The notes beneath the pieces were generated by a model. The model was not told where the DNA came from and ran no database searches. It was given only the letters and a program-made list of their open reading frames with translations. From Methyloversatilis sp. RAC08 (GTDB lineage Bacteria; Pseudomonadota; Gammaproteobacteria; Burkholderiales; Rhodocyclaceae), in the NCBI RefSeq assembly GCF_001713355.1, contig NZ_CP016448.1:2232001-2296000 (forward strand): 64,000 bases of DNA. The letters are read 5' to 3'. Below are positions 1 to 64,000 of the stretch, in pieces. Both the position numbers and the translations under genes were made by a program. Each line of letters begins with the position of its first letter. Position 1 is the stretch's first letter.

Positions 1-185
1 GCCAGCACGGCGAGCGAATCGTCGGTCGACCCGTCATCCACGACGACCACCTCGACCTTGTCGGCGGGGTAGCGCTGCGCCAGCGCACTGTCGATCGCCT
101 GTCCGACGAATTGCGCGTAGTTGTAGTTGCAGATGACGATGGAGAAGGACGGTGCGCGGGACGGTGCGCCGGACGGCGTGCTCAT
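1..185 (-). CDS. Glycosyltransferase family 2 (N-terminal fragment)
   Basis: Only the first 61 or so codons lie in the window; the gene runs off the left edge. After a short Pro/Ser-rich leader the protein shows FSIVICNYNYAQFVGQAID and then VEVVVVDDGSTDDSLAVL. These are the first beta strand and the nucleotide-sugar-binding DDGSTD segment of GT-A fold family 2 transferases. Such enzymes move a sugar from an NDP-sugar to a growing glycan or lipid carrier, usually on the cytoplasmic side of the membrane. The ATG at 185 overlaps the TGA of the upstream glycosyltransferase (ATGA), so the two are probably co-translated in a polysaccharide cluster. Donor and acceptor cannot be inferred. Confidence 0.85.
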   Translation of the reverse strand, partial: MSTPSGAPSRAPSFSIVICNYNYAQFVGQAIDSALAQRYPADKVEVVVVDDGSTDDSLAVL

Positions 186-1378
186 CGATGCGGCTCCAGC
201 AGGGTTTCGCAGCGATCGGCTACTGCCGCTATCGTCTGCTGCGGATCGTATCCGGCGTGACGCTGCGCGAAGGCGCGCGCAGCCTGACCGAGGGCTGCGT
301 TTGCGAGGGCCTTCCGGAACAGTGCCGATACGGCGGCGGCTGCATCGGGCATCACCACGGCGGCGACACCGAGGGTTTCGAGTCGTTTGGCAGTCATGAC
401 CTGTTCCATCTGTGACGGCAGCACGATCAGCGGCTTGCCGGCCAGCAACATCGCCGACACCGTGCCGTTGCCGCCATGGCACACCGCCAGATCGCAGTCG
501 CGCCGGGCCGCTTCCATGTCCAGCGGTTCGACGCTGATGCGCATCGATGCGCGCGAAAACGTGGCGACGGTCTGCGCCGAGGCGCCGGGCACATGGGCCA
601 GCACACGCGCCGGCAGCTTTGCCAGCGCGCCCAGTGCAGCATCGATCGCCGGATAACCAGGTTTCAGATAGGCGAACACACGCGGGCCGCTGCCCTCCGG
701 CCAGACGACGTCAGTGCCCTGGCCGAGGCTGAACAGTGGTCCGAGCCAGTGCGCGCCCGGGTGATCGGGGTAGTGATCGAGTTCGGCGAAACCCAGCATC
801 AGCGAGGCGTCGCAGGCGGTCAGTTCAGACAGGCTCGCCAGTGGCGGCGCGTCCAGCGCGAACAGCACCTCGTTCGCGGTTTTCCAGACGTGCGCTTCCG
901 AGTCGGCGACCCGCTTCATGTTTTCCTGCTGCCACCAGCGGAACGGCGGCACCGGCCGGCCAGCTGGCGGAATGCAGAAGCCGTCGCCCAGATTGACGCG
1001 CGGGGTGCCCAGCCCGCGGGAGGCGAGCAGCGCCGTCGGGGCGTGATCCATCACCAGCAGGTCGGGTTGCACGAGGTCGATCATCGCCCGCCAGGCCCGC
1101 GCGATACCGGTCAGCGCACGCGTGTTCAGGAAGCCGAAGCGCATCAGCAGTTCGGCATGGCTGATCGGCGGCGGCAGGCCGGTGACCTGGCCGATCCACA
1201 GCGGCGCCTGCAGCCAGCGCAGGTGATGCCGATGCAGCAGCGCTTCCGCGCCGAGCAGATCGCGCACGGCGAACACCGGTTCATGCCCGCGTGCGCGCAG
1301 CGCCAGGGCGATCGGCAGCAGCCGCGACAGGTGACCGTAGTCCCCGCCCAGTTCCCAGCAGAAAAGAATGCGCGCCAT
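182..1378 (-). CDS. MGT/GT1-like glycosyltransferase
   Basis: A 398-residue protein starting MARILFCWELGGDYGHLSRLL, the N-terminal Rossmann strand and acceptor-side loop of GT-B enzymes related to macrolide and UDP-glucuronosyl transferases. The C-terminal half carries CHGGNGTVSAMLLAGKPL followed by LPSQMEQ. This is the HGG-GT...P...Q donor-sugar-binding signature. No membrane segment or signal peptide is seen, so it should be cytoplasmic. It overlaps the GT2 gene downstream by 3 bases and has a paralog at 3836-5059 with the same N-terminal motif. It probably glycosylates a surface polysaccharide or lipid precursor; the substrate is unknown. Confidence 0.85.
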   Translation of the reverse strand: MARILFCWELGGDYGHLSRLLPIALALRARGHEPVFAVRDLLGAEALLHRHHLRWLQAPLWIGQVTGLPPPISHAELLMRFGFLNTRALTGIARAWRAMIDLVQPDLLVMDHAPTALLASRGLGTPRVNLGDGFCIPPAGRPVPPFRWWQQENMKRVADSEAHVWKTANEVLFALDAPPLASLSELTACDASLMLGFAELDHYPDHPGAHWLGPLFSLGQGTDVVWPEGSGPRVFAYLKPGYPAIDAALGALAKLPARVLAHVPGASAQTVATFSRASMRISVEPLDMEAARRDCDLAVCHGGNGTVSAMLLAGKPLIVLPSQMEQVMTAKRLETLGVAAVVMPDAAAAVSALFRKALANAALGQAARAFAQRHAGYDPQQTIAAVADRCETLLEPHR

Positions 1379-1406
1379 GGGTGCGATGGTAGCGGCTGCC
1401 CAAACA

Positions 1407-1432
1407 ACAACGGCACCCGCAGGTGCCGTTGT
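1407..1432 (-). terminator. Stem-loop terminator after PEP-CTERM gene
   Basis: A perfect 11-bp inverted repeat (1407-1417 with 1422-1432) around a 4-base loop lies just past the stop codon of the PEP-CTERM gene. On the minus strand it is followed by a T-rich TGTTTG stretch. This fits a rho-independent terminator separating that gene from the glycosyltransferases downstream. Confidence 0.7.
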
Positions 1433-1450
1433 GTGAAGGCTGTCGTGAAA

Positions 1451-2488
1451 TCAGCCGGGTTTGCGTCGTCGTGCCGCGGCCAGTCCGGCCAGCGCCAGTC
1501 CGGCGAGTGCGATGCTGGAGGGCTCGGGTACCGGGTTGCCGACGTCGCGCTGCGTGATGGCAAACGGCGCGGCGTTGTTTGCCGGGATCACCAGCTGCTG
1601 CGGGCCCGGATTGGCGAACGAGAAGTTGGTGGGGTCGCCACTGCGTGCGATCGCCTGGCCGGGGCTGCAGCCGAAACTGGGGATCGGGATCGGTTCTTCA
1701 TCATCAACCGTCGCGGCCGCGAACTGCGGCTGCTGTTCGACGACGTTACCGAACTGGATCGCGCCGTTGCCGTAGCCGTCTTCGACGAATTCGCCGTAGG
1801 AGCTGCAATCGGTGCCGCCCAGCATGTTTCCGGACACGGTGGCGATGATGTCGTACTGCAGCGTGAAGTCACCTGAGCGGATGCCCAGATCGGCAGAGAA
1901 GTCACGCGAGTTCTGCGAGATGCTCGCCAGTGCCGAGGGCGGGCATTCGATGTAGCTGTCGAGCTGACCGGTGCCGGCGTCGGTACAAGTGATGGTGCCG
2001 GTCGAAGCCAGATCAAGGCGAATGTCTTCGCGCGTCAGCTCGGTGCCGTCGATGCTGATGACGAGCTCGAGCCGGGTGCTGCCGGTCTGGCCGATTAATG
2101 CGTTGTAGAAGGCCAGTTCGGTATTGTCGACGCGGAAGTCGAAGTTGACGGCCTGGGTGCCGGTGACATCCACCAGCGTGCTGTAGCTGACGCGGCTCCA
2201 TGCCGTGAAGATGCCTTCGCCGGAGGAACGAGCGCCGAAATTGGCCTGACCGCCGCTTTCGTAGCCGTAGGTATGGAAGAACACGGAGTTGCCGCCCGGG
2301 GCATCCTTCCACAGGTAGTAGTCAACATTGCTGCCGGTCAGCGTCGGTTCGGTGATTTCCGAGCCGCCGCCGAGGCTGTAGCGCGCGTCGACCGAGATCG
2401 GATTGGCCTGTGCCTGAAGCGACAGAGCGCTGAAGGCTGCACCGATTGCCAGGGCGATGATTTTTGCGTTGGGAAGTCTGGCTTCCAT
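1451..2488 (-). CDS. PEP-CTERM sorting domain protein
   Basis: A 345-residue secreted protein. It begins with a basic stretch and hydrophobic core (KIIALAIGAAFSALSLQAQA, signal peptide). The body is rich in Ser, Gly, Asp and Tyr and low in Lys, with no enzyme motif that I recognise. It ends with VPEPSSIALAGLALAGLAAARRRKPG-type architecture: the PEP motif, a hydrophobic helix and a terminal Arg cluster that define substrates of exosortase. After cleavage the body would be released to or anchored in the outer surface or exopolysaccharide. A ribosome site (GGAG) precedes the ATG and a sigma-54-type promoter lies at 2525-2542. The flanking glycosyltransferases fit the known link between PEP-CTERM proteins and exopolysaccharide. 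Confidence 0.9.
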   Translation of the reverse strand: MEARLPNAKIIALAIGAAFSALSLQAQANPISVDARYSLGGGSEITEPTLTGSNVDYYLWKDAPGGNSVFFHTYGYESGGQANFGARSSGEGIFTAWSRVSYSTLVDVTGTQAVNFDFRVDNTELAFYNALIGQTGSTRLELVISIDGTELTREDIRLDLASTGTITCTDAGTGQLDSYIECPPSALASISQNSRDFSADLGIRSGDFTLQYDIIATVSGNMLGGTDCSSYGEFVEDGYGNGAIQFGNVVEQQPQFAAATVDDEEPIPIPSFGCSPGQAIARSGDPTNFSFANPGPQQLVIPANNAAPFAITQRDVGNPVPEPSSIALAGLALAGLAAARRRKPG

Positions 2489-2524
2489 GGGCTACTCCGG
2501 TTGGGTTGAGGTGTGAACGCTCTC

Positions 2525-2542
2525 AAGCAAAAACGAGGCCCA
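2525..2542 (-). promoter_or_regulatory. Candidate sigma-54 (-24/-12) promoter
   Basis: Read on the minus strand the site is TGGGCCTCGTTTTTGCTT. It has GG and GC separated by exactly 10 bases and matches the RpoN consensus (TTGGCACG-N4-TTGCTT) at most conserved positions. The GC doublet lies about 40 bp upstream of the ATG of the PEP-CTERM gene, leaving room for a short leader with a GGAG ribosome site. RpoN together with the PrsK/PrsR two-component system is known to control PEP-CTERM genes in related bacteria; assignment here is inferred from sequence only. Confidence 0.5.
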
Positions 2543-2612
2543 AAAAAAATCGTCAAATAATCAATGACGTGATCAGCCTCTATTACCGAAGTGTTAAAAA
2601 ATCTGACGGAAT

Positions 2613-3689
2613 CTAAATTAAAAGCGCACGAATCAATGGCGCAAAACACGTTTGCGGCGAAAAGTGAAGTGCTGCGTAGTCATGCGCGCGCGCGCCGATC
2701 TGGTCGCGCAATGTCGCGTCGGCCAGCAGTTCGCGACAGTGCCGCGCAAAGCCCTCCGGATCATCGGCAACACGGAAGCAGCGGCCGGTCTCGTCATCCA
2801 GTCCGCGTGCGCCTTCTATGGTCGTGACCAGCGGTACGCCATGACCGAGCGCCTCGACGTTCTTGATCTTCAGGCCCGAACCCCAGCGCACCGGATTGAT
2901 GGCAACGTCGATGCGGCCCCAGATGGCGGTGTAGTCCGCGACGAAGCCGTGCGCGATGGCGGCCACCCCGGTGGGCGGTGTCCACATCTGGCACACCGAC
3001 CCCCATACATGCAGTTCGGCCGTCACGCCTTCCAGCGCCGGCCACACCTCATGGGCGAACCAGTCCAGTGCATCGACATTGCCGCGCCAGCCACTGGCGA
3101 CAAAGCCCAGCACGCGCCCCTGTGCGCGCACCGGCTGGCGGGCGAACATCACCGGGTGCGGCACGCACAGCGCGCGTGACCCGATGGCGGCCGCCACGCG
3201 CCGCGCATCATCCTGCTGGATCAGCAGAACGTGATCGTAGCGGGCCAGCCGCTGCATTTCCTCGTCGAACGACAGATCGATTCCACCCCAGGGCGCAAGG
3301 CCGGCGCGCGCGCGCGACGCCACGTTGTCGCTGACCAGATCATGCGTGTCCAGGATGCGCAGCACGCCGGGTGGCAGCGCATCGACCAGAAAATCCAGCC
3401 GCAGGCGCGCAAGGATGCAGGCATGCGCGCCGATTGCGCCGACGATTTCGGCCAGTCGGCTGCAGGCGGCCGCCGGTTCCGCATCGGCGCAGGCATGCAG
3501 CGTGGCCGACACACGCAGCGCGGCGAGCCGCTTGTGGTCCGCATCGCCGACCGGCGCGAGGCAGAACAGGTGCAGGTCGAACAGCTGGCCGAGCATCCAG
3601 GCCAGCGCCAGATTGCGCGTGCGCTCGCCGCCGCCCAGACGCCAGAACGGGTCATGGGTGACGAACAGGACGACCCGGCGCGCCGTCAT
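2613..3689 (-). CDS. Glycosyltransferase family 4 / group 1
   Basis: A 358-residue GT-B glycosyltransferase. The N-terminus RRVVLFVTHDPFWRLGGGERTRN has the Gly-rich loop typical of group 1 transferases. The C-terminal domain shows SGLKIKNVEALGHGVPLVTT, then GRCFRVADDPEGFA. This is the EALGxGxPLV donor-binding region seen in enzymes using UDP- or GDP-sugars. No signal peptide or transmembrane segment is evident. It sits between the PEP-CTERM gene (same strand, 124-bp gap holding a promoter) and a divergent MGT-like transferase. A role in exopolysaccharide assembly is inferred from the neighbourhood. Confidence 0.82.
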   Translation of the reverse strand: MTARRVVLFVTHDPFWRLGGGERTRNLALAWMLGQLFDLHLFCLAPVGDADHKRLAALRVSATLHACADAEPAAACSRLAEIVGAIGAHACILARLRLDFLVDALPPGVLRILDTHDLVSDNVASRARAGLAPWGGIDLSFDEEMQRLARYDHVLLIQQDDARRVAAAIGSRALCVPHPVMFARQPVRAQGRVLGFVASGWRGNVDALDWFAHEVWPALEGVTAELHVWGSVCQMWTPPTGVAAIAHGFVADYTAIWGRIDVAINPVRWGSGLKIKNVEALGHGVPLVTTIEGARGLDDETGRCFRVADDPEGFARHCRELLADATLRDQIGARAHDYAALHFSPQTCFAPLIRALLI

Positions 3690-3835
3690 GGCCGACTGCC
3701 CGGCGCGTGACAGGGCGCGTGCGGCGCCCGTATGCTCTGCGCCTGCATCATGTCATTGCCGGATGGGTCGGACACCATGGAAAACCCCTGCGCTCGGTCG
3801 GAATGGACGCGCGATTCTTGCACAGGCGTACCGCG

Positions 3836-5059
3836 GTGAGCCGCGTGCTGCTTGCCTGGGAGCTCGGCGCCAACATGGGCCATCTCGACCGCATGCTGCT
3901 GACTGCGCGCGAACTGCGCCGGCGCGGTCATGAGGTGACGTTTGCGCTGAAGGATCTTTCGCGCGCGCACGGACGCGTGGTCAGCGAAGGGTTTTCGGTG
4001 GTGCAATCGCCGATCTGGTTGCCGCGCATGGCCAAATCGCCCGGTCTGGTCAATTTTTCAGCGGTGCTGGCGTCGGCCGGCTGGCTCGACCCGGCAGGAC
4101 TGGCCGGGTTGCTGTCCGGCTGGCGCACGCTGTTCGATCTGTGCAGCCCTGATCTGCTGGTGTGCGACCACGCGCCGACCGCGATGCTGGCGGCGCGCGC
4201 GTGCCGCTTTCCAGTCGCTGCGGTCGGCAACGGTTTCGAAGTGCCGGCCTTCGGCGACGTGTTTCCGGCGCTGCATTACTGGGACGCGGCCGACACCGCA
4301 GTCTGCGCGGCCAGCGACGCCACCGTGCTGCGGGCGGTCAATGCCGCGCTCGCGGCGCTGGGTCAGCCCGGTCTGCCCAGACTCACCGCCTTGTTTGCCG
4401 ACATCCTTTGCATTGTTGCTTCGCTGCCGGAGCTGGCGCATTACCCGGTCTATCCGGACAGCGTGGTGCGTGTCGGCCCGAGTTTCGTCGACGACGCCGG
4501 CGCGCAGCCGCAGTGGCCCAAGGATGAAGGTAAGGATGATCGCGAAGGCATCCCCGTGTTCGCCTATCTGTCGCCCGAGCACGCCGACTTCGCGCCGTTG
4601 ATGGCAGCCCTGCGCCAGCCCGGGCTGCGCAGTGTGGTGCATGCGAAGGGGCTCTCCGCCGCCACGGCGCGCGAACTGGGTGCGCCCAACATCCGTTTCG
4701 AAGCGGCGCCGGTGCGCATGGACCTGGCCACTGCGCAGGCGCGCATCGTGCTGTCGCACGCCAGTGTCGGCACCGTCAGCGCCGCCGCGCTGGCCGGCTG
4801 CGTGCAACTCGTGCTGCCCAATCACATGGAGCAGTACATGGTGGGCCGCCGCGTGGTCGAAGCCGGCATCGGGCTGATGGTCGAGCCGGGCAGCCGCGGC
4901 ACCGACTACCCGGCGCTGCTGCGCCGGCTGATCGACGACACCGCATTCTCCGAGGCCGCGCTCGCGCTGGCCGGGCGTCATGCCGGCGTGCGACCGGACC
5001 ATACCGGGGTACAGGTCGTCGACGCGCTGGCGCAGCGTCTCGCGCTCGGCACCTCGTGA
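3836..5059 (+). CDS. MGT/GT1-like glycosyltransferase paralog
   Basis: From the GTG at 3836 the protein is about 407 residues and starts VSRVLLAWELGANMGHLDRM. This aligns directly with the start of the paralog at 182-1378, which is why I prefer it to the in-frame ATG codons at 3707 and 3803. The C-terminal region has LSHASVGTVSAAALAGC then LPNHMEQYMVGRRV. This keeps the overall donor-site layout, but the HGG of the paralog is replaced by HAS. That could mean a different donor or reduced activity. It is divergent from the GT4 gene. Cytoplasmic, probably acting on a polysaccharide or lipid-linked acceptor. Confidence 0.78.
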   Translation: MSRVLLAWELGANMGHLDRMLLTARELRRRGHEVTFALKDLSRAHGRVVSEGFSVVQSPIWLPRMAKSPGLVNFSAVLASAGWLDPAGLAGLLSGWRTLFDLCSPDLLVCDHAPTAMLAARACRFPVAAVGNGFEVPAFGDVFPALHYWDAADTAVCAASDATVLRAVNAALAALGQPGLPRLTALFADILCIVASLPELAHYPVYPDSVVRVGPSFVDDAGAQPQWPKDEGKDDREGIPVFAYLSPEHADFAPLMAALRQPGLRSVVHAKGLSAATARELGAPNIRFEAAPVRMDLATAQARIVLSHASVGTVSAAALAGCVQLVLPNHMEQYMVGRRVVEAGIGLMVEPGSRGTDYPALLRRLIDDTAFSEAALALAGRHAGVRPDHTGVQVVDALAQRLALGTS

Positions 5060-5099
5060 CCCGCAGCGGAACCCCTGCCGCGGCCGGCGTCCAAGGCGC

Positions 5100-6194
5100 A
5101 TGACGCCCCCTCACGCAGACCTTCTGCTGCGCCGCCTGCTGCTCAAGCTGCCGCTGCTCGCCGCCCTGCCGGCGCTGGCGCACGGTCCGGAGTTCGACCC
5201 GGTCGTGCGCGGCGCACCCCTCATGCTGCCGCGGGATCATGGATCGCATCCGCGCCACCGCATCGAGTGGTGGTACATCACCGGCTGGCTGGAGCGCGAT
5301 GGTGCTGCGCCGGTCGGCTTCCAGCTCACCTTCTTCCGCGTGCGCCAGCCCGCACACGACGCCAGTACCAGCCGCTTCGCACCGGGCCAGATCCTGTTTG
5401 CGCATGCTGCGGTGTCGGACGCCGCGCGCGGCCGCCTGCTGCATGCGCAGAAGATTGCGCGCGCCGGCTTCGGCCTGGCCGAGGCGTCTGTGAGCGATCT
5501 GGACGTGTTCATCGACGACTGGAGCCTGCGCCGCGAACCGGCGCCGGAGCGGCTGATGGCGCGCATCACCGCACCCGACTTCGGCTATGCACTTGATTTC
5601 ACGCCGACACAGCCGGTGCTCTGGCAGGGCGACGCCGGTTTCAGCCAGAAGGCGGCCGATCCAGCGCACGCCAGTCACTACCTGAGCTGGCCGCAACTCG
5701 CGGTGTCCGGCACGCTGGGCATCGGCCAGCGCCGGCAGCGCGTGCGCGGCCGCGCGTGGCTGGACCATGAATGGTCCAGCGCGCTGATGCCGGACGGCGC
5801 CACCGGCTGGGACTGGCTGGGGCTGAATCTGGATGATGGCGGCGCCTTGATGGTGTTCCGCATGCGCGATGGCGAGGGCCGCGCGATGTGGGCGGCGGCG
5901 ACGCTGCGCGCGGCGAGCGGCGAGCGGCAGTTCGCACCGTCGGACATCGAATTCACCGTGCAGCGCACCTGGCTCAGCCCGCGCACCGGCGGCCGCTATC
6001 CGGTTGCGTTGACCATCCGCGTCGGCGATCGTCGCTTTGCGCTGCAGCCGTTGATGGACGATCAGGAACTGGACAGTCGCGCCAGCAGCGGCGCCATCTA
6101 CTGGGAAGGCGCGGTCAGCGCATCGGAGGCGGGGCGGCCGGTCGGACGCGGCTATCTGGAGCTGACCGGCTACGCGGGCGCGCTGCGCCTCTGA
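5100..6194 (+). CDS. Secreted lipocalin-like / CrtC-family hydrolase
   Basis: A 364-residue protein. The ATG at 5100 is followed by an Arg-rich, Leu-rich signal sequence (RRLLLKLPLLAALPALAHG). The mature part carries HRIEWWYITGWLE and GFQLTFFRVR near the N-terminus and RAWLDHEWSSALMPDGATGWDWLGL further on. These are hallmarks of the predicted secreted hydrolase family (COG5621), whose fold is a double lipocalin related to carotenoid 1,2-hydratase CrtC. In other bacteria members are often encoded beside an ABC transporter; no such genes are adjacent here. No carotenoid genes are in view, so a true CrtC role is unlikely. Periplasmic location is inferred. Confidence 0.78.
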   Translation: MTPPHADLLLRRLLLKLPLLAALPALAHGPEFDPVVRGAPLMLPRDHGSHPRHRIEWWYITGWLERDGAAPVGFQLTFFRVRQPAHDASTSRFAPGQILFAHAAVSDAARGRLLHAQKIARAGFGLAEASVSDLDVFIDDWSLRREPAPERLMARITAPDFGYALDFTPTQPVLWQGDAGFSQKAADPAHASHYLSWPQLAVSGTLGIGQRRQRVRGRAWLDHEWSSALMPDGATGWDWLGLNLDDGGALMVFRMRDGEGRAMWAAATLRAASGERQFAPSDIEFTVQRTWLSPRTGGRYPVALTIRVGDRRFALQPLMDDQELDSRASSGAIYWEGAVSASEAGRPVGRGYLELTGYAGALRL

Positions 6195-6212
6195 CGCGGG
6201 CAGCGACGGCGC

Positions 6213-7118
6213 TCAGAGCCGCCGCGCAATCGTCACTGCGAACGCAGACCCGCTGCCCACCAGACCGCACCAGCTGCGCATCAGCCAGCCGTCGGGCAGG
6301 TCGTCATGGCTCAGCGCCTCGTCGCGGTGGGCGCATTCGTCGGCCTGGCACTCGATCAGCAGTGCGCGCAGGGCCGGGTAGCCCGCATCCTCCGGCAGCC
6401 GGTCGATCTGCTGCTGGTAGTGCTGGTCGACGAAGGTTTCGACTGCGCCGATGGTGCCAAATACGGCACGTGCGCCGAACAGCGCCGGCAGTGCGCCGGT
6501 CGTGAAGCCGGCGACGCGCCAGCCGGGCAGCAGAACACTGCGACGCAATGGCGGCAGCAGCGCCGAAATCAGTTCGAGGTGCTTCTGCTCCGTTGCCAGA
6601 TGGCGCTGCGCGAATTCGCGCACCACCGGGTCGCGCGATACGGCAAGGATGCCGCGGTAGATCCACACCGCGCCGGTTTCGCCGGCGTGGTCCGAACGCA
6701 GTTCGCCGATCAGGTCATCCGGCACGCCCGGCGTATCGAGTGCGCGCGCGACGCGCTGCATGGATGGACGCACGCGCAGGAAGCCCCGGTAGGCGACTTC
6801 GAGCAGACTGGCCACGCCCGGCAACGCACCCGCCCGGGCCAGCCAGCGCCAGCCGGGCAGGGCCGCCCACAGCGCGATGAAGGCGCGCGCGCCACTGAGC
6901 ACCTCGCCGTTGTCGCGCCGCACGTGAAACCGCGCCAGATAGCTCGCCCGGTCGCCCGCTGCCGGCAGTGGCACCCGCGTGTCGCTGACGTCCACCCAGT
7001 GCAGCGGCCGCAGCGGGCGCAGGCCCTGATAGACGCCGACTTCGCGCCGGCACAGCGGGCAGTCGCCGTCGTACAGCACGGTCAGGCCATTGCAGGGATC
7101 GATGTCGGGCGTGGTCAT
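6213..7118 (-). CDS. DCC (DUF393) - COQ7 fusion, demethoxyubiquinone hydroxylase
   Basis: Two domains in one 301-residue protein. Residues about 10-120 form a DCC/DUF393 thiol-disulfide oxidoreductase domain with LYDGDCPLCRREV (the DxxCxxC motif). Residues about 138-301 form a COQ7 di-iron hydroxylase: SDHAGETGAVWIYRG, ATEQKHLE, ETFVDQHY and ECQADECAHRDE supply the expected Glu/His iron ligands. COQ7 hydroxylates C6 of demethoxyubiquinol late in ubiquinone synthesis at the membrane. I chose the ATG at 7118; an in-frame GTG at 7151 would add 11 residues. The fused redox domain is unusual and might deliver electrons or protect the di-iron site; that is inference. The gene stands alone, convergent with the upstream hydrolase. 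Confidence 0.85.
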   Translation of the reverse strand: MTTPDIDPCNGLTVLYDGDCPLCRREVGVYQGLRPLRPLHWVDVSDTRVPLPAAGDRASYLARFHVRRDNGEVLSGARAFIALWAALPGWRWLARAGALPGVASLLEVAYRGFLRVRPSMQRVARALDTPGVPDDLIGELRSDHAGETGAVWIYRGILAVSRDPVVREFAQRHLATEQKHLELISALLPPLRRSVLLPGWRVAGFTTGALPALFGARAVFGTIGAVETFVDQHYQQQIDRLPEDAGYPALRALLIECQADECAHRDEALSHDDLPDGWLMRSWCGLVGSGSAFAVTIARRL

Positions 7119-7261
7119 GGCGAGCGATGGAAGGGAAGGGAAGAAAGACACGACGACGACTACGCTCAGACGCGGCGGAACGGCAATTGTTCAACCCGGC
7201 TGCGCTCACCTTTCGTGCTAATTTCACGCCCCGCCCTCGGACCGCCAAACCGTAAAGCATC

Positions 7262-7837
7262 ATGGAAGCCTTCATCGTGTCGACCGGCGTGGTCGCCCTG
7301 GCCGAGATCGGCGACAAGACCCAGCTGCTGGCCTTCATTCTGGCCGCACGCTTCAGGAAACCCCTGCCCATCATCGCCGGCATCCTGTGTGCGACGCTGG
7401 TCAACCACGGTCTGGCGGGCGCGCTGGGCGGCTGGATCACCTCGGTGCTGAGCCCGGAGGTGTTGCGCTGGGTGCTCGGCCTGTCCTTCATCGGCATGGC
7501 CATCTGGACGCTGATCCCGGACCGGATCGAAGACGAGGAAACGAAGGTCGCCGCGCGTCTCGGCGTGTTCGGGGCCACGCTGGTCACCTTCTTCCTGGCC
7601 GAAATGGGCGACAAGACGCAGATCGCCACCATCGCCATGGCAGCGCACTACGCCAGTCCGCTGCTGGTCGTGATGGGTACCACGCTGGGCATGCTGATCG
7701 CCGATGTGCCGGCGGTATTCGTCGGCGACCGCTTCGGCGCGAAGATTCCGATGAAGCTCGTGCACGGCATTGCCGCCGCGATCTTCGCCGCACTCGGTCT
7801 GCTGACCCTGCTTGGCGTCGATCGCCTGCTCGGATAG
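7262..7837 (+). CDS. TMEM165/GDT1 family cation exporter
   Basis: A 191-residue integral membrane protein with two homologous halves. Each has the family signature E-x-G-D-K-T: AEIGDKTQLLAF near the N-terminus and AEMGDKTQIATI in the middle. About six hydrophobic segments are visible. This family (formerly UPF0016, including MneA) exports Mn2+ or exchanges Ca2+ and Mn2+ across the inner membrane. Many bacterial members follow a yybP-ykoY manganese riboswitch; I looked upstream at 7119-7261 and saw none. The gene appears monocistronic. Confidence 0.88.
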   Translation: MEAFIVSTGVVALAEIGDKTQLLAFILAARFRKPLPIIAGILCATLVNHGLAGALGGWITSVLSPEVLRWVLGLSFIGMAIWTLIPDRIEDEETKVAARLGVFGATLVTFFLAEMGDKTQIATIAMAAHYASPLLVVMGTTLGMLIADVPAVFVGDRFGAKIPMKLVHGIAAAIFAALGLLTLLGVDRLLG

Positions 7838-8047
7838 TTTCATCACGCACCTCCCGACGAGTCGGTTCAAGGCAGCGTGACATTTTTCCGATAATGACTG
7901 CACGAGATGCTTCGCGCCGGGACGGCGCTGGCATATTGGGTTCCAGCGTTCGCCAAGGGACACGGAAACCTTCAACGGGGCGCAGACGGCATCGCCCCGG
8001 CGCGCGCAGGAAAAACCAGACAAAAGGGCAGGCAAGACACATTCGGC

Positions 8048-11026
8048 ATGCACGACAGGGATATGTCCATCGATGAGGAATCGAAGCGCCTCGACACACT
8101 GAGGCGCTACGACATACTCGACACGCCGCGTGATGAACGTTTCGACAACATCACCGCGCTGACGGCCGAACTCATGCAGGTTCCGCTGGCCATGGTCACC
8201 CTGGTGGATGCCGACCGTCTGTGGTTCAAGTCGGCGCACGGTCTCGATGTGCGCGAGATTCCGCGCTGCAACGGGCTGTGCTCGTCCGCCATCCAGCAGG
8301 ACGGCGCCTACATCGTCGAAGACGCCCGGGCGTCGCCGGTCGAGCGCGACCACCCCTTGGTCACCGGCCCGCTCGGCCTGCGCTTCTACGCCGGCGTTCC
8401 GCTCAGGGCAGACGACGGCCGCGCCCTCGGTGTGCTGTGCATCGCCGATCGTCAGCCCCGCCAGCTCGCCGCGCGCGCGATCGGCCAGCTGCAGGCGCTG
8501 GCCCGGATGGTGATGGACCAGTTCGAGCTGATGCGCGCGCTCAGGCAGGTCACCTCGATCGCCGAAGACGACAGGCGCTTCAAGCTGCTGTTCGACAAGA
8601 TCGCCGATCCGATGCTGTTGCTCGACGCGGCGTCGGGCGTTTTCATCGACTGGAATCCGGCAGCGATGGAAATGCTCGGTTATCCGAATCGGGACGAAAT
8701 CCGTGCCCTCAGCCCGGCCGACATTTCGCCGCGGCGGCAGCCGGACGGGCGCGATTCGGCCGAGAAGGCCCTGGAAATGAATGCCATCGCTGCGCGCGAA
8801 GGCAGCCACCGCTTCCAGTGGGCCATCTGCAGTCCGTACCGCGACACGCTGGTCATCGAAGTATTGCTCACCGCGCTGACTATGCAGGGCCGCCAGGTGT
8901 TCATCACCACCTGGCGCGACCTGACGTCGCAACGGCTTGCCGAGCAGAAGCTGCTCGACAGCGAAATCCGCTGGAAATTTGCCATCGAAGGTTCGGGAGA
9001 CGGGCTGTGGGACTGGAACATCCCCGACAGCACAGTCTTCTTCAGCCGGCGCTGGAAGAGCATGCTGGGCTTCGAAGAGCACGAAATCGGTTCGGATCTG
9101 ACGGAATGGACATCGCGTGTGCATCCGGATGACATGTCGTCGGTGATGGCGGATGTGCAGGCACACATACGCGGCGAAACCACGACCTACATCAACGAGC
9201 ACCGCGTGCGATGCAAGGACGGTGCGTACCGCTGGATACTCGATCGCGGCAAGGTCGTCAGCCACGATGAAGCCGGTGAGCCGTTGCGCATGGTCGGTAC
9301 GCACACCGACGTGACCGATCGCCGGCGCGTGCTGATGGAGCTGGAAGCCGCGGAGTTCGGCCACCGTGCATTGCTCAACGCGATGGCCGACGGCGTGTTC
9401 GTGTCGCAGGACTTCCGCTTCGTGTTCAGCAACCCGGCGCTGCCGCACATGCTGGGCTATGCGCCGGATGAATTCACCGGCCTGCGCTTCGACCAGATCG
9501 TACATCCTGATTTTCTCGATCTGTGGACCGAGCGCTTCGTTCAGCGCATCAGCGGTGCCATCGAACCGGTGCGTCAGTACGAGGCGAAGTTTCTGCGCAA
9601 GGGGGGTGCCGAGGTCATCTGGATCGAACTGATCGCTTCGCGTTTCATGTTCCAGGGTGCACCGGCGGTGCTCGGCATCGTGCGCAACATCAGCGAGAAG
9701 AAGAAGACCGAGGACATCATCTGGCGTCAAGCCAATTACGATGCGCTGACGCAGCTGCCCAACCGGCTCATGCTGCTCGACCGGCTCGATCACGAAATAC
9801 GCCAGTCTCGCCGCACCGGTCAGCCGCTGGCGGTCATGTTCATCGACCTCGACCACTTCAAGGAAATCAACGACACGCTCGGCCACCACCGCGGCGACCT
9901 GCTGCTGCAACTGGCGGCTCAGCGCCTGTCGTCCTGTCTGCGGGATACCGATCTCGTGGCACGACTGGGCGGCGACGAATTCACGGTCGTCGTGTCAGGG
10001 CTCGACGACATGGACACGGCCGAGCGCATCGCGCAGAACATCCTCGATGCCCTGCAGCGCCCTTTTCATCTCGAATCGGAACTTGTGTACGTGACGGCCT
10101 CGATCGGCATCACGCTCTATCCGCATGACGCGCGCTGCATCGAAGATCTGCTCAAGCAGGCCGATCAGGCGATGTACGACGCCAAGCATCTGGGGCGCAA
10201 CCGTCTGAGCTATTTCACCCCGTCGATGCAGCAGCGTGCGGAAAAGCGCATGCGCCTGGTCGGTGACATGCACGAGGCCATCGCGAAAAAGCAGTTCTAC
10301 ATGGTGTATCAGCCCATCGTCGATCTGGCGACCGGGCAGACACGCAAGGCCGAAGCGCTGATCCGCTGGAACCACCCGGAGCGCGGCATCGTGTCGCCGG
10401 CCGATTTCATTCCGATTGCCGAAGAAACCGGCCTCATCATGGAACTGGGTGACTGGATTACGCGCACCGCGCTGGCCTTCGCGCTCTATCTCGAGCAGCA
10501 GTTCGACGCCCCGGTGCAGATCAGCGTGAATCAGTCACCGGTGCAGTTCCGCAACAAGAAGTCGCAGTATCCCGACATCGTGCAGGTGTTGCTTCAGGCC
10601 GGTGCCTCCGGCGAACTGGTCACGGTCGAAATCACCGAAGGCACGCTGCTCGACGCCGATGCGCAGGTGCTCGACAAGCTGCATCGCATGCGTGAAGCGC
10701 ACGTACAGGTGTCGCTGGACGATTTCGGTACCGGCTACTCGTCGCTGTCCTACCTGAACAAGTTCGCCATCGATTATCTGAAGATCGACCGCTCGTTCGT
10801 GCAGGGGCTGGCGCCGCATTCGAGCGAACTGGCGCTGTGCGAGGCGATGATCGTCATGGCGCACAAGCTGGGCATCAAGGTGATTGCCGAAGGCGTGGAA
10901 ACCGCCGAACAGCGCGACCTGCTGATCGTGGCGGGCTGCGACTATGCACAAGGCTATCTGTTCGCCCGCCCGCTTACCGCCGAGGCGTTCGAGGCCTTCC
11001 TCGCCGACGCCCCGCAGCCGCTGTGA
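8048..11026 (+). CDS. GAF-PAS-PAS-PAS-GGDEF-EAL c-di-GMP turnover protein
   Basis: About 992 residues from the ATG at 8048 (an upstream in-frame ATG at 7907 adds low-complexity sequence). Order of domains: GAF (about 15-165), three PAS domains (about 175-300, 310-430, 440-560), GGDEF (about 570-735) and EAL (about 745-990). The diguanylate cyclase half has an intact ARLGGDEF at about residue 641, preceded by an RDTD inhibitory I-site. The phosphodiesterase half keeps EALIRW, the DDFGTGYSS loop, KIDRSFV and AEGVE, so both activities are possible. No transmembrane segment is seen, so it is probably a cytosolic sensor whose signal enters via GAF or PAS. It is isolated from other signalling genes. 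Confidence 0.92.
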   Translation: MHDRDMSIDEESKRLDTLRRYDILDTPRDERFDNITALTAELMQVPLAMVTLVDADRLWFKSAHGLDVREIPRCNGLCSSAIQQDGAYIVEDARASPVERDHPLVTGPLGLRFYAGVPLRADDGRALGVLCIADRQPRQLAARAIGQLQALARMVMDQFELMRALRQVTSIAEDDRRFKLLFDKIADPMLLLDAASGVFIDWNPAAMEMLGYPNRDEIRALSPADISPRRQPDGRDSAEKALEMNAIAAREGSHRFQWAICSPYRDTLVIEVLLTALTMQGRQVFITTWRDLTSQRLAEQKLLDSEIRWKFAIEGSGDGLWDWNIPDSTVFFSRRWKSMLGFEEHEIGSDLTEWTSRVHPDDMSSVMADVQAHIRGETTTYINEHRVRCKDGAYRWILDRGKVVSHDEAGEPLRMVGTHTDVTDRRRVLMELEAAEFGHRALLNAMADGVFVSQDFRFVFSNPALPHMLGYAPDEFTGLRFDQIVHPDFLDLWTERFVQRISGAIEPVRQYEAKFLRKGGAEVIWIELIASRFMFQGAPAVLGIVRNISEKKKTEDIIWRQANYDALTQLPNRLMLLDRLDHEIRQSRRTGQPLAVMFIDLDHFKEINDTLGHHRGDLLLQLAAQRLSSCLRDTDLVARLGGDEFTVVVSGLDDMDTAERIAQNILDALQRPFHLESELVYVTASIGITLYPHDARCIEDLLKQADQAMYDAKHLGRNRLSYFTPSMQQRAEKRMRLVGDMHEAIAKKQFYMVYQPIVDLATGQTRKAEALIRWNHPERGIVSPADFIPIAEETGLIMELGDWITRTALAFALYLEQQFDAPVQISVNQSPVQFRNKKSQYPDIVQVLLQAGASGELVTVEITEGTLLDADAQVLDKLHRMREAHVQVSLDDFGTGYSSLSYLNKFAIDYLKIDRSFVQGLAPHSSELALCEAMIVMAHKLGIKVIAEGVETAEQRDLLIVAGCDYAQGYLFARPLTAEAFEAFLADAPQPL

Positions 11027-11082
11027 TCGACAACGCCGCACAATGACCGGATGATCCGCGCATCGCCCGATCCGGAGTCGTC

Positions 11083-11901
11083 ATGAACAAGTTCATCGCC
11101 AGTGCCTTACTCATGTTCAGCAGCCACACCGTCAGCGCACTCGAACTGCTGGTCCCGGCGTACTTCTATCCGGTGGATGATGGCGTCACCTACTGGCAGA
11201 CGCTGACCGAGGCTGCGCCGGACGTGGCCATCACCGCCATCCTGAACCCGGACAGCGGCCCCGGTGCCGCCTTTGACAGCGACTATGCAGCGGTGGCGAA
11301 TACCTTTCAGGCAGCCGGCGGTCGCCTGATCGGCTATGTGTACACCGGCTACGGCGCGCGCAGCGAAGCGCTGGTGAAGGCCGAGATCGACCGCTACTAC
11401 GCGCAGTACGGCGTGGACGGCATCTTTCTCGACGAGGTGTCGAACCTCGCGCAGCACCTCGGCTACTACCAGTCGCTGCACGCCTACATCAAGGGCGGCT
11501 TCGCGCGGAACCACATCGTCGCCAACCCGGGCACGCAGACGCCGGAGGCCTGGCTGGCGACCGCCGACGTGCTGGTCACCTTCGAAAGCCCGGCTGCCGA
11601 ATACGCCGGCTACGAGCCGGACGCGTGGACCGCAGCGCAGGACGCCACGCGTTTCGCGCATCTGGTCTATGACGTGGCGGATGCCGATGCGATGCGCACC
11701 GTCATCGATACGGCGCGGGCGCACAACGTCGGCCACGTCTATGTCACGGACGATCGCGGCGACAACCCGTGGGACACGCTGCCGACCTACTGGGCAGCCG
11801 AAACCGCCTACGCTGCAGCGGTGCCGGAACCATCGGTCTGGGCCAGCTTCGTCGCCGGCCTCGCGCTGCTCGCCGCTCGCCTGCGCCGGCCTGCGCGCTG
11901 A
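11083..11901 (+). CDS. Spherulin-4-like protein with PEP-CTERM tail
   Basis: A 272-residue protein with a signal peptide (MNKFIASALLMFSSHTVSA). The globular domain has LELLVPAYFYPVDDG, then VDGIFLDEVSN and DDRGDNPWDTLPTYW. This pattern is typical of the spherulation-specific family 4 group, TIM-barrel proteins related to polysaccharide-active glycosidases. The acidic FLDE segment could be catalytic. The C-terminus, AVPEPSVWASFVAGLALLAARLRR, is a PEP-CTERM sorting signal. A PEP-CTERM-targeted putative glycosidase fits a role in processing the cell's own exopolysaccharide. Catalysis and substrate are not proven. The stop codon lies in the loop of a strong hairpin (11890-11911). Confidence 0.8.
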   Translation: MNKFIASALLMFSSHTVSALELLVPAYFYPVDDGVTYWQTLTEAAPDVAITAILNPDSGPGAAFDSDYAAVANTFQAAGGRLIGYVYTGYGARSEALVKAEIDRYYAQYGVDGIFLDEVSNLAQHLGYYQSLHAYIKGGFARNHIVANPGTQTPEAWLATADVLVTFESPAAEYAGYEPDAWTAAQDATRFAHLVYDVADADAMRTVIDTARAHNVGHVYVTDDRGDNPWDTLPTYWAAETAYAAAVPEPSVWASFVAGLALLAARLRRPAR

Positions 11902-11911
11902 AGCGCGCAGG
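11890..11911 (+). terminator. GC-rich stem-loop at the end of the spherulin-like gene
   Basis: A perfect 9-bp inverted repeat (11890-11898 and 11903-11911) has a TGAA loop that contains the stop codon. There is no T-tract after it, so it may be a weak or rho-assisted terminator, or an RNA-stabilising hairpin. Confidence 0.4.
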
Positions 11912-12076
11912 CGCTGGACAGGTACCCGCAGTGCAGCCGACAATGTCCCCATGAGCATTTCCGGCGCCATACCGTGCCACTGACACCGACCCGTCGCTGG
12001 GTCGTCCGGCAGCGCGCCGCCCGCTGGCGCCCCTCTCCGTACATCGCATGGCACTCACTATCGATGCGGAGATTTC

Positions 12077-13768
12077 ATGAACATCCAGTTCCGACCCAAG
12101 CTGATTGACACGCTGCGCGGCTATGACCGCGGGCAGTTTTCCGGCGACCTGTCGGCCGGCATCACGGTCGGCGTGCTCGCGCTCCCGCTGGCCATGGCGT
12201 TTGCGATCGCCAGCGGCATGTCGCCGACCGCCGGCATCTGGACCGCCATCGTCGCCGGCTTCCTGATTTCCGCCCTCGGCGGCTCGCGGGTGCAGATCGG
12301 CGGCCCGACCGGCGCCTTCATTCCCATCATCTACGCCATCGTCGTCGATTACGGCGTACAGAACCTGCTGATCGCCACCATGATGTCCGGCGTCATGCTG
12401 CTGGCCATGGGCGCGTTCCGGCTCGGCAGCATGATCCGCTTCATCCCGCTGTCGGTCGTCATCGGCTTCACCAACGGCATCGCGGTAGTCATCTTCGTAT
12501 CGCAGATCAAGGATTTTCTCGGTCTGCGTGTCGACAGCCTGCCGGGCGAATTTTTCGGCAAGATGGAAGCGCTCTACCGGGCGCTGCCGACGCTCGACGG
12601 CGCCACGCTCGCGCTGTCGTGCGCCTCGCTCGCCGTACTGCTGGGCTGGAACCGGCTGGCCAAGGAGGTCGCATGGATGCGTCGCCTGCCCGGCCCGCTC
12701 GCGGTGCTGGTCATCGCGACCGCGGTGAATGCCTTCATCCTGCTGCCGGTCGACACCATAGGCAGCCGCTTCGGCGGCATCCCGCGCGAGCTGCCGGACA
12801 TCGGACTGCCGGCGCTGTCGTTCGGCCTGCTCGGCAAGCTGATCGCGCCGGCACTGACCATCGCGCTGCTGGGTGCCATCGAATCGCTGCTGTCGGCGCG
12901 CATCGCCGACAGCCAGATCGACGACCGGCACGACCCGAACCAGGAACTGATGGCGCAGGGCATCGCCAATGTCGCGGCGCCGCTGTTCGGCGGTTTTGCC
13001 GCCACCGGCGCCATCGCGCGCACCGCGACCAATGTGCGCACCGGCGGCCGCACACCGGTGGCCGGCATCATCCACGCCGGCGTGCTGCTGACCATCGTGC
13101 TGGCGCTGGCGCCTCTGGCCAGCCACATTCCGCTCGCCACCCTGTCGGCCATCGTCGTCGTCGTGGCGGTCAACATGGGCGAGTGGCACGCCTTCGCGCC
13201 GAAGGAACTGGCGCGCTACTCGACCGCCTACCGCACCATCCTGCTGGCCACCTTCTTCGTCACCGTGGTGTTCGACCTGACGCTGGCGGTCGAACTGGGC
13301 ATGGCGCTGGCCAGCCTGTTCTTCATCTACCGCATGTCCGACCTGACGCGCATCGAGCGCCTGCCGCTCGAGGACTTCTACGGCGTCGAGGCGCTTGCCC
13401 GGCCCGACGGCACACCGCGCATCCTGGCCTACCGGCTGACCGGGTCGCTGTTCTTCGGCGCCGCCAACAAGCTGGAAAATCTGCTGCTGATGCAGGACGG
13501 TCACCCGGACGCGGTCATCCTCGACCTGGAAAAGGTGATCAGCGTGGACACGACTGGGCTGGACATCCTGCAGACGCTGCAGCGCAACCTCGCTCGGCGC
13601 GGCGCCACGCTCATCCTGTGCGACCTGAACGAACAGCCGGGTTCGCTGATCCGCCGCTCGGGCTTCGCCGACCGGCTGGGCGAGGAGAACATCGCCGGCA
13701 ATCTGACCGATGCGCTGCTGCGCGCGCAGACGGTGATGCCCCGAAACCCCGGCGTGTCCTACGTCTGA
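12077..13768 (+). CDS. SulP family anion transporter with STAS domain
   Basis: A 563-residue protein with 10 or more hydrophobic segments. It starts with the family hallmark DLSAGITVGVLALPLAMAFAIASG and continues with GGSRVQIGGPTGAFIPI and NVAAPLFGGFAATGAIARTATN. The C-terminal 120 residues form a cytoplasmic STAS domain with ISVDTTGLDILQTL. SulP proteins move sulfate, bicarbonate, chloride or dicarboxylates by symport or exchange at the inner membrane; sequence alone does not tell which. No carbonic anhydrase or sulfur-assimilation gene is adjacent. It is convergent with the coiled-coil gene, 30 bp apart. Confidence 0.88.
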   Translation: MNIQFRPKLIDTLRGYDRGQFSGDLSAGITVGVLALPLAMAFAIASGMSPTAGIWTAIVAGFLISALGGSRVQIGGPTGAFIPIIYAIVVDYGVQNLLIATMMSGVMLLAMGAFRLGSMIRFIPLSVVIGFTNGIAVVIFVSQIKDFLGLRVDSLPGEFFGKMEALYRALPTLDGATLALSCASLAVLLGWNRLAKEVAWMRRLPGPLAVLVIATAVNAFILLPVDTIGSRFGGIPRELPDIGLPALSFGLLGKLIAPALTIALLGAIESLLSARIADSQIDDRHDPNQELMAQGIANVAAPLFGGFAATGAIARTATNVRTGGRTPVAGIIHAGVLLTIVLALAPLASHIPLATLSAIVVVVAVNMGEWHAFAPKELARYSTAYRTILLATFFVTVVFDLTLAVELGMALASLFFIYRMSDLTRIERLPLEDFYGVEALARPDGTPRILAYRLTGSLFFGAANKLENLLLMQDGHPDAVILDLEKVISVDTTGLDILQTLQRNLARRGATLILCDLNEQPGSLIRRSGFADRLGEENIAGNLTDALLRAQTVMPRNPGVSYV

Positions 13769-13798
13769 CAGCGCCAGCCACTCGATCGGATTGCATCG

Positions 13799-14716
13799 CT
13801 ACCGACCGTCGTCACGGTTCCTGGCGAGATCGGCCATCTGTCGGGTCTGCTCGTCGAGCGCGCGCTGCCGTTCCTGCTCCTGCGCCTTTTCCAGCTGCGC
13901 GCGCAACTCGTCGAACTGCTGGTCGAGTTTGGCCTGAAGGGCCTGCTTCTCGTCGGCGCTCTTGTCGGCATGACGCTCGTCGAACTTCTCCTGCAGCGTG
14001 GCGAGCTTGCCGTCGAGTTCCTGCTTCTTCTGTTCGTACTTCTCGTCGATGGCTGCGATGGCCGGGTCGACATCCATCCGGACCTGCTGCGACATCGCGA
14101 GAATGGCGGCTGGCTGTTCCGGAAAAGCTGCGCCACCGGGCAGCTGATAAATGCCTGTTTCGGCAAGGCTGCGTTCCTGCGGCGCCGCGGGCTGCGGCAG
14201 CGGTTCGAGCGCCCGTTCCGCCGGCTGCGGTGCTTCCGGCGCCTGGATTTCCTGCTGCTTCGACGTCAGCACGCCCGCTGCAAGCGCCCCCATCATCAGC
14301 ATCGCATCCAGCGGACTGGGTGTTTCCGCGGCCTGAAAAGCCTGATCGGTGTTGATGCCCGGTGCGATCTGCACCTCGGTATTCAGCGTCGGAGGCAGAT
14401 CCGGGTCGATGATCTTCGCCGCGTTCTGAGCCAGATCGGCAAAGTTCTCGATCCGCTTCCGTTCGTCATCGATCCTGACCAGATCATTCAACTCCTGACG
14501 GGCAAGTGCCAGGTCCTTCGTCGTCTGTTCGATCTGCGCGTCAACCCGCGCGATCTCGACCGTGATTACCTCCGGCGCGCGTGACGACGGCACGATGTCG
14601 TGGCCGGAGTGCGGCGACAGTTCGGCAGCCTGCCGTGCAATCGCAAGTTCGTTCAACAGCACGCCGCGCTGTATCGCCAGACGCTCCAGTTCGAGCCGAT
14701 AGTCGGGACTGCTCAT
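13799..14716 (-). CDS. Coiled-coil protein, partner of the VirD4-like ATPase (unknown function)
   Basis: I do not recognise the family. The 305-residue protein has an N-terminal helical, acidic coiled-coil (about 1-105), a hydrophobic patch (LDAMLMMGALAAGVLT, about 133-148) and a Pro/Ala/Gln-rich linker. The C-terminal part is a long charged coiled-coil from about 215 to the end, rich in Gln, Glu, Lys and Asp. There is no signal peptide. The gene starts 37 bp after the VirD4-like gene on the same strand, so the two are probably co-transcribed. It could be an adaptor, substrate or structural partner of that ATPase; this is inference from position only. Confidence 0.7.
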   Translation of the reverse strand: MSSPDYRLELERLAIQRGVLLNELAIARQAAELSPHSGHDIVPSSRAPEVITVEIARVDAQIEQTTKDLALARQELNDLVRIDDERKRIENFADLAQNAAKIIDPDLPPTLNTEVQIAPGINTDQAFQAAETPSPLDAMLMMGALAAGVLTSKQQEIQAPEAPQPAERALEPLPQPAAPQERSLAETGIYQLPGGAAFPEQPAAILAMSQQVRMDVDPAIAAIDEKYEQKKQELDGKLATLQEKFDERHADKSADEKQALQAKLDQQFDELRAQLEKAQEQERQRALDEQTRQMADLARNRDDGR

Positions 14717-14753
14717 GGGGTCACTCCGGATGGCTGGCCAACGTGGCCCGGAT

Positions 14754-16874
14754 TCATACGCTGCCCATGCGCGCCTTCAGGTCTTCATTGCGCCACGCAT
14801 AGTCCTTGCTGACCTTGGCCGGACGCGTCGCCAGACCGAGCACGATCTGCTGTTCGCGGTAGTTGGGGCCGGCCAGTTCCGACGCCTCGACCAGCTTCTT
14901 GCGCGAACCATCAAGTGCGTCGACGAAACCGATCTCGTCCGACAGCCGTTCGGCCAGACCGTCGGCGCCGGTCGGGTTCATGAAGATGCGTACCGCGCAG
15001 CTGCCCAGCATGCCGTCCGCGTTCTTGTAGGCATTGCGCAACTGTCCCACGCTCTGCGCGAACATCCACAGCCGCAGGCCGTACTTGCGGCCGATGTTGA
15101 GTGCCTCGTCGACCGGCGGCATTTCCTTCAGGCGCGGCAACTCGTCGAGCATGATCAGGATCGGTGCCGAACCGCGCGCCGGCACCTTGCCTCCGGTCAG
15201 CATGCGGATGTGCTGGCCGATGAACACGCGCAGCAGCGACAGATAGGATTCGACCGCATTCGGCGGCACGACGATGTAGATGGTCGGGTTGCTGCCGCTG
15301 CGCAGATCTTCCGGGCTCCAGTCGGAGCGATCGGTGATGCGCGCCACGCGCTCGCCGGTCCATGCGTTGAGGCTGGAACGTGCCGTCTGCAGCACGCTGG
15401 AACGCGTCTTCTCCGGCATTTCGCCGAGTGCGGTGGCGGTCTGCATCATGACGCGCACATCCACGGCGATCTTCAGTTCGAGAATCATGGTGTCCCACGC
15501 CTCGCCACCGAACATCACGTCAAGCACCGCATGCATCGGACGCTTTTCGGGCGGGTTCTGGTAGCACACGTTGGCGATGGCGGCGCACAGCACGGTGCGC
15601 GCCTCGTTCTCCCAGAACGGATCGGCTGCCCCGCTCGGCACGATCATCATGTCGGCCAGCAGGCGGGCATCTTCCCAGATGAATTCCGGTGCACTGCGCA
15701 CGAAGGCGAGCGGGTTGTAGTGGTGACTCTGGTCCGGTTCGAGTGGGTTGAAACGGAATACCGGCCCGACGTTTTCGGCCCGCCACTTGCTGGTGTTCTC
15801 GTAGATGTCGCCCGACACGTCGAGCACGACTGCCGGTCCCGGCCACGCCAGCAGATTCGGAAATACGTTGCACTGCGTCTTGCCCGACCCGGGCGGCGCG
15901 ATGGTGACCATCGATCCTTCACCGGAATAGGTCAGCGGCGTACCGTCGGCAAACGAGCCGATATACAGCGGGAAACCGCCTGACTCGGCGAATACGGTCT
16001 TGCCGATGTCGGCCGGCCGCAACCAGGTGCTGCCGCCGCCGATCAGCTGATCGCTGGCGTCCTGCACGAGCTCGCGGATGCCGGCCGGCAGATCGGGCTT
16101 GCCCTTCAGTTCGGCGAGATGGCTCAGGATTTTCGTGATGACGTTGTCGACTGAAAAATGGAGTCGCTCGACGGCATGGTCGAGCGCCTGACGCGGTGTC
16201 TTGGCTTCGTTGTTTGCATTGCCCAGATTCCACTGCGACGCGCCGCTGGTCCCCTTGCCCTGCGACCACACGAGCGCAAATCGCCAGCCACGGTAGAGTG
16301 CATCCTTGCCGTCGGCCGAACTGTTCAGCAATTCGGCGATGCGCAGGAACTCGCGTTCCTTGTTGTCCATCGCCGCCAGGCTGCGGCTGACGGTTGTCCA
16401 GTAGTAAGCGTCCTTCCAGCGGTCGTCCTCGCCCGCGTACTGCCATGTGCAGTAGTGGCTCACTTCAAGCGTCTGCGATCGCTCGGTGAACAAGGCATCG
16501 ATGACCGGCACGCGCGCCGCATGGGTCGGGCCGAGGCTTTGCAGCCATTGCTCGGCCGCTTCGTCAGCCTTCTTCTTCAGATCCTTTTCCTTCGAGTAGG
16601 TCACCTTTTCGGCGCCCTTGGGCTTGAACCACAGCCAGCCGCAGAAACCGAGCACGATGGCGCTGCCGAGGATATCGAGCACCCAGGTCGCGATGACGCC
16701 CACGATGATCGCGACGACGTGCTGTCTGAACCACTGCGGCAGGAAGGCGGCGAAGTCCGCCGGCACGGTGGCCGAGTGGGCGCCTGCCAGCGCCTTGCGG
16801 TGCCAGAAGAACCCGATCGCTACAAAGCCGGCCAGAAAGATGCCAATGCTGAACAGCCTGAAGAAGAACTCCAT
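14754..16874 (-). CDS. VirD4/TraG-like type IV coupling ATPase (orphan)
   Basis: From the ATG at 16874 the protein is 706 residues. Two membrane segments lie at about 3-22 and 47-75. A charged region without recognisable domain follows (about 85-300). The P-loop ATPase has TIAPPGSGKTQCNVFPNLL (Walker A near 325) and ILIMLDELPRLKEMP (Walker B near 575). VVLDVSGDIYENTS, HHYNPLAF and GLRLWMFAQSVGQL are typical of VirD4/TraG coupling proteins, hexameric pumps that feed DNA or protein to a type IV secretion channel. No relaxase, VirB or mating-pair gene is present on either side. Its role here is therefore open: a remnant, or a separate system together with the coiled-coil gene. Confidence 0.85.
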   Translation of the reverse strand: MEFFFRLFSIGIFLAGFVAIGFFWHRKALAGAHSATVPADFAAFLPQWFRQHVVAIIVGVIATWVLDILGSAIVLGFCGWLWFKPKGAEKVTYSKEKDLKKKADEAAEQWLQSLGPTHAARVPVIDALFTERSQTLEVSHYCTWQYAGEDDRWKDAYYWTTVSRSLAAMDNKEREFLRIAELLNSSADGKDALYRGWRFALVWSQGKGTSGASQWNLGNANNEAKTPRQALDHAVERLHFSVDNVITKILSHLAELKGKPDLPAGIRELVQDASDQLIGGGSTWLRPADIGKTVFAESGGFPLYIGSFADGTPLTYSGEGSMVTIAPPGSGKTQCNVFPNLLAWPGPAVVLDVSGDIYENTSKWRAENVGPVFRFNPLEPDQSHHYNPLAFVRSAPEFIWEDARLLADMMIVPSGAADPFWENEARTVLCAAIANVCYQNPPEKRPMHAVLDVMFGGEAWDTMILELKIAVDVRVMMQTATALGEMPEKTRSSVLQTARSSLNAWTGERVARITDRSDWSPEDLRSGSNPTIYIVVPPNAVESYLSLLRVFIGQHIRMLTGGKVPARGSAPILIMLDELPRLKEMPPVDEALNIGRKYGLRLWMFAQSVGQLRNAYKNADGMLGSCAVRIFMNPTGADGLAERLSDEIGFVDALDGSRKKLVEASELAGPNYREQQIVLGLATRPAKVSKDYAWRNEDLKARMGSV

Positions 16875-17176
16875 GCGTGCTGACTCCCGGTTGATCGGCA
16901 CTCCGCATCGGGCCGGAAACGGTGACGTGTCCGTTCCGGCGCCGCGTCGTTCTGCGGCGCGCGGATGCACCAGTTTTTTGTATCGAGCTGTCGAACGGGG
17001 CTGACCACCCCAAGGGGAGTTTGCGGGTGCTGGCGCGCACGCGCAAGGCTTGCGGCACACGATCGACCGATCGCGAGGCACGATGACAGGTCGCCCGATA
17101 CGTCAATCGACGTATTGGCGCGCGAACCATCGTTCGCACAATGGACAGTTGATTCCATTCTGCCAGCGAGGATTTC
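16875..17176. promoter_or_regulatory. Divergent control region between virD4-like gene and amiE
   Basis: No gene is seen in these 302 bases. They hold a GC-rich hairpin (16939-16945 with 16954-16960) and an imperfect one (16912-16922 with 16931-16940). Near amiE there is a perfect operator-like palindrome ATACGTC-AATC-GACGTAT (17098-17115). The amiE start is preceded by a GAGGA ribosome site. I cannot assign -35/-10 boxes with confidence. Confidence 0.4.
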
Positions 17177-18217
17177 ATGCACCACGGAGACATTTCGAGC
17201 AGCAAGGACACGGTCGGCGTCGCGGTCGTCAATTACAAGATGCCGCGCCTGCACACCAAGGCCGAAGTACTCGACAACGCACGCAAGATCGCCGACATGC
17301 TGATCGGCATGAAGGCCGGCCTGCCGGGTCTCGATCTGGTCATCTTCCCGGAATACAGCACGCACGGGATCATGTATGACTCGAAGGAAATGTATGACAC
17401 GGCGACCACCGTACCCGGCGACGAGACGGCGATCTTTGCCGACGCCTGCCGCAAGGCCAAGGTGTGGGGCGTTTTTTCTCTGACCGGCGAACAGCACGAG
17501 GAACATCCGAACAAGGCGCCGTACAACACGCTCATCCTGATGAACGATCAGGGCGAGGTGGTGCAGAAGTACCGCAAGATCATGCCCTGGGTGCCGATCG
17601 AGGGCTGGTACCCGGGCGACTGCACCTATGTGTCCGAAGGCCCGAAGGGCCTGAAGGTCAGCCTGATCATCTGCGACGACGGCAACTACCCGGAAATCTG
17701 GCGCGACTGCGCGATGAAGGGCGCCGAACTGATCGTGCGCTGCCAGGGCTACATGTATCCGGCCAAGGAACAGCAGATCATGATTTCGAAGGCCATGGCC
17801 TTCGCCAACAACGTCTATGTCGCGGTGTCTAATGCGGCCGGCTTCGATGGCGTGTATTCCTACTTCGGCCACTCGGCCATCATCGGCTTCGACGGCCGCA
17901 CGCTGGGCGAATGCGGCGAAGAAGAGATGGGTCTGCAGTACGCCGCGCTGTCCAAGAGCCTGATCCGCGACTTCCGCAAGAACGGCCAGTCGGAGAACCA
18001 TCTGTTCAAGCTGCTGCACCGCGGCTACACCGGCCTGATCAATTCGCGCGAAGGCGACAAGGGCGTGGCGGCCTGCCCGTACGACTTCTACTCGAAGTGG
18101 ATCAACGATCCGGAAGGCACGCGCAAGGCGGTCGAGGCCTTTACGCGCGACACCGTCGGCACCGAGGAATGTCCGATCGAAGGGCTGCCCAATCCGGCCA
18201 CCGTCGGCCACAAGTGA
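17177..18217 (+). CDS. amiE: Aliphatic amidase AmiE
   Basis: A 346-residue enzyme of the nitrilase superfamily. The start [20 protein letters not shown], total length and internal blocks match the aliphatic amidase of Pseudomonas closely. The catalytic triad is in place: Glu59 in FPEYS, Lys near 134 in KYRKIMPW, and Cys near 166 in [10 protein letters not shown]. It hydrolyses short aliphatic amides such as acetamide and propionamide to the acid and ammonia in the cytoplasm, as a hexamer. The stop codon overlaps the GTG of a MoxR-type ATPase, as in the ami operon of Pseudomonas, where amiB follows amiE. Formamidase is the nearest alternative, but sequence and length favour AmiE. Ammonia release fits the urease cluster elsewhere in the window. 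Confidence 0.92.
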
Positions 18218-19068
18218 ACGCGCCCGCGACCGCCGACCTGCGGCGGGCGGACGGTGCGGCGGGCGCGGGCCCGCTGGCAGACTGGCGCGTCGCCGACGAG
18301 CCGTATTACTCGGCCGCTGGCGACGAAGTCGAGGCCTTCGAGGCAGCGCATGCGCGGCACCTGCCGGTCATGCTCAAGGGCCCGACCGGCTGCGGCAAGA
18401 CACGCTTCGTCGAGTACATGGCGTGGAAGCTCGGCCTGCCGCTTATCACGGTCGCCTGCCACGAAGACCTGACCGCCGGCGACCTGATCGGGCGCTTCCT
18501 GCTCGACGCCTCAGGCACGCGCTGGCAGGACGGCCCGCTGACGCGCGCGGTGCGCTGCGGCGCGATCTGCTATCTCGATGAGGTGGTCGAAGCGCGCGCC
18601 GACACCACCGTGCTCATCCATCCGCTGACCGATGCGCGGCGCCAGTTGCCGCTGGCCGCGACCGGCGAACTGCTGCACGCGCACCCTGATTTCCGGCTGG
18701 TCGTGTCGTACAACCCGGGCTATCACGGCGTGCACAAGACGCTCAAGCCGTCGACCCGGCAGCGCTTCACCGCGCTCGAATTCGGCTACCCGGACGCGGC
18801 GCACGAATGCGCCATCGTCATGCACGAAAGCGGCATCGACGAAGCCACCGCGCGCCAGCTGGTGGCGCTCGCCGAGCGCACGCGCCGGCTGGCCGGCGAC
18901 GCACTCGACGAAGGTGCCAGTACGCGCATGCTGATCCATGCCGGCGCGCTGATCGCGCAGGGCCTGTCGGCACGTTCCGCCTGCCGGCAGGCCGTGGCCG
19001 GCCCGCTGACCGACGACCGCGAAGTCGCGGCGGCGCTGATCGCGGCCATCGATGCCTGCTTCGCCTGA
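18214..19068 (+). CDS. MoxR/NorQ/CbbQ-type AAA+ ATPase (AmiB-like)
   Basis: A 284-residue AAA+ ATPase starting at a GTG that overlaps the amiE stop by 4 bases. Walker A is GPTGCGKT (about 56-63), Walker B is ICYLDEV (about 118-124), and [21 protein letters not shown] contains sensor and arginine-finger elements of the NirQ/NorQ/CbbQ branch. These ATPases work with a VWA protein to remodel or activate a partner enzyme, for example inserting metal in NO reductase or activating RuBisCO. Here the neighbours are amiE upstream and a VWA gene downstream. The likely target is the amidase or its transport, similar to AmiB of Pseudomonas; no direct evidence. Confidence 0.85.
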
Positions 19069-20758
19069 ACCCGCCGGCACGCGAGCGCTGTCGCTGTATC
19101 TGCGCGCGCTGTGGGATGTGGCGCCCCGGCTGACCACGTTGCCGGCCGCCAATGACGTGGCGCGCCCGATACTCGGCATCGAAGGCAGCCGGCCGGTGCT
19201 GCATCTGCCGGCGCTCGGCGATGACGCGCTGCAGCGCGCCCGCGCGGCGCACGCCGCGGCACACCTGAGTTTCGGTGGCGAACCCTTCGAGCGCGCGCGG
19301 CTGAAGCCGGTGCAACGCGCCCTGCTCGAAATTCTGGAAGATGCGCGCGTCGAATGGCTGGCCATGCAGGCGCTGCCCGGTCTGCGCCGTCTGTGGGCGC
19401 CGCATCACGTCGCCGACGCGAGCTGGGGCAACGGTGCAGAGGCCCTGCTGGCGCGTCTTTCACACTGCCTGTTCGATCCTGCGCATGAGGATGGCCACGC
19501 CTGGATGGCGAAAGTGCGCGGCCTGTTCTTCACGCCGCAGGGCGGGCTCGCGCTCGAAACACCGGCACAGCTGCGCGAGGCCGCGTCACGGCTCGGCAAT
19601 GACGTCGGCCAGATGCGGCTGCGCCTGAACCCCGGCGGCTGGCAGGTCGAACCTGTCGCTTACCGGGATGACAATCACCATCTATGGGTGCGCGACGAAA
19701 AACTGCCGCCGTCGGCCACGCCACTGGAGCAGGAACTGCCGGATGCGGACGGTGCGTCGGGCGATGACGACGCCGATACGACCTTCGAACGCCCGCCGCC
19801 GCAAGGCACACCGGGCAGCGACGCCGGCGACGCGGCCGCGAGCGTGCTGCAGATCGAATCGGCGCTGCGCACCGTGACCTATCCGGAATGGGATCGCCTG
19901 ATCGGCCGCGCCCGCCCGGACTGGTGCACCGTGATCGAAACACCGGCACCGCGGGCGCGGACATCCGCCGTGCGCGCCGGACTTGAACGCCACCTCGCGC
20001 GCACGGTGCGCCTGCTGCAGGCGGCGGCCGTGTCGGATCGCCGGCCGACACAGGGGCGCAGCAAGGACGGCGATCTGCTGCACACCGGCGCGCTGATCGA
20101 TGCCGGCATCGCGCGGCGCGCCGGACACGAGCCGGAGCGCCGGCTGTACCGCGACAGCGCGGCCCGCGTCGAGGTGATCGACGTGCTGCTTTTGATCGAT
20201 ACGTCGGCGTCAACCGCGCTTACGTTGCCGTCAGGGCGCACCGTGCTGGAGGCGCTGCGCGAGGCGGCGTTGCTCGCCGCCGCGGCACTGGAAGCCACCG
20301 GACATCGCTGCACGGTTCAAGCCTTCGCATCCGACACGCGCCACAGAGTGCGCGTGCAGCGCGTCAAGGATCGCGAGGAAATGGCCTGCGACGAGGCCGT
20401 GCTGGCGCGTGCCGGCGGGCTGGTCAGCGCCGGCTCGACCCGCATGGGCGCTGCGCTGCGCCACGCCACGGCACAGCTGCCGGCACGGTCGCGCAGCCTC
20501 ATCCTGCTGCTGACCGACGGCGAGCCGCACGACGTCGACATCCATGATCCGCGCTACCTGACCGAAGACCTGGCGCACGCGCTCGCCGACGCGCGCCGCG
20601 CGGGCATTGCGGTCGCCTGCCTGCACAGCGCGCCCGATGGCGCCTCGTCGGCGTTGCGCCGGGTGTTCCACTCCGGCAGCTACGTTGCGCTGCCCGGCGC
20701 CGCGCGACTGGCGCAGACGCTTCTGATGCAGATGCAGGCTGCACGAGGCAAGTCCTGA
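19052..20758 (+). CDS. NorD/CbbO-type VWA domain protein
   Basis: A 568-residue protein whose C-terminal third is a von Willebrand A domain. It has a full MIDAS: DTSAS (about 383-387), a conserved Thr in [14 protein letters not shown], and [12 protein letters not shown]. The N-terminal half is helical. It contains the [20 protein letters not shown] block seen in NorD and CbbO and a Pro/Asp-rich linker at about 225-265. It overlaps the AAA+ gene by 17 bases, so the pair is translationally linked. VWA partners recruit the client protein to the MoxR ATPase ring. Which client is served here is unknown; amiE is the only enzyme in the operon. Confidence 0.85.
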
Positions 20759-20776
20759 AGCGCAGCCCCTTGCATC

Positions 20777-21691
20777 TCAGCCATTGGCCGCCTGGAAGTG
20801 GTCGATGAACACGCGCAGCCGTGCCGGCATCTGCGCGCGGCTCGGAAAATACAGATGGAAGGCGGACAGCGGCATTTCGAAGCGTTCGAGCACGCGCACC
20901 AGCCGGCCGCCAGCCAGATCGGCGGCGACCAGCGATTCGAGCGATTGCGCCAGCCCGAAGCCGCGGCAGGCGAGGTCGATTTCCGCATCGGCGTCATTCA
21001 CGATGAAGCGGCCGCCAACCTCGACTTCGAGCGTGCGGTCGTCGCGCTGGAACACCCAGCGCGCGGTGCGCCCGCTCGACAGGTAGCGGTAGCGCACGCA
21101 CTCGTGTGCGGCGAGGTCTTCCGGCGTGCGCGGTGCCGGGCGCCGGGCGAGGTAATCCGGTGCGGCGACGGTGATCATGCGTTGTGCCCCGCCGATGCGT
21201 ACCGCCACCATGTCGGCTTCGATGCTTTCGCCCAGCCGCATGCCGGCGTCGAAGCGCGCGGCGACGATGTCGGCCAGCCCGTCGTCGAGCGCGAATTCGA
21301 GCCCGACCTCGGGGTGGCGCACCGCGAAGCTGGCCAGATGCGGCGCGATCAGCAGGCCGTAGGCGACGCGCGGCATGTTGATGCGCACTGTGCCCGTGGC
21401 CTGGCCGCGCGATTGCGCCAGCAGTTCGAGCGCACTGCCCAGTTCGTCCAGACCCACGCGCACGCCGTCGTAGAAGCGTTCGCCCTCCTCGGTCAGCGCG
21501 ACGCGGCGCGTGGTGCGGGTGAGCAGGCGCACGCCCAGCCGCTGTTCCAGCCCGCGTACCGACTGCGACAGCGCCGACGCCGACACGCCCAGTTCGGCCG
21601 CCGCGCGCGAAAAACTGACGTGCCGTGCGACGCATTCGAAGGCGGTCAGCGCGGGCAGGATGGCTGCGTCTATCTTTAAGTCTGGCTTCAT
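20777..21691 (-). CDS. LysR family transcriptional regulator
   Basis: A 304-residue regulator starting at the ATG at 21691. The N-terminal winged helix-turn-helix is clear (FSRAAAELGVSASALSQSVRGLEQRLGVRLLTRTTRRVALTEEG region, residues about 20-75). It is followed by a LysR substrate-binding domain. It belongs to the CrgA/YafC-like branch by its RTTRRVALTEEGERF pattern. It is divergent from the molybdenum hydroxylase operon (iorA starts 134 bp away), so it probably controls that operon and itself. The inducer is unknown. It is convergent with the VWA gene, 18 bp apart. Confidence 0.88.
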   Translation of the reverse strand: MKPDLKIDAAILPALTAFECVARHVSFSRAAAELGVSASALSQSVRGLEQRLGVRLLTRTTRRVALTEEGERFYDGVRVGLDELGSALELLAQSRGQATGTVRINMPRVAYGLLIAPHLASFAVRHPEVGLEFALDDGLADIVAARFDAGMRLGESIEADMVAVRIGGAQRMITVAAPDYLARRPAPRTPEDLAAHECVRYRYLSSGRTARWVFQRDDRTLEVEVGGRFIVNDADAEIDLACRGFGLAQSLESLVAADLAGGRLVRVLERFEMPLSAFHLYFPSRAQMPARLRVFIDHFQAANG

Positions 21692-21825
21692 AGGTCTTGC
21701 AAGATTAACCAGTCGACCTAATAAAACAAAGCGGATACCGTGCAGTCCATTGCATACCGCTGCGTCATTCGCGTGCGTCTGCGGCGCAGCGCTGCCGCTG
21801 CTGCTGCCTTTCCCGGAGGATTCCC
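21692..21825. promoter_or_regulatory. LysR/iorA divergent promoter region
   Basis: The gap between the two start codons contains the hexamer pair TAGGTC (21691-21696) and GACCTA (21715-21720). Between them is a CTTGCAAG palindrome (21696-21703) in an AT-rich stretch. This is a plausible binding site for the LysR protein. A GGAGG-like ribosome site precedes iorA. Confidence 0.45.
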
Positions 21826-22284
21826 ATGGCAAAGATCAACCTGAATGGCCGCGACGTTGCGGTCGACCTGCCCGACGACACCCCGCTGCTGTGGGCGCTG
21901 CGCGACGGCCTCGACATGACCGGCACCAAGTACGGCTGCGGCATCGCCATGTGCGGCGCCTGTACGGTGCATGTCGATGGCCAGCCGACGCGTTCCTGTG
22001 TCACGCCGTTGTCGGCCGTCGCCGGCAAGAAGATCACCACCATCGAAGCGGTCGGCGAAGCGAAGGTTGGGGCCGCCGTGCAGGCCGCCTGGCAGAAGCT
22101 GGACGTGGTGCAGTGCGGCTACTGCCAGTCCGGCCAGATCATGTCGGCCACTGCGCTGCTGGCGAGCAACCCTAAGCCGAGCGACGCCGACATCGACGCC
22201 GCGATGAGCGGCAACGTGTGTCGCTGCGCCACCTATGTCCGCATCCGTGCGGCCATCCACGAAGCCGCCAAGACACTGGCTTGA
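21826..22284 (+). CDS. [2Fe-2S] subunit of molybdenum hydroxylase (IorA type)
   Basis: A 152-residue ferredoxin-like small subunit. The plant-type cluster motif YGCGIAMCGACTVHVDG lies near residue 40. The second, helical cluster motif CGYCQSGQIM plus CRCATYVRIRAA lies in the C-terminal half. This two-cluster layout defines the small subunit of xanthine oxidase family enzymes. The isoquinoline 1-oxidoreductase / aldehyde dehydrogenase branch lacks a FAD subunit. It passes electrons from the molybdenum centre to an external acceptor, often a cytochrome c. It is followed after 11 bp by the large subunit, with the ribosome site GAGGAG overlapping its stop codon. Confidence 0.9.
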   Translation: MAKINLNGRDVAVDLPDDTPLLWALRDGLDMTGTKYGCGIAMCGACTVHVDGQPTRSCVTPLSAVAGKKITTIEAVGEAKVGAAVQAAWQKLDVVQCGYCQSGQIMSATALLASNPKPSDADIDAAMSGNVCRCATYVRIRAAIHEAAKTLA

Positions 22285-22295
22285 GGAGCGCACCC

Positions 22296-24512
22296 ATGAA
22301 CTTCAGGATAGAAAATGCATTCCAGACGACCCGCCGCGGTTTTCTGAAGGGCGGTGCCGGTCTGGCGCTGGCCATCGTCACGCCGGTCATGGCTGACACC
22401 CCCGCAGCAGGTCCCGGTCTGGCCGGCAGCACCATGGTCGACGGCGAGTTCTCGCCCAGTGCCTTCATCCGCATCGGCACCGACGGCACGGTGACCATCG
22501 TGTCCAAGCACCTCGAAATGGGTCAGGGCGTCTACACCGGGCTTGCCACGCTGGTGGCCGAAGAGCTGGACGCCGACTGGTCGAAGGTGAAGGTCGAAGG
22601 CGCGCCGGCGGATGCCAAACGCTACAACAACCTGTTCTGGGGTCCGGCACAGGGCACCGGCGGCAGCACCGCCATCGCCAATTCGTTCGAACAGATGCGT
22701 CGCGCCGGCGCCACCGCGCGCGCCATGCTGGTGGCGGCAGCCGCGGAGCAGTGGAAAGTGCCGGCCAGCCAGATCAGCGTGAAGGCGGGCGTCGTGTCGC
22801 ACGCGGCCAGCGGAAAGAAGGCCGGCTTCGGCGAACTGGCGGAAGCCGCCGGCAAGCAGACGGTGCCGGCCGAGGTGACATTGAAGGACCCGAAGGATTT
22901 CACGCTGATCGGTCGCTCGGCACCGCGCGTCGACAGCGTGTCCAAGACCACCGGTCGCGCCGTGTTCACGCAGGACGTGAAGCTGCCCGGCATGCTGACC
23001 GCCGTGGTCGCCCACCCGCCGCGCTTCGGCGGCAAGGTCGCGTCGGTCGACGACAAGGCGGCGCGCGCCATCCCGGGCGTGACCGACGTGGTCACGATTC
23101 CGAATGGCGTTGCCGTGCTGGCGAAGGATTTCTGGAGCGCGAAGAAGGGCCGCGACGCGCTGAAGATCGAGTGGGACGAATCCGCCGCCTACCGCGGCAG
23201 CAGCGACGCCATCGTCGCCCGCTACCGCGAACTGGCGCAGACGCCGGGTCTGGCCGCACGCAAGGACGGCGACGCCGAAGCGGCGCTCGGCGCGGCCGGC
23301 AAGGTGATCGAGGCGGAATTCGCCTTCCCTTTCCTGGCCCACGCGTCGATGGAACCGCTGAACTGCGTCATGAAGCTCGACGCCGCCGGCTGCGAAGTGT
23401 GGAACGGCGAACAGCTGCACACCGGCGACCAGTTCGCGCTGGCCAAGATGTTCGGCCTGAAGCTCGAGCAGGTGAAGCTCAACATGGTGTATGCCGGCGG
23501 CAGTTTCGGCCGACGCGCCAATCCGCAGTCGGACTACCTGCTCGAAACCGCGCAGATCGTGCAGGCCATCAAGGGCCGCGCGCCGGTCAAGCTGGTATGG
23601 ACACGCGAGGACGACACGCGCGGCGGCTACTACCGGCCGATCTACCTGCACCGCGTGCGCGCAGCGCTCGACGCCAAGGGCATGCCGGTCGCCTGGCAGC
23701 AGCGCATCGTCGGCCAGTCGATCGCCGCCGGTTCGCCGTTCGAAGGCATGCTGGTTAAGGAAGGCATCGACATGCTGTCGGTCGAGGGTGCGTCCACGCT
23801 GCCCTATGCCATTCCGAACCTGAATGTCGACCTGCACACCACCAATGCCGAAGTGAAGGTGCCGGTGCAGTGGTGGCGTTCGGTCGGTTCGACCCACACC
23901 GGTTTCGCGACCGAAGTGTTCATCGACGAACTGGCCGGCGCCGCCGGCAAGGACCCGGTGGCCTACCGCATGGCCCTGCTCGACAAGCATCCGCGCCATG
24001 CCGGCGTGCTGAAGCTGGCGGCCGACAAGGCCGGCTGGGACAAGCCGCTGGCGCCGTCGAAGGATGGCGCGAAGCGCGGCCGCGGCGTGGCGGTGCATGA
24101 ATCGTTCGCCAGCTTCGTCGCCCAGGTGGTCGAGGTGACGGTGCAGAAGGACGGCACGTTCAAGGTCGACCGCGTGGTGTGCGCGGTCGATTGCGGCATC
24201 GCGGTCAATCCGGACGTGATCGCCGCGCAGATGGAAGGTGGCATCGGCTACGCGCTGTCGGCCGCGCTGACCGGATCGATCACGCTGAAGGACGGCGTGG
24301 TCGAACAGTCGAACTTCAGCGATCACCCGGTGCTGCGCATCAACGAAATGCCGAAGGTCGAGGTGCATATCGTGAAGTCGGCCGCCAAGCCCACCGGGGT
24401 CGGCGAGCCGGGTGTGCCGCCGCTGGCGCCGGCGCTGGTGAACGCGCTGCACGCCGCCACCGGCAAGCGCATCCGCACGCTACCGATCGGTGAACAGTTG
24501 CAGACGGCATAG
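22296..24512 (+). CDS. Molybdopterin-binding large subunit of periplasmic aldehyde/isoquinoline oxidoreductase (IorB type)
   Basis: A 738-residue catalytic subunit. The N-terminus has a twin-arginine signal ([17 protein letters not shown]), so the assembled enzyme should be exported folded to the periplasm, carrying the signal-less small subunit with it. The motifs [34 protein letters not shown] and [14 protein letters not shown] are characteristic. The last contains the Glu that acts as base in this family. Expected cofactor: molybdopterin cytosine dinucleotide with a sulfido ligand. Substrate class (aldehyde or N-heterocycle) cannot be fixed from sequence. xdhC and a mocA-like gene downstream fit its maturation. 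Confidence 0.9.
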
Positions 24513-24527
24513 GCGGGGGAAGTGGCA

Positions 24528-24559
24528 TGTTGGGCATCGCTGCGCTCACCCCAACCTAC
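24528..24559 (-). repeat. 32-bp dispersed repeat, inverted copy
   Basis: First of four copies between iorB and xdhC, in inverted orientation to the three that follow. The unit starts GTAGGTTGGGGTGAGC when read on the minus strand and ends GATGCCCAACA; its ends (TTGGG and CCCAA) can pair. The same unit recurs near 32.3 kb. Confidence 0.85.
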
Positions 24560-24583
24560 GGCCTGGACAGTGCGAAGTGCAAG

Positions 24584-24734
24584 GTAGGTTGGGGTGAGCG
24601 CAGCGATGCCCAACACCACGGCCACGGCAAGACGCACGAAACGTAGGTTGGAGTGAGCGCAGCGATGCCCAGCACCACGACCAACGGCAAGACGCACGAA
24701 ACGTAGGTTGGGGTGAGCGCAGCGATGCCCAACA
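24584..24734 (+). repeat. Three tandem ~60-bp units carrying the 32-bp dispersed repeat
   Basis: Copies of the 32-bp unit lie at 24584-24615, 24643-24674 and 24703-24734, spaced 59 and 60 bp apart. The spacers share ACGGCAAGACGCACGAAAC. The middle copy differs by two substitutions. Because spacer and unit repeat together, the array arose by tandem duplication. It fills most of the 253-bp iorB-xdhC gap. Confidence 0.85.
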
Positions 24735-24765
24735 TCACCCCCGACAGGAAAGGTCCGGATAAACC

Positions 24766-25794
24766 ATGGACAGTCTCGATCTCGAAGTTCTGACCCGCGC
24801 GCGCGACTGGCTGCGCGCCGGTCATCGCGTCATGCTGGCCACCGTGGTGCGCACCTGGGGTTCGTCGCCGCGCCCGCCCGGTGCACTGCTGGCACTGCGC
24901 GACGACGGCCGGGCGGTGGGTTCGGTGTCCGGCGGCTGCATCGAGGACGACCTCATATTCCGGCTGCGGCGTGACGGTCTGCCAGCCGCGGCCCACGTCG
25001 TGAGCTATGGCGTCAGCGCCGACGAGGCGCGGCGCTTCGGTCTGCCGTGCGGTGGCACGCTGCAGCTGGTGCTGGAACCGCTGACCGACGCCGCGGCGCT
25101 CGACGAACTGCTGACCCGACTGGGACGCGGCGATCTGCTGACGCGCCGGCTCGATCTGGCCAGCGGTCGCGCCACGCTGCACGCCGGACACGCCGATCAG
25201 TCGCTGCATTTCGACGGCCACATGCTGATCAGCGTGTTCGGCCCGCGCTACCGGCTGCTGCTGATCGGTGCCGGCCAACTGTCGGCCAGCCTGGCGCGCA
25301 TCGCGCAGTCGCTCGATTTCGCGGTCACCGTGTGCGACCCGCGCGAGGAATACAGCGACGAATGGGCGGTGCCCGGCAGCACGCTGTCGCGCGACATGCC
25401 GGACGATCTGGTGATCGCCATGCGGCCGGATGCCCGCATGGCGGTCATCGCGCTGACGCACGACCCGAAGCTGGATGACCTGGCGCTGATGGAGGCACTG
25501 AAGACGCCCGCCTTCTACGTCGCCGCCCTCGGTTCGCGCCGCAACAATGATGCGCGGCGCGAGCGGCTGAAGGAATTCGACGTCAGCGACGCACAGCTCG
25601 ATCGTCTGCGCGGCCCGGCCGGTCTGTACATCGGCAGTCGCACGCCAGCCGAAATCGCGGTGTCGATCGCGGCCGAACTGGTGGCGATGAAGAACGGCGC
25701 CGCTGCCGACACGTTATTGAACGTGCGCGACGCCAAGTCCGCACTCGACATCGCCGCGGACACGCTGTCGTCGTGCGCGGCGGGTCGTCACTGA
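24766..25794 (+). CDS. xdhC: XdhC family molybdenum-cofactor maturation protein
   Basis: A 342-residue protein. The N-terminal XdhC/CoxI domain carries [19 protein letters not shown] and [12 protein letters not shown]. The C-terminal Rossmann domain has [17 protein letters not shown] and [19 protein letters not shown]. XdhC binds the molybdenum cofactor, helps exchange its oxo ligand for sulfur, and hands it to xanthine oxidase family apo-enzymes. Its position after iorAB and before the mocA-like gene indicates that its client is the IorAB enzyme. The gap to iorB is filled by repeats, so transcription from iorB is possible but not certain. Confidence 0.88.
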
Positions 25795-25924
25795 GTTCCG
25801 CTCCGATGGGCGCGCGCAGGCCCGGTATCCGGCCCCCCGTCACGACGCTCTCCCCTCCGCTGCGCGCCGGGCTGGCTGACGCGCCGCGGTCTGGGCGTGC
25901 CCGTCGGACGCGGAACATCCACTG

Positions 25925-26497
25925 ATGCAGGGCATCCTGCTCGCCGCGGGCTACGGCCGGCGCTTCGACCCGAGTGGCCAGACCAGCAAGTTGCTGGCGC
26001 GGCTGCCCGATGGTCGGTCCGTCGCTGCGCAGGCGGCGCGCACGCTGTGCGCGGTGCTGCCCGGCAGCATTGCGGTGATCCGGCCGGGTCAGATGGAACT
26101 GGCGGCGCAGCTGCGCGACGCCGGCTGCCACCTTCTCGACAGCAGTGAAGCCGAAGCCGGCATGGGCAGCGCGCTGGCCCATGCGGTGCGCGACACGCGG
26201 GGCGCCGATGGCTGGCTCGTCGCGCTGGCCGACATGCCCTGGGTGCCTGCCACCGCCATCCGCGCCGTGGCCGCCGCCATCGACACCCCGGACCGCATCG
26301 CCGCTGCGGCATTCGATGGCCAACGCGGTCACCCGGTCGCCTTCGGTGCGCATTGGGCGCAGGAGCTGTCCACCCTCAGCGGCGACCGCGGCGCCCGCGA
26401 CCTGCTGCGCGGCACCGACCTGCTGCTGATCGACACCGGCACTCCCGACGTGCTGCGCGACATCGACCTGCCCTCGGATCTGCCACCGCCTGCCTGA
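25925..26497 (+). CDS. mocA: MocA-like molybdenum cofactor cytidylyltransferase
   Basis: A 190-residue nucleotidyltransferase with the N-terminal signature GILLAAGYGRRFDPSGQTSKLLA, a variant of LAAGxSxRxG...K. Further on come GWLVALADMPWVP and GQRGHPVAF, as in MobA/MocA enzymes. MocA transfers CMP from CTP to molybdopterin-Mo to give the cytosine dinucleotide used by xanthine oxidase family enzymes. The context (iorAB, xdhC) supports MocA over MobA. A decayed partial duplicate lies at 27855-28044 between the two HD-GYP genes. Confidence 0.85.
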   Translation: MQGILLAAGYGRRFDPSGQTSKLLARLPDGRSVAAQAARTLCAVLPGSIAVIRPGQMELAAQLRDAGCHLLDSSEAEAGMGSALAHAVRDTRGADGWLVALADMPWVPATAIRAVAAAIDTPDRIAAAAFDGQRGHPVAFGAHWAQELSTLSGDRGARDLLRGTDLLLIDTGTPDVLRDIDLPSDLPPPA

Positions 26498-26674
26498 ACG
26501 CGCGCCCGGACGACCTGCGCGCCGTGCGGTGCATATCGCCACCCCGTTGGTGAGCAAGCGTTAAATGCCTGCTGGGCCATGACTTCAGCCGGTGAAATCC
26601 GCTCAAGAAGACGAAACGCCGGACGTTATCGAGTAGCCTGGGTCGGAGCACGACCTCCACGAAAAGATCATCCC

Positions 26675-27802
26675 ATGAACGAGCAGCACGTCTTCGAAGG
26701 GACTGATAACGCGTACGGCACGTCGCTGTCCGAACAGATGAAGTGGTTGCACGAGCACGCGCTGCTGCGACATCCCGAAGTGCACCGGATCGCCATCGCC
26801 CTGTACGACGCGCGCCACGAACTGCTCAAGACCTATGTCAACAGCAGCGACGTGCAGCATCCGATGTCGCTCTACCAGAAACCCCTTGCAGCCTCGTCAT
26901 CGCTGACCGAACTCGCCACCCGCCACAGCACGCGGGTGATCAGTGACCTGGCCAGCCTGCCCGAGCCGCACGCCGAACACACACGCTGGTTGCTCGAGCA
27001 CGGGTATCGCAGCAGTTTCACGGTACCGCTGTTCCAATCCGGCGTGCTGTTCGGCTTTGTCTTTTTCGATTCGCGCGCGCCGGGCGCTTTCGACGGCGCG
27101 CTTTCGCTGGATCTCCAGATCTACGTTCAACTGTGCCGGATGTCGGTGCTCAACGTGATCAACCTGTCGCATGCCGTTGAAGGCATGGTGAAGGTCGCGC
27201 GCGGGCTGGCACATCTGCGCGACATCGAAACCGGTCGTCATCTCGACCGGATGTCCAGCTACAGCCGTCTGATCGCACGCGGCGTATCGGATCATTTCGG
27301 CTTCGGCGACGAGTTCATCGAACATGTCTATCTGTTCTCGCCACTGCACGACATCGGCAAGGTGGGCATCGCCGACAGCATCCTGCTCAAGCCGGGCAAG
27401 CTCACGGACGAGGAACGCGAAATCATGAAGGGGCATGTCGATCTTGGTGTGCAACTGGTCGACGAAGTGATGCAGGACGCCGGCCTGGGCTCGACCGAAT
27501 ATGTTTCGGTGATGCGCAATGTAGTGCGTTGCCACCACGAATTCATGGATGGCAGCGGCTACCCGCGTGGACTGTCCGGTGAGGCCCTGCCTGTGGAAGG
27601 ACGCATCGTCACGATCGCCGACATCTTCGACGCATTGACGACGGAACGACCCTACAAGAAGCCCTGGAGCAACGAGGACGCGCTGGCTGAACTGCATCGC
27701 ATGCGTGATGCCGGCAAGCTCGATCCTCGATGCGTGGCCGCACTGGAGGACAGCGGCGACGAAGTGCGGGCGATCCAGCAGAAATTCGGTCTGAACGCCT
27801 GA
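26675..27802 (+). CDS. GAF/HD-GYP c-di-GMP phosphodiesterase, copy 1
   Basis: A 375-residue response protein. The N-terminal 170 residues look like a GAF-type sensor domain. The C-terminal half is HD-GYP: RDIETGRHLDRMSSYS, SPLHDIGKVGIADSILLKPG and CHHEFMDGSGYPRGLSGEA, followed by RIVTIADIFDALTTERPYK. The HD and GYP residues are intact, so hydrolysis of c-di-GMP to GMP is expected in the cytosol. A very similar gene lies 362 bp downstream. I start at the ATG at 26675; an upstream in-frame ATG at 26579 gives an unrelated basic leader. Confidence 0.9.
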   Translation: MNEQHVFEGTDNAYGTSLSEQMKWLHEHALLRHPEVHRIAIALYDARHELLKTYVNSSDVQHPMSLYQKPLAASSSLTELATRHSTRVISDLASLPEPHAEHTRWLLEHGYRSSFTVPLFQSGVLFGFVFFDSRAPGAFDGALSLDLQIYVQLCRMSVLNVINLSHAVEGMVKVARGLAHLRDIETGRHLDRMSSYSRLIARGVSDHFGFGDEFIEHVYLFSPLHDIGKVGIADSILLKPGKLTDEEREIMKGHVDLGVQLVDEVMQDAGLGSTEYVSVMRNVVRCHHEFMDGSGYPRGLSGEALPVEGRIVTIADIFDALTTERPYKKPWSNEDALAELHRMRDAGKLDPRCVAALEDSGDEVRAIQQKFGLNA

Positions 27803-27854
27803 TCTGCGCACGCGGAAGTCGCACGCGTAAGTTGCTCGCTACCGGCCTGTCCCA

Positions 27855-28044
27855 ATGCGATCCCATCTCGAGCCAGTCGGCTAAGGCCGGCGCTTCGACC
27901 CGACCGGGTCAGACCGAGCTGGCGGCGCAGTTTCGCGACGCCGGCTGTCACATTCCCGTAAGCAGTGAAGCCGAAGGCGGCATGGGCAGCGCACTGGCGC
28001 ATGCGGCGCGCGACATCGATCTTCCCGCCCATCTTCCCCGCTGA
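27855..28044 (+). pseudogene. Decayed mocA duplicate
   Basis: Between the HD-GYP paralogs lie fragments that match the mocA gene at 25925-26497. GGCCGGCGCTTCGACCCGA matches its 5' part. The block encoding PGQTELAAQFRDAGCH and SSEAEGGMGSALAHAARD matches its middle, and DIDLPAHLPR-stop matches its end. Two internal segments are missing. The first junction shifts the reading frame, so no functional product is possible. The second junction sits on a shared GCGCGACA, pointing to deletion at a short direct repeat. Together with the HD-GYP pair, this records a duplication of a mocA plus HD-GYP block. Confidence 0.85.
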
Positions 28045-28164
28045 CAGCGGGCGCGCGTGACACCCGTGTGACCATGCCCGCAAGGTGTCGCCGACCGTCG
28101 CTGCTGGCGCGCCCGGGTCTGCAAAGGTTCATAATCGCGCTACTCGTTTCGTCAGGTATGCGCG

Positions 28165-29292
28165 ATGCCGAACGTCGATTCGTCTGCAGCCCCTGCCGGT
28201 GATCCCGGTACATCGCTGACCGAGCAGATGCGCTGGCTGCATGCCCGGGTGCGTCATCATCATCCGCAGGTGCACCGCATCTCCATCGCCTTGTACGACA
28301 GCCGGCACGACACGCTGAAGACCTATGTCGACAGCAGCGACGTGGCCGACCGACTGACCCTGTACGAGCGCCCGCTGGCCGATGTCCCTTCGCTGTTCGA
28401 GCTGGCGCACAACCACTCTGCGCGGGTGATTGACGACATGGCGCAGTTGCCGCAGCCGCACGGCGAACACACGCTGTGGCTGCTGTCGCATGGCTACCGC
28501 AGCAGCTATACGGTGCCGCTCTACCAGTCGGCGAAGCTGCTCGGCTTCCTGTTCTTCGATTCGCGCAGACGGGGGCTCTTCGACAGCCGGTTGCTGCATG
28601 AACTGCAGATGTACGTTCAGTGGTGCCGACTGTCGGTGCTCAACATGTTCAACCTGTCGCAGGCGGTCGCCGGGATTGCGACGAGCGCGGGCGCAAGGGC
28701 GCACCTGCGCGACATCGAGACCGGTCGTCACCTCGACCGCCTGTCGAGCTACAGCCGCCTCATTGCGAAGGCCGTCGCGCCGCAGTTCGGGCGCGACGAC
28801 GAGTTCATCGAACACGTATATCTGTTTTCCCCGCTGCATGACGTCGGCAAGGTGGGTGTCGCCGACTACGTGCTGCTGAAGCCCGGGCCGTTGACCGACG
28901 AACAGCGCATCGCCATGCAGGAACATGTGGCACTGGGGGCACGGCTCATCGAAGAAATGATGCAGGAGGGCGGCATTGTCTCAACGCCGTATTTCCAGGT
29001 GCTGAAGAACATCGTGCGCTGCCACCACGAATTCCTGGACGGCAGCGGCTACCCGCAACGCGTTGCGGGTGATGCGGTACCGCTGGAAGCGCGCATCGTT
29101 GCGACCGCCGACATCTTCGACGCGCTGACGTCGGTACGCCCTTACCGCACGCCGTGCAGCAACGACGAAGCACTGGTCGAACTGAGGCGCATGGCCGACG
29201 CAGGCCAGCTCGATCCGCACTGCGTGTCGGCACTCGCCCGCTCGCCTGGCGGCGTGACGGGCATCCAGCAGAAATTCGGCCTGACCGCCTGA
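28165..29292 (+). CDS. GAF/HD-GYP c-di-GMP phosphodiesterase, copy 2
   Basis: A 375-residue paralog of the gene at 26675-27802, the same length and collinear along its whole sequence. It has the GAF-like N-terminus and RDIETGRHLDRLSSYS, SPLHDVGKVGVADYVLLKPG and CHHEFLDGSGYPQRVAGDA with intact HD-GYP residues. The sequences have diverged widely outside the motifs, so the duplication is old or selection differs. The sensor half differs most, which suggests a different signal. It is preceded by the mocA remnant. Confidence 0.9.
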   Translation: MPNVDSSAAPAGDPGTSLTEQMRWLHARVRHHHPQVHRISIALYDSRHDTLKTYVDSSDVADRLTLYERPLADVPSLFELAHNHSARVIDDMAQLPQPHGEHTLWLLSHGYRSSYTVPLYQSAKLLGFLFFDSRRRGLFDSRLLHELQMYVQWCRLSVLNMFNLSQAVAGIATSAGARAHLRDIETGRHLDRLSSYSRLIAKAVAPQFGRDDEFIEHVYLFSPLHDVGKVGVADYVLLKPGPLTDEQRIAMQEHVALGARLIEEMMQEGGIVSTPYFQVLKNIVRCHHEFLDGSGYPQRVAGDAVPLEARIVATADIFDALTSVRPYRTPCSNDEALVELRRMADAGQLDPHCVSALARSPGGVTGIQQKFGLTA

Positions 29293-29305
29293 CCGGGCGC
29301 AGACG

Positions 29306-29716
29306 CTAATTCGAGCCCGTGTCGATCCAGCCTTCGCAGGCCGGTCGGTGCACATTGCGCACCAGCATCCAGTGCTTGAGCGCGCCACCGCGCTCGCGCG
29401 GCCATCGCGTTTCGCGATGGTCGAGTACCGTGAATGCTTCCTTGTCGATCTGCTGGCCGCGCAGCGCCCTGAGCTGTTCGCGGTTGTAGGCGCAGACCGA
29501 TGACTGCAGCTGCTGGATCGACCGCGTGAGGCTGTGCCGTTCCTGCATCGTTTCACTGCCTGTTTCCGGCTGTGGAAACAGCGGAAGTTTGACCGTGAGC
29601 ACGCCGTCCATGCTCTCGAAAGGCAGTTTCACGGTATCTCCGACGGCGGGGGGTGCGGCCTGCGTGGTCGTCACGCAGGCGAATGAAGCGAGGACAAGCA
29701 GGTGTTTCGGGTTCAT
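29306..29716 (-). CDS. Small secreted protein of unknown function
   Basis: A 136-residue protein with a signal peptide (MNPKHLLVLASFACVTTTQA). The mature part has two Cys residues (SSVCAYNREQ and HRPACEGWID) that could form a disulfide in the periplasm. No known domain is recognised. It lies downstream of the trypsin-like protease on the same strand (44 bp), so the two may form an operon. It is convergent with the second HD-GYP gene. Confidence 0.65.
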   Translation of the reverse strand: MNPKHLLVLASFACVTTTQAAPPAVGDTVKLPFESMDGVLTVKLPLFPQPETGSETMQERHSLTRSIQQLQSSVCAYNREQLRALRGQQIDKEAFTVLDHRETRWPRERGGALKHWMLVRNVHRPACEGWIDTGSN

Positions 29717-29760
29717 CGGACGACGGGTCGGTTGGACGTGGTGCCGATGGTACCCAACAT

Positions 29761-30588
29761 TCAGCCGCCGCCCTGTGCCCGCGCAAGTTCGAGCATGTCG
29801 CGCGCCTCGACCGAATCCGGTTGTGCCATCAACCAGCCGCGGCAGTGTCGGGCCAGTTCGTCCCAGCGCTGTTCGTGCTCGAACTGCACCGCCCGAAGGA
29901 AGGGCGCTTGCGTGGCGCCCGGCTCAGCCCAGAACGGCGCCTGATCGGGCAGGCGTGGCTTGATGCCTGCCGCCAGTACCTCGGGTACCCAGTCGGCCGG
30001 GATGGCGAAGAACATGCTTTTGTCCGGACTGAGCTTGTAGAAGGTCAGGATGCCGATGAGCCGTCCCTCGTGGTCGAACAGCCCACCGCCGGAGGCCCCT
30101 GCGGCAAAGGCTGCGCTGCCGCGCAGCACGCGGCTGCCATCCATCGCATACAGCTGCTTCACCTCGCCCACGTCGTAGGCGAAGCGCCCTGCGGTGAAGC
30201 CCAGGCTGAACACCACGTCGCGCTTGCTGACCTGGCTGGACGGAATCAGCGGCGCGGCGCGCGTGCCGATCTGGTCCGACTTCAGGATGCACAGGTCGCG
30301 CCGGTAGTCGGCCGCGACCAGATCGACAGTCAGCGCCTCGCCGGTCTGCACCACGACGCCATGCGTCGCCTCGCCGAGCACATGGCAGCTGGTCGCCAGC
30401 AGGCCCGGGCCGACCATGACCGCCGATCCGCTCGAGGTACCGCGTGCGCTTTTCGCGTACAGCTGGAATACCGTGCGGGCCGCGCCCGGCACGCGCTCGT
30501 ACAGGGCGTCGTTCGACACCGCCGTGTCATCGGCCGGGGCCCATGCACACAGCGCGCTGAGACAGATTGCTGCCGACAATCGCTTCAT
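29761..30588 (-). CDS. Secreted trypsin-like serine protease
   Basis: A 275-residue protein with a signal peptide ending near residue 19. The S1-fold catalytic triad is visible: His69 in LATSCHVLG, Asp98 in YRRDLCIL and Ser166 in AGASGGGLF. The C-terminal 60 residues form a short helical tail (WDELARHCRGWLMAQPDSVEARDMLELA) resembling a TPR-like repeat. No PDZ domain is present, unlike DegP. Probably a periplasmic protease or protease-like sensor. It is divergent from ureD and upstream of a small secreted protein. Confidence 0.82.
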   Translation of the reverse strand: MKRLSAAICLSALCAWAPADDTAVSNDALYERVPGAARTVFQLYAKSARGTSSGSAVMVGPGLLATSCHVLGEATHGVVVQTGEALTVDLVAADYRRDLCILKSDQIGTRAAPLIPSSQVSKRDVVFSLGFTAGRFAYDVGEVKQLYAMDGSRVLRGSAAFAAGASGGGLFDHEGRLIGILTFYKLSPDKSMFFAIPADWVPEVLAAGIKPRLPDQAPFWAEPGATQAPFLRAVQFEHEQRWDELARHCRGWLMAQPDSVEARDMLELARAQGGG

Positions 30589-30692
30589 GGAACCCCCTGC
30601 AATGGCTGGATCGGATCACTAGCGCTTGGTGTCGCCAATCGGGCAACGGTTCCGTTACCGCCCCGCGCGCCTCAGTCGTTTACCATCCGCCG

Positions 30693-31553
30693 ATGAACGC
30701 CACGCTGATGACTGCTCCAATGACGCCGGACGCCCTGACCGGCTGGCAGGCCCGCATCGCCCTCGACTACCGTCTGTCCGGCGGCCGCAGCGTGCTTGCG
30801 CGGCGCGAACACGTCGGTCCGCTGCGCGTGCAGAAGGCGCTCTATCCGGAAGGCGACGCGGTATGTCACACCCTGCTGCTGCATCCGCCGGGCGGCATCG
30901 CCGGCGGCGACGCGCTGCAGACGGACATCACCGCCGACGACTGCGCGCATGCGCTGATCACCACACCGGGCGCGACCAAGTGGTATCGCAGCGCCGGACC
31001 GGCGGCGCAGTCCGGCCTGTCGCTGCACGTCGGCGTCGGTGCCTGCGTCGAATGGCTGCCGCAGGAAGCCATCGTGTTCGACGGCGCGCGGGCGCACATC
31101 GCCAGCCGCATCGAGCTCGATGCCGGCGCGCACTTCATCGGTCTGGATCTCTATTGCCTCGGCCGCACGGCCAGCGGCGAGCGCTTTTCCCGCGGCGAAC
31201 TGAAGCTCGACACCCGCATCACGCGCGCCGGCAGGACGCTGTGGCTGGAGCAGGCGCGGCTGGATGGCGATGCGCCGCTGCTGCTGTCGGCCGCCGGACT
31301 GGCCGGTGCGCCGGTGTTCGGTACGCTGCTGTGCGCAGGTTTCGACGCCGACGACGCCTTGCTCGCCGCCTGCCGTGCGCTGCCCTGTGCCCAGGGCGAC
31401 GGTGGTGTCACCCGCTTGCCCGGTCTGCTGGTGGCGCGTTACCGCGGGGCCTGCAGCCAGTCGGCCCGGGCATGGTTCGTGCATCTGTGGTCTCTGGTGC
31501 GACCGGCAATGACCGGGCGAGCGGCGCAGCCGCCCCGGATCTGGGCGACCTGA
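30693..31553 (+). CDS. ureD: Urease accessory protein UreD (UreH)
   Basis: A 286-residue protein starting at the ATG at 30693. The blocks LHPPGGIAGGDALQTDIT, TTPGATKWYRS and EWLPQEAIVFDGARA are diagnostic for UreD. UreD binds the urease apo-enzyme and, with UreF and UreG, forms the chaperone through which nickel reaches the active site. It is the first gene of the urease cluster and is followed 53 bp later by ureA. Confidence 0.92.
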   Translation: MNATLMTAPMTPDALTGWQARIALDYRLSGGRSVLARREHVGPLRVQKALYPEGDAVCHTLLLHPPGGIAGGDALQTDITADDCAHALITTPGATKWYRSAGPAAQSGLSLHVGVGACVEWLPQEAIVFDGARAHIASRIELDAGAHFIGLDLYCLGRTASGERFSRGELKLDTRITRAGRTLWLEQARLDGDAPLLLSAAGLAGAPVFGTLLCAGFDADDALLAACRALPCAQGDGGVTRLPGLLVARYRGACSQSARAWFVHLWSLVRPAMTGRAAQPPRIWAT

Positions 31554-31606
31554 TGGCCGATGGACAAGCTGTTCGACACCTCTGAAAGCGGAAGAAAAGA
31601 ACAACG

Positions 31607-31909
31607 ATGGAACTGACGCCACGCGAAAAAGACAAGCTGCTCATCTTCACCGCGGCCCTGCTCGCCGAACGCCGGCGCGCGCGCGGGCTGAAGCTGAACT
31701 ACCCGGAAGCGGTGGCATTGATCAGCGCCGCCATAATGGAAGGTGCGCGCGACGGTCGCAGCGTGGCCGAGCTGATGAGCTTCGGCACGACCCTGCTCGG
31801 CCGTGACGACGTCATGGAAGGCGTGCCGGAAATGATTCCGGACATACAGGTGGAAGCCACTTTCCCCGACGGCACCAAGCTGGTGACCGTCCACCAACCC
31901 ATACAGTGA
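31607..31909 (+). CDS. ureA: Urease gamma subunit UreA
   Basis: A 100-residue structural subunit with the family start [23 protein letters not shown] and the conserved [21 protein letters not shown]. Length and sequence match bacterial UreA, one of three subunits of the (alpha-beta-gamma)3 urease that hydrolyses urea to ammonia and CO2 in the cytoplasm. A small unrelated gene, not ureB, follows after 9 bp. Confidence 0.95.
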
Positions 31910-31918
31910 GGCGCTTCG

Positions 31919-32197
31919 GTGAGCGATGAGGAAGTCGAGCTGGCCCGTCGTCTGGCGCGCTTCAAGCTGAGCGTGCGTCGTACGCTCGGCGTGTCGGTCA
32001 ATCTCGACGCGCTGCTGGTCGACCTCGACTACCGCACCCGGACCTTGTCCGAAATCGAAGAACTGACCGACGACGAAGAACTGCTGGTGAACCTGCTGCT
32101 GGTGCGCGACCTGCTGTCGAGGAAGCGCGACAGCGCGGAGGACGAAGCGGGCACCAAGGCCGTGCGTGATTACCGTTTTGGTGCGCGCTCGGGATGA
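31919..32197 (+). CDS. Small acidic protein in the urease operon (unknown)
   Basis: A 92-residue protein beginning at a GTG 9 bp after ureA. It is rich in Glu, Asp, Leu and Arg and predicted to be almost all helix (EEVELARRLARFKLSVRRT; TLSEIEELTDDEELLVNLLLVRDLL). No signal peptide, Cys or His cluster is seen. I do not recognise the family. The tight spacing indicates co-transcription with ureA. The following 187-bp gap to ureB carries two dispersed repeats, which may have inserted later. Confidence 0.65.
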   Translation: MSDEEVELARRLARFKLSVRRTLGVSVNLDALLVDLDYRTRTLSEIEELTDDEELLVNLLLVRDLLSRKRDSAEDEAGTKAVRDYRFGARSG

Positions 32198-32242
32198 GGC
32201 GACGGATGCGCAAGCCTTGCGTAGCGGCCAGCGCGAAGTCGT

Positions 32243-32333
32243 TGTTGGGCATCGCTGCGCTCACCCCAACCTACGGGTTCTCGCCGTACGCGACGGGTTT
32301 CGTAGGTTGGGGTGAGCGAAGCGATGCCCAACA
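32243..32333. repeat. Inverted pair of the 32-bp dispersed repeat
   Basis: One copy (32243-32274) is in minus orientation and one (32302-32333) in plus. The 27 bases between them make a large potential hairpin in the RNA between ureA and ureB. The plus copy has GAGCGAAGCGATG where the 24-kb copies have GAGCGCAGCGATG. The family is the one seen at 24528-24734. Confidence 0.85.
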
Positions 32334-32384
32334 TCCCCGCCTGCAAAACCGCACGACAGATATGAAGCCAGTCAGGAACAACAC

Positions 32385-32711
32385 ATGATTCCCGGACAGA
32401 TGCAGGTCGCCGACGGCGACATCGAACTTAACGCCGGCCGCGCGACGGTCACGCTCGACGTGCGCAACACCGGCGACCGGCCGGTACAGGTCGGTTCGCA
32501 CTACCACTTCGCCGAAACCAACGATGGGCTCGAGTTCGACCGGGCTGCAGCGCGAGGTTTTCGGCTGGACATCGCGGCCGGCACCGCGGTGCGTTTCGAA
32601 CCTGGCCAGCTGCGCACCGTGCAGCTGGTCGCACTGGCCGGCGACCGCAGGGTTTTCGGATTTCAGGGCCGCGTTCAGGGCCCGCTTGACCCCCTTGGAG
32701 ACAGGACATGA
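32385..32711 (+). CDS. ureB: Urease beta subunit UreB
   Basis: A 108-residue subunit starting [19 protein letters not shown]. It contains [18 protein letters not shown] and [18 protein letters not shown], all conserved in UreB. It is a structural subunit without catalytic residues. Its stop overlaps the ATG of the next small gene by 4 bases. Confidence 0.94.
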
Positions 32712-32926
32712 TCAGAACGACAGTGGCGCTTGTGGCGCTTTGGAGCAGTGCGGCCTCGGCACACGATGGCGAACATCACGGCAGCCTGCTTGCCACGCTG
32801 ATGCATCTGGTCAGCCAACCCGATCATGTCGCGATGATCGCCGCTGCGGCCATCCTTGGCGGCGTCGGTGCAATGCTGATGCGCCGGCGTGCCCGTGCGG
32901 GGCGTCGCATGTTCGGCAAGCAGTGA
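32708..32926 (+). CDS. Small His-bearing membrane protein in the urease operon (unknown)
   Basis: A 72-residue protein overlapping ureB by ATGA and ending 18 bp before ureC, so it is part of the operon. It has an N-terminal signal-like helix ([18 protein letters not shown]), then a HDGEHHG segment. A second helix ([18 protein letters not shown]) and a basic tail ([10 protein letters not shown]) follow. The processed or exposed His cluster would face the periplasm and could bind nickel. No family is recognised; a nickel-handling role is an inference from position and composition. Confidence 0.72.
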
Positions 32927-32944
32927 GCTGGTGATCACGTTCCG

Positions 32945-34657
<1,713 letters not shown>

Positions 34658-34700
34658 CGCGGATGGTTTTCTTGCCGCCGCATCCGCGGTAGACACCCAC

Positions 34701-35195
34701 ATGCTGCTGATCGAAACCTTCGCGCCGGCCGACGCCGTGCCGGCCGAAACACTGACGCTGTCGTTCGAGCTGCGCGCCAAATGCCGGCTGCGCACGCACC
34801 TCGATTCGGGCGAGGAGGTCGGACTGTTCCTGCCGCGCGGCACGATACTGCGCAGCGGCGACCGGCTGGCCGGCAACGACGGCCGTGTCGTGCAGGTCAT
34901 TGCCGCGGCCGAAACGGTGACCGAGGCGCGCAGCGCCGATGCGCTGATCGTTGCGCGGGCGGCCTATCACCTCGGCAATCGCCATGTCGCGGTCGAGGTG
35001 CAGCCCGGCCTGCTGCGGCTGGCGGCCGACCATGTGCTGGCGCAGATGCTGGTTGGTCTCGGACTGGCCGTGAGCGAAACCCGCGCGCCGTTCGAACCGG
35101 AAGCCGGCGCTTACGGTGGCCAGCCGGCGCACCACACGCACGCCCACGCGGAAGAAACCGGCGCGAAGCTGCATCTGTTCGGTGGCTCTGCGTGA
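34701..35195 (+). CDS. ureE: Urease accessory nickel chaperone UreE
   Basis: A 164-residue protein. The N-terminal peptide-binding domain (TLSFELRAKCRLRTHLDSGEEV) is followed by the metal-binding domain with AYHLGNRHVAVEV. The C-terminal extension QPAHHTHAHAEE has four His residues for nickel storage. UreE dimers deliver Ni2+ to UreG. It overlaps ureF by 4 bases (GTGA). Confidence 0.93.
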   Translation: MLLIETFAPADAVPAETLTLSFELRAKCRLRTHLDSGEEVGLFLPRGTILRSGDRLAGNDGRVVQVIAAAETVTEARSADALIVARAAYHLGNRHVAVEVQPGLLRLAADHVLAQMLVGLGLAVSETRAPFEPEAGAYGGQPAHHTHAHAEETGAKLHLFGGSA

Positions 35196-35869
35196 CCCCC
35201 CTTGCGCTCGTCCGTCTGCTGCATCTGGCCAGCCCGACGCTGCCGGTCGGCGCGTTCAGCTATTCGCAGGGGCTCGAATGGCAGGTGGATTGCGGCGCGA
35301 TCCGTCACGAGGCGGATGCCGGCGACTGGATACTGGCCGTGCTCGACGCCGGTGTCGCGCGCTTCGAACTGCCGCTGCTGGCGACGCTGATGCGCGTCTG
35401 GTCAACGGCCGATCATGCAGCGCTTGCGGCACTCAACGACGACTATCTGGCCAGCCGCGAGGCGTCCGAGTTGCGCGCCGAAACCGTGCAGATGGGCTAT
35501 TCGTGCACGCAGTTGCTGAAGGCGCTCGACGCCTGTCGCGGCGTCGCCGATTTGCTGGCGGACATACGCGAGCCGGCGTTTCCCACCGCCTGGTCCGGCG
35601 CTGCGGTGGCGCTCGATGTACCGGTCGGGCCCGCGCTGACCGCCTGGACCTGGGCCTGGGCGGAGAACCAGGTGATGGCGGCGATCAAGGCGGTGCCGCT
35701 CGGCCAGACCGCCGGCCAGCGCCTGCTGATGATGCTGGGCGAGGCCATCCCGTCGCGCGTCGACGCCGCCATCGACCTGCCGCGCGCAGACTGGAGCAAC
35801 TTCGCGCCCGGTCTGGCGATCGCCAGCTGCCGGCACGAAACGCAGTATTCGCGGTTGTTCAGATCATGA
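35192..35869 (+). CDS. ureF: Urease accessory protein UreF
   Basis: A 225-residue helical protein starting at the GTG inside the end of ureE. It shows LLHLASPTLPVGAFSYSQGLEW near the N-terminus, TAWTWAWAENQVMAAIKAVPLGQTAGQRLL in the C-terminal half, and the conserved end HETQYSRLFRS. UreF bridges UreD and UreG in the activation complex and gates GTP hydrolysis. A 230-bp gap with palindromic repeats separates it from ureG. Confidence 0.93.
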   Translation: MTPLALVRLLHLASPTLPVGAFSYSQGLEWQVDCGAIRHEADAGDWILAVLDAGVARFELPLLATLMRVWSTADHAALAALNDDYLASREASELRAETVQMGYSCTQLLKALDACRGVADLLADIREPAFPTAWSGAAVALDVPVGPALTAWTWAWAENQVMAAIKAVPLGQTAGQRLLMMLGEAIPSRVDAAIDLPRADWSNFAPGLAIASCRHETQYSRLFRS

Positions 35870-35945
35870 AGCGCGCCTGTGGGAAAGGCTTGCTCGCCGC
35901 GATTGGCATCGGCCCTGTGGGAGCGGCGGCCTGTGGGAGCGGCCC

Positions 35946-36030
35946 CTGTGGGAGCGGCGGCCTCGCCGCGATCCTCACTTCGATCTGCGACCATCGCGGC
36001 ACGATCGCGGCGAGGCCGCCGCTCCCACAG
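35946..36030. repeat. Long palindromic repeat (REP-like) between ureF and ureG
   Basis: A perfect 27-bp inverted repeat, arms 35946-35972 and 36004-36030, with a 31-base centre; each arm starts CTGTGGGAGCGGCGGCC. Extra partial units (CTGTGGGAGCGGC) lie just before it (from about 35916) and an inverted partial unit after it. The same element occurs at 43475-43558. The structure would form a very stable hairpin in the ure transcript and may lower ureG expression. Confidence 0.85.
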
Positions 36031-36099
36031 GCCGCCGCTCCCAGATGGACAACGCCCACAGCGGCTGCGCCATCGCCCCTCTGACGAAAGGTATACATC

Positions 36100-36726
36100 A
36101 TGACTTCACCCACTCCCCGCCCGCCGCTGCGCGTGGGCATCGGCGGCCCGGTCGGTTCGGGCAAGACGGCGCTGACGCTGGCGCTGTGCCTTGCGCTGCG
36201 TGAGCGCTACAACATCGCGGCGGTGACCAACGACATCTACACCGAGGAAGACGCGCAGTTTCTGGTGCGCAACCAGGCACTGCCGCCGGAACGCATCATC
36301 GGCGTGGAAACCGGCGGCTGCCCGCATACGGCGATCCGCGAGGACGCGTCGATCAATCTGGAAGCGGTGGCGCGCCTGAACGCCCGCTTTTCCGGGCTGG
36401 ACGTGATCCTGATCGAATCCGGCGGCGACAATCTGGCGGCCACCTTCAGTCCTGAACTGTCCGATCTCACGCTGTACGTCATCGACGTGGCGGCGGGCGA
36501 CAAGATTCCGCGCAAGGGCGGGCCCGGCATCTGCAAGTCCGACCTGCTCATCATCAACAAAATCGACCTCGCGCCCATGGTCGGCGCCTCGCTCGAGGTG
36601 ATGGAACGCGACGCGAAAAAGATGCGCGGCGAGCGGCCGTTCGTGTTCTCGAACATGAAGACCGGTCACAACCTCGACTTCATCATCGCCTTCATCGAGC
36701 GCGAAGGCATGCTGGGCCAAGTCTGA
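36100..36726 (+). CDS. ureG: Urease accessory GTPase UreG
   Basis: A 208-residue SIMIBI-class GTPase. It has the P-loop [18 protein letters not shown], the nickel-binding CPH motif in [28 protein letters not shown], and the NKID-type guanine-specificity motif in [11 protein letters not shown]. UreG couples GTP hydrolysis to nickel transfer into urease. It closes the cluster; ureF lies 230 bp upstream across REP-like palindromes. Confidence 0.95.
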
Positions 36727-36840
36727 AACCCGAACGAGATCCGGGTGATATTCGCGTGAGCACCGGTTGAACCCCGGGCTGCTGCACCGCAATAGCCGCG
36801 TTGCCGCTACACTCGCGCAACTTTTTCGCAAGGTGGGCGC

Positions 36841-38268
36841 GTGAAGATCATCATTCTGGGCGCGGGTCAGGTCGGCTCGTCGGTCGCCGAAAATCTGGCG
36901 TCGGAAGCGAACGACATCACCGTTGTCGATACCGACGCGGAGCGTCTGCAGGCGTTGCAGGACCGGCTGGACCTGCGCGTGGTGTTCGGCAACGGGGCCA
37001 GTCCGCTGGTGATGCGCCAGGCCGGCGCCGAAGATGCCGACCTGCTGATCGCGGTCACCGCGTCCGACCAGACCAATCTGTGCGCCTGCCGCATCGCGCA
37101 GACGCTGTTCAATCTGCCCACCCGCATCGCCCGCCTGCGCTCGATCGACTATGCCGACTACCCGCAGTTGCTTGATGACGACAACTTCGCGGTCGATTTC
37201 TCGATCTGTCCGGAACAGGAAGTCACCGACTACCTGAAGCGGCTGGTCGCCTTTCCGGAAGCGCTGCAGGTGATCGAATTCGGCAAGGGCCGGGTGACCA
37301 TGGTGGCGGTCCGTGCGGTCGGCGGCGGGCCGCTGGTCGGCGGGCCGGTGAAGGCGCTGCGCCAGCACCTGCCGGGCATCGACGCGCGCATCGCGGCAAT
37401 CTACCGGCGCAACAACGCCATCATTCCGGACGGAAACACCGTGATCGAACCGGGCGACGAGGTGTTCTGCCTGGCGGCCAGCGAACACATCCGCGCGGTC
37501 ACGGCCGAGCTGCGCCGGCTCGACAAGCCGATGCGCCGCATCATGATCGCCGGCGGCGGCAACATCGGTTTCCGGCTCGCCACGTCGCTGGAAAAGGACT
37601 ACGAACTCAAGCTGATCGAACACTCTCGGGTACGCGCGGAATTCCTGTCCACCCATCTGCGCAGTACGCTGGTGCTGGCTGGCGATACCACCGACGAGGT
37701 GTTGCTGGAAGCCGAGAACATCGACGACATGGACCTGTATCTCGCGCTGACCAACGACGACGAGAACAACATCATGTCCAGTCTGATGGCCAAGCGCATG
37801 GGGGCGCGCCGCGTCGTCGCGCTGATCAACCGCAAGGCCTACGTTGACCTGGTGCAGGCGGGCGCCATCGACATCGCCATATCGCCGGCCCAGGTGTCTA
37901 TCGGTTCGCTGCTCGCCCACGTGCGCCGCGGCGACGTGGTCGCGGTGCACAGCCTGCGCCGCGGTGCCGCCGAGGCGCTTGAACTGGTGGTGCATGGCGA
38001 CCGCAAGACGTCGAAGGTGATCGGCCGGCGGATCGAGGAAATCGGTCTGCCCGAAGGTGCGCTGATCGCCGCCATCGTGCGCCGCACGGACCGGCCGGTC
38101 ACAATAGGCGTGTCCGATCAGGCGGTGCAGGAGACGCACGACGTGGTGATCATTCCGCACCACGACACGGTGATCGAGCCGGAAGATCACGTGATCGTGT
38201 TCTGCTCCAGCCAGAAGCTGGTGTCACGCGTCGAACGGCTGTTCCAGGTCGGCTTCGGGTTTCTCTGA
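36841..38268 (+). CDS. trkA: Trk potassium uptake regulator TrkA
   Basis: A 475-residue peripheral protein with two tandem RCK units. Each has a Rossmann nucleotide-binding motif (KIIILGAGQVGSSVAENLA at the N-terminus, RIMIAGGGNIGFRLATSLE in the middle). Each is followed by a TrkA_C-type domain. It gates the TrkH channel in response to NAD(H) or ATP/ADP. It starts at GTG and its stop overlaps the trkH ATG, so the two subunits are made together. Confidence 0.94.
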   Translation: MKIIILGAGQVGSSVAENLASEANDITVVDTDAERLQALQDRLDLRVVFGNGASPLVMRQAGAEDADLLIAVTASDQTNLCACRIAQTLFNLPTRIARLRSIDYADYPQLLDDDNFAVDFSICPEQEVTDYLKRLVAFPEALQVIEFGKGRVTMVAVRAVGGGPLVGGPVKALRQHLPGIDARIAAIYRRNNAIIPDGNTVIEPGDEVFCLAASEHIRAVTAELRRLDKPMRRIMIAGGGNIGFRLATSLEKDYELKLIEHSRVRAEFLSTHLRSTLVLAGDTTDEVLLEAENIDDMDLYLALTNDDENNIMSSLMAKRMGARRVVALINRKAYVDLVQAGAIDIAISPAQVSIGSLLAHVRRGDVVAVHSLRRGAAEALELVVHGDRKTSKVIGRRIEEIGLPEGALIAAIVRRTDRPVTIGVSDQAVQETHDVVIIPHHDTVIEPEDHVIVFCSSQKLVSRVERLFQVGFGFL

Positions 38269-39716
38269 TGTGGTCGGTCATCAATGTACTGGGTCGCCTG
38301 CTGATCGTGTTCAGCGCGGCCTACCTCGTGCCGATCGCCTGTGCGCTGATCTATGACGACGGCTCGGCGATGCCCTTCGTCGACGGCATGGCGATCAGTG
38401 CCATCAGCGGACTGCTGCTCTACCTGGGCACGCGCGGCCGCTACGCCGAACTCAAGCCGCGCGACGGCTTCATGCTGGTCAGTTCGGCCTGGCTGTGCAT
38501 GGCGGTCATCGCCACGGTGCCCTTCATGCTGACGCTCGACTCGCTGAGCTTCACCGACGCGCTGTTCGAGGCGATGTCGTCGCTGACCACGACCGGCGCC
38601 ACCACGCTGGTCGGGCTCGACACGCTGCCGCCGGCGCTGAACCTGTGGCGCCACCTGCTGCAGTGGCTGGGCGGCATGGGCATCATCGTGTTCGCGGTCG
38701 CCATCCTGCCGCTGCTCGGTGTCGGCGGCATGCAGCTGTACAAGGCCGAAATGCCCGGTCCGATGAAGGAAAACAAGCTGACGGCCCGCATCACCGACAC
38801 CGCCAAGGCGCTGTATTCGATGTACATCGGCCTGACCATCCTGTGCATCCTCGCGCTGAAGCTGGCCGGCATGGACTGGATAGACGCCATCTGCCACGGC
38901 TTTTCCGCGCTCGGGCTGGGTGGGTTCTCGACCCGGGACGCGAGCATCGGAGCCTTCGATTCGGTCGCCATCGAAGGAGTGCTGATTCTGTTCATGATCT
39001 TTGCGAGCATGAACTTCGCGACCCACTTCATCGCCTTCCAGCGCCGCTCCATCGGGCCCTATCTGCGCGATGCCGAAGCCAAGTCCATCCTGCTCGTGCT
39101 GGGCGGCAGTTTCATCGGGCTGACGCTGTACATCCACTTTCAGGATGTGCACGAGGACTTTTTGCTGACGGCGCGCCACGTGGCGTTCAACCTCGTGTCG
39201 ATCGCGACCAGCAGCGGGTACGCCAGCACCGACTACGGAACATGGCCGCTGTTTGCACCGCTGTGGATGCTGTTTCTGGGCGCGATCACCGCAAGTTCGG
39301 GTTCGACCGGCGGCGGCATCAAGATGATGCGCACCCTGGTGCTGATGGGTCAGAGCCGGCGTGAAATGGTATGCCTGATCCATCCTGCGGCGGTGCATCC
39401 GCTGCGCGTCGGCCGCACGCCGGTGTCGGATCGCGTGGCGCAGGCGGTGCTCGGTTTCATCTTCGTGTACTTCATGAGCATCGTGCTCGTGACCTTCGTG
39501 TTGCTGCTGTCCGGCGGCGATTTCCTGACGGCCTTCACGGCTGCGTTCTCGTGCATCAACAACATCGGTCCCGGTCTGCAGGAAGTCGGTCCGGCCACCA
39601 ATTTCTCGTCGCTGACAGACTTTCAGACCTGGGTGTGCAGCTTTGCCATGCTGCTCGGGCGTCTTGAGGTGTTTTCGCTGCTCATCCTGTTTACGCCGGG
39701 CTTCTGGCGCAAGTAG
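38268..39716 (+). CDS. trkH: Trk potassium channel subunit TrkH
   Basis: A 482-residue polytopic membrane protein of the TrkH/KtrB family with four pore loops, including SSLTTTGATTLVG, SALGLGGFSTRD and ITASSGSTGGGIKMMR. It is the K+-conducting subunit of the Trk system in the inner membrane and pairs with TrkA encoded just upstream (1-base overlap). Confidence 0.94.
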   Translation: MWSVINVLGRLLIVFSAAYLVPIACALIYDDGSAMPFVDGMAISAISGLLLYLGTRGRYAELKPRDGFMLVSSAWLCMAVIATVPFMLTLDSLSFTDALFEAMSSLTTTGATTLVGLDTLPPALNLWRHLLQWLGGMGIIVFAVAILPLLGVGGMQLYKAEMPGPMKENKLTARITDTAKALYSMYIGLTILCILALKLAGMDWIDAICHGFSALGLGGFSTRDASIGAFDSVAIEGVLILFMIFASMNFATHFIAFQRRSIGPYLRDAEAKSILLVLGGSFIGLTLYIHFQDVHEDFLLTARHVAFNLVSIATSSGYASTDYGTWPLFAPLWMLFLGAITASSGSTGGGIKMMRTLVLMGQSRREMVCLIHPAAVHPLRVGRTPVSDRVAQAVLGFIFVYFMSIVLVTFVLLLSGGDFLTAFTAAFSCINNIGPGLQEVGPATNFSSLTDFQTWVCSFAMLLGRLEVFSLLILFTPGFWRK

Positions 39717-39797
39717 TGCCGCCTCGCCGACCGGCGGCCGCATCGGCTATCCTTGCTGCCTGCGAAAACCGCTCGAACCAACCCTCCGGGACTCACC

Positions 39798-40874
39798 ATG
39801 GCCGCTCCCCGCAACGACTCCTTCCTGCGCGCTCTGCTGCGCCAGCCGACCGATCACACGCCGATCTGGCTGATGCGCCAGGCCGGCCGCTACCTGCCGG
39901 AGTACTGCGCGACACGTCGGCGCGCCGGCAGCTTCCTGCAACTGTGCAAGTCGCCGGCCATGGCCTGCGAAGTCACGCTGCAGCCGCTTGAGCGTTTCCC
40001 GCTAGACGCCGCCATCCTGTTTTCCGACATTCTGACCGTGCCCGACGCGATGGGGCTGGGCCTGTACTTTGCCGACGGCGAAGGCCCGAAGTTCGAGCGT
40101 CCGGTGCGCTCGGAAGCCGCCATCCATGCGCTGCGCGCGCCCGATCCGCACGCCGAGCTGCGCTATGTGGTCGATGCCGTCAGCGAAATACGCCGCGCGC
40201 TCGACAACTCGGTACCGCTGATCGGCTTCTCGGGCAGTCCGTGGACACTGGCCAGCTACATGGTCGAAGGCGGGGCATCGGATGACTACCGTCACCTGAA
40301 GACGCTGATGCTGGACCGCCCCGATCTGCTGCACCACCTGCTGGGCGTCACCGCGCAGGCGGTCACCGACTACCTGAATGCGCAGATCGAAGCCGGCGCT
40401 CAGGCGGTCATGATTTTTGATTCCTGGGGCGGCGCGCTGTCGGCGCACGGCTATCTCGAATTTTCGCTGGCTTACATGCAGCGCATCATCGCCGGTCTGA
40501 AGCGCGAGCACGACGGCGAGCGCGTGCCGGTCATCATGTTCACCAAGGGCGGCGGCCAGTGGCTCGAAGCGCAGGCCGAGGCCGGCGCCGACGCACTCGG
40601 GCTCGACTGGACGACCGACATCGGGCTGGCGCGCCAACGCGTGGGCCACAAGGTCGCGCTGCAGGGCAATTTCGATCCGACAGCGCTGTTCGCGCAGCCG
40701 GCATCGATCGCGCGCGAAGCCGAGCGCATTCTCGACAGTTTCGGTCCGCACCCGGGCCATGTGTTCAATCTGGGTCACGGCATTTCGCAACACACGCCTC
40801 CGGAGCACGTTTCCGCGCTGGTGGAAGCCGTACACCGCCACAGCCGGTCGATTCGCGCCGCTGCAGGCGTATAA
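39798..40874 (+). CDS. hemE: Uroporphyrinogen decarboxylase HemE
   Basis: A 358-residue enzyme starting at the ATG at 39798 (15 residues after an in-frame upstream ATG). The signatures [15 protein letters not shown] near the N-terminus and [17 protein letters not shown] in the middle are diagnostic; FDSWGGALS and [15 protein letters not shown] follow. It removes four carboxyl groups from uroporphyrinogen III to give coproporphyrinogen III in haem synthesis, in the cytosol. A hairpin follows its stop codon. Confidence 0.96.
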
Positions 40875-40881
40875 ACCGCGT

Positions 40882-40921
40882 CCTGCGGCGCTTTGCGCAA
40901 GGCGTGCAAAAGTGCCGCAGG
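40882..40921 (+). terminator. Stem-loop after hemE
   Basis: Inverted repeat CCTGCGGC (40882-40889) and GCCGCAGG (40914-40921) with an inner TTGCGCAA palindrome, 8 bp past the hemE stop. No T-tract directly follows, so termination is plausible but not certain. Confidence 0.4.
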
Positions 40922-41183
40922 GGTTGACTTATGCACAGTCAGCCGCTCAAGGCGCCGGCACGCCACAGACGGACAAGCTATTTATTTCTTGACGGCCAAG
41001 TTATTGGTTTTAATGGATAATTTTTTTTCTTGACGCCTGTTCAAAAATTTGGTGGAAAAACGGTCCGGTCAAGTCACTGATTGCAACGAAGTTTCCCACA
41101 AAGTTATCCACAGCCTTTCCGCGCCTCAAACCCGTGTCGCCTGAGTGGCTTGCGGCCCGGATCGATCAGTCTTCTTGAACGAT
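40922..41183. promoter_or_regulatory. AT-rich leader of priA with DnaA-box matches
   Basis: No gene is seen in the gap between hemE and priA (about 309 bp in all). It is strikingly AT-rich from about 40977 to 41060 compared with the rest of the window. TTATCCACA at 41104-41112 is a perfect DnaA box and TTATGCACA at 40929-40937 fits the relaxed consensus. A weaker match, TTTCCCACA, is at 41092-41100. The block could be a DnaA-responsive promoter of priA or a DnaA-binding cluster; I see no evidence that it is the chromosomal origin. Confidence 0.5.
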
Positions 41184-43409
<2,226 letters not shown>

Positions 43410-43474
43410 TCACGGCGCGAGCGTGCTTGCGGATGGTGGGCAAATGGCGAGGTTTTTGTGGGAGCGGCGGCCCC

Positions 43475-43558
43475 TGTGGGAGCGGCGGCCTCGCCGCGAT
43501 TGATGCCGCGATGATCGTTGATCAACGCGCCTATCGCGGCGAGGCCGCCGCTCCCACA
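43475..43558. repeat. Long palindromic repeat (REP-like) between priA and Gcr-type gene
   Basis: Perfect 26-bp inverted arms (43475-43500 and 43533-43558) around a 32-base centre, the same element as at 35946-36030. Partial units flank it (from about 43457, and to about 43587). It lies between the convergent priA and Gcr-type genes, where it could serve as a bidirectional transcription or RNA-decay barrier. Confidence 0.85.
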
Positions 43559-43610
43559 AAACCGGCGCCGCTCCCACAGGGGCCGCCGGTCACACGGGGC
43601 CCGCAGGCGA

Positions 43611-45653
43611 TCAACGTGCGGCGTCGGTGATCTGCGGCGTCTCGGCGGGCGGGTCCTTCGGCGGCCAGAAGAAATCGCGCGGGCGGGTCAGGAAGCGCCG
43701 GGCGAGCTTCACCGACAGGCCGCGCGTGTGTTCCGGCTGGATGCCGCGCGAGCGCAGTGCCACCCGCATCGCGAGGCTGAAGCTCACGGTCAGGTTGGTC
43801 AGGCCGATCAGCACGACACCGAGCGCACCGATGGCGATGGCGTGCCAGTCGACATCGAAGCTCAGTGCTTCGAGGCCGTAGGCGAGATTGGCGGACGCGA
43901 ACGCGACGTGGCGGATGTCCAGAGGCAGCCCGAGCAGGGTGCCGATGACCGGCGTGCTGCCGAGCATGCAGCCGAACAGGAAGTTGCCGGCCAGCGCGCC
44001 CAGATTGAGTTCGATGTAGCGGGCGAAGCGGGCCAGCCTGGCTTCACCGAGCAGGGTGCGCAGCCACTTCACGCGCAGCAGGCGTTCCGGCACGCGGTGG
44101 TACAGCGACTGGTTGTCGTAGTAGCCGGAAATCAGGCCGCTGAGGAACAGGAACACACCGGCGATCGCCGCATGCAGGATGGCGAGGCTCTGCCACGGGT
44201 GCAGGTCGTGCAGCAGATGGGCGCCCTTGACCGGATCTACCGGATGCCAGTCGATGAACTGGCCCGCCGTCATGGCGATGGACAGCGCCATGATGAAGCC
44301 GATGCTGACGTTGCCGGCGATCGATATCCACTGCGTACGGCTGACCTGCGCCGCCAGTTCGACCAGCACGCCCAGGCGCGCGTCGCGGCTCTGCGTGCCG
44401 TCAAGTGACGCGGCCAGCGTGGCTGCGGTCATCGCCGGCTGCTTGGTCGCGATGGTCAGGTGCAGGATGTGGATCAGCACGAAGCCCAGGCCGTAGTCGA
44501 GGCTGTAGGCGACGGCTTCCCAAACCGGCGGCAGCCCGAGTCTGGAAATCAGGATCTTGATCAACGCCATGGTGCCGATGATCACGCCGGCACCGGCCGC
44601 GGCGCGGAACATGGCGACAAACTCGCTGCGCGTGCCCGTCACATAGTGTTCGCCCGAGCGGCTGGCCTGTTCGGTCACGCGCCGCGCCAGCAACTGGGTG
44701 GTGCCGGTGAACAGGTCACGCAGGCTGTTGCGGCGATTTTCCTGCTGTACCAGACGCAGGAAGAAGTCGATCGCGCGGGCGCGCAGGGTCGAGCGGTCAT
44801 CGGCCGCATCGGGCAGCGCCAGGATGCGCAGCAGGCGCAGGCGGTCGGCGATCTGTTCGATGCGCGCCAGCAGAAACACCAGATTCACGCCCACACCGGC
44901 TTCGCGCGAACGCCGCCTGATCGTGTCGAGATAGCTGCTGCACTGATCGAGCAGCACCTCGAAATGACCGTCGTAAGGTTGTGGCGTTTCGCTGCCGGCA
45001 TGCAGCCGGATCAGTTCGCGCACCTCGTCGCTCTGCGCGAGAAAAGGCGATTCGTGCCGCGCCAGCGCCGGCATGTAGCGCAGCAGCGCCGGTTCCATGC
45101 CGAGTGCGGCCAGCCGGTGCGAGGCCATGCGCATGGCTTCGAACAGTTCGTGCCGGCACTGCCGGCGCGCCGCGGCGAAGGCCTCGCCATCAAGATCCAG
45201 CCGCTCGAACAGCGTTTCCCAGTCTTCGCGCGGAATGGCCACCATCCACTCGCCGTCGTCGGAAGCGTCGAATACTTCGCTGAACAGATCGCGCAGGAAG
45301 TCGTCATTGATCGCCGGCGGCAGCATGCGGCCGAGCACGCGGCTGACGAGGCCGCTGAAGAAGCCCTGGTTGGCCAGCACGCCGGATTCGGAATACAGCG
45401 TGCGGTGCATGCGCGATACCAGCACCGTCTTCAGATAGTGCGACAACGCGCTCGCGAGCTCCGGGCGGCTGGCGAGCAGGCGCAGCAGGCCGTGAAAACG
45501 CGATTCGGCAGCGGCCAGGCCTTCGCGGCCGTGCGGGCGGATCAGCGCGACCAGGCGGGTCAGCCGGTCACCACTGCTGTCGTCCGGGCGGCGCGCAGCG
45601 TCTTCAAGCAGCGCCAGCAGGGCCGACGTGTAAGCGTTGTTGGCAGAGGTCAT
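43611..45653 (-). CDS. Gcr-family (site-specific recombinase-like) membrane protein
   Basis: A 680-residue protein matching the family annotated as site-specific recombinase Gcr. The N-terminal 340 residues are helical and soluble. The C-terminal half has about six to eight hydrophobic segments, for example [37 protein letters not shown] and [19 protein letters not shown] see no tyrosine or serine recombinase catalytic motif. The architecture is that of an inner-membrane protein, so the recombinase name is doubtful. It is the last gene of a minus-strand run that includes the MacAB-like exporter (50 bp upstream). Confidence 0.8.
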
Positions 45654-45703
45654 GCGAAATCCATGCGGAAACAGTCGGATCGAAACAACCCCGCCGTGCG
45701 GGG

Positions 45704-46438
45704 TCAGGCTGGTTCGGCAACAGACGTCGAAGCCGCGAGGCGGCCATCGACCAGTTCGATGCGACGGTCGCAGCGGGCGGCCAGTCGCGGGTCGTGCGTC
45801 ACGATGAGGCAGGCGCTGCCCCGCTCGCGGTTGAATTCACGCAACAGCGCGAAGATATCATCCGCGGTGTGCGTGTCGAGATTGCCGGTCGGCTCGTCGG
45901 CCAGGATCAGGCGTGGCGACAGTGACAGCGCGCGCGCGATGGCCACACGCTGCTGCTGGCCGCCCGACAGCTGACCGGCCTTCTTGTATTCATGGCTGGA
46001 AAGCCCCACCCGCGCCAGCAGGTCATGCGCCACCGCCTCGTCCTGAGCGGTCGCCACGCCGTGCGCGATGATGGCCGGCATCATGACGTTTTCCAGCGCC
46101 GTGAAGGCCGGCAGCAGATGATGGAACTGGAATACGAAGCCGATGTGACGGCCGCGCAACACCGTCAGCGCCTGTTCGTTCAACCCTGTCGTGGACTGGC
46201 CGGCGACCCATAGTTCTCCCGCAGTGGGTGGCTCCAGCAGGCCGATCAGGTTCAGCAGCGTACTTTTGCCCGAGCCGCTGGGGCCGATCAGCGCACAGAA
46301 TTCGCGTTCCGCAAGTTCGGCGTCGATGCCGTGCAGCACTTCGGTTTCCACCGGTGTGCCGATGCCGTAGGACTTGCGCAGGCCGCGCATCGAAATGATG
46401 GCCGGTTTGCCGGCGGCCGCGCTCAGGCCGCCCGTCAT
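45704..46438 (-). CDS. ABC exporter ATPase, LolD/MacB type
   Basis: A 244-residue ATP-binding subunit with Walker [18 protein letters not shown], the signature [15 protein letters not shown] and Walker [14 protein letters not shown], followed by the switch His in VTHDPRLA. It belongs to the class that powers FtsX-like permeases (MacB, LolD). Its ATG overlaps the permease stop (ATGA). It should act on the cytoplasmic face with the permease and the periplasmic adaptor encoded upstream. Confidence 0.9.
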
Positions 46439-47658
46439 GCCCGGATCGCCTGGACAGGGTCCATCTTGGCGGCGCGGCGCGCCGGAATCAGCGCCGCCAG
46501 CACACCGACCGCCAGCGCGATGCCGGCGGCCGACAGCGCGATGCCGGTGTCGAGCTGAGGCTCGAAGATGGGCGCGCCGTCACCGGTGCGGTAGATGGTC
46601 GAGAAAATCTGCAGCAGGGCCCAGGCCAGCCCCACCCCCGACAGCGCACCGACGAAACCAACCAGCGCGCCCTGCAGCAGGAAGACACCCATGATGCGGT
46701 TCGAACTGGTGCCCATGGCGCGCAGGATGCCGATCTCCTTCTGCTTCTGCACCACGCTCACCACGAGGACGCTGGAAATGCCGAGCGCCACGATGATGAT
46801 GACGAAGCTGCGGATCAGATTGTTCGATACCGACTGGTTGCGCAGCGCCGCCAGCAGCTGCGAATTGGTCGTCATCCAGCTGTCCACCGTCATGCCGCTG
46901 CCCGCCTGCAGCCGCGCCGCCACCTCGCTGGCCTCGAAAATGTCGGTCACCGTGATGTCGATGTTGGATACGCCGCCGGGCAGATCAAGCAGCGACTGCG
47001 CCAGCTTCATCGTCGTGAACACCCAGCGCCGGTTCAGGTCCTTGTTGCCGATGTCGAACAGCCCTGTCACCTGCAGCAATTCGTCGCGCCCGCCGGCGGC
47101 GCGCAGGAACACCTTGTCGCCGACCGTCACGCCGAGGTCCTTCGCCAGTTCGGTGCCGATGATGGCGTTCGTACCCTCGACCTGGAACTTGCCGCGCACC
47201 ATGTAGGTGTCCATCTTGACGATGCGTCGATAGCGGTCGGGTTCGATGCCGAGCAGCGCAACCGACTTGCTGGCGCGCCCGCGCAGCGCAAACGCCGGAC
47301 CGCTGACCACGGGTGATACAGCCACCACGCCGGACTGGTCCTCGGCCAGTTTCACGATGGCTTCCCACTGGTCGATCGAACGCAGCCGCTGCGCGCGTGG
47401 CTCGATCACCGCGGTGCTGGCCGCATCGATGCGGGCGCGCAGATTCACCTCTTCCAGCGGTCGCACGACGACATGCGCCTGGCTACCCAGCACGCGGTCG
47501 ATGATGGTGGATTGCAGCTGGGCGATCAGTTGCGACAGGAAAACGATGACCGCCACACCGCCGGTCACGCCAAGCAGGATGAGCGCCGTCTGCATGCGCC
47601 CCTCGCGCAGGAAGCGCAGCGCGACCAGAAATTCGAATGGCAGTCTTGGTCTCGCCAT
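46435..47658 (-). CDS. FtsX/MacB-like ABC permease
   Basis: A 407-residue permease from the ATG at 47658 (an upstream TTG would add four residues). There is one N-terminal membrane helix ([24 protein letters not shown]) and then a large periplasmic domain (about 40-275). Three C-terminal helices follow, including [20 protein letters not shown], with [15 protein letters not shown] between them. This is the FtsX fold of mechanotransmission transporters that push lipoproteins, peptides or drugs across the envelope rather than through the inner membrane. Its gene overlaps that of the ATPase. Confidence 0.87.
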
Positions 47659-47722
47659 GGCTAGACGCAAGGCGCAGGATGCAGGATGCAGTTCGAACCG
47701 GCGAGGTTTTCACTTGCATCTT

Positions 47723-48925
47723 TCATCTTGAAGCTTTCCTCTGCTTCACCCGTATGCGGTCGCCGTCGAGGGCGCCGCCGGCGGGCAGGATGGCGATGTC
47801 GCCTTCGGCCACGCCTTCGGTGATCTCGATCCGGCCGACGCCGCGCAGGCCGGTCTTCACCGGCACCTTCACTGCCTCGTCCGCACGCGCCAGCAGCACC
47901 CAGGGTTCCGGTGTTTCGACGTCGCGCACCGCTTCGAGCGGCAGCGACAACGCCGATTCGCTGCGACCGATCACCACTTCGACCGACACCGTCATGTCCG
48001 GCTTAAGGAAGGCCGGCGGTTCGGGCACGCGCAGCCGCACTTCGACCGTGCCGCGCTGGGCGTCGATCGCCGGCGCGATGTAATAGACCACGGCTTCGAA
48101 GGCCTGGCCGGGGAAGGCGTCGGCCACCGCCTGCGCACGTGCGTCGAGTTGCAGATGGCGCAGGTTCTTTTCGTCCAGAGTGGCGTAGATGCGGGTTTCG
48201 CCCGACTGCGCCAGCGTCAGCAGCGCGCGCCCGGCCTGTGCCACGTCGCCCGGCTCGGCGTCGCGCGCCACCACCAGCGCGTCGACCGGCGCCCGCAGCG
48301 TCAGCAGGTCGCGCCGCGCCTGGGCCGACGCCAGTGCCGCCTGCGACTGGGCCAGCCGTGCCTGCGCGCCCTGGCGCTCGGCGCCGCGCGGCAGGCTGGC
48401 GTCGCGCTGTGCCTGCGCGGTGCGCAGCTGGGCGCGCGCGTTGTCCAGCTGGCGCGCCGCCTCGTCGAGCTTCGACGGCGAAAAGAACTGCTGTGCCACC
48501 AGCGTCTGCGCGCGCTGGTACTCGGCGTCGGCCACCTTCAGATTGGCTTCGGCCTGACGCACTGCCTGCTCGGCCACCGGCAGCGTGACGGCGTCGGTCT
48601 GGCGCAGCCGCGCCTGCGATTCCTGTATCTGGGTGCGCGCCTGTTCGACCGCCGCCTCGGCATCGGCGGCGCGCAGCATGACCAGTGCGTCGCCGGCCTT
48701 CACCTGTGCGCCCTCGCGCACCGCCACGGCGTCGATGATGGCGGTGACCTGGGTGCCCAGCTCGATGCGCGCCGGCGTGGCGATGCGGCCGGTGGCCACG
48801 ACGCTCTGGGTCAGCGCTGCACGGGTCACGGCGGCGGTGTCCACCGCAATGCCGCGCGGCCAGAACAGCCACGCAACGAGCACTGCAGCAGTCACCAGCA
48901 GTGCGATCAGATAGCGGGATTTCAT
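47723..48925 (-). CDS. Periplasmic adaptor (MacA/HlyD family)
   Basis: A 400-residue membrane-fusion protein with an N-terminal anchor (YLIALLVTAAVLVAWLFWP). A biotinyl-lipoyl-like half (AVREGAQVKAGDALVMLRAAD) comes next, followed by a long Ala/Gln-rich coiled-coil hairpin (about 85-190). The second lipoyl half has LRAPVDALVVARDAEPGDV, and a beta-barrel domain closes the protein. It would link the FtsX-type permease to an outer-membrane channel (not encoded here) in a MacAB-TolC-like exporter. Confidence 0.88.
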   Translation of the reverse strand: MKSRYLIALLVTAAVLVAWLFWPRGIAVDTAAVTRAALTQSVVATGRIATPARIELGTQVTAIIDAVAVREGAQVKAGDALVMLRAADAEAAVEQARTQIQESQARLRQTDAVTLPVAEQAVRQAEANLKVADAEYQRAQTLVAQQFFSPSKLDEAARQLDNARAQLRTAQAQRDASLPRGAERQGAQARLAQSQAALASAQARRDLLTLRAPVDALVVARDAEPGDVAQAGRALLTLAQSGETRIYATLDEKNLRHLQLDARAQAVADAFPGQAFEAVVYYIAPAIDAQRGTVEVRLRVPEPPAFLKPDMTVSVEVVIGRSESALSLPLEAVRDVETPEPWVLLARADEAVKVPVKTGLRGVGRIEITEGVAEGDIAILPAGGALDGDRIRVKQRKASR

Positions 48926-48980
48926 CGGGAAGAAGAGGTCAGGGGCGGTCGCTCAAGGGCGAAGGTTCAGGGACGGAGAT

Positions 48981-49484
48981 TCAGGATGGTGCGTCGAGCA
49001 GGTTTTCGATCAGCGCATCAAGCGCCGCATGATCGGGAATGCCGATGATTTTCCTGACCACCTGGCCCTGCCGGTCGATCAGGTACGTGGTCGGTGTGGC
49101 ATTCACGCCGCCAAAACCGCGCGCCACATCGCCGACCGGGTCGAAGCCTACGCGAAACGGCAGCGCCTCGCGACGGGTGAAGGCCTGCACGTGGCTGGGC
49201 GCGTCGTAGCTCATCGCCACGGCGACCACGTCGAGGCCGCGTGCCTGATAGCGGTGATGCGTGTCAGCCAGCGCAGGCATGCCGCGGATGCACGGCGCAC
49301 AGGAGGTCGACCAGAAGCTGACCAGCCTGACCTGGCCCTGCGGTTGCGAAAAATCGACCCGACCGCCGTCGAGCAGCGCGACCGGCACGGCCGGCGCCTG
49401 ATCCGGAAAGCCCTGGCCGCGCAGCAGCCAGACCAGACCGAGCAGCACCGCCAGCACTATCGGTGACATCCATTTGCGGGACAT
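48981..49484 (-). CDS. TlpA-like membrane-anchored thioredoxin
   Basis: A 167-residue protein with an N-terminal membrane anchor (MSPIVLAVLLGLVWLLRGQG) and a periplasmic thioredoxin-fold domain. The active site is FWSTSCAPCIRGMP (CxxC), followed by a cis-proline region TPTTYLIDRQGQVV. TlpA/ResA-type proteins reduce disulfides, for instance in cytochrome c maturation. It lies 55 bp upstream of the adaptor gene on the same strand and may be in its operon. The link to the exporter is not clear. Confidence 0.87.
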   Translation of the reverse strand: MSRKWMSPIVLAVLLGLVWLLRGQGFPDQAPAVPVALLDGGRVDFSQPQGQVRLVSFWSTSCAPCIRGMPALADTHHRYQARGLDVVAVAMSYDAPSHVQAFTRREALPFRVGFDPVGDVARGFGGVNATPTTYLIDRQGQVVRKIIGIPDHAALDALIENLLDAPS

Positions 49485-49532
49485 AATCGTTGAGGTGTTT
49501 CGGGTTATCAGTTTGTTCGTTCAATCAGAAGG

Positions 49533-50225
49533 ATGTCGATCATGCGTGTGATTGTCGGTTTTGTGGCCTGTCTTGTCATGTGTGCGCAGGTGTGGGCCTT
49601 GTCGCTGTCCGACCTCACCGACAAGGACGCCGGCGGCGGCCTGAAGGAGGCGCTGACCCAGGGCGCGGCCAAGGCGGTCGACATGCTGGGCAGGCAGGAC
49701 GGCTTCCTGAAGAACAAGGCGGTGAAGATTCCGCTGCCGGACGGCCTGCAGCAAGCCGAAAAGCTGATGCGCACCTTCGGCATGAAGAAACAGGCCGACG
49801 AACTGATCACCGCGATGAACCGTGCCGCCGAGGCCGCCGTGCCGGAAGCGAAGCAACTGCTGGTCGGCGCGGTGAAGGACATGAGTGTGGACGACGCCAA
49901 AAAGATCCTGACCGGCGGCGAAACGTCCGGCACCGAGTACTTCAAGGGCAAGACCTCGGCCCAGCTGAAGGAACGCTTCCTGCCCATCGTGCAGCAGGCG
50001 ATGGACAAGGTCGGCCTGGCGAAGAGCTACGAAAAGTTCGCGTCCAAGGGCGCGAAGTATGGCGTGATCAGCAAGGAAGACGCCGATCTCGACAACTATG
50101 TGACCGAAAAGACGCTCGACGGCCTGTTCAAGATGGTGGCCGAAGAAGAGAAGGCGATCCGCAAGAACCCGGTCGGCGCCGCCGGCAGTCTGGCGAAGAA
50201 GGTGTTCGGCGCGCTCGGCCGGTAA
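49533..50225 (+). CDS. DUF4197 secreted protein
   Basis: A 230-residue protein with a signal peptide (VIVGFVACLVMCAQVWA) and a mature all-helical domain. The body shows LTDKDAGGGLKEALTQGAAKAV near the start, FKGKTSAQLKERFLPIVQQAM in the middle and LDNYVTEKTLDGLFKMVAEEEKAIRKNP near the end. These are typical of DUF4197, a periplasmic family of unknown function in proteobacteria. It is followed 12 bp later by a secretin-domain gene, so the two may be co-expressed. It is divergent from the tlpA-like gene. Confidence 0.82.
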   Translation: MSIMRVIVGFVACLVMCAQVWALSLSDLTDKDAGGGLKEALTQGAAKAVDMLGRQDGFLKNKAVKIPLPDGLQQAEKLMRTFGMKKQADELITAMNRAAEAAVPEAKQLLVGAVKDMSVDDAKKILTGGETSGTEYFKGKTSAQLKERFLPIVQQAMDKVGLAKSYEKFASKGAKYGVISKEDADLDNYVTEKTLDGLFKMVAEEEKAIRKNPVGAAGSLAKKVFGALGR

Positions 50226-50237
50226 GGGCGGTCGCAG

Positions 50238-51107
50238 GTGTCGCGCTTTTTTCACCTGCTGCTGTGCCTGGCGCTGTGCGCGCCGGTGTTGTCCTGGGCG
50301 CAGGTGAAGCTAGACATCATCCCGCTGAAGCACCGCACGACCGATCAGGTGCTGCCGGCGCTGCAGCCGCTGGTCGGCGAAGACGCGGCGCTGTCGGGCG
50401 CCAACAACCGCATCTTCATCCGCGCCGACGCGGCGACGCGGCTGGCCGTCAGGCAGGCGATCGAGGCGATCGACACGCCGCTGCGCAGCCTGATGATTTC
50501 GGTGCGGCACGACAACGATGACTCGATCCGGCGCGAAGGCGCCGCCGTGTCGGGCGAGCTGCGCGCGGGCGGTGTGTCGGTGGGTGCCGCGGGCGGCGGC
50601 GAGGTGGGCGGCAACGAGGGCGCAGTGATCGAAGGTCGCGGCGGCGACAGTCGGGTCGCGACGCGCGTCTGGTCGACCCGCGGCAACTCGGCCGACCGGC
50701 TGTCGCAGCGGGTACAGGTGGTCGAAGGCGGCTCGGCCTTCATCCAGGTCGGCAGCTCGATTCCGGTGCCGTTCACGCAAATCATCGCCGGTCCGCGCGG
50801 CGGCGCCATTTCGCAGGGCACCGAGTACCGCGACATCGGCAGTGGCTTCTACGCCATGCCGCGCGTCAATGGCGACCAGGTGACGCTGGACATTTCGCCG
50901 CAGAAGGAATCGCTGTCCGAAACACAGTACGGCGAAATCCGCACCGCGCGGCTGGTCAGCACGGTGCGCGGCCGGCTCGGCGAGTGGATCGAACTGGGCG
51001 GCAGTGGCTACAGCGAACAGGTCGGCGAGCGCGGCATCACCCGTTACGGCACGCGCGATGCGCAGTCGCAGCGCAGGCTGTGGGTGAAGGTCGACGTCGT
51101 GCCGTAA
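50238..51107 (+). CDS. Secreted secretin-domain-like protein
   Basis: A 289-residue protein starting at GTG, with a signal peptide (FFHLLLCLALCAPVLSWA). The segment KLDIIPLKHRTTDQVLPALQPL plus NRIFIRADAATRLAVRQAIEAID is an NolW/N-domain fold as found in secretin subunits of type II secretion and pilus systems. The middle (about 95-135) is Gly-rich. The C-terminal part has GSSIPVPFTQI, followed by beta-rich sequence resembling a shortened secretin barrel. At under 300 residues it is far shorter than a true secretin. No other secretion genes are nearby. Function unknown. Confidence 0.6.
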   Translation: MSRFFHLLLCLALCAPVLSWAQVKLDIIPLKHRTTDQVLPALQPLVGEDAALSGANNRIFIRADAATRLAVRQAIEAIDTPLRSLMISVRHDNDDSIRREGAAVSGELRAGGVSVGAAGGGEVGGNEGAVIEGRGGDSRVATRVWSTRGNSADRLSQRVQVVEGGSAFIQVGSSIPVPFTQIIAGPRGGAISQGTEYRDIGSGFYAMPRVNGDQVTLDISPQKESLSETQYGEIRTARLVSTVRGRLGEWIELGGSGYSEQVGERGITRYGTRDAQSQRRLWVKVDVVP

Positions 51108-51182
51108 CCTTCATGAATTTCCTGAGCTGCGCTTAATTCCGCTGGCGAGGCGGTAAGCAGCGGGGCGATCGATACTGCAGGG

Positions 51183-51199
51183 GCGTTGCGACACAACGC
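51183..51199 (+). promoter_or_regulatory. Palindrome upstream of pqqA
   Basis: GCGTTG-CGACA-CAACGC lies 31 bp before the pqqA start and could be an operator or a small leader hairpin. A GGAG ribosome site follows directly before the pqqA ATG. Confidence 0.35.
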
Positions 51200-51230
51200 A
51201 GTTATTTCAAACGACCCACAGGAGACAAAC

Positions 51231-51305
51231 ATGAACTGGCAAACCCCCAAGGCTACCGATCTGCGTTTCGGCTTCGAAATCACGATGTACATCGCCAACC
51301 GCTAA
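51231..51305 (+). CDS. pqqA: PQQ precursor peptide PqqA
   Basis: A 24-residue peptide too short for normal gene finders. It ends FEITMYIANR, with the conserved Glu16 and Tyr20 that PqqE crosslinks and that become the PQQ skeleton. The ribosome site AGGAG precedes the ATG at the right distance. A strong stem-loop follows, so pqqA mRNA is likely made in excess over the downstream genes. Confidence 0.95.
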   Translation: MNWQTPKATDLRFGFEITMYIANR

Positions 51306-51328
51306 GGTCGGCAGGGTCATCTGACCCG

Positions 51329-51354
51329 GGCCCGGGAGTGGTAGCTCCCGGGCC
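51329..51354 (+). terminator. Stem-loop 1 between pqqA and pqqB
   Basis: A perfect 10-bp GC-rich stem (GGCCCGGGAG with CTCCCGGGCC) and a 6-base loop, 23 bp after the pqqA stop. No T-tract follows. It probably gives partial termination or protects the pqqA message from 3' decay, favouring the peptide over the enzymes. Confidence 0.6.
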
Positions 51355-51401
51355 ATCGAAACACCGGTCCGCGCCACACGGCAGGACAACATGAATACCG
51401 T

Positions 51402-51424
51402 GACGCGCCCTGAATGGGCGCGTC
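51402..51424 (+). terminator. Stem-loop 2 between pqqA and pqqB
   Basis: A second perfect 9-bp stem (GACGCGCCC with GGGCGCGTC), loop TGAAT, followed by GCATTTC. Together with stem-loop 1 it makes a double attenuator-like leader ahead of pqqB. Confidence 0.5.
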
Positions 51425-51468
51425 GCATTTCAATCAGAGTGTCCGCACACGGATACCGGAGGAGGGGC

Positions 51469-52386
51469 ATGCGACTGCACGTACTGGGGTCCGGCGCGGG
51501 TGGCGGCTTCCCGCAGTGGAACTGCAACTGTCACAACTGCGACGGCCTGCGCAAGGGCACGATCCGCGCCACCGCGCGCACCCAGTCGTCGATCACGGTG
51601 ACCGGCGACAACGAGAACTGGGTGCTTTTCAACGCGTCGCCCGACATCCTGACCCAGTTCCAGCAGTTTCCCGAACTTCAGCCGGCGCGCGCGCTGCGCG
51701 ACACCGCGGTCAAGGCCATCGTGCTGATCGACGGCCAGATCGACCACACGACCGGCTTGTACATGCTGCGCGAACATCGCCAGCCGCATGAGATCTGGTG
51801 CACGCCGCCGGTGCAGGAAGACCTCACGCAGGGCAATCCGCTGTTCCGCCTGCTCGGGCACTACTGTGGCGTGAACTGGAATGCGCTGCCGATCGACGAA
51901 AGCGTGTTCGAGATGAGGCACGTACCGAACCTGCGCTTCCACGCCCACCATCTGCGCAGCAACGCGCCGCCTTACTCGCCGCGGCGCGACAAGCCGGTGC
52001 CGGGCGACAACGTCGGCGTGACCATCGAAGACACGACAACCGGCCGGAAGATCTATTACGCGCCGGGTCTGGTCGACATCGAGCCGCACGTATGGGCGGC
52101 GATGCAGGCGGCCGACGTGGTTCTGGTCGATGGCACGTTCTGGACCGACGACGAAATGATCGCGCTCGGCGCGTCGAAGAAGTACGCACGCGACATGGGT
52201 CACCTGCCGCAGACGGGCGAAAGCGGCATGATGGCCTGGCTCGACAAGCTGCCGAAGAGCACGCGCAAGATACTGATTCACATCAACAACACCAACCCGA
52301 TCCTGAACGAGGACAGCGCGCAGCGGCGCGAACTGGAATCGCGCGGCATCGAGGTGGCTTACGACGGAATGGACATCACCGTATGA
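51469..52386 (+). CDS. pqqB: PQQ biosynthesis protein PqqB
   Basis: A 305-residue metallo-beta-lactamase-fold protein starting at the ATG at 51469, directly after a GGAGGAGGG ribosome site. An in-frame ATG at 51391 lies between the two stem-loops and is not needed. It has [18 protein letters not shown] at the N-terminus with the zinc-site Cys residues, then [13 protein letters not shown]. PqqB is thought to hydroxylate the tyrosine-derived ring of the precursor. It overlaps pqqC by 4 bases. Confidence 0.95.
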
Positions 52387-53111
52387 GCACGCAACAACCC
52401 TGGAACCACGCCGAATTCGAGGCGCAACTGCGCGACAAGGGGGGTGCGTATCACATCCACCACCCGTTCAACGTCATGCTGAACACCGGCAAGGCGACGC
52501 CTGAGCAGATCCGCGGCTGGGTGGCGAACCGTTTCTACTACCAGATCGCGATTCCGGTGAAGGATGCGGCCATCCTGTCGAACACGCCGGACCGCGAAAT
52601 CCGTCGTCAGTGGATACAGCGCATCCTCGATCACGATGGCTACGAAATCACCGCGCCGGATGGCACCACGGTGCGCGACGAGGGTGGCATCGAAGCCTGG
52701 ATCAAGCTGGGCGAAGCGACCGGCCTGACGCGCGAGGAAATCGTCGACCTGCGCCACGTGGTGCCCGGGGTCAGGTTCGCCGTCGACGCCTACATCAACT
52801 TCGCCCGCCAGCGGCCCTGGCAGGAAGCGGTCTGCTCGTCGCTGACCGAGCTGTTCGCGCCCAAGATCCACAAGGAGCGTCTCGCCAACTGGCCCGAGCA
52901 CTATCCGTGGATCGAGTCGTCCGGCCTGATGTACTTCCGCAACCGCGTGTCGCAGGCGCGACGCGACGTCGAACAGGGCCTCGCGGTCACGCTGAACCAC
53001 TTCACGACGCGCGCCGAGCAGGAACGCGCGCTGACCATCCTGCAGTTCAAGCTCGATGTGCTGTGGACGATGAACGACGCCATGGCCAACGCCTACGGCG
53101 TCAACAAGTAA
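52383..53111 (+). CDS. pqqC: Pyrroloquinoline-quinone synthase PqqC
   Basis: A 242-residue helical enzyme with [33 protein letters not shown], present as the blocks [11 protein letters not shown] and [23 protein letters not shown] and [19 protein letters not shown] follow. It carries out the last oxidation and ring closure to PQQ with O2 and no metal. Its ATG overlaps the pqqB stop; pqqD follows after 6 bp. Confidence 0.95.
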
Positions 53112-53117
53112 CCCCGG

Positions 53118-53402
53118 ATGAGCGAAGCGATGGCGATCACGACCGCAACCGTGCCCAAGGTGGGCCGCAATTTCCGCATCCAGTGGGAACCGGCGCAGGA
53201 CGCCTATGTGCTGCTGTACCCGGAAGGCATGGTGAAGCTGAACCAGAGCGCCGGCGAAATCCTGAAGCGCTGCGATGGCGCGGCAAATGTCGCCGCCATC
53301 ATTGCCGACCTGGAAGCGACCTTCAACGCGCAGGGGCTGGAAGCCGACGTGATCGCTTTCGTCGAACTGGCCGAGCAGCAGAAATGGGTGGACCTCACAT
53401 GA
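53118..53402 (+). CDS. pqqD: PqqA-binding chaperone PqqD
   Basis: A 94-residue RRE-type peptide-binding protein with QDAYVLLYPEGMVKLNQSAG and EILKRCDGAANVAAIIADLEATF. It binds PqqA and presents it to PqqE. The stop overlaps the pqqE ATG, which fits the tight PqqD-PqqE partnership. Confidence 0.94.
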   Translation: MSEAMAITTATVPKVGRNFRIQWEPAQDAYVLLYPEGMVKLNQSAGEILKRCDGAANVAAIIADLEATFNAQGLEADVIAFVELAEQQKWVDLT

Positions 53403-54556
53403 CCGATCTTTCCGAAGCCACCGCCGTGCAGGGTACCGCGCAGATCGGCCCGCCGCTGTGGCTGCTGGCCGAACTGACCTACCGCTGTCCGCTGCACTGC
53501 GTGTATTGCTACAACCCGGTCGATTTCGCCAAGACCGAAGACGAACTGACGACCGAACAGTGGTTCAAGGTGCTGCGCGAGGCGCGCGAACTCGGTTCGG
53601 TGCAGTGCGGCTTCTCCGGCGGCGAACCCATGCTGCGCGATGACCTCGAAGTCATCGTCGCCGAAGCGCACCGCCTGGGTTACTACACCAACCTGCTGAC
53701 ATCGGGCGTCGGGCTGAACGAAAAGCGCATCGGCGCGCTGAAGGAAGCGGGGCTGGACCACATCCAGCTGTCGTTCCAGGACTCGACGCGCGAAATGAAT
53801 GACTTCCTCTCTTCTACGCGCACGTTCGACCTGAAGCGCCGCGCCGCCGACATGATCAAGGCGCACGGCTATCCGATGGTGATGAACTGCACCATCCACC
53901 GGCACAACATCGACCACATCGAAGCCATCCTGCAACTTGCGTCCGACATCGACGCCGAATACGTCGAACTGGCCAACACGCAGTACTACGGCTGGGCACA
54001 AGTGAACCGCGACCAGCTGCTGCCGTCGCGCGAACAGCTCGAACGCGCCGAGCGCATCACCAACGAGTGGCGCGAAAAGCACGGCAACAAGATGAAGCTG
54101 TTTTTCGTCGTGCCCGACTATTACGAAAAGCGGCCGAAGAAGTGCATGAATGGCTGGGGCAACATCTTCCTGACCATCACGCCGGACGGCAAGGCGCTAC
54201 CCTGCCACACCGCGCGCATGCTGCCCGGACTGGAGTTTCCGGACGTGCGTACGTCGTCCATCCGCGAAATCTGGTACGAATCCGAAGGCTTCAACCGCTA
54301 CCGCGGCACCGGCTGGATGAAGGAGCCCTGTTCCAGCTGTCCGGAAAAGGAAAACGACTACGGCGGCTGCCGCTGTCAGGCCTACATGATCGCCAATGAT
54401 CCGGCTGCCGCGGATCCGGTGTGCGACAAATCGCCGCTGCACCACCGCATCACCGACGTCGTCGACCGTGCCCAGATCGCCGGCAACGCGGCCCAGGTGA
54501 AGCCGCTGATCTACCGCGGCCCGAAGGAATCGCTGCAGCTCGACCGACCGTTCTGA
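53399..54556 (+). CDS. pqqE: PqqA peptide cyclase PqqE (radical SAM)
   Basis: A 385-residue radical SAM/SPASM enzyme. The N-terminal CPLHCVYCYNPV carries the CxxxCxxC cluster for SAM cleavage and QCGFSGGEPML follows. The C-terminal SPASM region has CMNGWGNIFLTI, CSSCPEKENDYGGCRCQ and ADPVCDKSP for auxiliary clusters. It forms the Glu-Tyr carbon bond in PqqA. No pqqF or pqqG peptidase gene is present in the window. A strong terminator follows. Confidence 0.96.
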   Translation: MTDLSEATAVQGTAQIGPPLWLLAELTYRCPLHCVYCYNPVDFAKTEDELTTEQWFKVLREARELGSVQCGFSGGEPMLRDDLEVIVAEAHRLGYYTNLLTSGVGLNEKRIGALKEAGLDHIQLSFQDSTREMNDFLSSTRTFDLKRRAADMIKAHGYPMVMNCTIHRHNIDHIEAILQLASDIDAEYVELANTQYYGWAQVNRDQLLPSREQLERAERITNEWREKHGNKMKLFFVVPDYYEKRPKKCMNGWGNIFLTITPDGKALPCHTARMLPGLEFPDVRTSSIREIWYESEGFNRYRGTGWMKEPCSSCPEKENDYGGCRCQAYMIANDPAAADPVCDKSPLHHRITDVVDRAQIAGNAAQVKPLIYRGPKESLQLDRPF

Positions 54557-54592
54557 CATCAGCCGGGCGCACCGGCTGAAGCACAGGCAAAA

Positions 54593-54628
54593 AAACGGCC
54601 CCCTGCCGGACAAAGCAGGGGGCCGTTT
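54593..54628. terminator. Strong bidirectional terminator after pqqE
   Basis: A perfect 14-bp stem (54593-54606 and 54615-54628) with an 8-base loop. It is flanked by an A-run on the left and TTTC on the right, so it can stop pqq transcription from the left and PEP-CTERM transcription from the right. Confidence 0.85.
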
Positions 54629-54676
54629 CAATTCCAGCCGGCGGCGCTCGCGCGCCGCCTTCCGTTGCAGCTTCGA

Positions 54677-55450
54677 TTACACCTTCGTACGACGGCGGGC
54701 AGCGAAGCCGATCAGGCCCAGACCGGCCAGCAGCATGGCGTAGGTCTCGGGTTCCGGCACGGCGGTGACCGGCGCGAAACCTTCGAAAGTCGCCGTGCGC
54801 AGCGGCGGCGACATGCCGTCGATGCTCGGTGCCTGGCGGATGGTCACCGCGTCCACCAGGTAGGTGAATTCCGTCGCGTTGGTCTTCAGTACATACCAGC
54901 CGGTCGTCGCATTGCCTTCTTCGACCGAAATATCGGTGCGGAAGTCGACCACATTGTCATCGAACACATCCACCGGGTTGGTCGGGCGGGTGCGCACACC
55001 GTTCGACGTGTGAGCCGTCGATTGCAGGCGGAAGTCGCTGTTCGTGCCCGAATCGTACCAGCCGACCGACACGTCATAGTTGGCGTAGCCGCGACGCAGG
55101 ATGTCGTTGATTTCGACATCGTATTCCACATTGCCGACCGAAATTTCGCCGATATCCATCTCGAAGCGCGACGCAAACAGCAGCGTATTGTCGATGGTGT
55201 TGCGATAGACGAAATCATAGAAGGTGCCGAGGTCGACACCGTCATAGATCACCGAACTGATGCGGCGCGCTGCGCGGGTGTAGCCTTCGTTCAGCGGATT
55301 CCAGCCGAAGCCGAGAAACAGCGGATCAGCAGCCGCATTGTTGACACCTTCAACGCGTAGCGTACCGCTTTCCGGCAAGGCGACAAAGGCGTGCGCAGCG
55401 TGGGCGCCCAGGCCCAGCATCAACGACAATGCGATGGTTTTGATTCTCAT
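54677..55450 (-). CDS. PEP-CTERM protein A of a tandem pair
   Basis: A 257-residue secreted protein with a signal peptide (IKTIALSLMLGLGAHAAHA) and a body with no known enzyme motif. The C-terminus AVPEPETYAMLLAGLGLIGFAARRRTKV is a textbook PEP-CTERM signal. The phrase FYDFVYRNTIDNTLLFASRF matches the neighbour at 55493-56356 (IYDFVYRDSRDNKLVFGTRV), so the two are paralogs. They are 42 bp apart on the same strand and probably co-transcribed. Exported and anchored by exosortase. Function unknown. Confidence 0.88.
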   Translation of the reverse strand: MRIKTIALSLMLGLGAHAAHAFVALPESGTLRVEGVNNAAADPLFLGFGWNPLNEGYTRAARRISSVIYDGVDLGTFYDFVYRNTIDNTLLFASRFEMDIGEISVGNVEYDVEINDILRRGYANYDVSVGWYDSGTNSDFRLQSTAHTSNGVRTRPTNPVDVFDDNVVDFRTDISVEEGNATTGWYVLKTNATEFTYLVDAVTIRQAPSIDGMSPPLRTATFEGFAPVTAVPEPETYAMLLAGLGLIGFAARRRTKV

Positions 55451-55492
55451 GATGTTGACCTTTTTGTTGAGTGATGCAGAAAACTTCGGGTG

Positions 55493-56356
55493 TCACGCGC
55501 GCATGCGACGACGCGCGATCACGCCGATCATGCCCAGGCCGGCGAGCAGCATTGCGTAGGTGGATGGCTCCGGAATCGGCGCGGTGTTCGTCGGGATAAA
55601 TCCGCCGGTGAACGCCTTGACTACCGGTTGGCTTTCTTCGCCTGCCTGAAAGTAGCCGATCGCGTTGTCGGCATAGGTGTAGTACGTCGCGTTGGTTTTG
55701 ATCAAATACAACCCGCTGTATGGGTTGCCTTCCGATAGATTGATGTCTGACTGGAAGCTCACTGCGTCCGGATCAAAGACATCCATTTGCTTTAGACCCT
55801 GATCGCTTCGCGCAGCACTGTACAGGCGCAAATCGAAGTTCGATAGAAATAACCACGCTGCTGCTGCGTCGAATGTGGTGCCGTCCTCCTCGAAACCATA
55901 GCGGAAGACGTTATTCAGCTCGGCATTCTGCTGCTGCCCTGGAAGCCCCAGAAGGACGCGAGTACCGAACACCAGTTTGTTGTCACGTGAATCGCGGTAA
56001 ACAAAATCGTAGATATCACCAATCGCCTGTCCGGCGAGTTGGACGTCCTCGTTCAACCTGTACTCAAGAAGCGACAAAGTGCCGCTTCCGGTCACTGCTA
56101 GTGTGTCAGTTGAGCGAGCGTTATAGGTGATGCTGCTTGCAATGAGCGGAATATTCCTGTTTCTGACATCTTGGAATGATTCCGTTATCGTCATCATTGT
56201 GATGTTAGTTTCAAGGTAATAGATGTCGGTCAGCTGGTTGTTGGATGCGCTGAGCCGTAGTGGAAATGATTTGTTCAATTCAACAAAATCACCCGCTGCC
56301 GCGCCCAAGCTGGCGCCTACCAATACTGTCGCGACTGCGACGTGCACTAATTTCAT
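55493..56356 (-). CDS. PEP-CTERM protein B of a tandem pair
   Basis: A 287-residue paralog of the preceding gene. Start at the ATG at 56356, preceded by an AAGGAGAT ribosome site; the longer frame to 56512 is not needed. Signal peptide VHVAVATVLVGASLGAAAG, Asn/Asp-rich beta-like body, and PEPSTYAMLLAGLGMIGVIARRRMRA at the end (PEP motif, helix, Arg tail). Its coding sequence is noticeably more AT-rich than its neighbours, which may reflect recent acquisition. It follows the TonB receptor gene on the same strand by 122 bp. Confidence 0.87.
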   Translation of the reverse strand: MKLVHVAVATVLVGASLGAAAGDFVELNKSFPLRLSASNNQLTDIYYLETNITMMTITESFQDVRNRNIPLIASSITYNARSTDTLAVTGSGTLSLLEYRLNEDVQLAGQAIGDIYDFVYRDSRDNKLVFGTRVLLGLPGQQQNAELNNVFRYGFEEDGTTFDAAAAWLFLSNFDLRLYSAARSDQGLKQMDVFDPDAVSFQSDINLSEGNPYSGLYLIKTNATYYTYADNAIGYFQAGEESQPVVKAFTGGFIPTNTAPIPEPSTYAMLLAGLGMIGVIARRRMRA

Positions 56357-56478
56357 GATGCGATCTCCTTTTTGAAGTGTTTCAGTGTGAGGCGATGACT
56401 CGGCGGACACATGACGGATTCGGCTGTGCCTCTTGTTGTAATCGATCCTTGTCCGATCGATGGAAAGCGATCCGGTGC

Positions 56479-59079
56479 TCATGACCCGAATGCGTAGTTG
56501 AGGCCGAACCACACGGCGCGCGGCGCACCGGGGCCGACGAAAAGCGAATGCGTCCAGTCGAACGAGTTGTAATTGAATCCTGAGGAATCCCGCGCGCCGA
56601 ACGATCCGGATGTGAATGGATTGACCGCGAGGTCACCGGCGGTGGTGTATCGGCGGTCGAAAATGTTGTCGACCTTGCAGAACAGGGAAATATTTTTGTC
56701 TACGCGGTAATTCGCATTGAAATTGAATACCGCGAAGCCGGATGTCCTGCCCTTGCCGACGTAGCGTTTTCCAAGGCCGGGGATTTGCGAATTTCCAGTC
56801 AGATCCGTGCCACCCGGCTCTGATTCGTTGTTTTCGTTGCCGCGTGCAAACACGAAGGATTGCGCCACCATCGAGAATCCGAAGGTGAAATTGCTGGTGA
56901 CATCCATATTCCAGCCGAGTCGGAACGAATGCTTCGGAAGCCCCGGGATGACGTCGCCCGGATTGATTTCGAAGTCGTTCACACGCCCCTGGGTACGATC
57001 CGCCGAGCTGTTCGACTGATTGACGATGGTCGCGCTCGATTCGAAGGTGGCGTTCAGGCGGCTGTAGCCGGCACGCAGCGAATGGCGACCGAATTTGCCT
57101 TTCAGATTGAGTTCGAAACCGTCGCGTTCGGTTTTGCCGAAGGTGTCGAACACGCCGCGGTTGCGCTGGCCGAGCGACACGAACAGGATGTCGTCGGTCA
57201 GTTCGGTCCGATAAGCCGTGGCGCTCCAAGACAGCTGGCCGTTCAGACTGGTACCCCTGAGACCGAGCTCCGTCGTCAGCGACCGGACCTGAGGCAGGAA
57301 AGGGTCGGAGGTCAGCGAGGTGGGAATCGTGCAGCCGAGATTCTTGCCGTCATTCAGCCCGTTGGGATCCTCGAGCGTCTTGTCGCGAGCGCAGCCCAGT
57401 TCGATGACTGACGGCACGCGGGAACCGCGACTCACGTTGCCATAGACGTTCAGGTCCTGTGCCGGCAGCCATGAAACACCGAGCGACGGATTCAGGCTCC
57501 GGTAGCCGTAGTCGCCCGTTGAACAAAGAAATCGAGCGCCAACGTCCGAGAGGGTCCCGCACACGGGTTCTCGACTGTTGAAGAAATTGGACGTGAATTG
57601 ATAGAGCGGAATCGGTTTGTCCGACTGCAGTTCGTTCTTGACCCGCGAGTAACTGAGCCGTGCGCCGTAGGTGATGAACAGGTTGGGGGCAGCGGTCCAC
57701 GTGTCACTGAAGAAAAACGCCGCCGTTCGGCTCGAACCGGTCAGATTATTGCGCGTGATGTCCTGACTCAGTGCCAGCAGGCCCAGATCCGCTTCCCGCG
57801 ACGGATCGAGAAATACGGAACGTTCGGAATCGATGAAGCCGAGCCGCTGGCTCTGCCGGAAGTCGACGTCGCTCCAGTCGAAGGAACTGCCGACGACGAT
57901 CTGGTGCGTTTCGCTGATCTGCGTGAATTGCAGGGCGACGCCTTCCGAGCGCTGATCCGAGCGGCTGAAATTGAACAGCCCGTTCGGCGCCACCCCGGCA
58001 CACCCCGGGTAGGTCGGCCCGATGTTCTGGTCCAGCGCGCCATTCGGCGAACCGAAACCGTCCGGGCAACTGACGCCCAACCGGTTTGCGCTGGCACCCT
58101 GGTCGAAGTCGTCCCACACGTCGCCACCCGTGCCTTTCTGCTTCAGGTCACGGCGATACATCTGCAGGGCGATGCTGGATGAGTCGCTGACGTCGAAACG
58201 GATGCGACCGGTCAGGTGGTTCAGGTCGTTGACGTTCTCGTCCGGTGACGTGAAAACCGAATTCGGGCTTTCACGCCACTGTTCTTCCGGGATCAGGCCG
58301 TTGCCGACCAGAATGTTCTCCGCCTTCAGCAGGCTCAGCGTGGCTTCTGTCGACCTGCCGCGGATGTCGACACGGCCGAAGTACTGACGCACGCTGGTCG
58401 GCGAGTTGGTTCGCCAGCCATCTTCATCGAACTTGTTGAGCGCGAAGAATCCGGCCAGCGGGCCCGAATTGCCACCCGCGGCAAGCTGGTACTGGCGTCG
58501 GCCAAACGCACCGCCAAGAGCGGAAAACTCCACTTTCGGGCTGGTAAAGCCCGATTTCGTATTGACCGAGATCGCACCGCCCAGCGTGTTGTGGCCGAAC
58601 ATCGGATTGGACCCGGGCAGGAGGTCCATGCGCAGGATCGCGATATTGGGGATCAGGTCCCAATTCACGACATCGCCAAACGCTTCGTTGATGCGCACCC
58701 CGTCGAGATATACCGAAAGGCCCTGCGGCGTGCCGATCAGCGGCGACGCCGCAAAGCCGCGGAAATTCAGATCCTGCTGGAACGGGTTGCCCGCGTAGTC
58801 ATTGACATTGATCGACTGGAACTGCAGGTTCATCGCTTCCGTCAGCGATACGGCGCCGGACTGCTGCAGTTCGTCGCCGGTGAGGCTCTGGACGTTCGAC
58901 GTCGATTGCTGCTCGTCGAACACCACGCCTGGCAGCGGCGTGATCATGCGCGGTGCGCGGATCTCGACCGTCGGCAGTTCCTTGACCGGTTCTTCCTGCG
59001 CGCAGACGACGGCACTCGCGCTCAGCAGGGCGAGCGCGACCGGGGTCAGGCGAAATGTCTGGGGGCGCGAGGGTTTCAT
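56479..59079 (-). CDS. TonB-dependent outer-membrane receptor
   Basis: An 866-residue receptor. Signal peptide (LTPVALALLSASAVVCAQ), a TonB-box-like region (ELPTVEIRAPRM), and a plug domain with SLTGDELQQSGAVSLTEAM, LSVYLDGVRINEAFGD and GGAISVNTKSGF. A long barrel follows, ending in aromatic GLNYAFGS. The ligand cannot be read from sequence. The nearest genes are the PEP-CTERM pair and, further on, pqq. Siderophore, cobalamin or metallophore uptake are options; no cobalamin riboswitch was seen in the leader. Confidence 0.9.
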   Translation of the reverse strand: MKPSRPQTFRLTPVALALLSASAVVCAQEEPVKELPTVEIRAPRMITPLPGVVFDEQQSTSNVQSLTGDELQQSGAVSLTEAMNLQFQSINVNDYAGNPFQQDLNFRGFAASPLIGTPQGLSVYLDGVRINEAFGDVVNWDLIPNIAILRMDLLPGSNPMFGHNTLGGAISVNTKSGFTSPKVEFSALGGAFGRRQYQLAAGGNSGPLAGFFALNKFDEDGWRTNSPTSVRQYFGRVDIRGRSTEATLSLLKAENILVGNGLIPEEQWRESPNSVFTSPDENVNDLNHLTGRIRFDVSDSSSIALQMYRRDLKQKGTGGDVWDDFDQGASANRLGVSCPDGFGSPNGALDQNIGPTYPGCAGVAPNGLFNFSRSDQRSEGVALQFTQISETHQIVVGSSFDWSDVDFRQSQRLGFIDSERSVFLDPSREADLGLLALSQDITRNNLTGSSRTAAFFFSDTWTAAPNLFITYGARLSYSRVKNELQSDKPIPLYQFTSNFFNSREPVCGTLSDVGARFLCSTGDYGYRSLNPSLGVSWLPAQDLNVYGNVSRGSRVPSVIELGCARDKTLEDPNGLNDGKNLGCTIPTSLTSDPFLPQVRSLTTELGLRGTSLNGQLSWSATAYRTELTDDILFVSLGQRNRGVFDTFGKTERDGFELNLKGKFGRHSLRAGYSRLNATFESSATIVNQSNSSADRTQGRVNDFEINPGDVIPGLPKHSFRLGWNMDVTSNFTFGFSMVAQSFVFARGNENNESEPGGTDLTGNSQIPGLGKRYVGKGRTSGFAVFNFNANYRVDKNISLFCKVDNIFDRRYTTAGDLAVNPFTSGSFGARDSSGFNYNSFDWTHSLFVGPGAPRAVWFGLNYAFGS

Positions 59080-59419
59080 CGGAATGCGTGTAGGACGGCT
59101 CCCTACACGATCGATAGCTGTTTATTTCCCTCGCTTTTACCGACAGGCCGCGCGTGACGGCAGGGATAAACTCCCGACGGAAAAATGTCGGGAAAATCTC
59201 CCGAATAATTCGTGCGCTAATCGAACGGGTATGGCGATAAGTCGCCCCGCCGAATGCGTTGATGGGCCGAAAGCCCACGCAGCACTTCACATTCTTCAAC
59301 AATTGAAAGCGTGGTGCCGCGCCGCGTGGCGGGGGCTGTGCTGCTGCAATGCGCGGGGCTCCCGACGCGCCGGGGCTTCCCGATTTTTCCGTCTGGCAGG
59401 GCGCCAGGAGGCGTCCGGA
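59080..59419. promoter_or_regulatory. Leader of the TonB receptor gene with several inverted repeats
   Basis: No gene is seen in these 340 bases, which also end the tex transcript. Close to the receptor ATG is a 7-bp hairpin GTGTAGG/CCTACAC (59088-59108). Further upstream, TCCCGAC (59172-59178), GTCGGGA (59187-59193) and TCCCGA (59199-59204) can pair in two mutually exclusive ways. They might form an attenuator or operator. No known riboswitch was recognised. Confidence 0.4.
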
Positions 59420-61747
59420 TCAGCGCTTCGTTGCCTTCGCGAACGCGTCCGCCAATGCGTTGTTGGCGGACGGGACATCCTGCCCGCGCTCGCTGCGTCG
59501 CCCGTCGCCCTGCCGTGCCGGCGGACGGGCGTCCTTCGCGGCCGGCTTGCGCGCCACTTCGTCGCCCAGGCGCATCGTCAGCGCAATGCGCTTGCGGGCG
59601 ATATCGACCTCGACCACCTTCACCTTGACGATGTCGCCGGCCTTCACCACCTCGGCCGGGTCCTTCACGTAGCGGTTGGCGATGGCTGACACATGCACCA
59701 GACCGTCCTGATGCACGCCGATGTCGACGAAGGCACCGAAGTTGGTCACGTTGGTCACCACGCCTTCGAGCAGCATGCCGGGTTCGAGGTCCTTCAGTTG
59801 TTCGATGCCGTCGCGGAAGGTCGCCGCGCGGAATTCCGGGCGCGGGTCGCGACCGGGCTTTTCCAGCTCGCGCAGGATGTCCTGCACCGTGGGCAGCCCG
59901 AAGCGCTCGTCGGCGTACTGCTGTGCCGACAGCGCCTTGACGGTCGCCGCGTCGCCGATCAGTTCGCGCGCCTTCTTCTTCACGTCGGCCAGGATGCGTT
60001 CGACCACCGGATAGGCCTCCGGGTGCACCGCCGAGGCGTCGAGCGGGTTGTCGCCGTTCATGATGCGCAGGAAGCCGGCGCACTGCTCGAACGTCTTGTC
60101 GCCCAGCCGCGGTACCGACAGCAGCGCCTTGCGCGACGGGAAGGCGCCGTGGGCGTCGCGGTGTGCCACGATGTTCTGCGCCAATGTGGCGTTCAGGCCG
60201 GAAATGCGGGCGAGCAGTGGCACCGACGCGGTATTCACGTCGACGCCGACGGCATTCACGCAATCCTCGACCACGGCGTCGAGCGAGCGGGCGAGCCGGG
60301 TCTGGCTCACGTCGTGCTGATACTGGCCGACGCCGATCGCCTTCGGGTCGATCTTCACCAGTTCGGCCAGCGGATCCTGCAGCCGGCGGGCAATCGACAC
60401 CGCGCCGCGCAGGCTCACGTCCAGCCCGGGGAATTCCTTCGCCGCCAGTTCGGACGCCGAATACACCGACGCGCCGGCTTCCGACACGACGATCTTCGTC
60501 ATGCCGGGCTCGGGCTTGAGCTTCATCAGGTCGGCCGCCAGCTTGTCGGTTTCGCGGCTGGCCGTGCCGTTGCCGATGGCGATCAGCTGCACGCCGTGCT
60601 TCGTGGCGAGGCCGGACAGCACGTGCAGCGAGCCGTCCCAGTCGCGCCGCGGCTCATGCGGGTAGATCGTCGCCGTATCGACCAGCTTGCCGGTGGCGTC
60701 CACCACCGCCACCTTCACGCCGGTGCGGATGCCGGGGTCCAGCCCCATGGTCACGCGCGGACCGGCCGGCGCGGCGAGCAGCAGGTCCTTCAGGTTCTTG
60801 GCGAACACGCGGATCGCCTCGAGTTCGGCGCGCGCGCGCAGCTCGTTCATCAGGTCGAGCTCGACATGCACCGACAGTTTCACGTTCCAGGTCCAGCGCG
60901 CGGTTTCGACCAACCAGCGGTCGGCCGCCCGGCCGTTGTCGCGGATGCCGGCATGCACCATCACGCGCCGCTCGCACGGGTTGGGTTCGGCGCTGCGCGT
61001 GCCGTCTTCCGGGTCGGTGTCGAGCACCAGCTTCACCCGCAGCACGTCTTCGTTGCGGCCGCGGAACAGCGCCAGCGCGCGGTGCGACGGAATGTCGGCC
61101 AGCTTTTCGCGGTAGGCGAAGTAGTCGCGGAATTTCGCGGCGTCGGCATCGTTCTCCTTTCCGTCGGCCACCGTCGCGACCACGATGCCGTGTTCGGCCA
61201 CGTGCGCACGCAGCGCGCCGACCAGTTCGGCGCTTTCGGCGAAGCGTTCCATCAGTATCTGGCGCGCGCCGTCGAGCACCGCCTTGGTGTCGGCGAAACC
61301 TGCTTCGACGTTCAGGTAAGCCGCGGCTTCGGTCTCCGGCGTCAGCGTCGGATCGGCCAGCAGCTCATCGGCCAGCGGTTCGATGCCCGCCTCGCGCGCG
61401 ATCTGCGCCTTGGTGCGGCGCTTCTGCTTGTACGGCAGGTAGAGGTCTTCCAGCCGCTGCTTGGTGTCGGCGTTCTCGACTTCGACGCGCAGCGCCGGCG
61501 TGAGCTTGCCCTGTTCGTCGATGCTGGCGATCACGGCGGCGCGCCGCTCTTCCAGTTCGCGCATGTACGAGAGGCGTTCTTCGAGCAGACGCAGCTGGGT
61601 GTCGTCCAGCCCGCCGGTCACTTCCTTGCGGTAGCGCGAAATGAAGGGCACGGAGGCGCCTTCGTCCAGCAGCGCGACGGCGGCATTGACCTGTTGCGGG
61701 CGCGCGCCCAGTTCGGCGGCGAGGCGGTGTTCGATCGAGGGGAGCAT
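59420..61747 (-). CDS. tex: Tex family transcription accessory protein
   Basis: A 775-residue RNA-binding protein with the full Tex layout. It begins with the N-terminal helical region ([21 protein letters not shown]) and continues with the YqgF-like domain ([20 protein letters not shown]). HhH motifs ([20 protein letters not shown]) precede an S1 domain with [20 protein letters not shown] and [20 protein letters not shown]. The tail is basic and low-complexity. Tex binds nucleic acids and affects transcription and toxin expression. It appears to have its own promoter and is monocistronic. Confidence 0.94.
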
Positions 61748-61863
61748 GTGCGGCAGGCAGGAACGGCGATGAAGGCGCGAACCCTACCCAAGCGAGCCGC
61801 ACGCTGCAAGCGGAGAAGCGGCCGCCGCGGCAGGGCGACCTGACGGTCGCCCCGTCCCGACAT

Positions 61864-62463
61864 CTACGCCGCGGCGCGAGGGCCCCGTCGCGCCGCCCAG
61901 CCGATCAGGCCAAGACCGGCGAGCATGAGGGCGTACGTTTCGGGTTCTGGCACCGGCGCAAGGAAGCCGCGGATTTCACCGCCCGGGAATTCCGAACTGT
62001 GCAGGTTCAGGTAGGCCTTGCCGTCGTTGAGGCCGGCCAGCAGCGCGCTGTAGGCGCTGTCTGCTGTGCCGCCGTTCGCGGTGATGAAAGCGGCGTTGTA
62101 GCTCGTTGCCAGCTTCATGTCGAAGGTTTCCATGTAGCTGCCGGACGTCACGCCAGCCGGAAACCCCGGAAACGTGGGCGTCGGGGTCGCAACGCCTGCG
62201 GTGCCTTCGCCGGCGAGGGCCGTACAGCAATGGATGTGCGCCACGGTCAGCGTACCGAGCAATCCGCTGAAGCTGGCGTCGATGGTCATCATCCGCAGAT
62301 CGAGATCCAGTGTCAGCGTAACGCTGCCGGTCCCAGGCGACTCATTGGGCGGCGCCTCTGCCGGGCCGCTGAGCGTGGCGAAATATTCGACTTCCTGGGC
62401 GAGGGCGGGCGATGCAAGGGTGGTGGCGGCAAGCAGTGCGGCAACAACGCGAATCCTGTTCAT
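61864..62463 (-). CDS. CHRD-domain PEP-CTERM protein
   Basis: A 199-residue secreted protein. Signal peptide (VVAALLAATTLASPALAQ), then a CHRD domain (about 25-160) with VAHIHCCTALAGEGTAGVA and LNLHSSEFPGGEIRGFL, and the PEP-CTERM end VPEPETYALMLAGLGLIGWAARRG. CHRD domains occur in secreted bacterial proteins and chordin; their role in bacteria is unknown. Surface or matrix location through exosortase is expected. It is divergent from the Rep helicase. Confidence 0.88.
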   Translation of the reverse strand: MNRIRVVAALLAATTLASPALAQEVEYFATLSGPAEAPPNESPGTGSVTLTLDLDLRMMTIDASFSGLLGTLTVAHIHCCTALAGEGTAGVATPTPTFPGFPAGVTSGSYMETFDMKLATSYNAAFITANGGTADSAYSALLAGLNDGKAYLNLHSSEFPGGEIRGFLAPVPEPETYALMLAGLGLIGWAARRGPRAAA

Positions 62464-62674
62464 GGGTCTGACCTCCGGAAGGGGTGAAACGACAGAAGAC
62501 GGTATGAACGGACCCAGGGTGCCGACAGGCCTGCATGGATCCGGTCCTTACTGGATAGTGCAAAAATGTTACGGGCGATAGCGGTATATGGATGCAGTCG
62601 TGCACCCGGGAGGCGGGATAACCGGGTTAACATCAAGGCGCCCCGTATCCAGCGTCATCCGACGCGACCTCCCC

Positions 62675-64000
62675 ATGCTGTCCGACCTGAACGCACCGCA
62701 ACGCGAGGCGGTGAAATACCTCGACGGTCCGTTGCTGGTGCTCGCCGGCGCCGGCTCGGGCAAGACGCGCGTCATCACGCGCAAGATCGGCTATCTGGTG
62801 AACGAGTGCGGCATCGAGCCGCGCCACATCGCGGCCATCACCTTCACCAACAAGGCGGCGAAGGAAATGCAGGAGCGCGCGTCGCATCTGCTCGACGGCC
62901 GCGCCGGCCGGCAGCTCAACATATCGACCTTCCATGCGCTGGGTGCAAAGATGCTGCGCATCGAGGCCAAGGCGGCCGGACTGAAGCCGGCGTTTTCCAT
63001 CCTGGACGCGTCCGACGCGCTGTCGGTCGTGCAGGACATATCGAAGGAATCCGACAAGGCGCGGCTGCGTGCGCTGGTGTCGCGCATGTCCGGCTGGAAG
63101 AACGCGCTGTTGACCCCCGCGGCCGTTGCGCCGCTCGTCACCAACGAAGCGGAGGCGATCACGCTGCGCGTCTATGAAGAGTACGAACGAACGCTGCGCG
63201 CGTATCAGGCGGTCGATTTCGACGACCTGATCGGTCTGCCGGCGCGTCTGCTCGAAACTGACCCCGACCTGCTGGCGCGCTGGCAGTCGCGGTTGCGCTA
63301 CCTGCTGATCGACGAATACCAGGACACCAACCGCTGTCAGTACCAGATCGTGAAGCTGCTGGCCGGCAGCCGCGGCGCGTTCACCGCGGTCGGCGACGAC
63401 GATCAGGCCATCTACGCCTGGCGCGGCGCCGACGTGGAAAACCTGCGCACGCTGCAGACCGACTACCCCAAGCTCAAGGTGATCAAGCTGGAACAGAACT
63501 ACCGTTCGATGCAGCGCATCCTCGCAGCGGCGAACACGCTCATTTCCAGCAACCAGAAGCTGTTCGAGAAGAAGCTGTGGTCCGACATGGGGCGCGGCGA
63601 CCCGATCACGCTGATGGTGGCGCGCGACGCCGAGCACGAAGCCGAATGCATCGCCATGCGCATCGCGGCGCACAAGTTCGAACACCGCGGCAAGTTCGGC
63701 GACTACGCGGTGCTGTATCGCGGCAACCATCAGGCGCGCGTCATCGAAACCGCGCTGCGCGAACAGAAGATTCCGTATCTGGTCAGCGGCGGGCAGTCCT
63801 TCTTCGATCGCGCCGAAATCAAGGACGTGATGGCCTATCTGCGACTGGTCGCCAACAGCAACGACGACCCGGCCTTCATCCGCGCGGTGACCACGCCGCG
63901 CCGCGGCATCGGCGGCACCAGCCTGGAAGCGCTCGGCACCTATGCCGGCGAGCGCCACATCAGCCTGTTTGCCGCGCTGTTCGAAACCGGCGCCGAACAC
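62675..64000 (+). CDS. rep: Rep/UvrD-type ATP-dependent DNA helicase (5' part)
   Basis: The first 442 codons are in the window; the gene continues beyond the right edge. Superfamily 1A motifs in order: LNAPQREAV (Q motif), VLAGAGSGKTRVIT (Walker A), FTNKAAKEM (Ia), LLIDEYQDTNRCQY (II), FTAVGDDDQAIYAWRGA (III) and EQNYRS (IV). The VGDDDQAIY form (rather than VGDEDQ or VGDDWQ) and overall sequence favour Rep over UvrD. Rep displaces proteins ahead of the fork and aids restart with PriA, also in this window. Confidence 0.92.
   Translation, partial: MLSDLNAPQREAVKYLDGPLLVLAGAGSGKTRVITRKIGYLVNECGIEPRHIAAITFTNKAAKEMQERASHLLDGRAGRQLNISTFHALGAKMLRIEAKAAGLKPAFSILDASDALSVVQDISKESDKARLRALVSRMSGWKNALLTPAAVAPLVTNEAEAITLRVYEEYERTLRAYQAVDFDDLIGLPARLLETDPDLLARWQSRLRYLLIDEYQDTNRCQYQIVKLLAGSRGAFTAVGDDDQAIYAWRGADVENLRTLQTDYPKLKVIKLEQNYRSMQRILAAANTLISSNQKLFEKKLWSDMGRGDPITLMVARDAEHEAECIAMRIAAHKFEHRGKFGDYAVLYRGNHQARVIETALREQKIPYLVSGGQSFFDRAEIKDVMAYLRLVANSNDDPAFIRAVTTPRRGIGGTSLEALGTYAGERHISLFAALFETGAEH

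What the first reader, a model, noticed from the sequence alone, without database searches (positions are those of the whole stretch)
13799..16874. Orphan VirD4-like ATPase with a coiled-coil partner and no secretion apparatus
A complete VirD4/TraG-type P-loop ATPase (two membrane helices, Walker A and B, coupling-protein motifs) is encoded with a coiled-coil protein of unknown family. The ATPase also has a charged region of about 200 residues before the motor that I cannot assign. No relaxase, VirB or phage genes flank it. A coupling ATPase without a channel is either a relic or a separate two-component machine, for example in DNA handling, defence or protein export. The intact frames of both genes argue against decay.
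Basis: partly seen in the sequence, partly recalled or inferred. Interest (0 to 1): 0.62.

Follow-up and report, generated by a model that had tools for sequence, protein, structure and literature searches.

The report
Orphan conjugation motor with swappable partner
A methylotrophic bacterium carries a complete motor protein of the kind that normally pumps DNA out during bacterial mating, but it has no mating machinery; the motor travels between unrelated bacteria with a fast-changing partner protein, which suggests a separate job inside the cell, perhaps against foreign DNA.

Summary
Window 14754-16874 (-) encodes an intact 706-aa VirD4/TraG-family ATPase, and 13799-14716 (-) a 305-aa coiled-coil partner 37 bp downstream. 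The complete host genome has no other coupling ATPase, no VirB4, and no MobA/VirD2- or MobA/MobL-type relaxase. The pair is not a relic. It sits between the same two genes in 6 of 13 Methyloversatilis species, with dN/dS of 0.07-0.21 for the ATPase. Full-length relatives, each with an adjacent partner, occur in Azoarcus, Aquabacterium, Tistrella, Blastomonas, Mycobacterium and Verrucomicrobia. They form one clade (support 100/99) that does not follow the host tree, so the pair moves horizontally. Its sister group is the coupling ATPase of mobilizable plasmids and integrative elements, where a relaxase gene is close by (8 of 8 loci). The unassigned ~200-residue region is a confidently predicted domain without a match in PDB. 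In one genome this domain is fused to the partner instead, which links the two proteins. The partner evolves fast: between two Methyloversatilis species its N-terminal two thirds are swapped as a cassette. Best reading: a captured coupling motor with a variable specificity subunit, possibly anti-invader. Function is untested.

The parts
14754..16874 (-). VirD4/TraG-family ATPase, 706 aa
   Evidence: Pfam T4SS-DNA_transf 2.8e-61; model of residues 270-704 matches TrwB, Z 33.7, rmsd 3.4, 387 aligned
16785..16871 (-). TM helix 1 of the ATPase (residues 2-30)
   Evidence: AlphaFold2/DSSP helix, hydropathy
16626..16718 (-). TM helix 2 of the ATPase (residues 53-83)
   Evidence: AlphaFold2/DSSP helix, hydropathy
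15999..16589 (-).
   Evidence: Predicted alone with pLDDT 85, pTM 0.79; no significant Foldseek match in PDB or BFVD; also found in partner proteins of G499
15876..15899 (-). Walker A, APPGSGKT (326-333)
   Evidence: Kept in all 13 aligned members but for APPRSGKT in L035 and APPGAGKT in L043; GKT invariant
15144..15161 (-). Walker B, ILIMLD (572-577)
   Evidence: LDELPRL invariant in 13 members
13799..14716 (-). Coiled-coil partner protein, 305 aa
   Evidence: Adjacent on the same strand in all solo-clade loci
14060..14760 (-). Swapped cassette: partner N-terminal two thirds plus intergenic gap (approximate ends)
   Evidence: 21-54% identity to G207 in most 100-bp bins, flanked by 92-99%
13802..14074 (-). 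Conserved C-terminal coiled-coil segment of the partner (residues 215-305), ending in Arg
   Evidence: Held-out HMM test finds Verrucomicrobia, Aquabacterium and Azoarcus partners above shuffled controls; one locus per genome
12077..13768 (+). SulP-type transporter, left edge of the insertion site
   Evidence: Same neighbour in pair-bearing and empty sites
17177..18217 (+). Amidase, right edge of the insertion site
   Evidence: 135-301 bp windows span the SulP-amidase junction in five Methyloversatilis genomes without the pair

Best explanation
The two genes form a horizontally spreading module that works without a T4SS. Shown by sequence: its motor descends from the same clade as the coupling ATPases of mobilizable plasmids and integrative mobilizable elements, keeps the full TrwB-like translocase fold and ATPase motifs, is under purifying selection, and occurs almost always without VirB4 or MobA/VirD2-type relaxase. 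The partner is always adjacent, has a conserved C-terminal coiled coil in several lineages and a fast-diverging, cassette-swapped N-terminal part. Inferred: the ATPase forms a hexameric ring, at the inner membrane where TM helices exist (Mycobacterium members have none); the partner docks through its C-terminal coiled coil, perhaps on the N-domain, and its variable part recognises a changing target. Most likely the machine grips and translocates invading or mobile DNA, or a protein bound to it, inside the cell: an anti-invader or element-competition device comparable in logic to proposed HerA/FtsK capture systems.
For: One T4SS-DNA_transf protein and no VirB4 in the complete genome. VirB4 not found in 14 of 16 solo genomes, relaxase PF03432 not in 14 of 16. 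Solo clade support 100/99, its union with the mobile relatives 100/100, placement against host taxonomy. Mobile relatives lie near relaxase genes. TrwB fold Z 33.7. dN/dS 0.07-0.21. N-domain HMM, trained on ATPases only, hits the partner of G499 at 2.7e-6 and 1.1e-4. Cassette swap. Partner also diverges faster in Mycobacterium (53% against 86% for the ATPase) and Verrucomicrobia (51% against 74%). No TM in Mycobacterium or G499 members. Precedent: proposed HerA/FtsK anti-invader systems with motors taken from mobile elements and fast-evolving sensory domains (PMC10853773, PMC12839542).
Against: No nuclease or other effector domain was found in either protein. No confirmed defence gene near solo-clade members in the PADLOC scan; the hits shown come from single UvrD-type matches. 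No PADLOC model matches the ATPase. Physical contact, DNA binding and any anti-invader effect are untested. MPF types without PF03135 and relaxases other than PF03432/PF03389 were not searched for.
Confidence: 0.4

Rival explanations
1. Stranded mobilization coupling protein: the pair is what remains of a mobilizable element and still couples DNA or a foreign relaxosome to T4SSs that arrive on conjugative plasmids, being kept or re-spread by such transfers.
For: Sister group lies near relaxase genes on mobilizable plasmids and IMEs; IME loci of G499 carry a related short ATPase plus partner.
Against: No relaxase or VirB4 in most hosts; stable site in Methyloversatilis; Mycobacterium members lack TM helices, which T4CPs such as TrwB need for DNA transfer (PMC7434980), though that review also lists T4CPs lacking a TMD.
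Confidence: 0.22
2. Export device: the motor pushes the partner, tagged by its conserved C-terminal segment ending in Arg, across the inner membrane without a T4SS channel.
For: Conserved C-terminus with variable N-terminus and frequent C-terminal Arg; three tandem partner-like genes with one motor in L043; two TM helices in the window protein.
Against: The tag occurs at one locus per genome, no repertoire; no channel gene found; some members lack TM helices; in G499 the partner carries the motor's N-domain, which fits a subunit better than a substrate.
Confidence: 0.13
3. Accessory DNA-handling motor for the host's own chromosome or plasmids (segregation or repair) without a role against invaders.
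For: Motor fold shared with FtsK and HerA; chromosomal site among metabolic genes.
Against: Patchy: 6 of 13 species of the genus, 2 of 198 Mycobacterium; a host function would not predict cassette swapping of the partner.
Confidence: 0.12
4. Non-functional relic of a past mobile element.
For: No secretion apparatus left.
Against: Low dN/dS, intact Walker motifs in all 13 aligned members, open partner genes throughout.
Confidence: 0.03

Closest known systems
Coupling proteins (T4CP) of mobilizable plasmids and IMEs with MobA/MobL or MobA/VirD2 relaxases (Rhizobiales plasmids; IMEs of genomes G499, G803)
   Same: Same ATPase clade (100/100), about 30-42% identity over the aligned part, related N-domain (HMM E 9e-4 to 0.3 in the plasmid proteins, weak in some)
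   Different: They lie near a relaxase gene; no partner homologous to P0002 was found in plasmids by tblastn
TrwB of R388 / Cag-beta of H. pylori
   Same: Motor fold including the all-alpha region (Z 33.7 and 31.8)
   Different: 14-21% identity; those work with a T4SS, which is missing here; extra N-domain
HerA/FtsK anti-invader systems (DndH; proposed BREX-related capture systems)
   Same: Motor superfamily (DndH C-domain Z 25.9, 330 aligned) and a fast-evolving companion part
   Different: No nuclease or modification partner found; not in a defence island; motor clearly nearer to T4CPs

Membership tests
VirD4/TraG T4SS coupling proteins | T4SS-DNA_transf motor with Walker A and B | tested here: met
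   Pfam 2.8e-61; motifs
VirD4/TraG T4SS coupling proteins | TrwB-like fold of motor and all-alpha region | tested here: met
   Z 33.7, rmsd 3.4, 387 aligned over residues 270-704
VirD4/TraG T4SS coupling proteins | N-terminal two-helix membrane anchor | tested here: met
   Window protein; absent in the Mycobacterium members
VirD4/TraG T4SS coupling proteins | Full-length match to a known T4CP subfamily model over its cut-off | tested here: not met
   Best NCBIfam model 152.4 bits against a cut-off of 674
VirD4/TraG T4SS coupling proteins | Encoded with a relaxase | tested here: not met
   None next to the pair; no PF03432 or PF03389 match in the host genome; other relaxase families not tested
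VirD4/TraG T4SS coupling proteins | Host has a T4SS (signature ATPase VirB4) | tested here: not met
   No PF03135 match in the complete genome; VirB4-like families outside PF03135 not tested
Integrative mobilizable element | Integrase and relaxase at the locus | tested here: not met
   Neither lies between SulP and amidase; L036 has a tyrosine integrase next to a tRNA
HerA/FtsK anti-invader capture systems | FtsK/HerA-superfamily motor | tested here: met
   DndH C-domain Z 25.9, HerA 16-20
HerA/FtsK anti-invader capture systems | Nuclease or other effector in the operon | tested here: not met
   Pfam finds no such domain in either protein; adjacent genes are SulP and amidase
HerA/FtsK anti-invader capture systems | Blocks phages or plasmids | not testable with these tools
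   Needs an experiment
Defence systems modelled in PADLOC-DB 2.0.0 | Match to a model | tested here: not met
   ATPase none; partner only ZorA3 at 0.0027 and a type I REase model at 0.68, coiled-coil level matches
T4SS effectors with a shared C-terminal signal | Several tagged proteins per genome | tested here: not met
   Tag found at a single locus per genome

The most novel reading that the evidence does not exclude
A new class of two-gene anti-invader system in which a coupling ATPase captured from mobilizable elements is turned, by a cassette-swapping coiled-coil specificity subunit, against incoming DNA, and which spreads between phyla.
Probability: 0.3. Interest if true: 0.8.

Novelty: new variant of a known kind. 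Interest (0 to 1): 0.58.

Why it matters
Coupling ATPases are normally read as markers of conjugation. A monophyletic branch that lives in several phyla, mostly without relaxase or VirB4, with a dedicated and rapidly swapped partner and an N-domain of no recognised fold, suggests that these motors can be rebuilt for another purpose. It also warns that an isolated 'TraG' annotation need not mean a conjugative element. The pair is small and cultured hosts exist (Azoarcus indigens, Tistrella mobilis), so function can be tested directly.

Tried and rejected
Effector-repertoire idea: the partner's C-terminal tag occurs at one locus per genome. Defence-island idea for the solo clade: the PADLOC scan of 73 neighbour ORFs showed only UvrD-type and related matches in single proteins, which fit the housekeeping UvrD beside the Mycobacterium loci (only the 25 commonest families are printed). 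N-domain fold: Foldseek against PDB and BFVD found nothing at E 0.001, and VIA-align at best Z 3.0, so no identification; a missed fold is not excluded. Viral contigs: no relative. Phages: only motor-level matches of 21-30%. Partner in plasmids and phages: none. att repeats around tRNA genes of L035 and L036: none found. Partner membership of L035, L036, L042, L044 and the Mycobacterium proteins rests on position and coiled-coil character; held-out HMMs do not detect them above shuffled controls. Literature searches gave no description of this pair.

Full report
Observation. Both genes are present and intact: the ATPase at 14754-16874 (-), 706 aa, and the partner at 13799-14716 (-), 305 aa, 37 bp apart. 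The ATPase matches Pfam T4SS-DNA_transf (2.8e-61), but falls far below the cut-offs of known T4CP subfamilies in NCBIfam (152 of 674 bits). The partner has no Pfam family over its cut-off.

No apparatus. The host genome is one contig of 3.94 Mb, 99.96% complete. It has one T4SS-DNA_transf protein, no PF03135 VirB4, and no PF03432 or PF03389 relaxase. Among 16 solo-clade genomes (host, five congeners and ten others), VirB4 was found in two (Tistrella, Blastomonas), and the same two had a PF03432 hit, below the family cut-off in Tistrella. PF03389 was found in Blastomonas and in one Verrucomicrobium. Several of these genomes are drafts.

Relatives and tree. A genome scan found 15 loci with relatives, most of them full-length. 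Those in other genera are 45-60% identical: Tistrella, Blastomonas, Mycobacterium asiaticum (two strains), Azoarcus (two), Aquabacterium, a gamma MAG, and two Verrucomicrobia. They are rare: no other genome at E 1e-60 among 200 of the order, 2 of 398 in the phylum sample including the host, 2 of 198 Mycobacterium, 2 of 385 in the alphaproteobacterial class sample. In the motor tree the 13 solo members form one group (100/99), inside a group with nine plasmid and IME members (100/100). Mycobacterium lies among Proteobacteria, and Verrucomicrobia pair with Azoarcus, which points to horizontal transfer. The tree program warned that some long branches meet, among them the join of this group to the canonical T4CPs.

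Mobile sister group. Eight mobile loci (L045, L046, L048, L049, L050, L099, L100, L101) have a relaxase gene close by; seven were confirmed by Pfam and L101 by its annotation. Two loci of G499 have a short ATPase plus partner on elements that also carry a second T4CP gene (Pfam-confirmed at L082), with a relaxase confirmed by Pfam at L082 and by genome search near L083.

Site. In 6 of 13 Methyloversatilis species the pair lies between SulP and amidase (with extra genes beside it in L077 and L078); in five others the two flanks are directly adjacent, and L074 has an MFS transporter and an AraC-type regulator there. ATPase dN/dS is 0.067-0.205.

Architecture. The ATPase model (pLDDT 79) has TM helices 2-30 and 53-83, an N-domain, and a TrwB-like motor. 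The N-domain alone is predicted at pLDDT 85, pTM 0.79, without a significant match in PDB or BFVD. An HMM of it, built from ATPases only, hits the C-terminal part of both G499 partner proteins (2.7e-6, 1.1e-4): the domain has moved between motor and partner, which links them. TM anchors vary: none in Mycobacterium and G499 members, several in Verrucomicrobia.

Partner. A coiled-coil gene is adjacent and on the same strand in every solo locus, downstream except in Mycobacterium, where a 301/320-aa gene lies upstream. Between the window and G207, identity is 92-99% in flanks, partner C-terminus and most of the ATPase, but mostly 21-54% over about 14060-14760. The C-terminal segment is found by held-out HMMs in Azoarcus, Aquabacterium and L043, not in the other lineages. 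L043 has three tandem partner-like genes, two with nearly the same C-terminus. Most partners end in Arg.

Interpretation. Shown: a conserved, horizontally moving pair without T4SS in most hosts, derived from the clade of mobilization ATPases. Inferred: hexamer, partner docking, target recognition, action on invading DNA. The analogy to HerA/FtsK capture systems rests on PMC10853773 and PMC12839542; those papers, as searched, do not mention VirD4 or TraG. VirB4 as signature of all described T4SSs is from PMC12857230.

Noticed in passing
L083 12743-16708; L082 11757-13211: The G499 elements that carry a related ATPase-partner pair also carry a Gabija-like GajA/GajB pair (L083) and a PD-T7-1-like gene just downstream of the pair (L082).
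   Followed up: partly
L037 8385-9002, L038 8326-8931: In both Mycobacterium asiaticum loci a gene with a weak PqqD match (E 0.0016 in L037, below cut-off; 70% identical between the strains) lies directly upstream of the coiled-coil gene, as if the module had three genes there.
   Followed up: partly
L099 2-2131 and 12612-14798: G803 element with SIR2-type and PDC-S46-type defence proteins beside a relaxase and a fused ATPase of the wider clade.
   Followed up: no
L074 1798-3880, L077 2779-12700, L078 2567-4700: The SulP-amidase junction varies among Methyloversatilis: an MFS transporter with an AraC-type regulator in three genomes, and about 10 kb extra in L077.
   Followed up: partly
window 17098-17115: Palindrome ATACGTC-GATT-GACGTAT (- strand) upstream of the amidase, imperfect in the empty-site relatives; probably a regulator site of the amidase.
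   Followed up: no
L041 about 10000-10100: The Aquabacterium MAG copy of the ATPase is split by a frame change; its upstream frame encodes a signal-like segment, a helical region, a TM helix and the start of the N-domain. Sequencing error not excluded.
   Followed up: partly
window 54677-56512: Two adjacent genes with PEP-CTERM-like C-termini in a stretch of low G+C.
   Followed up: no
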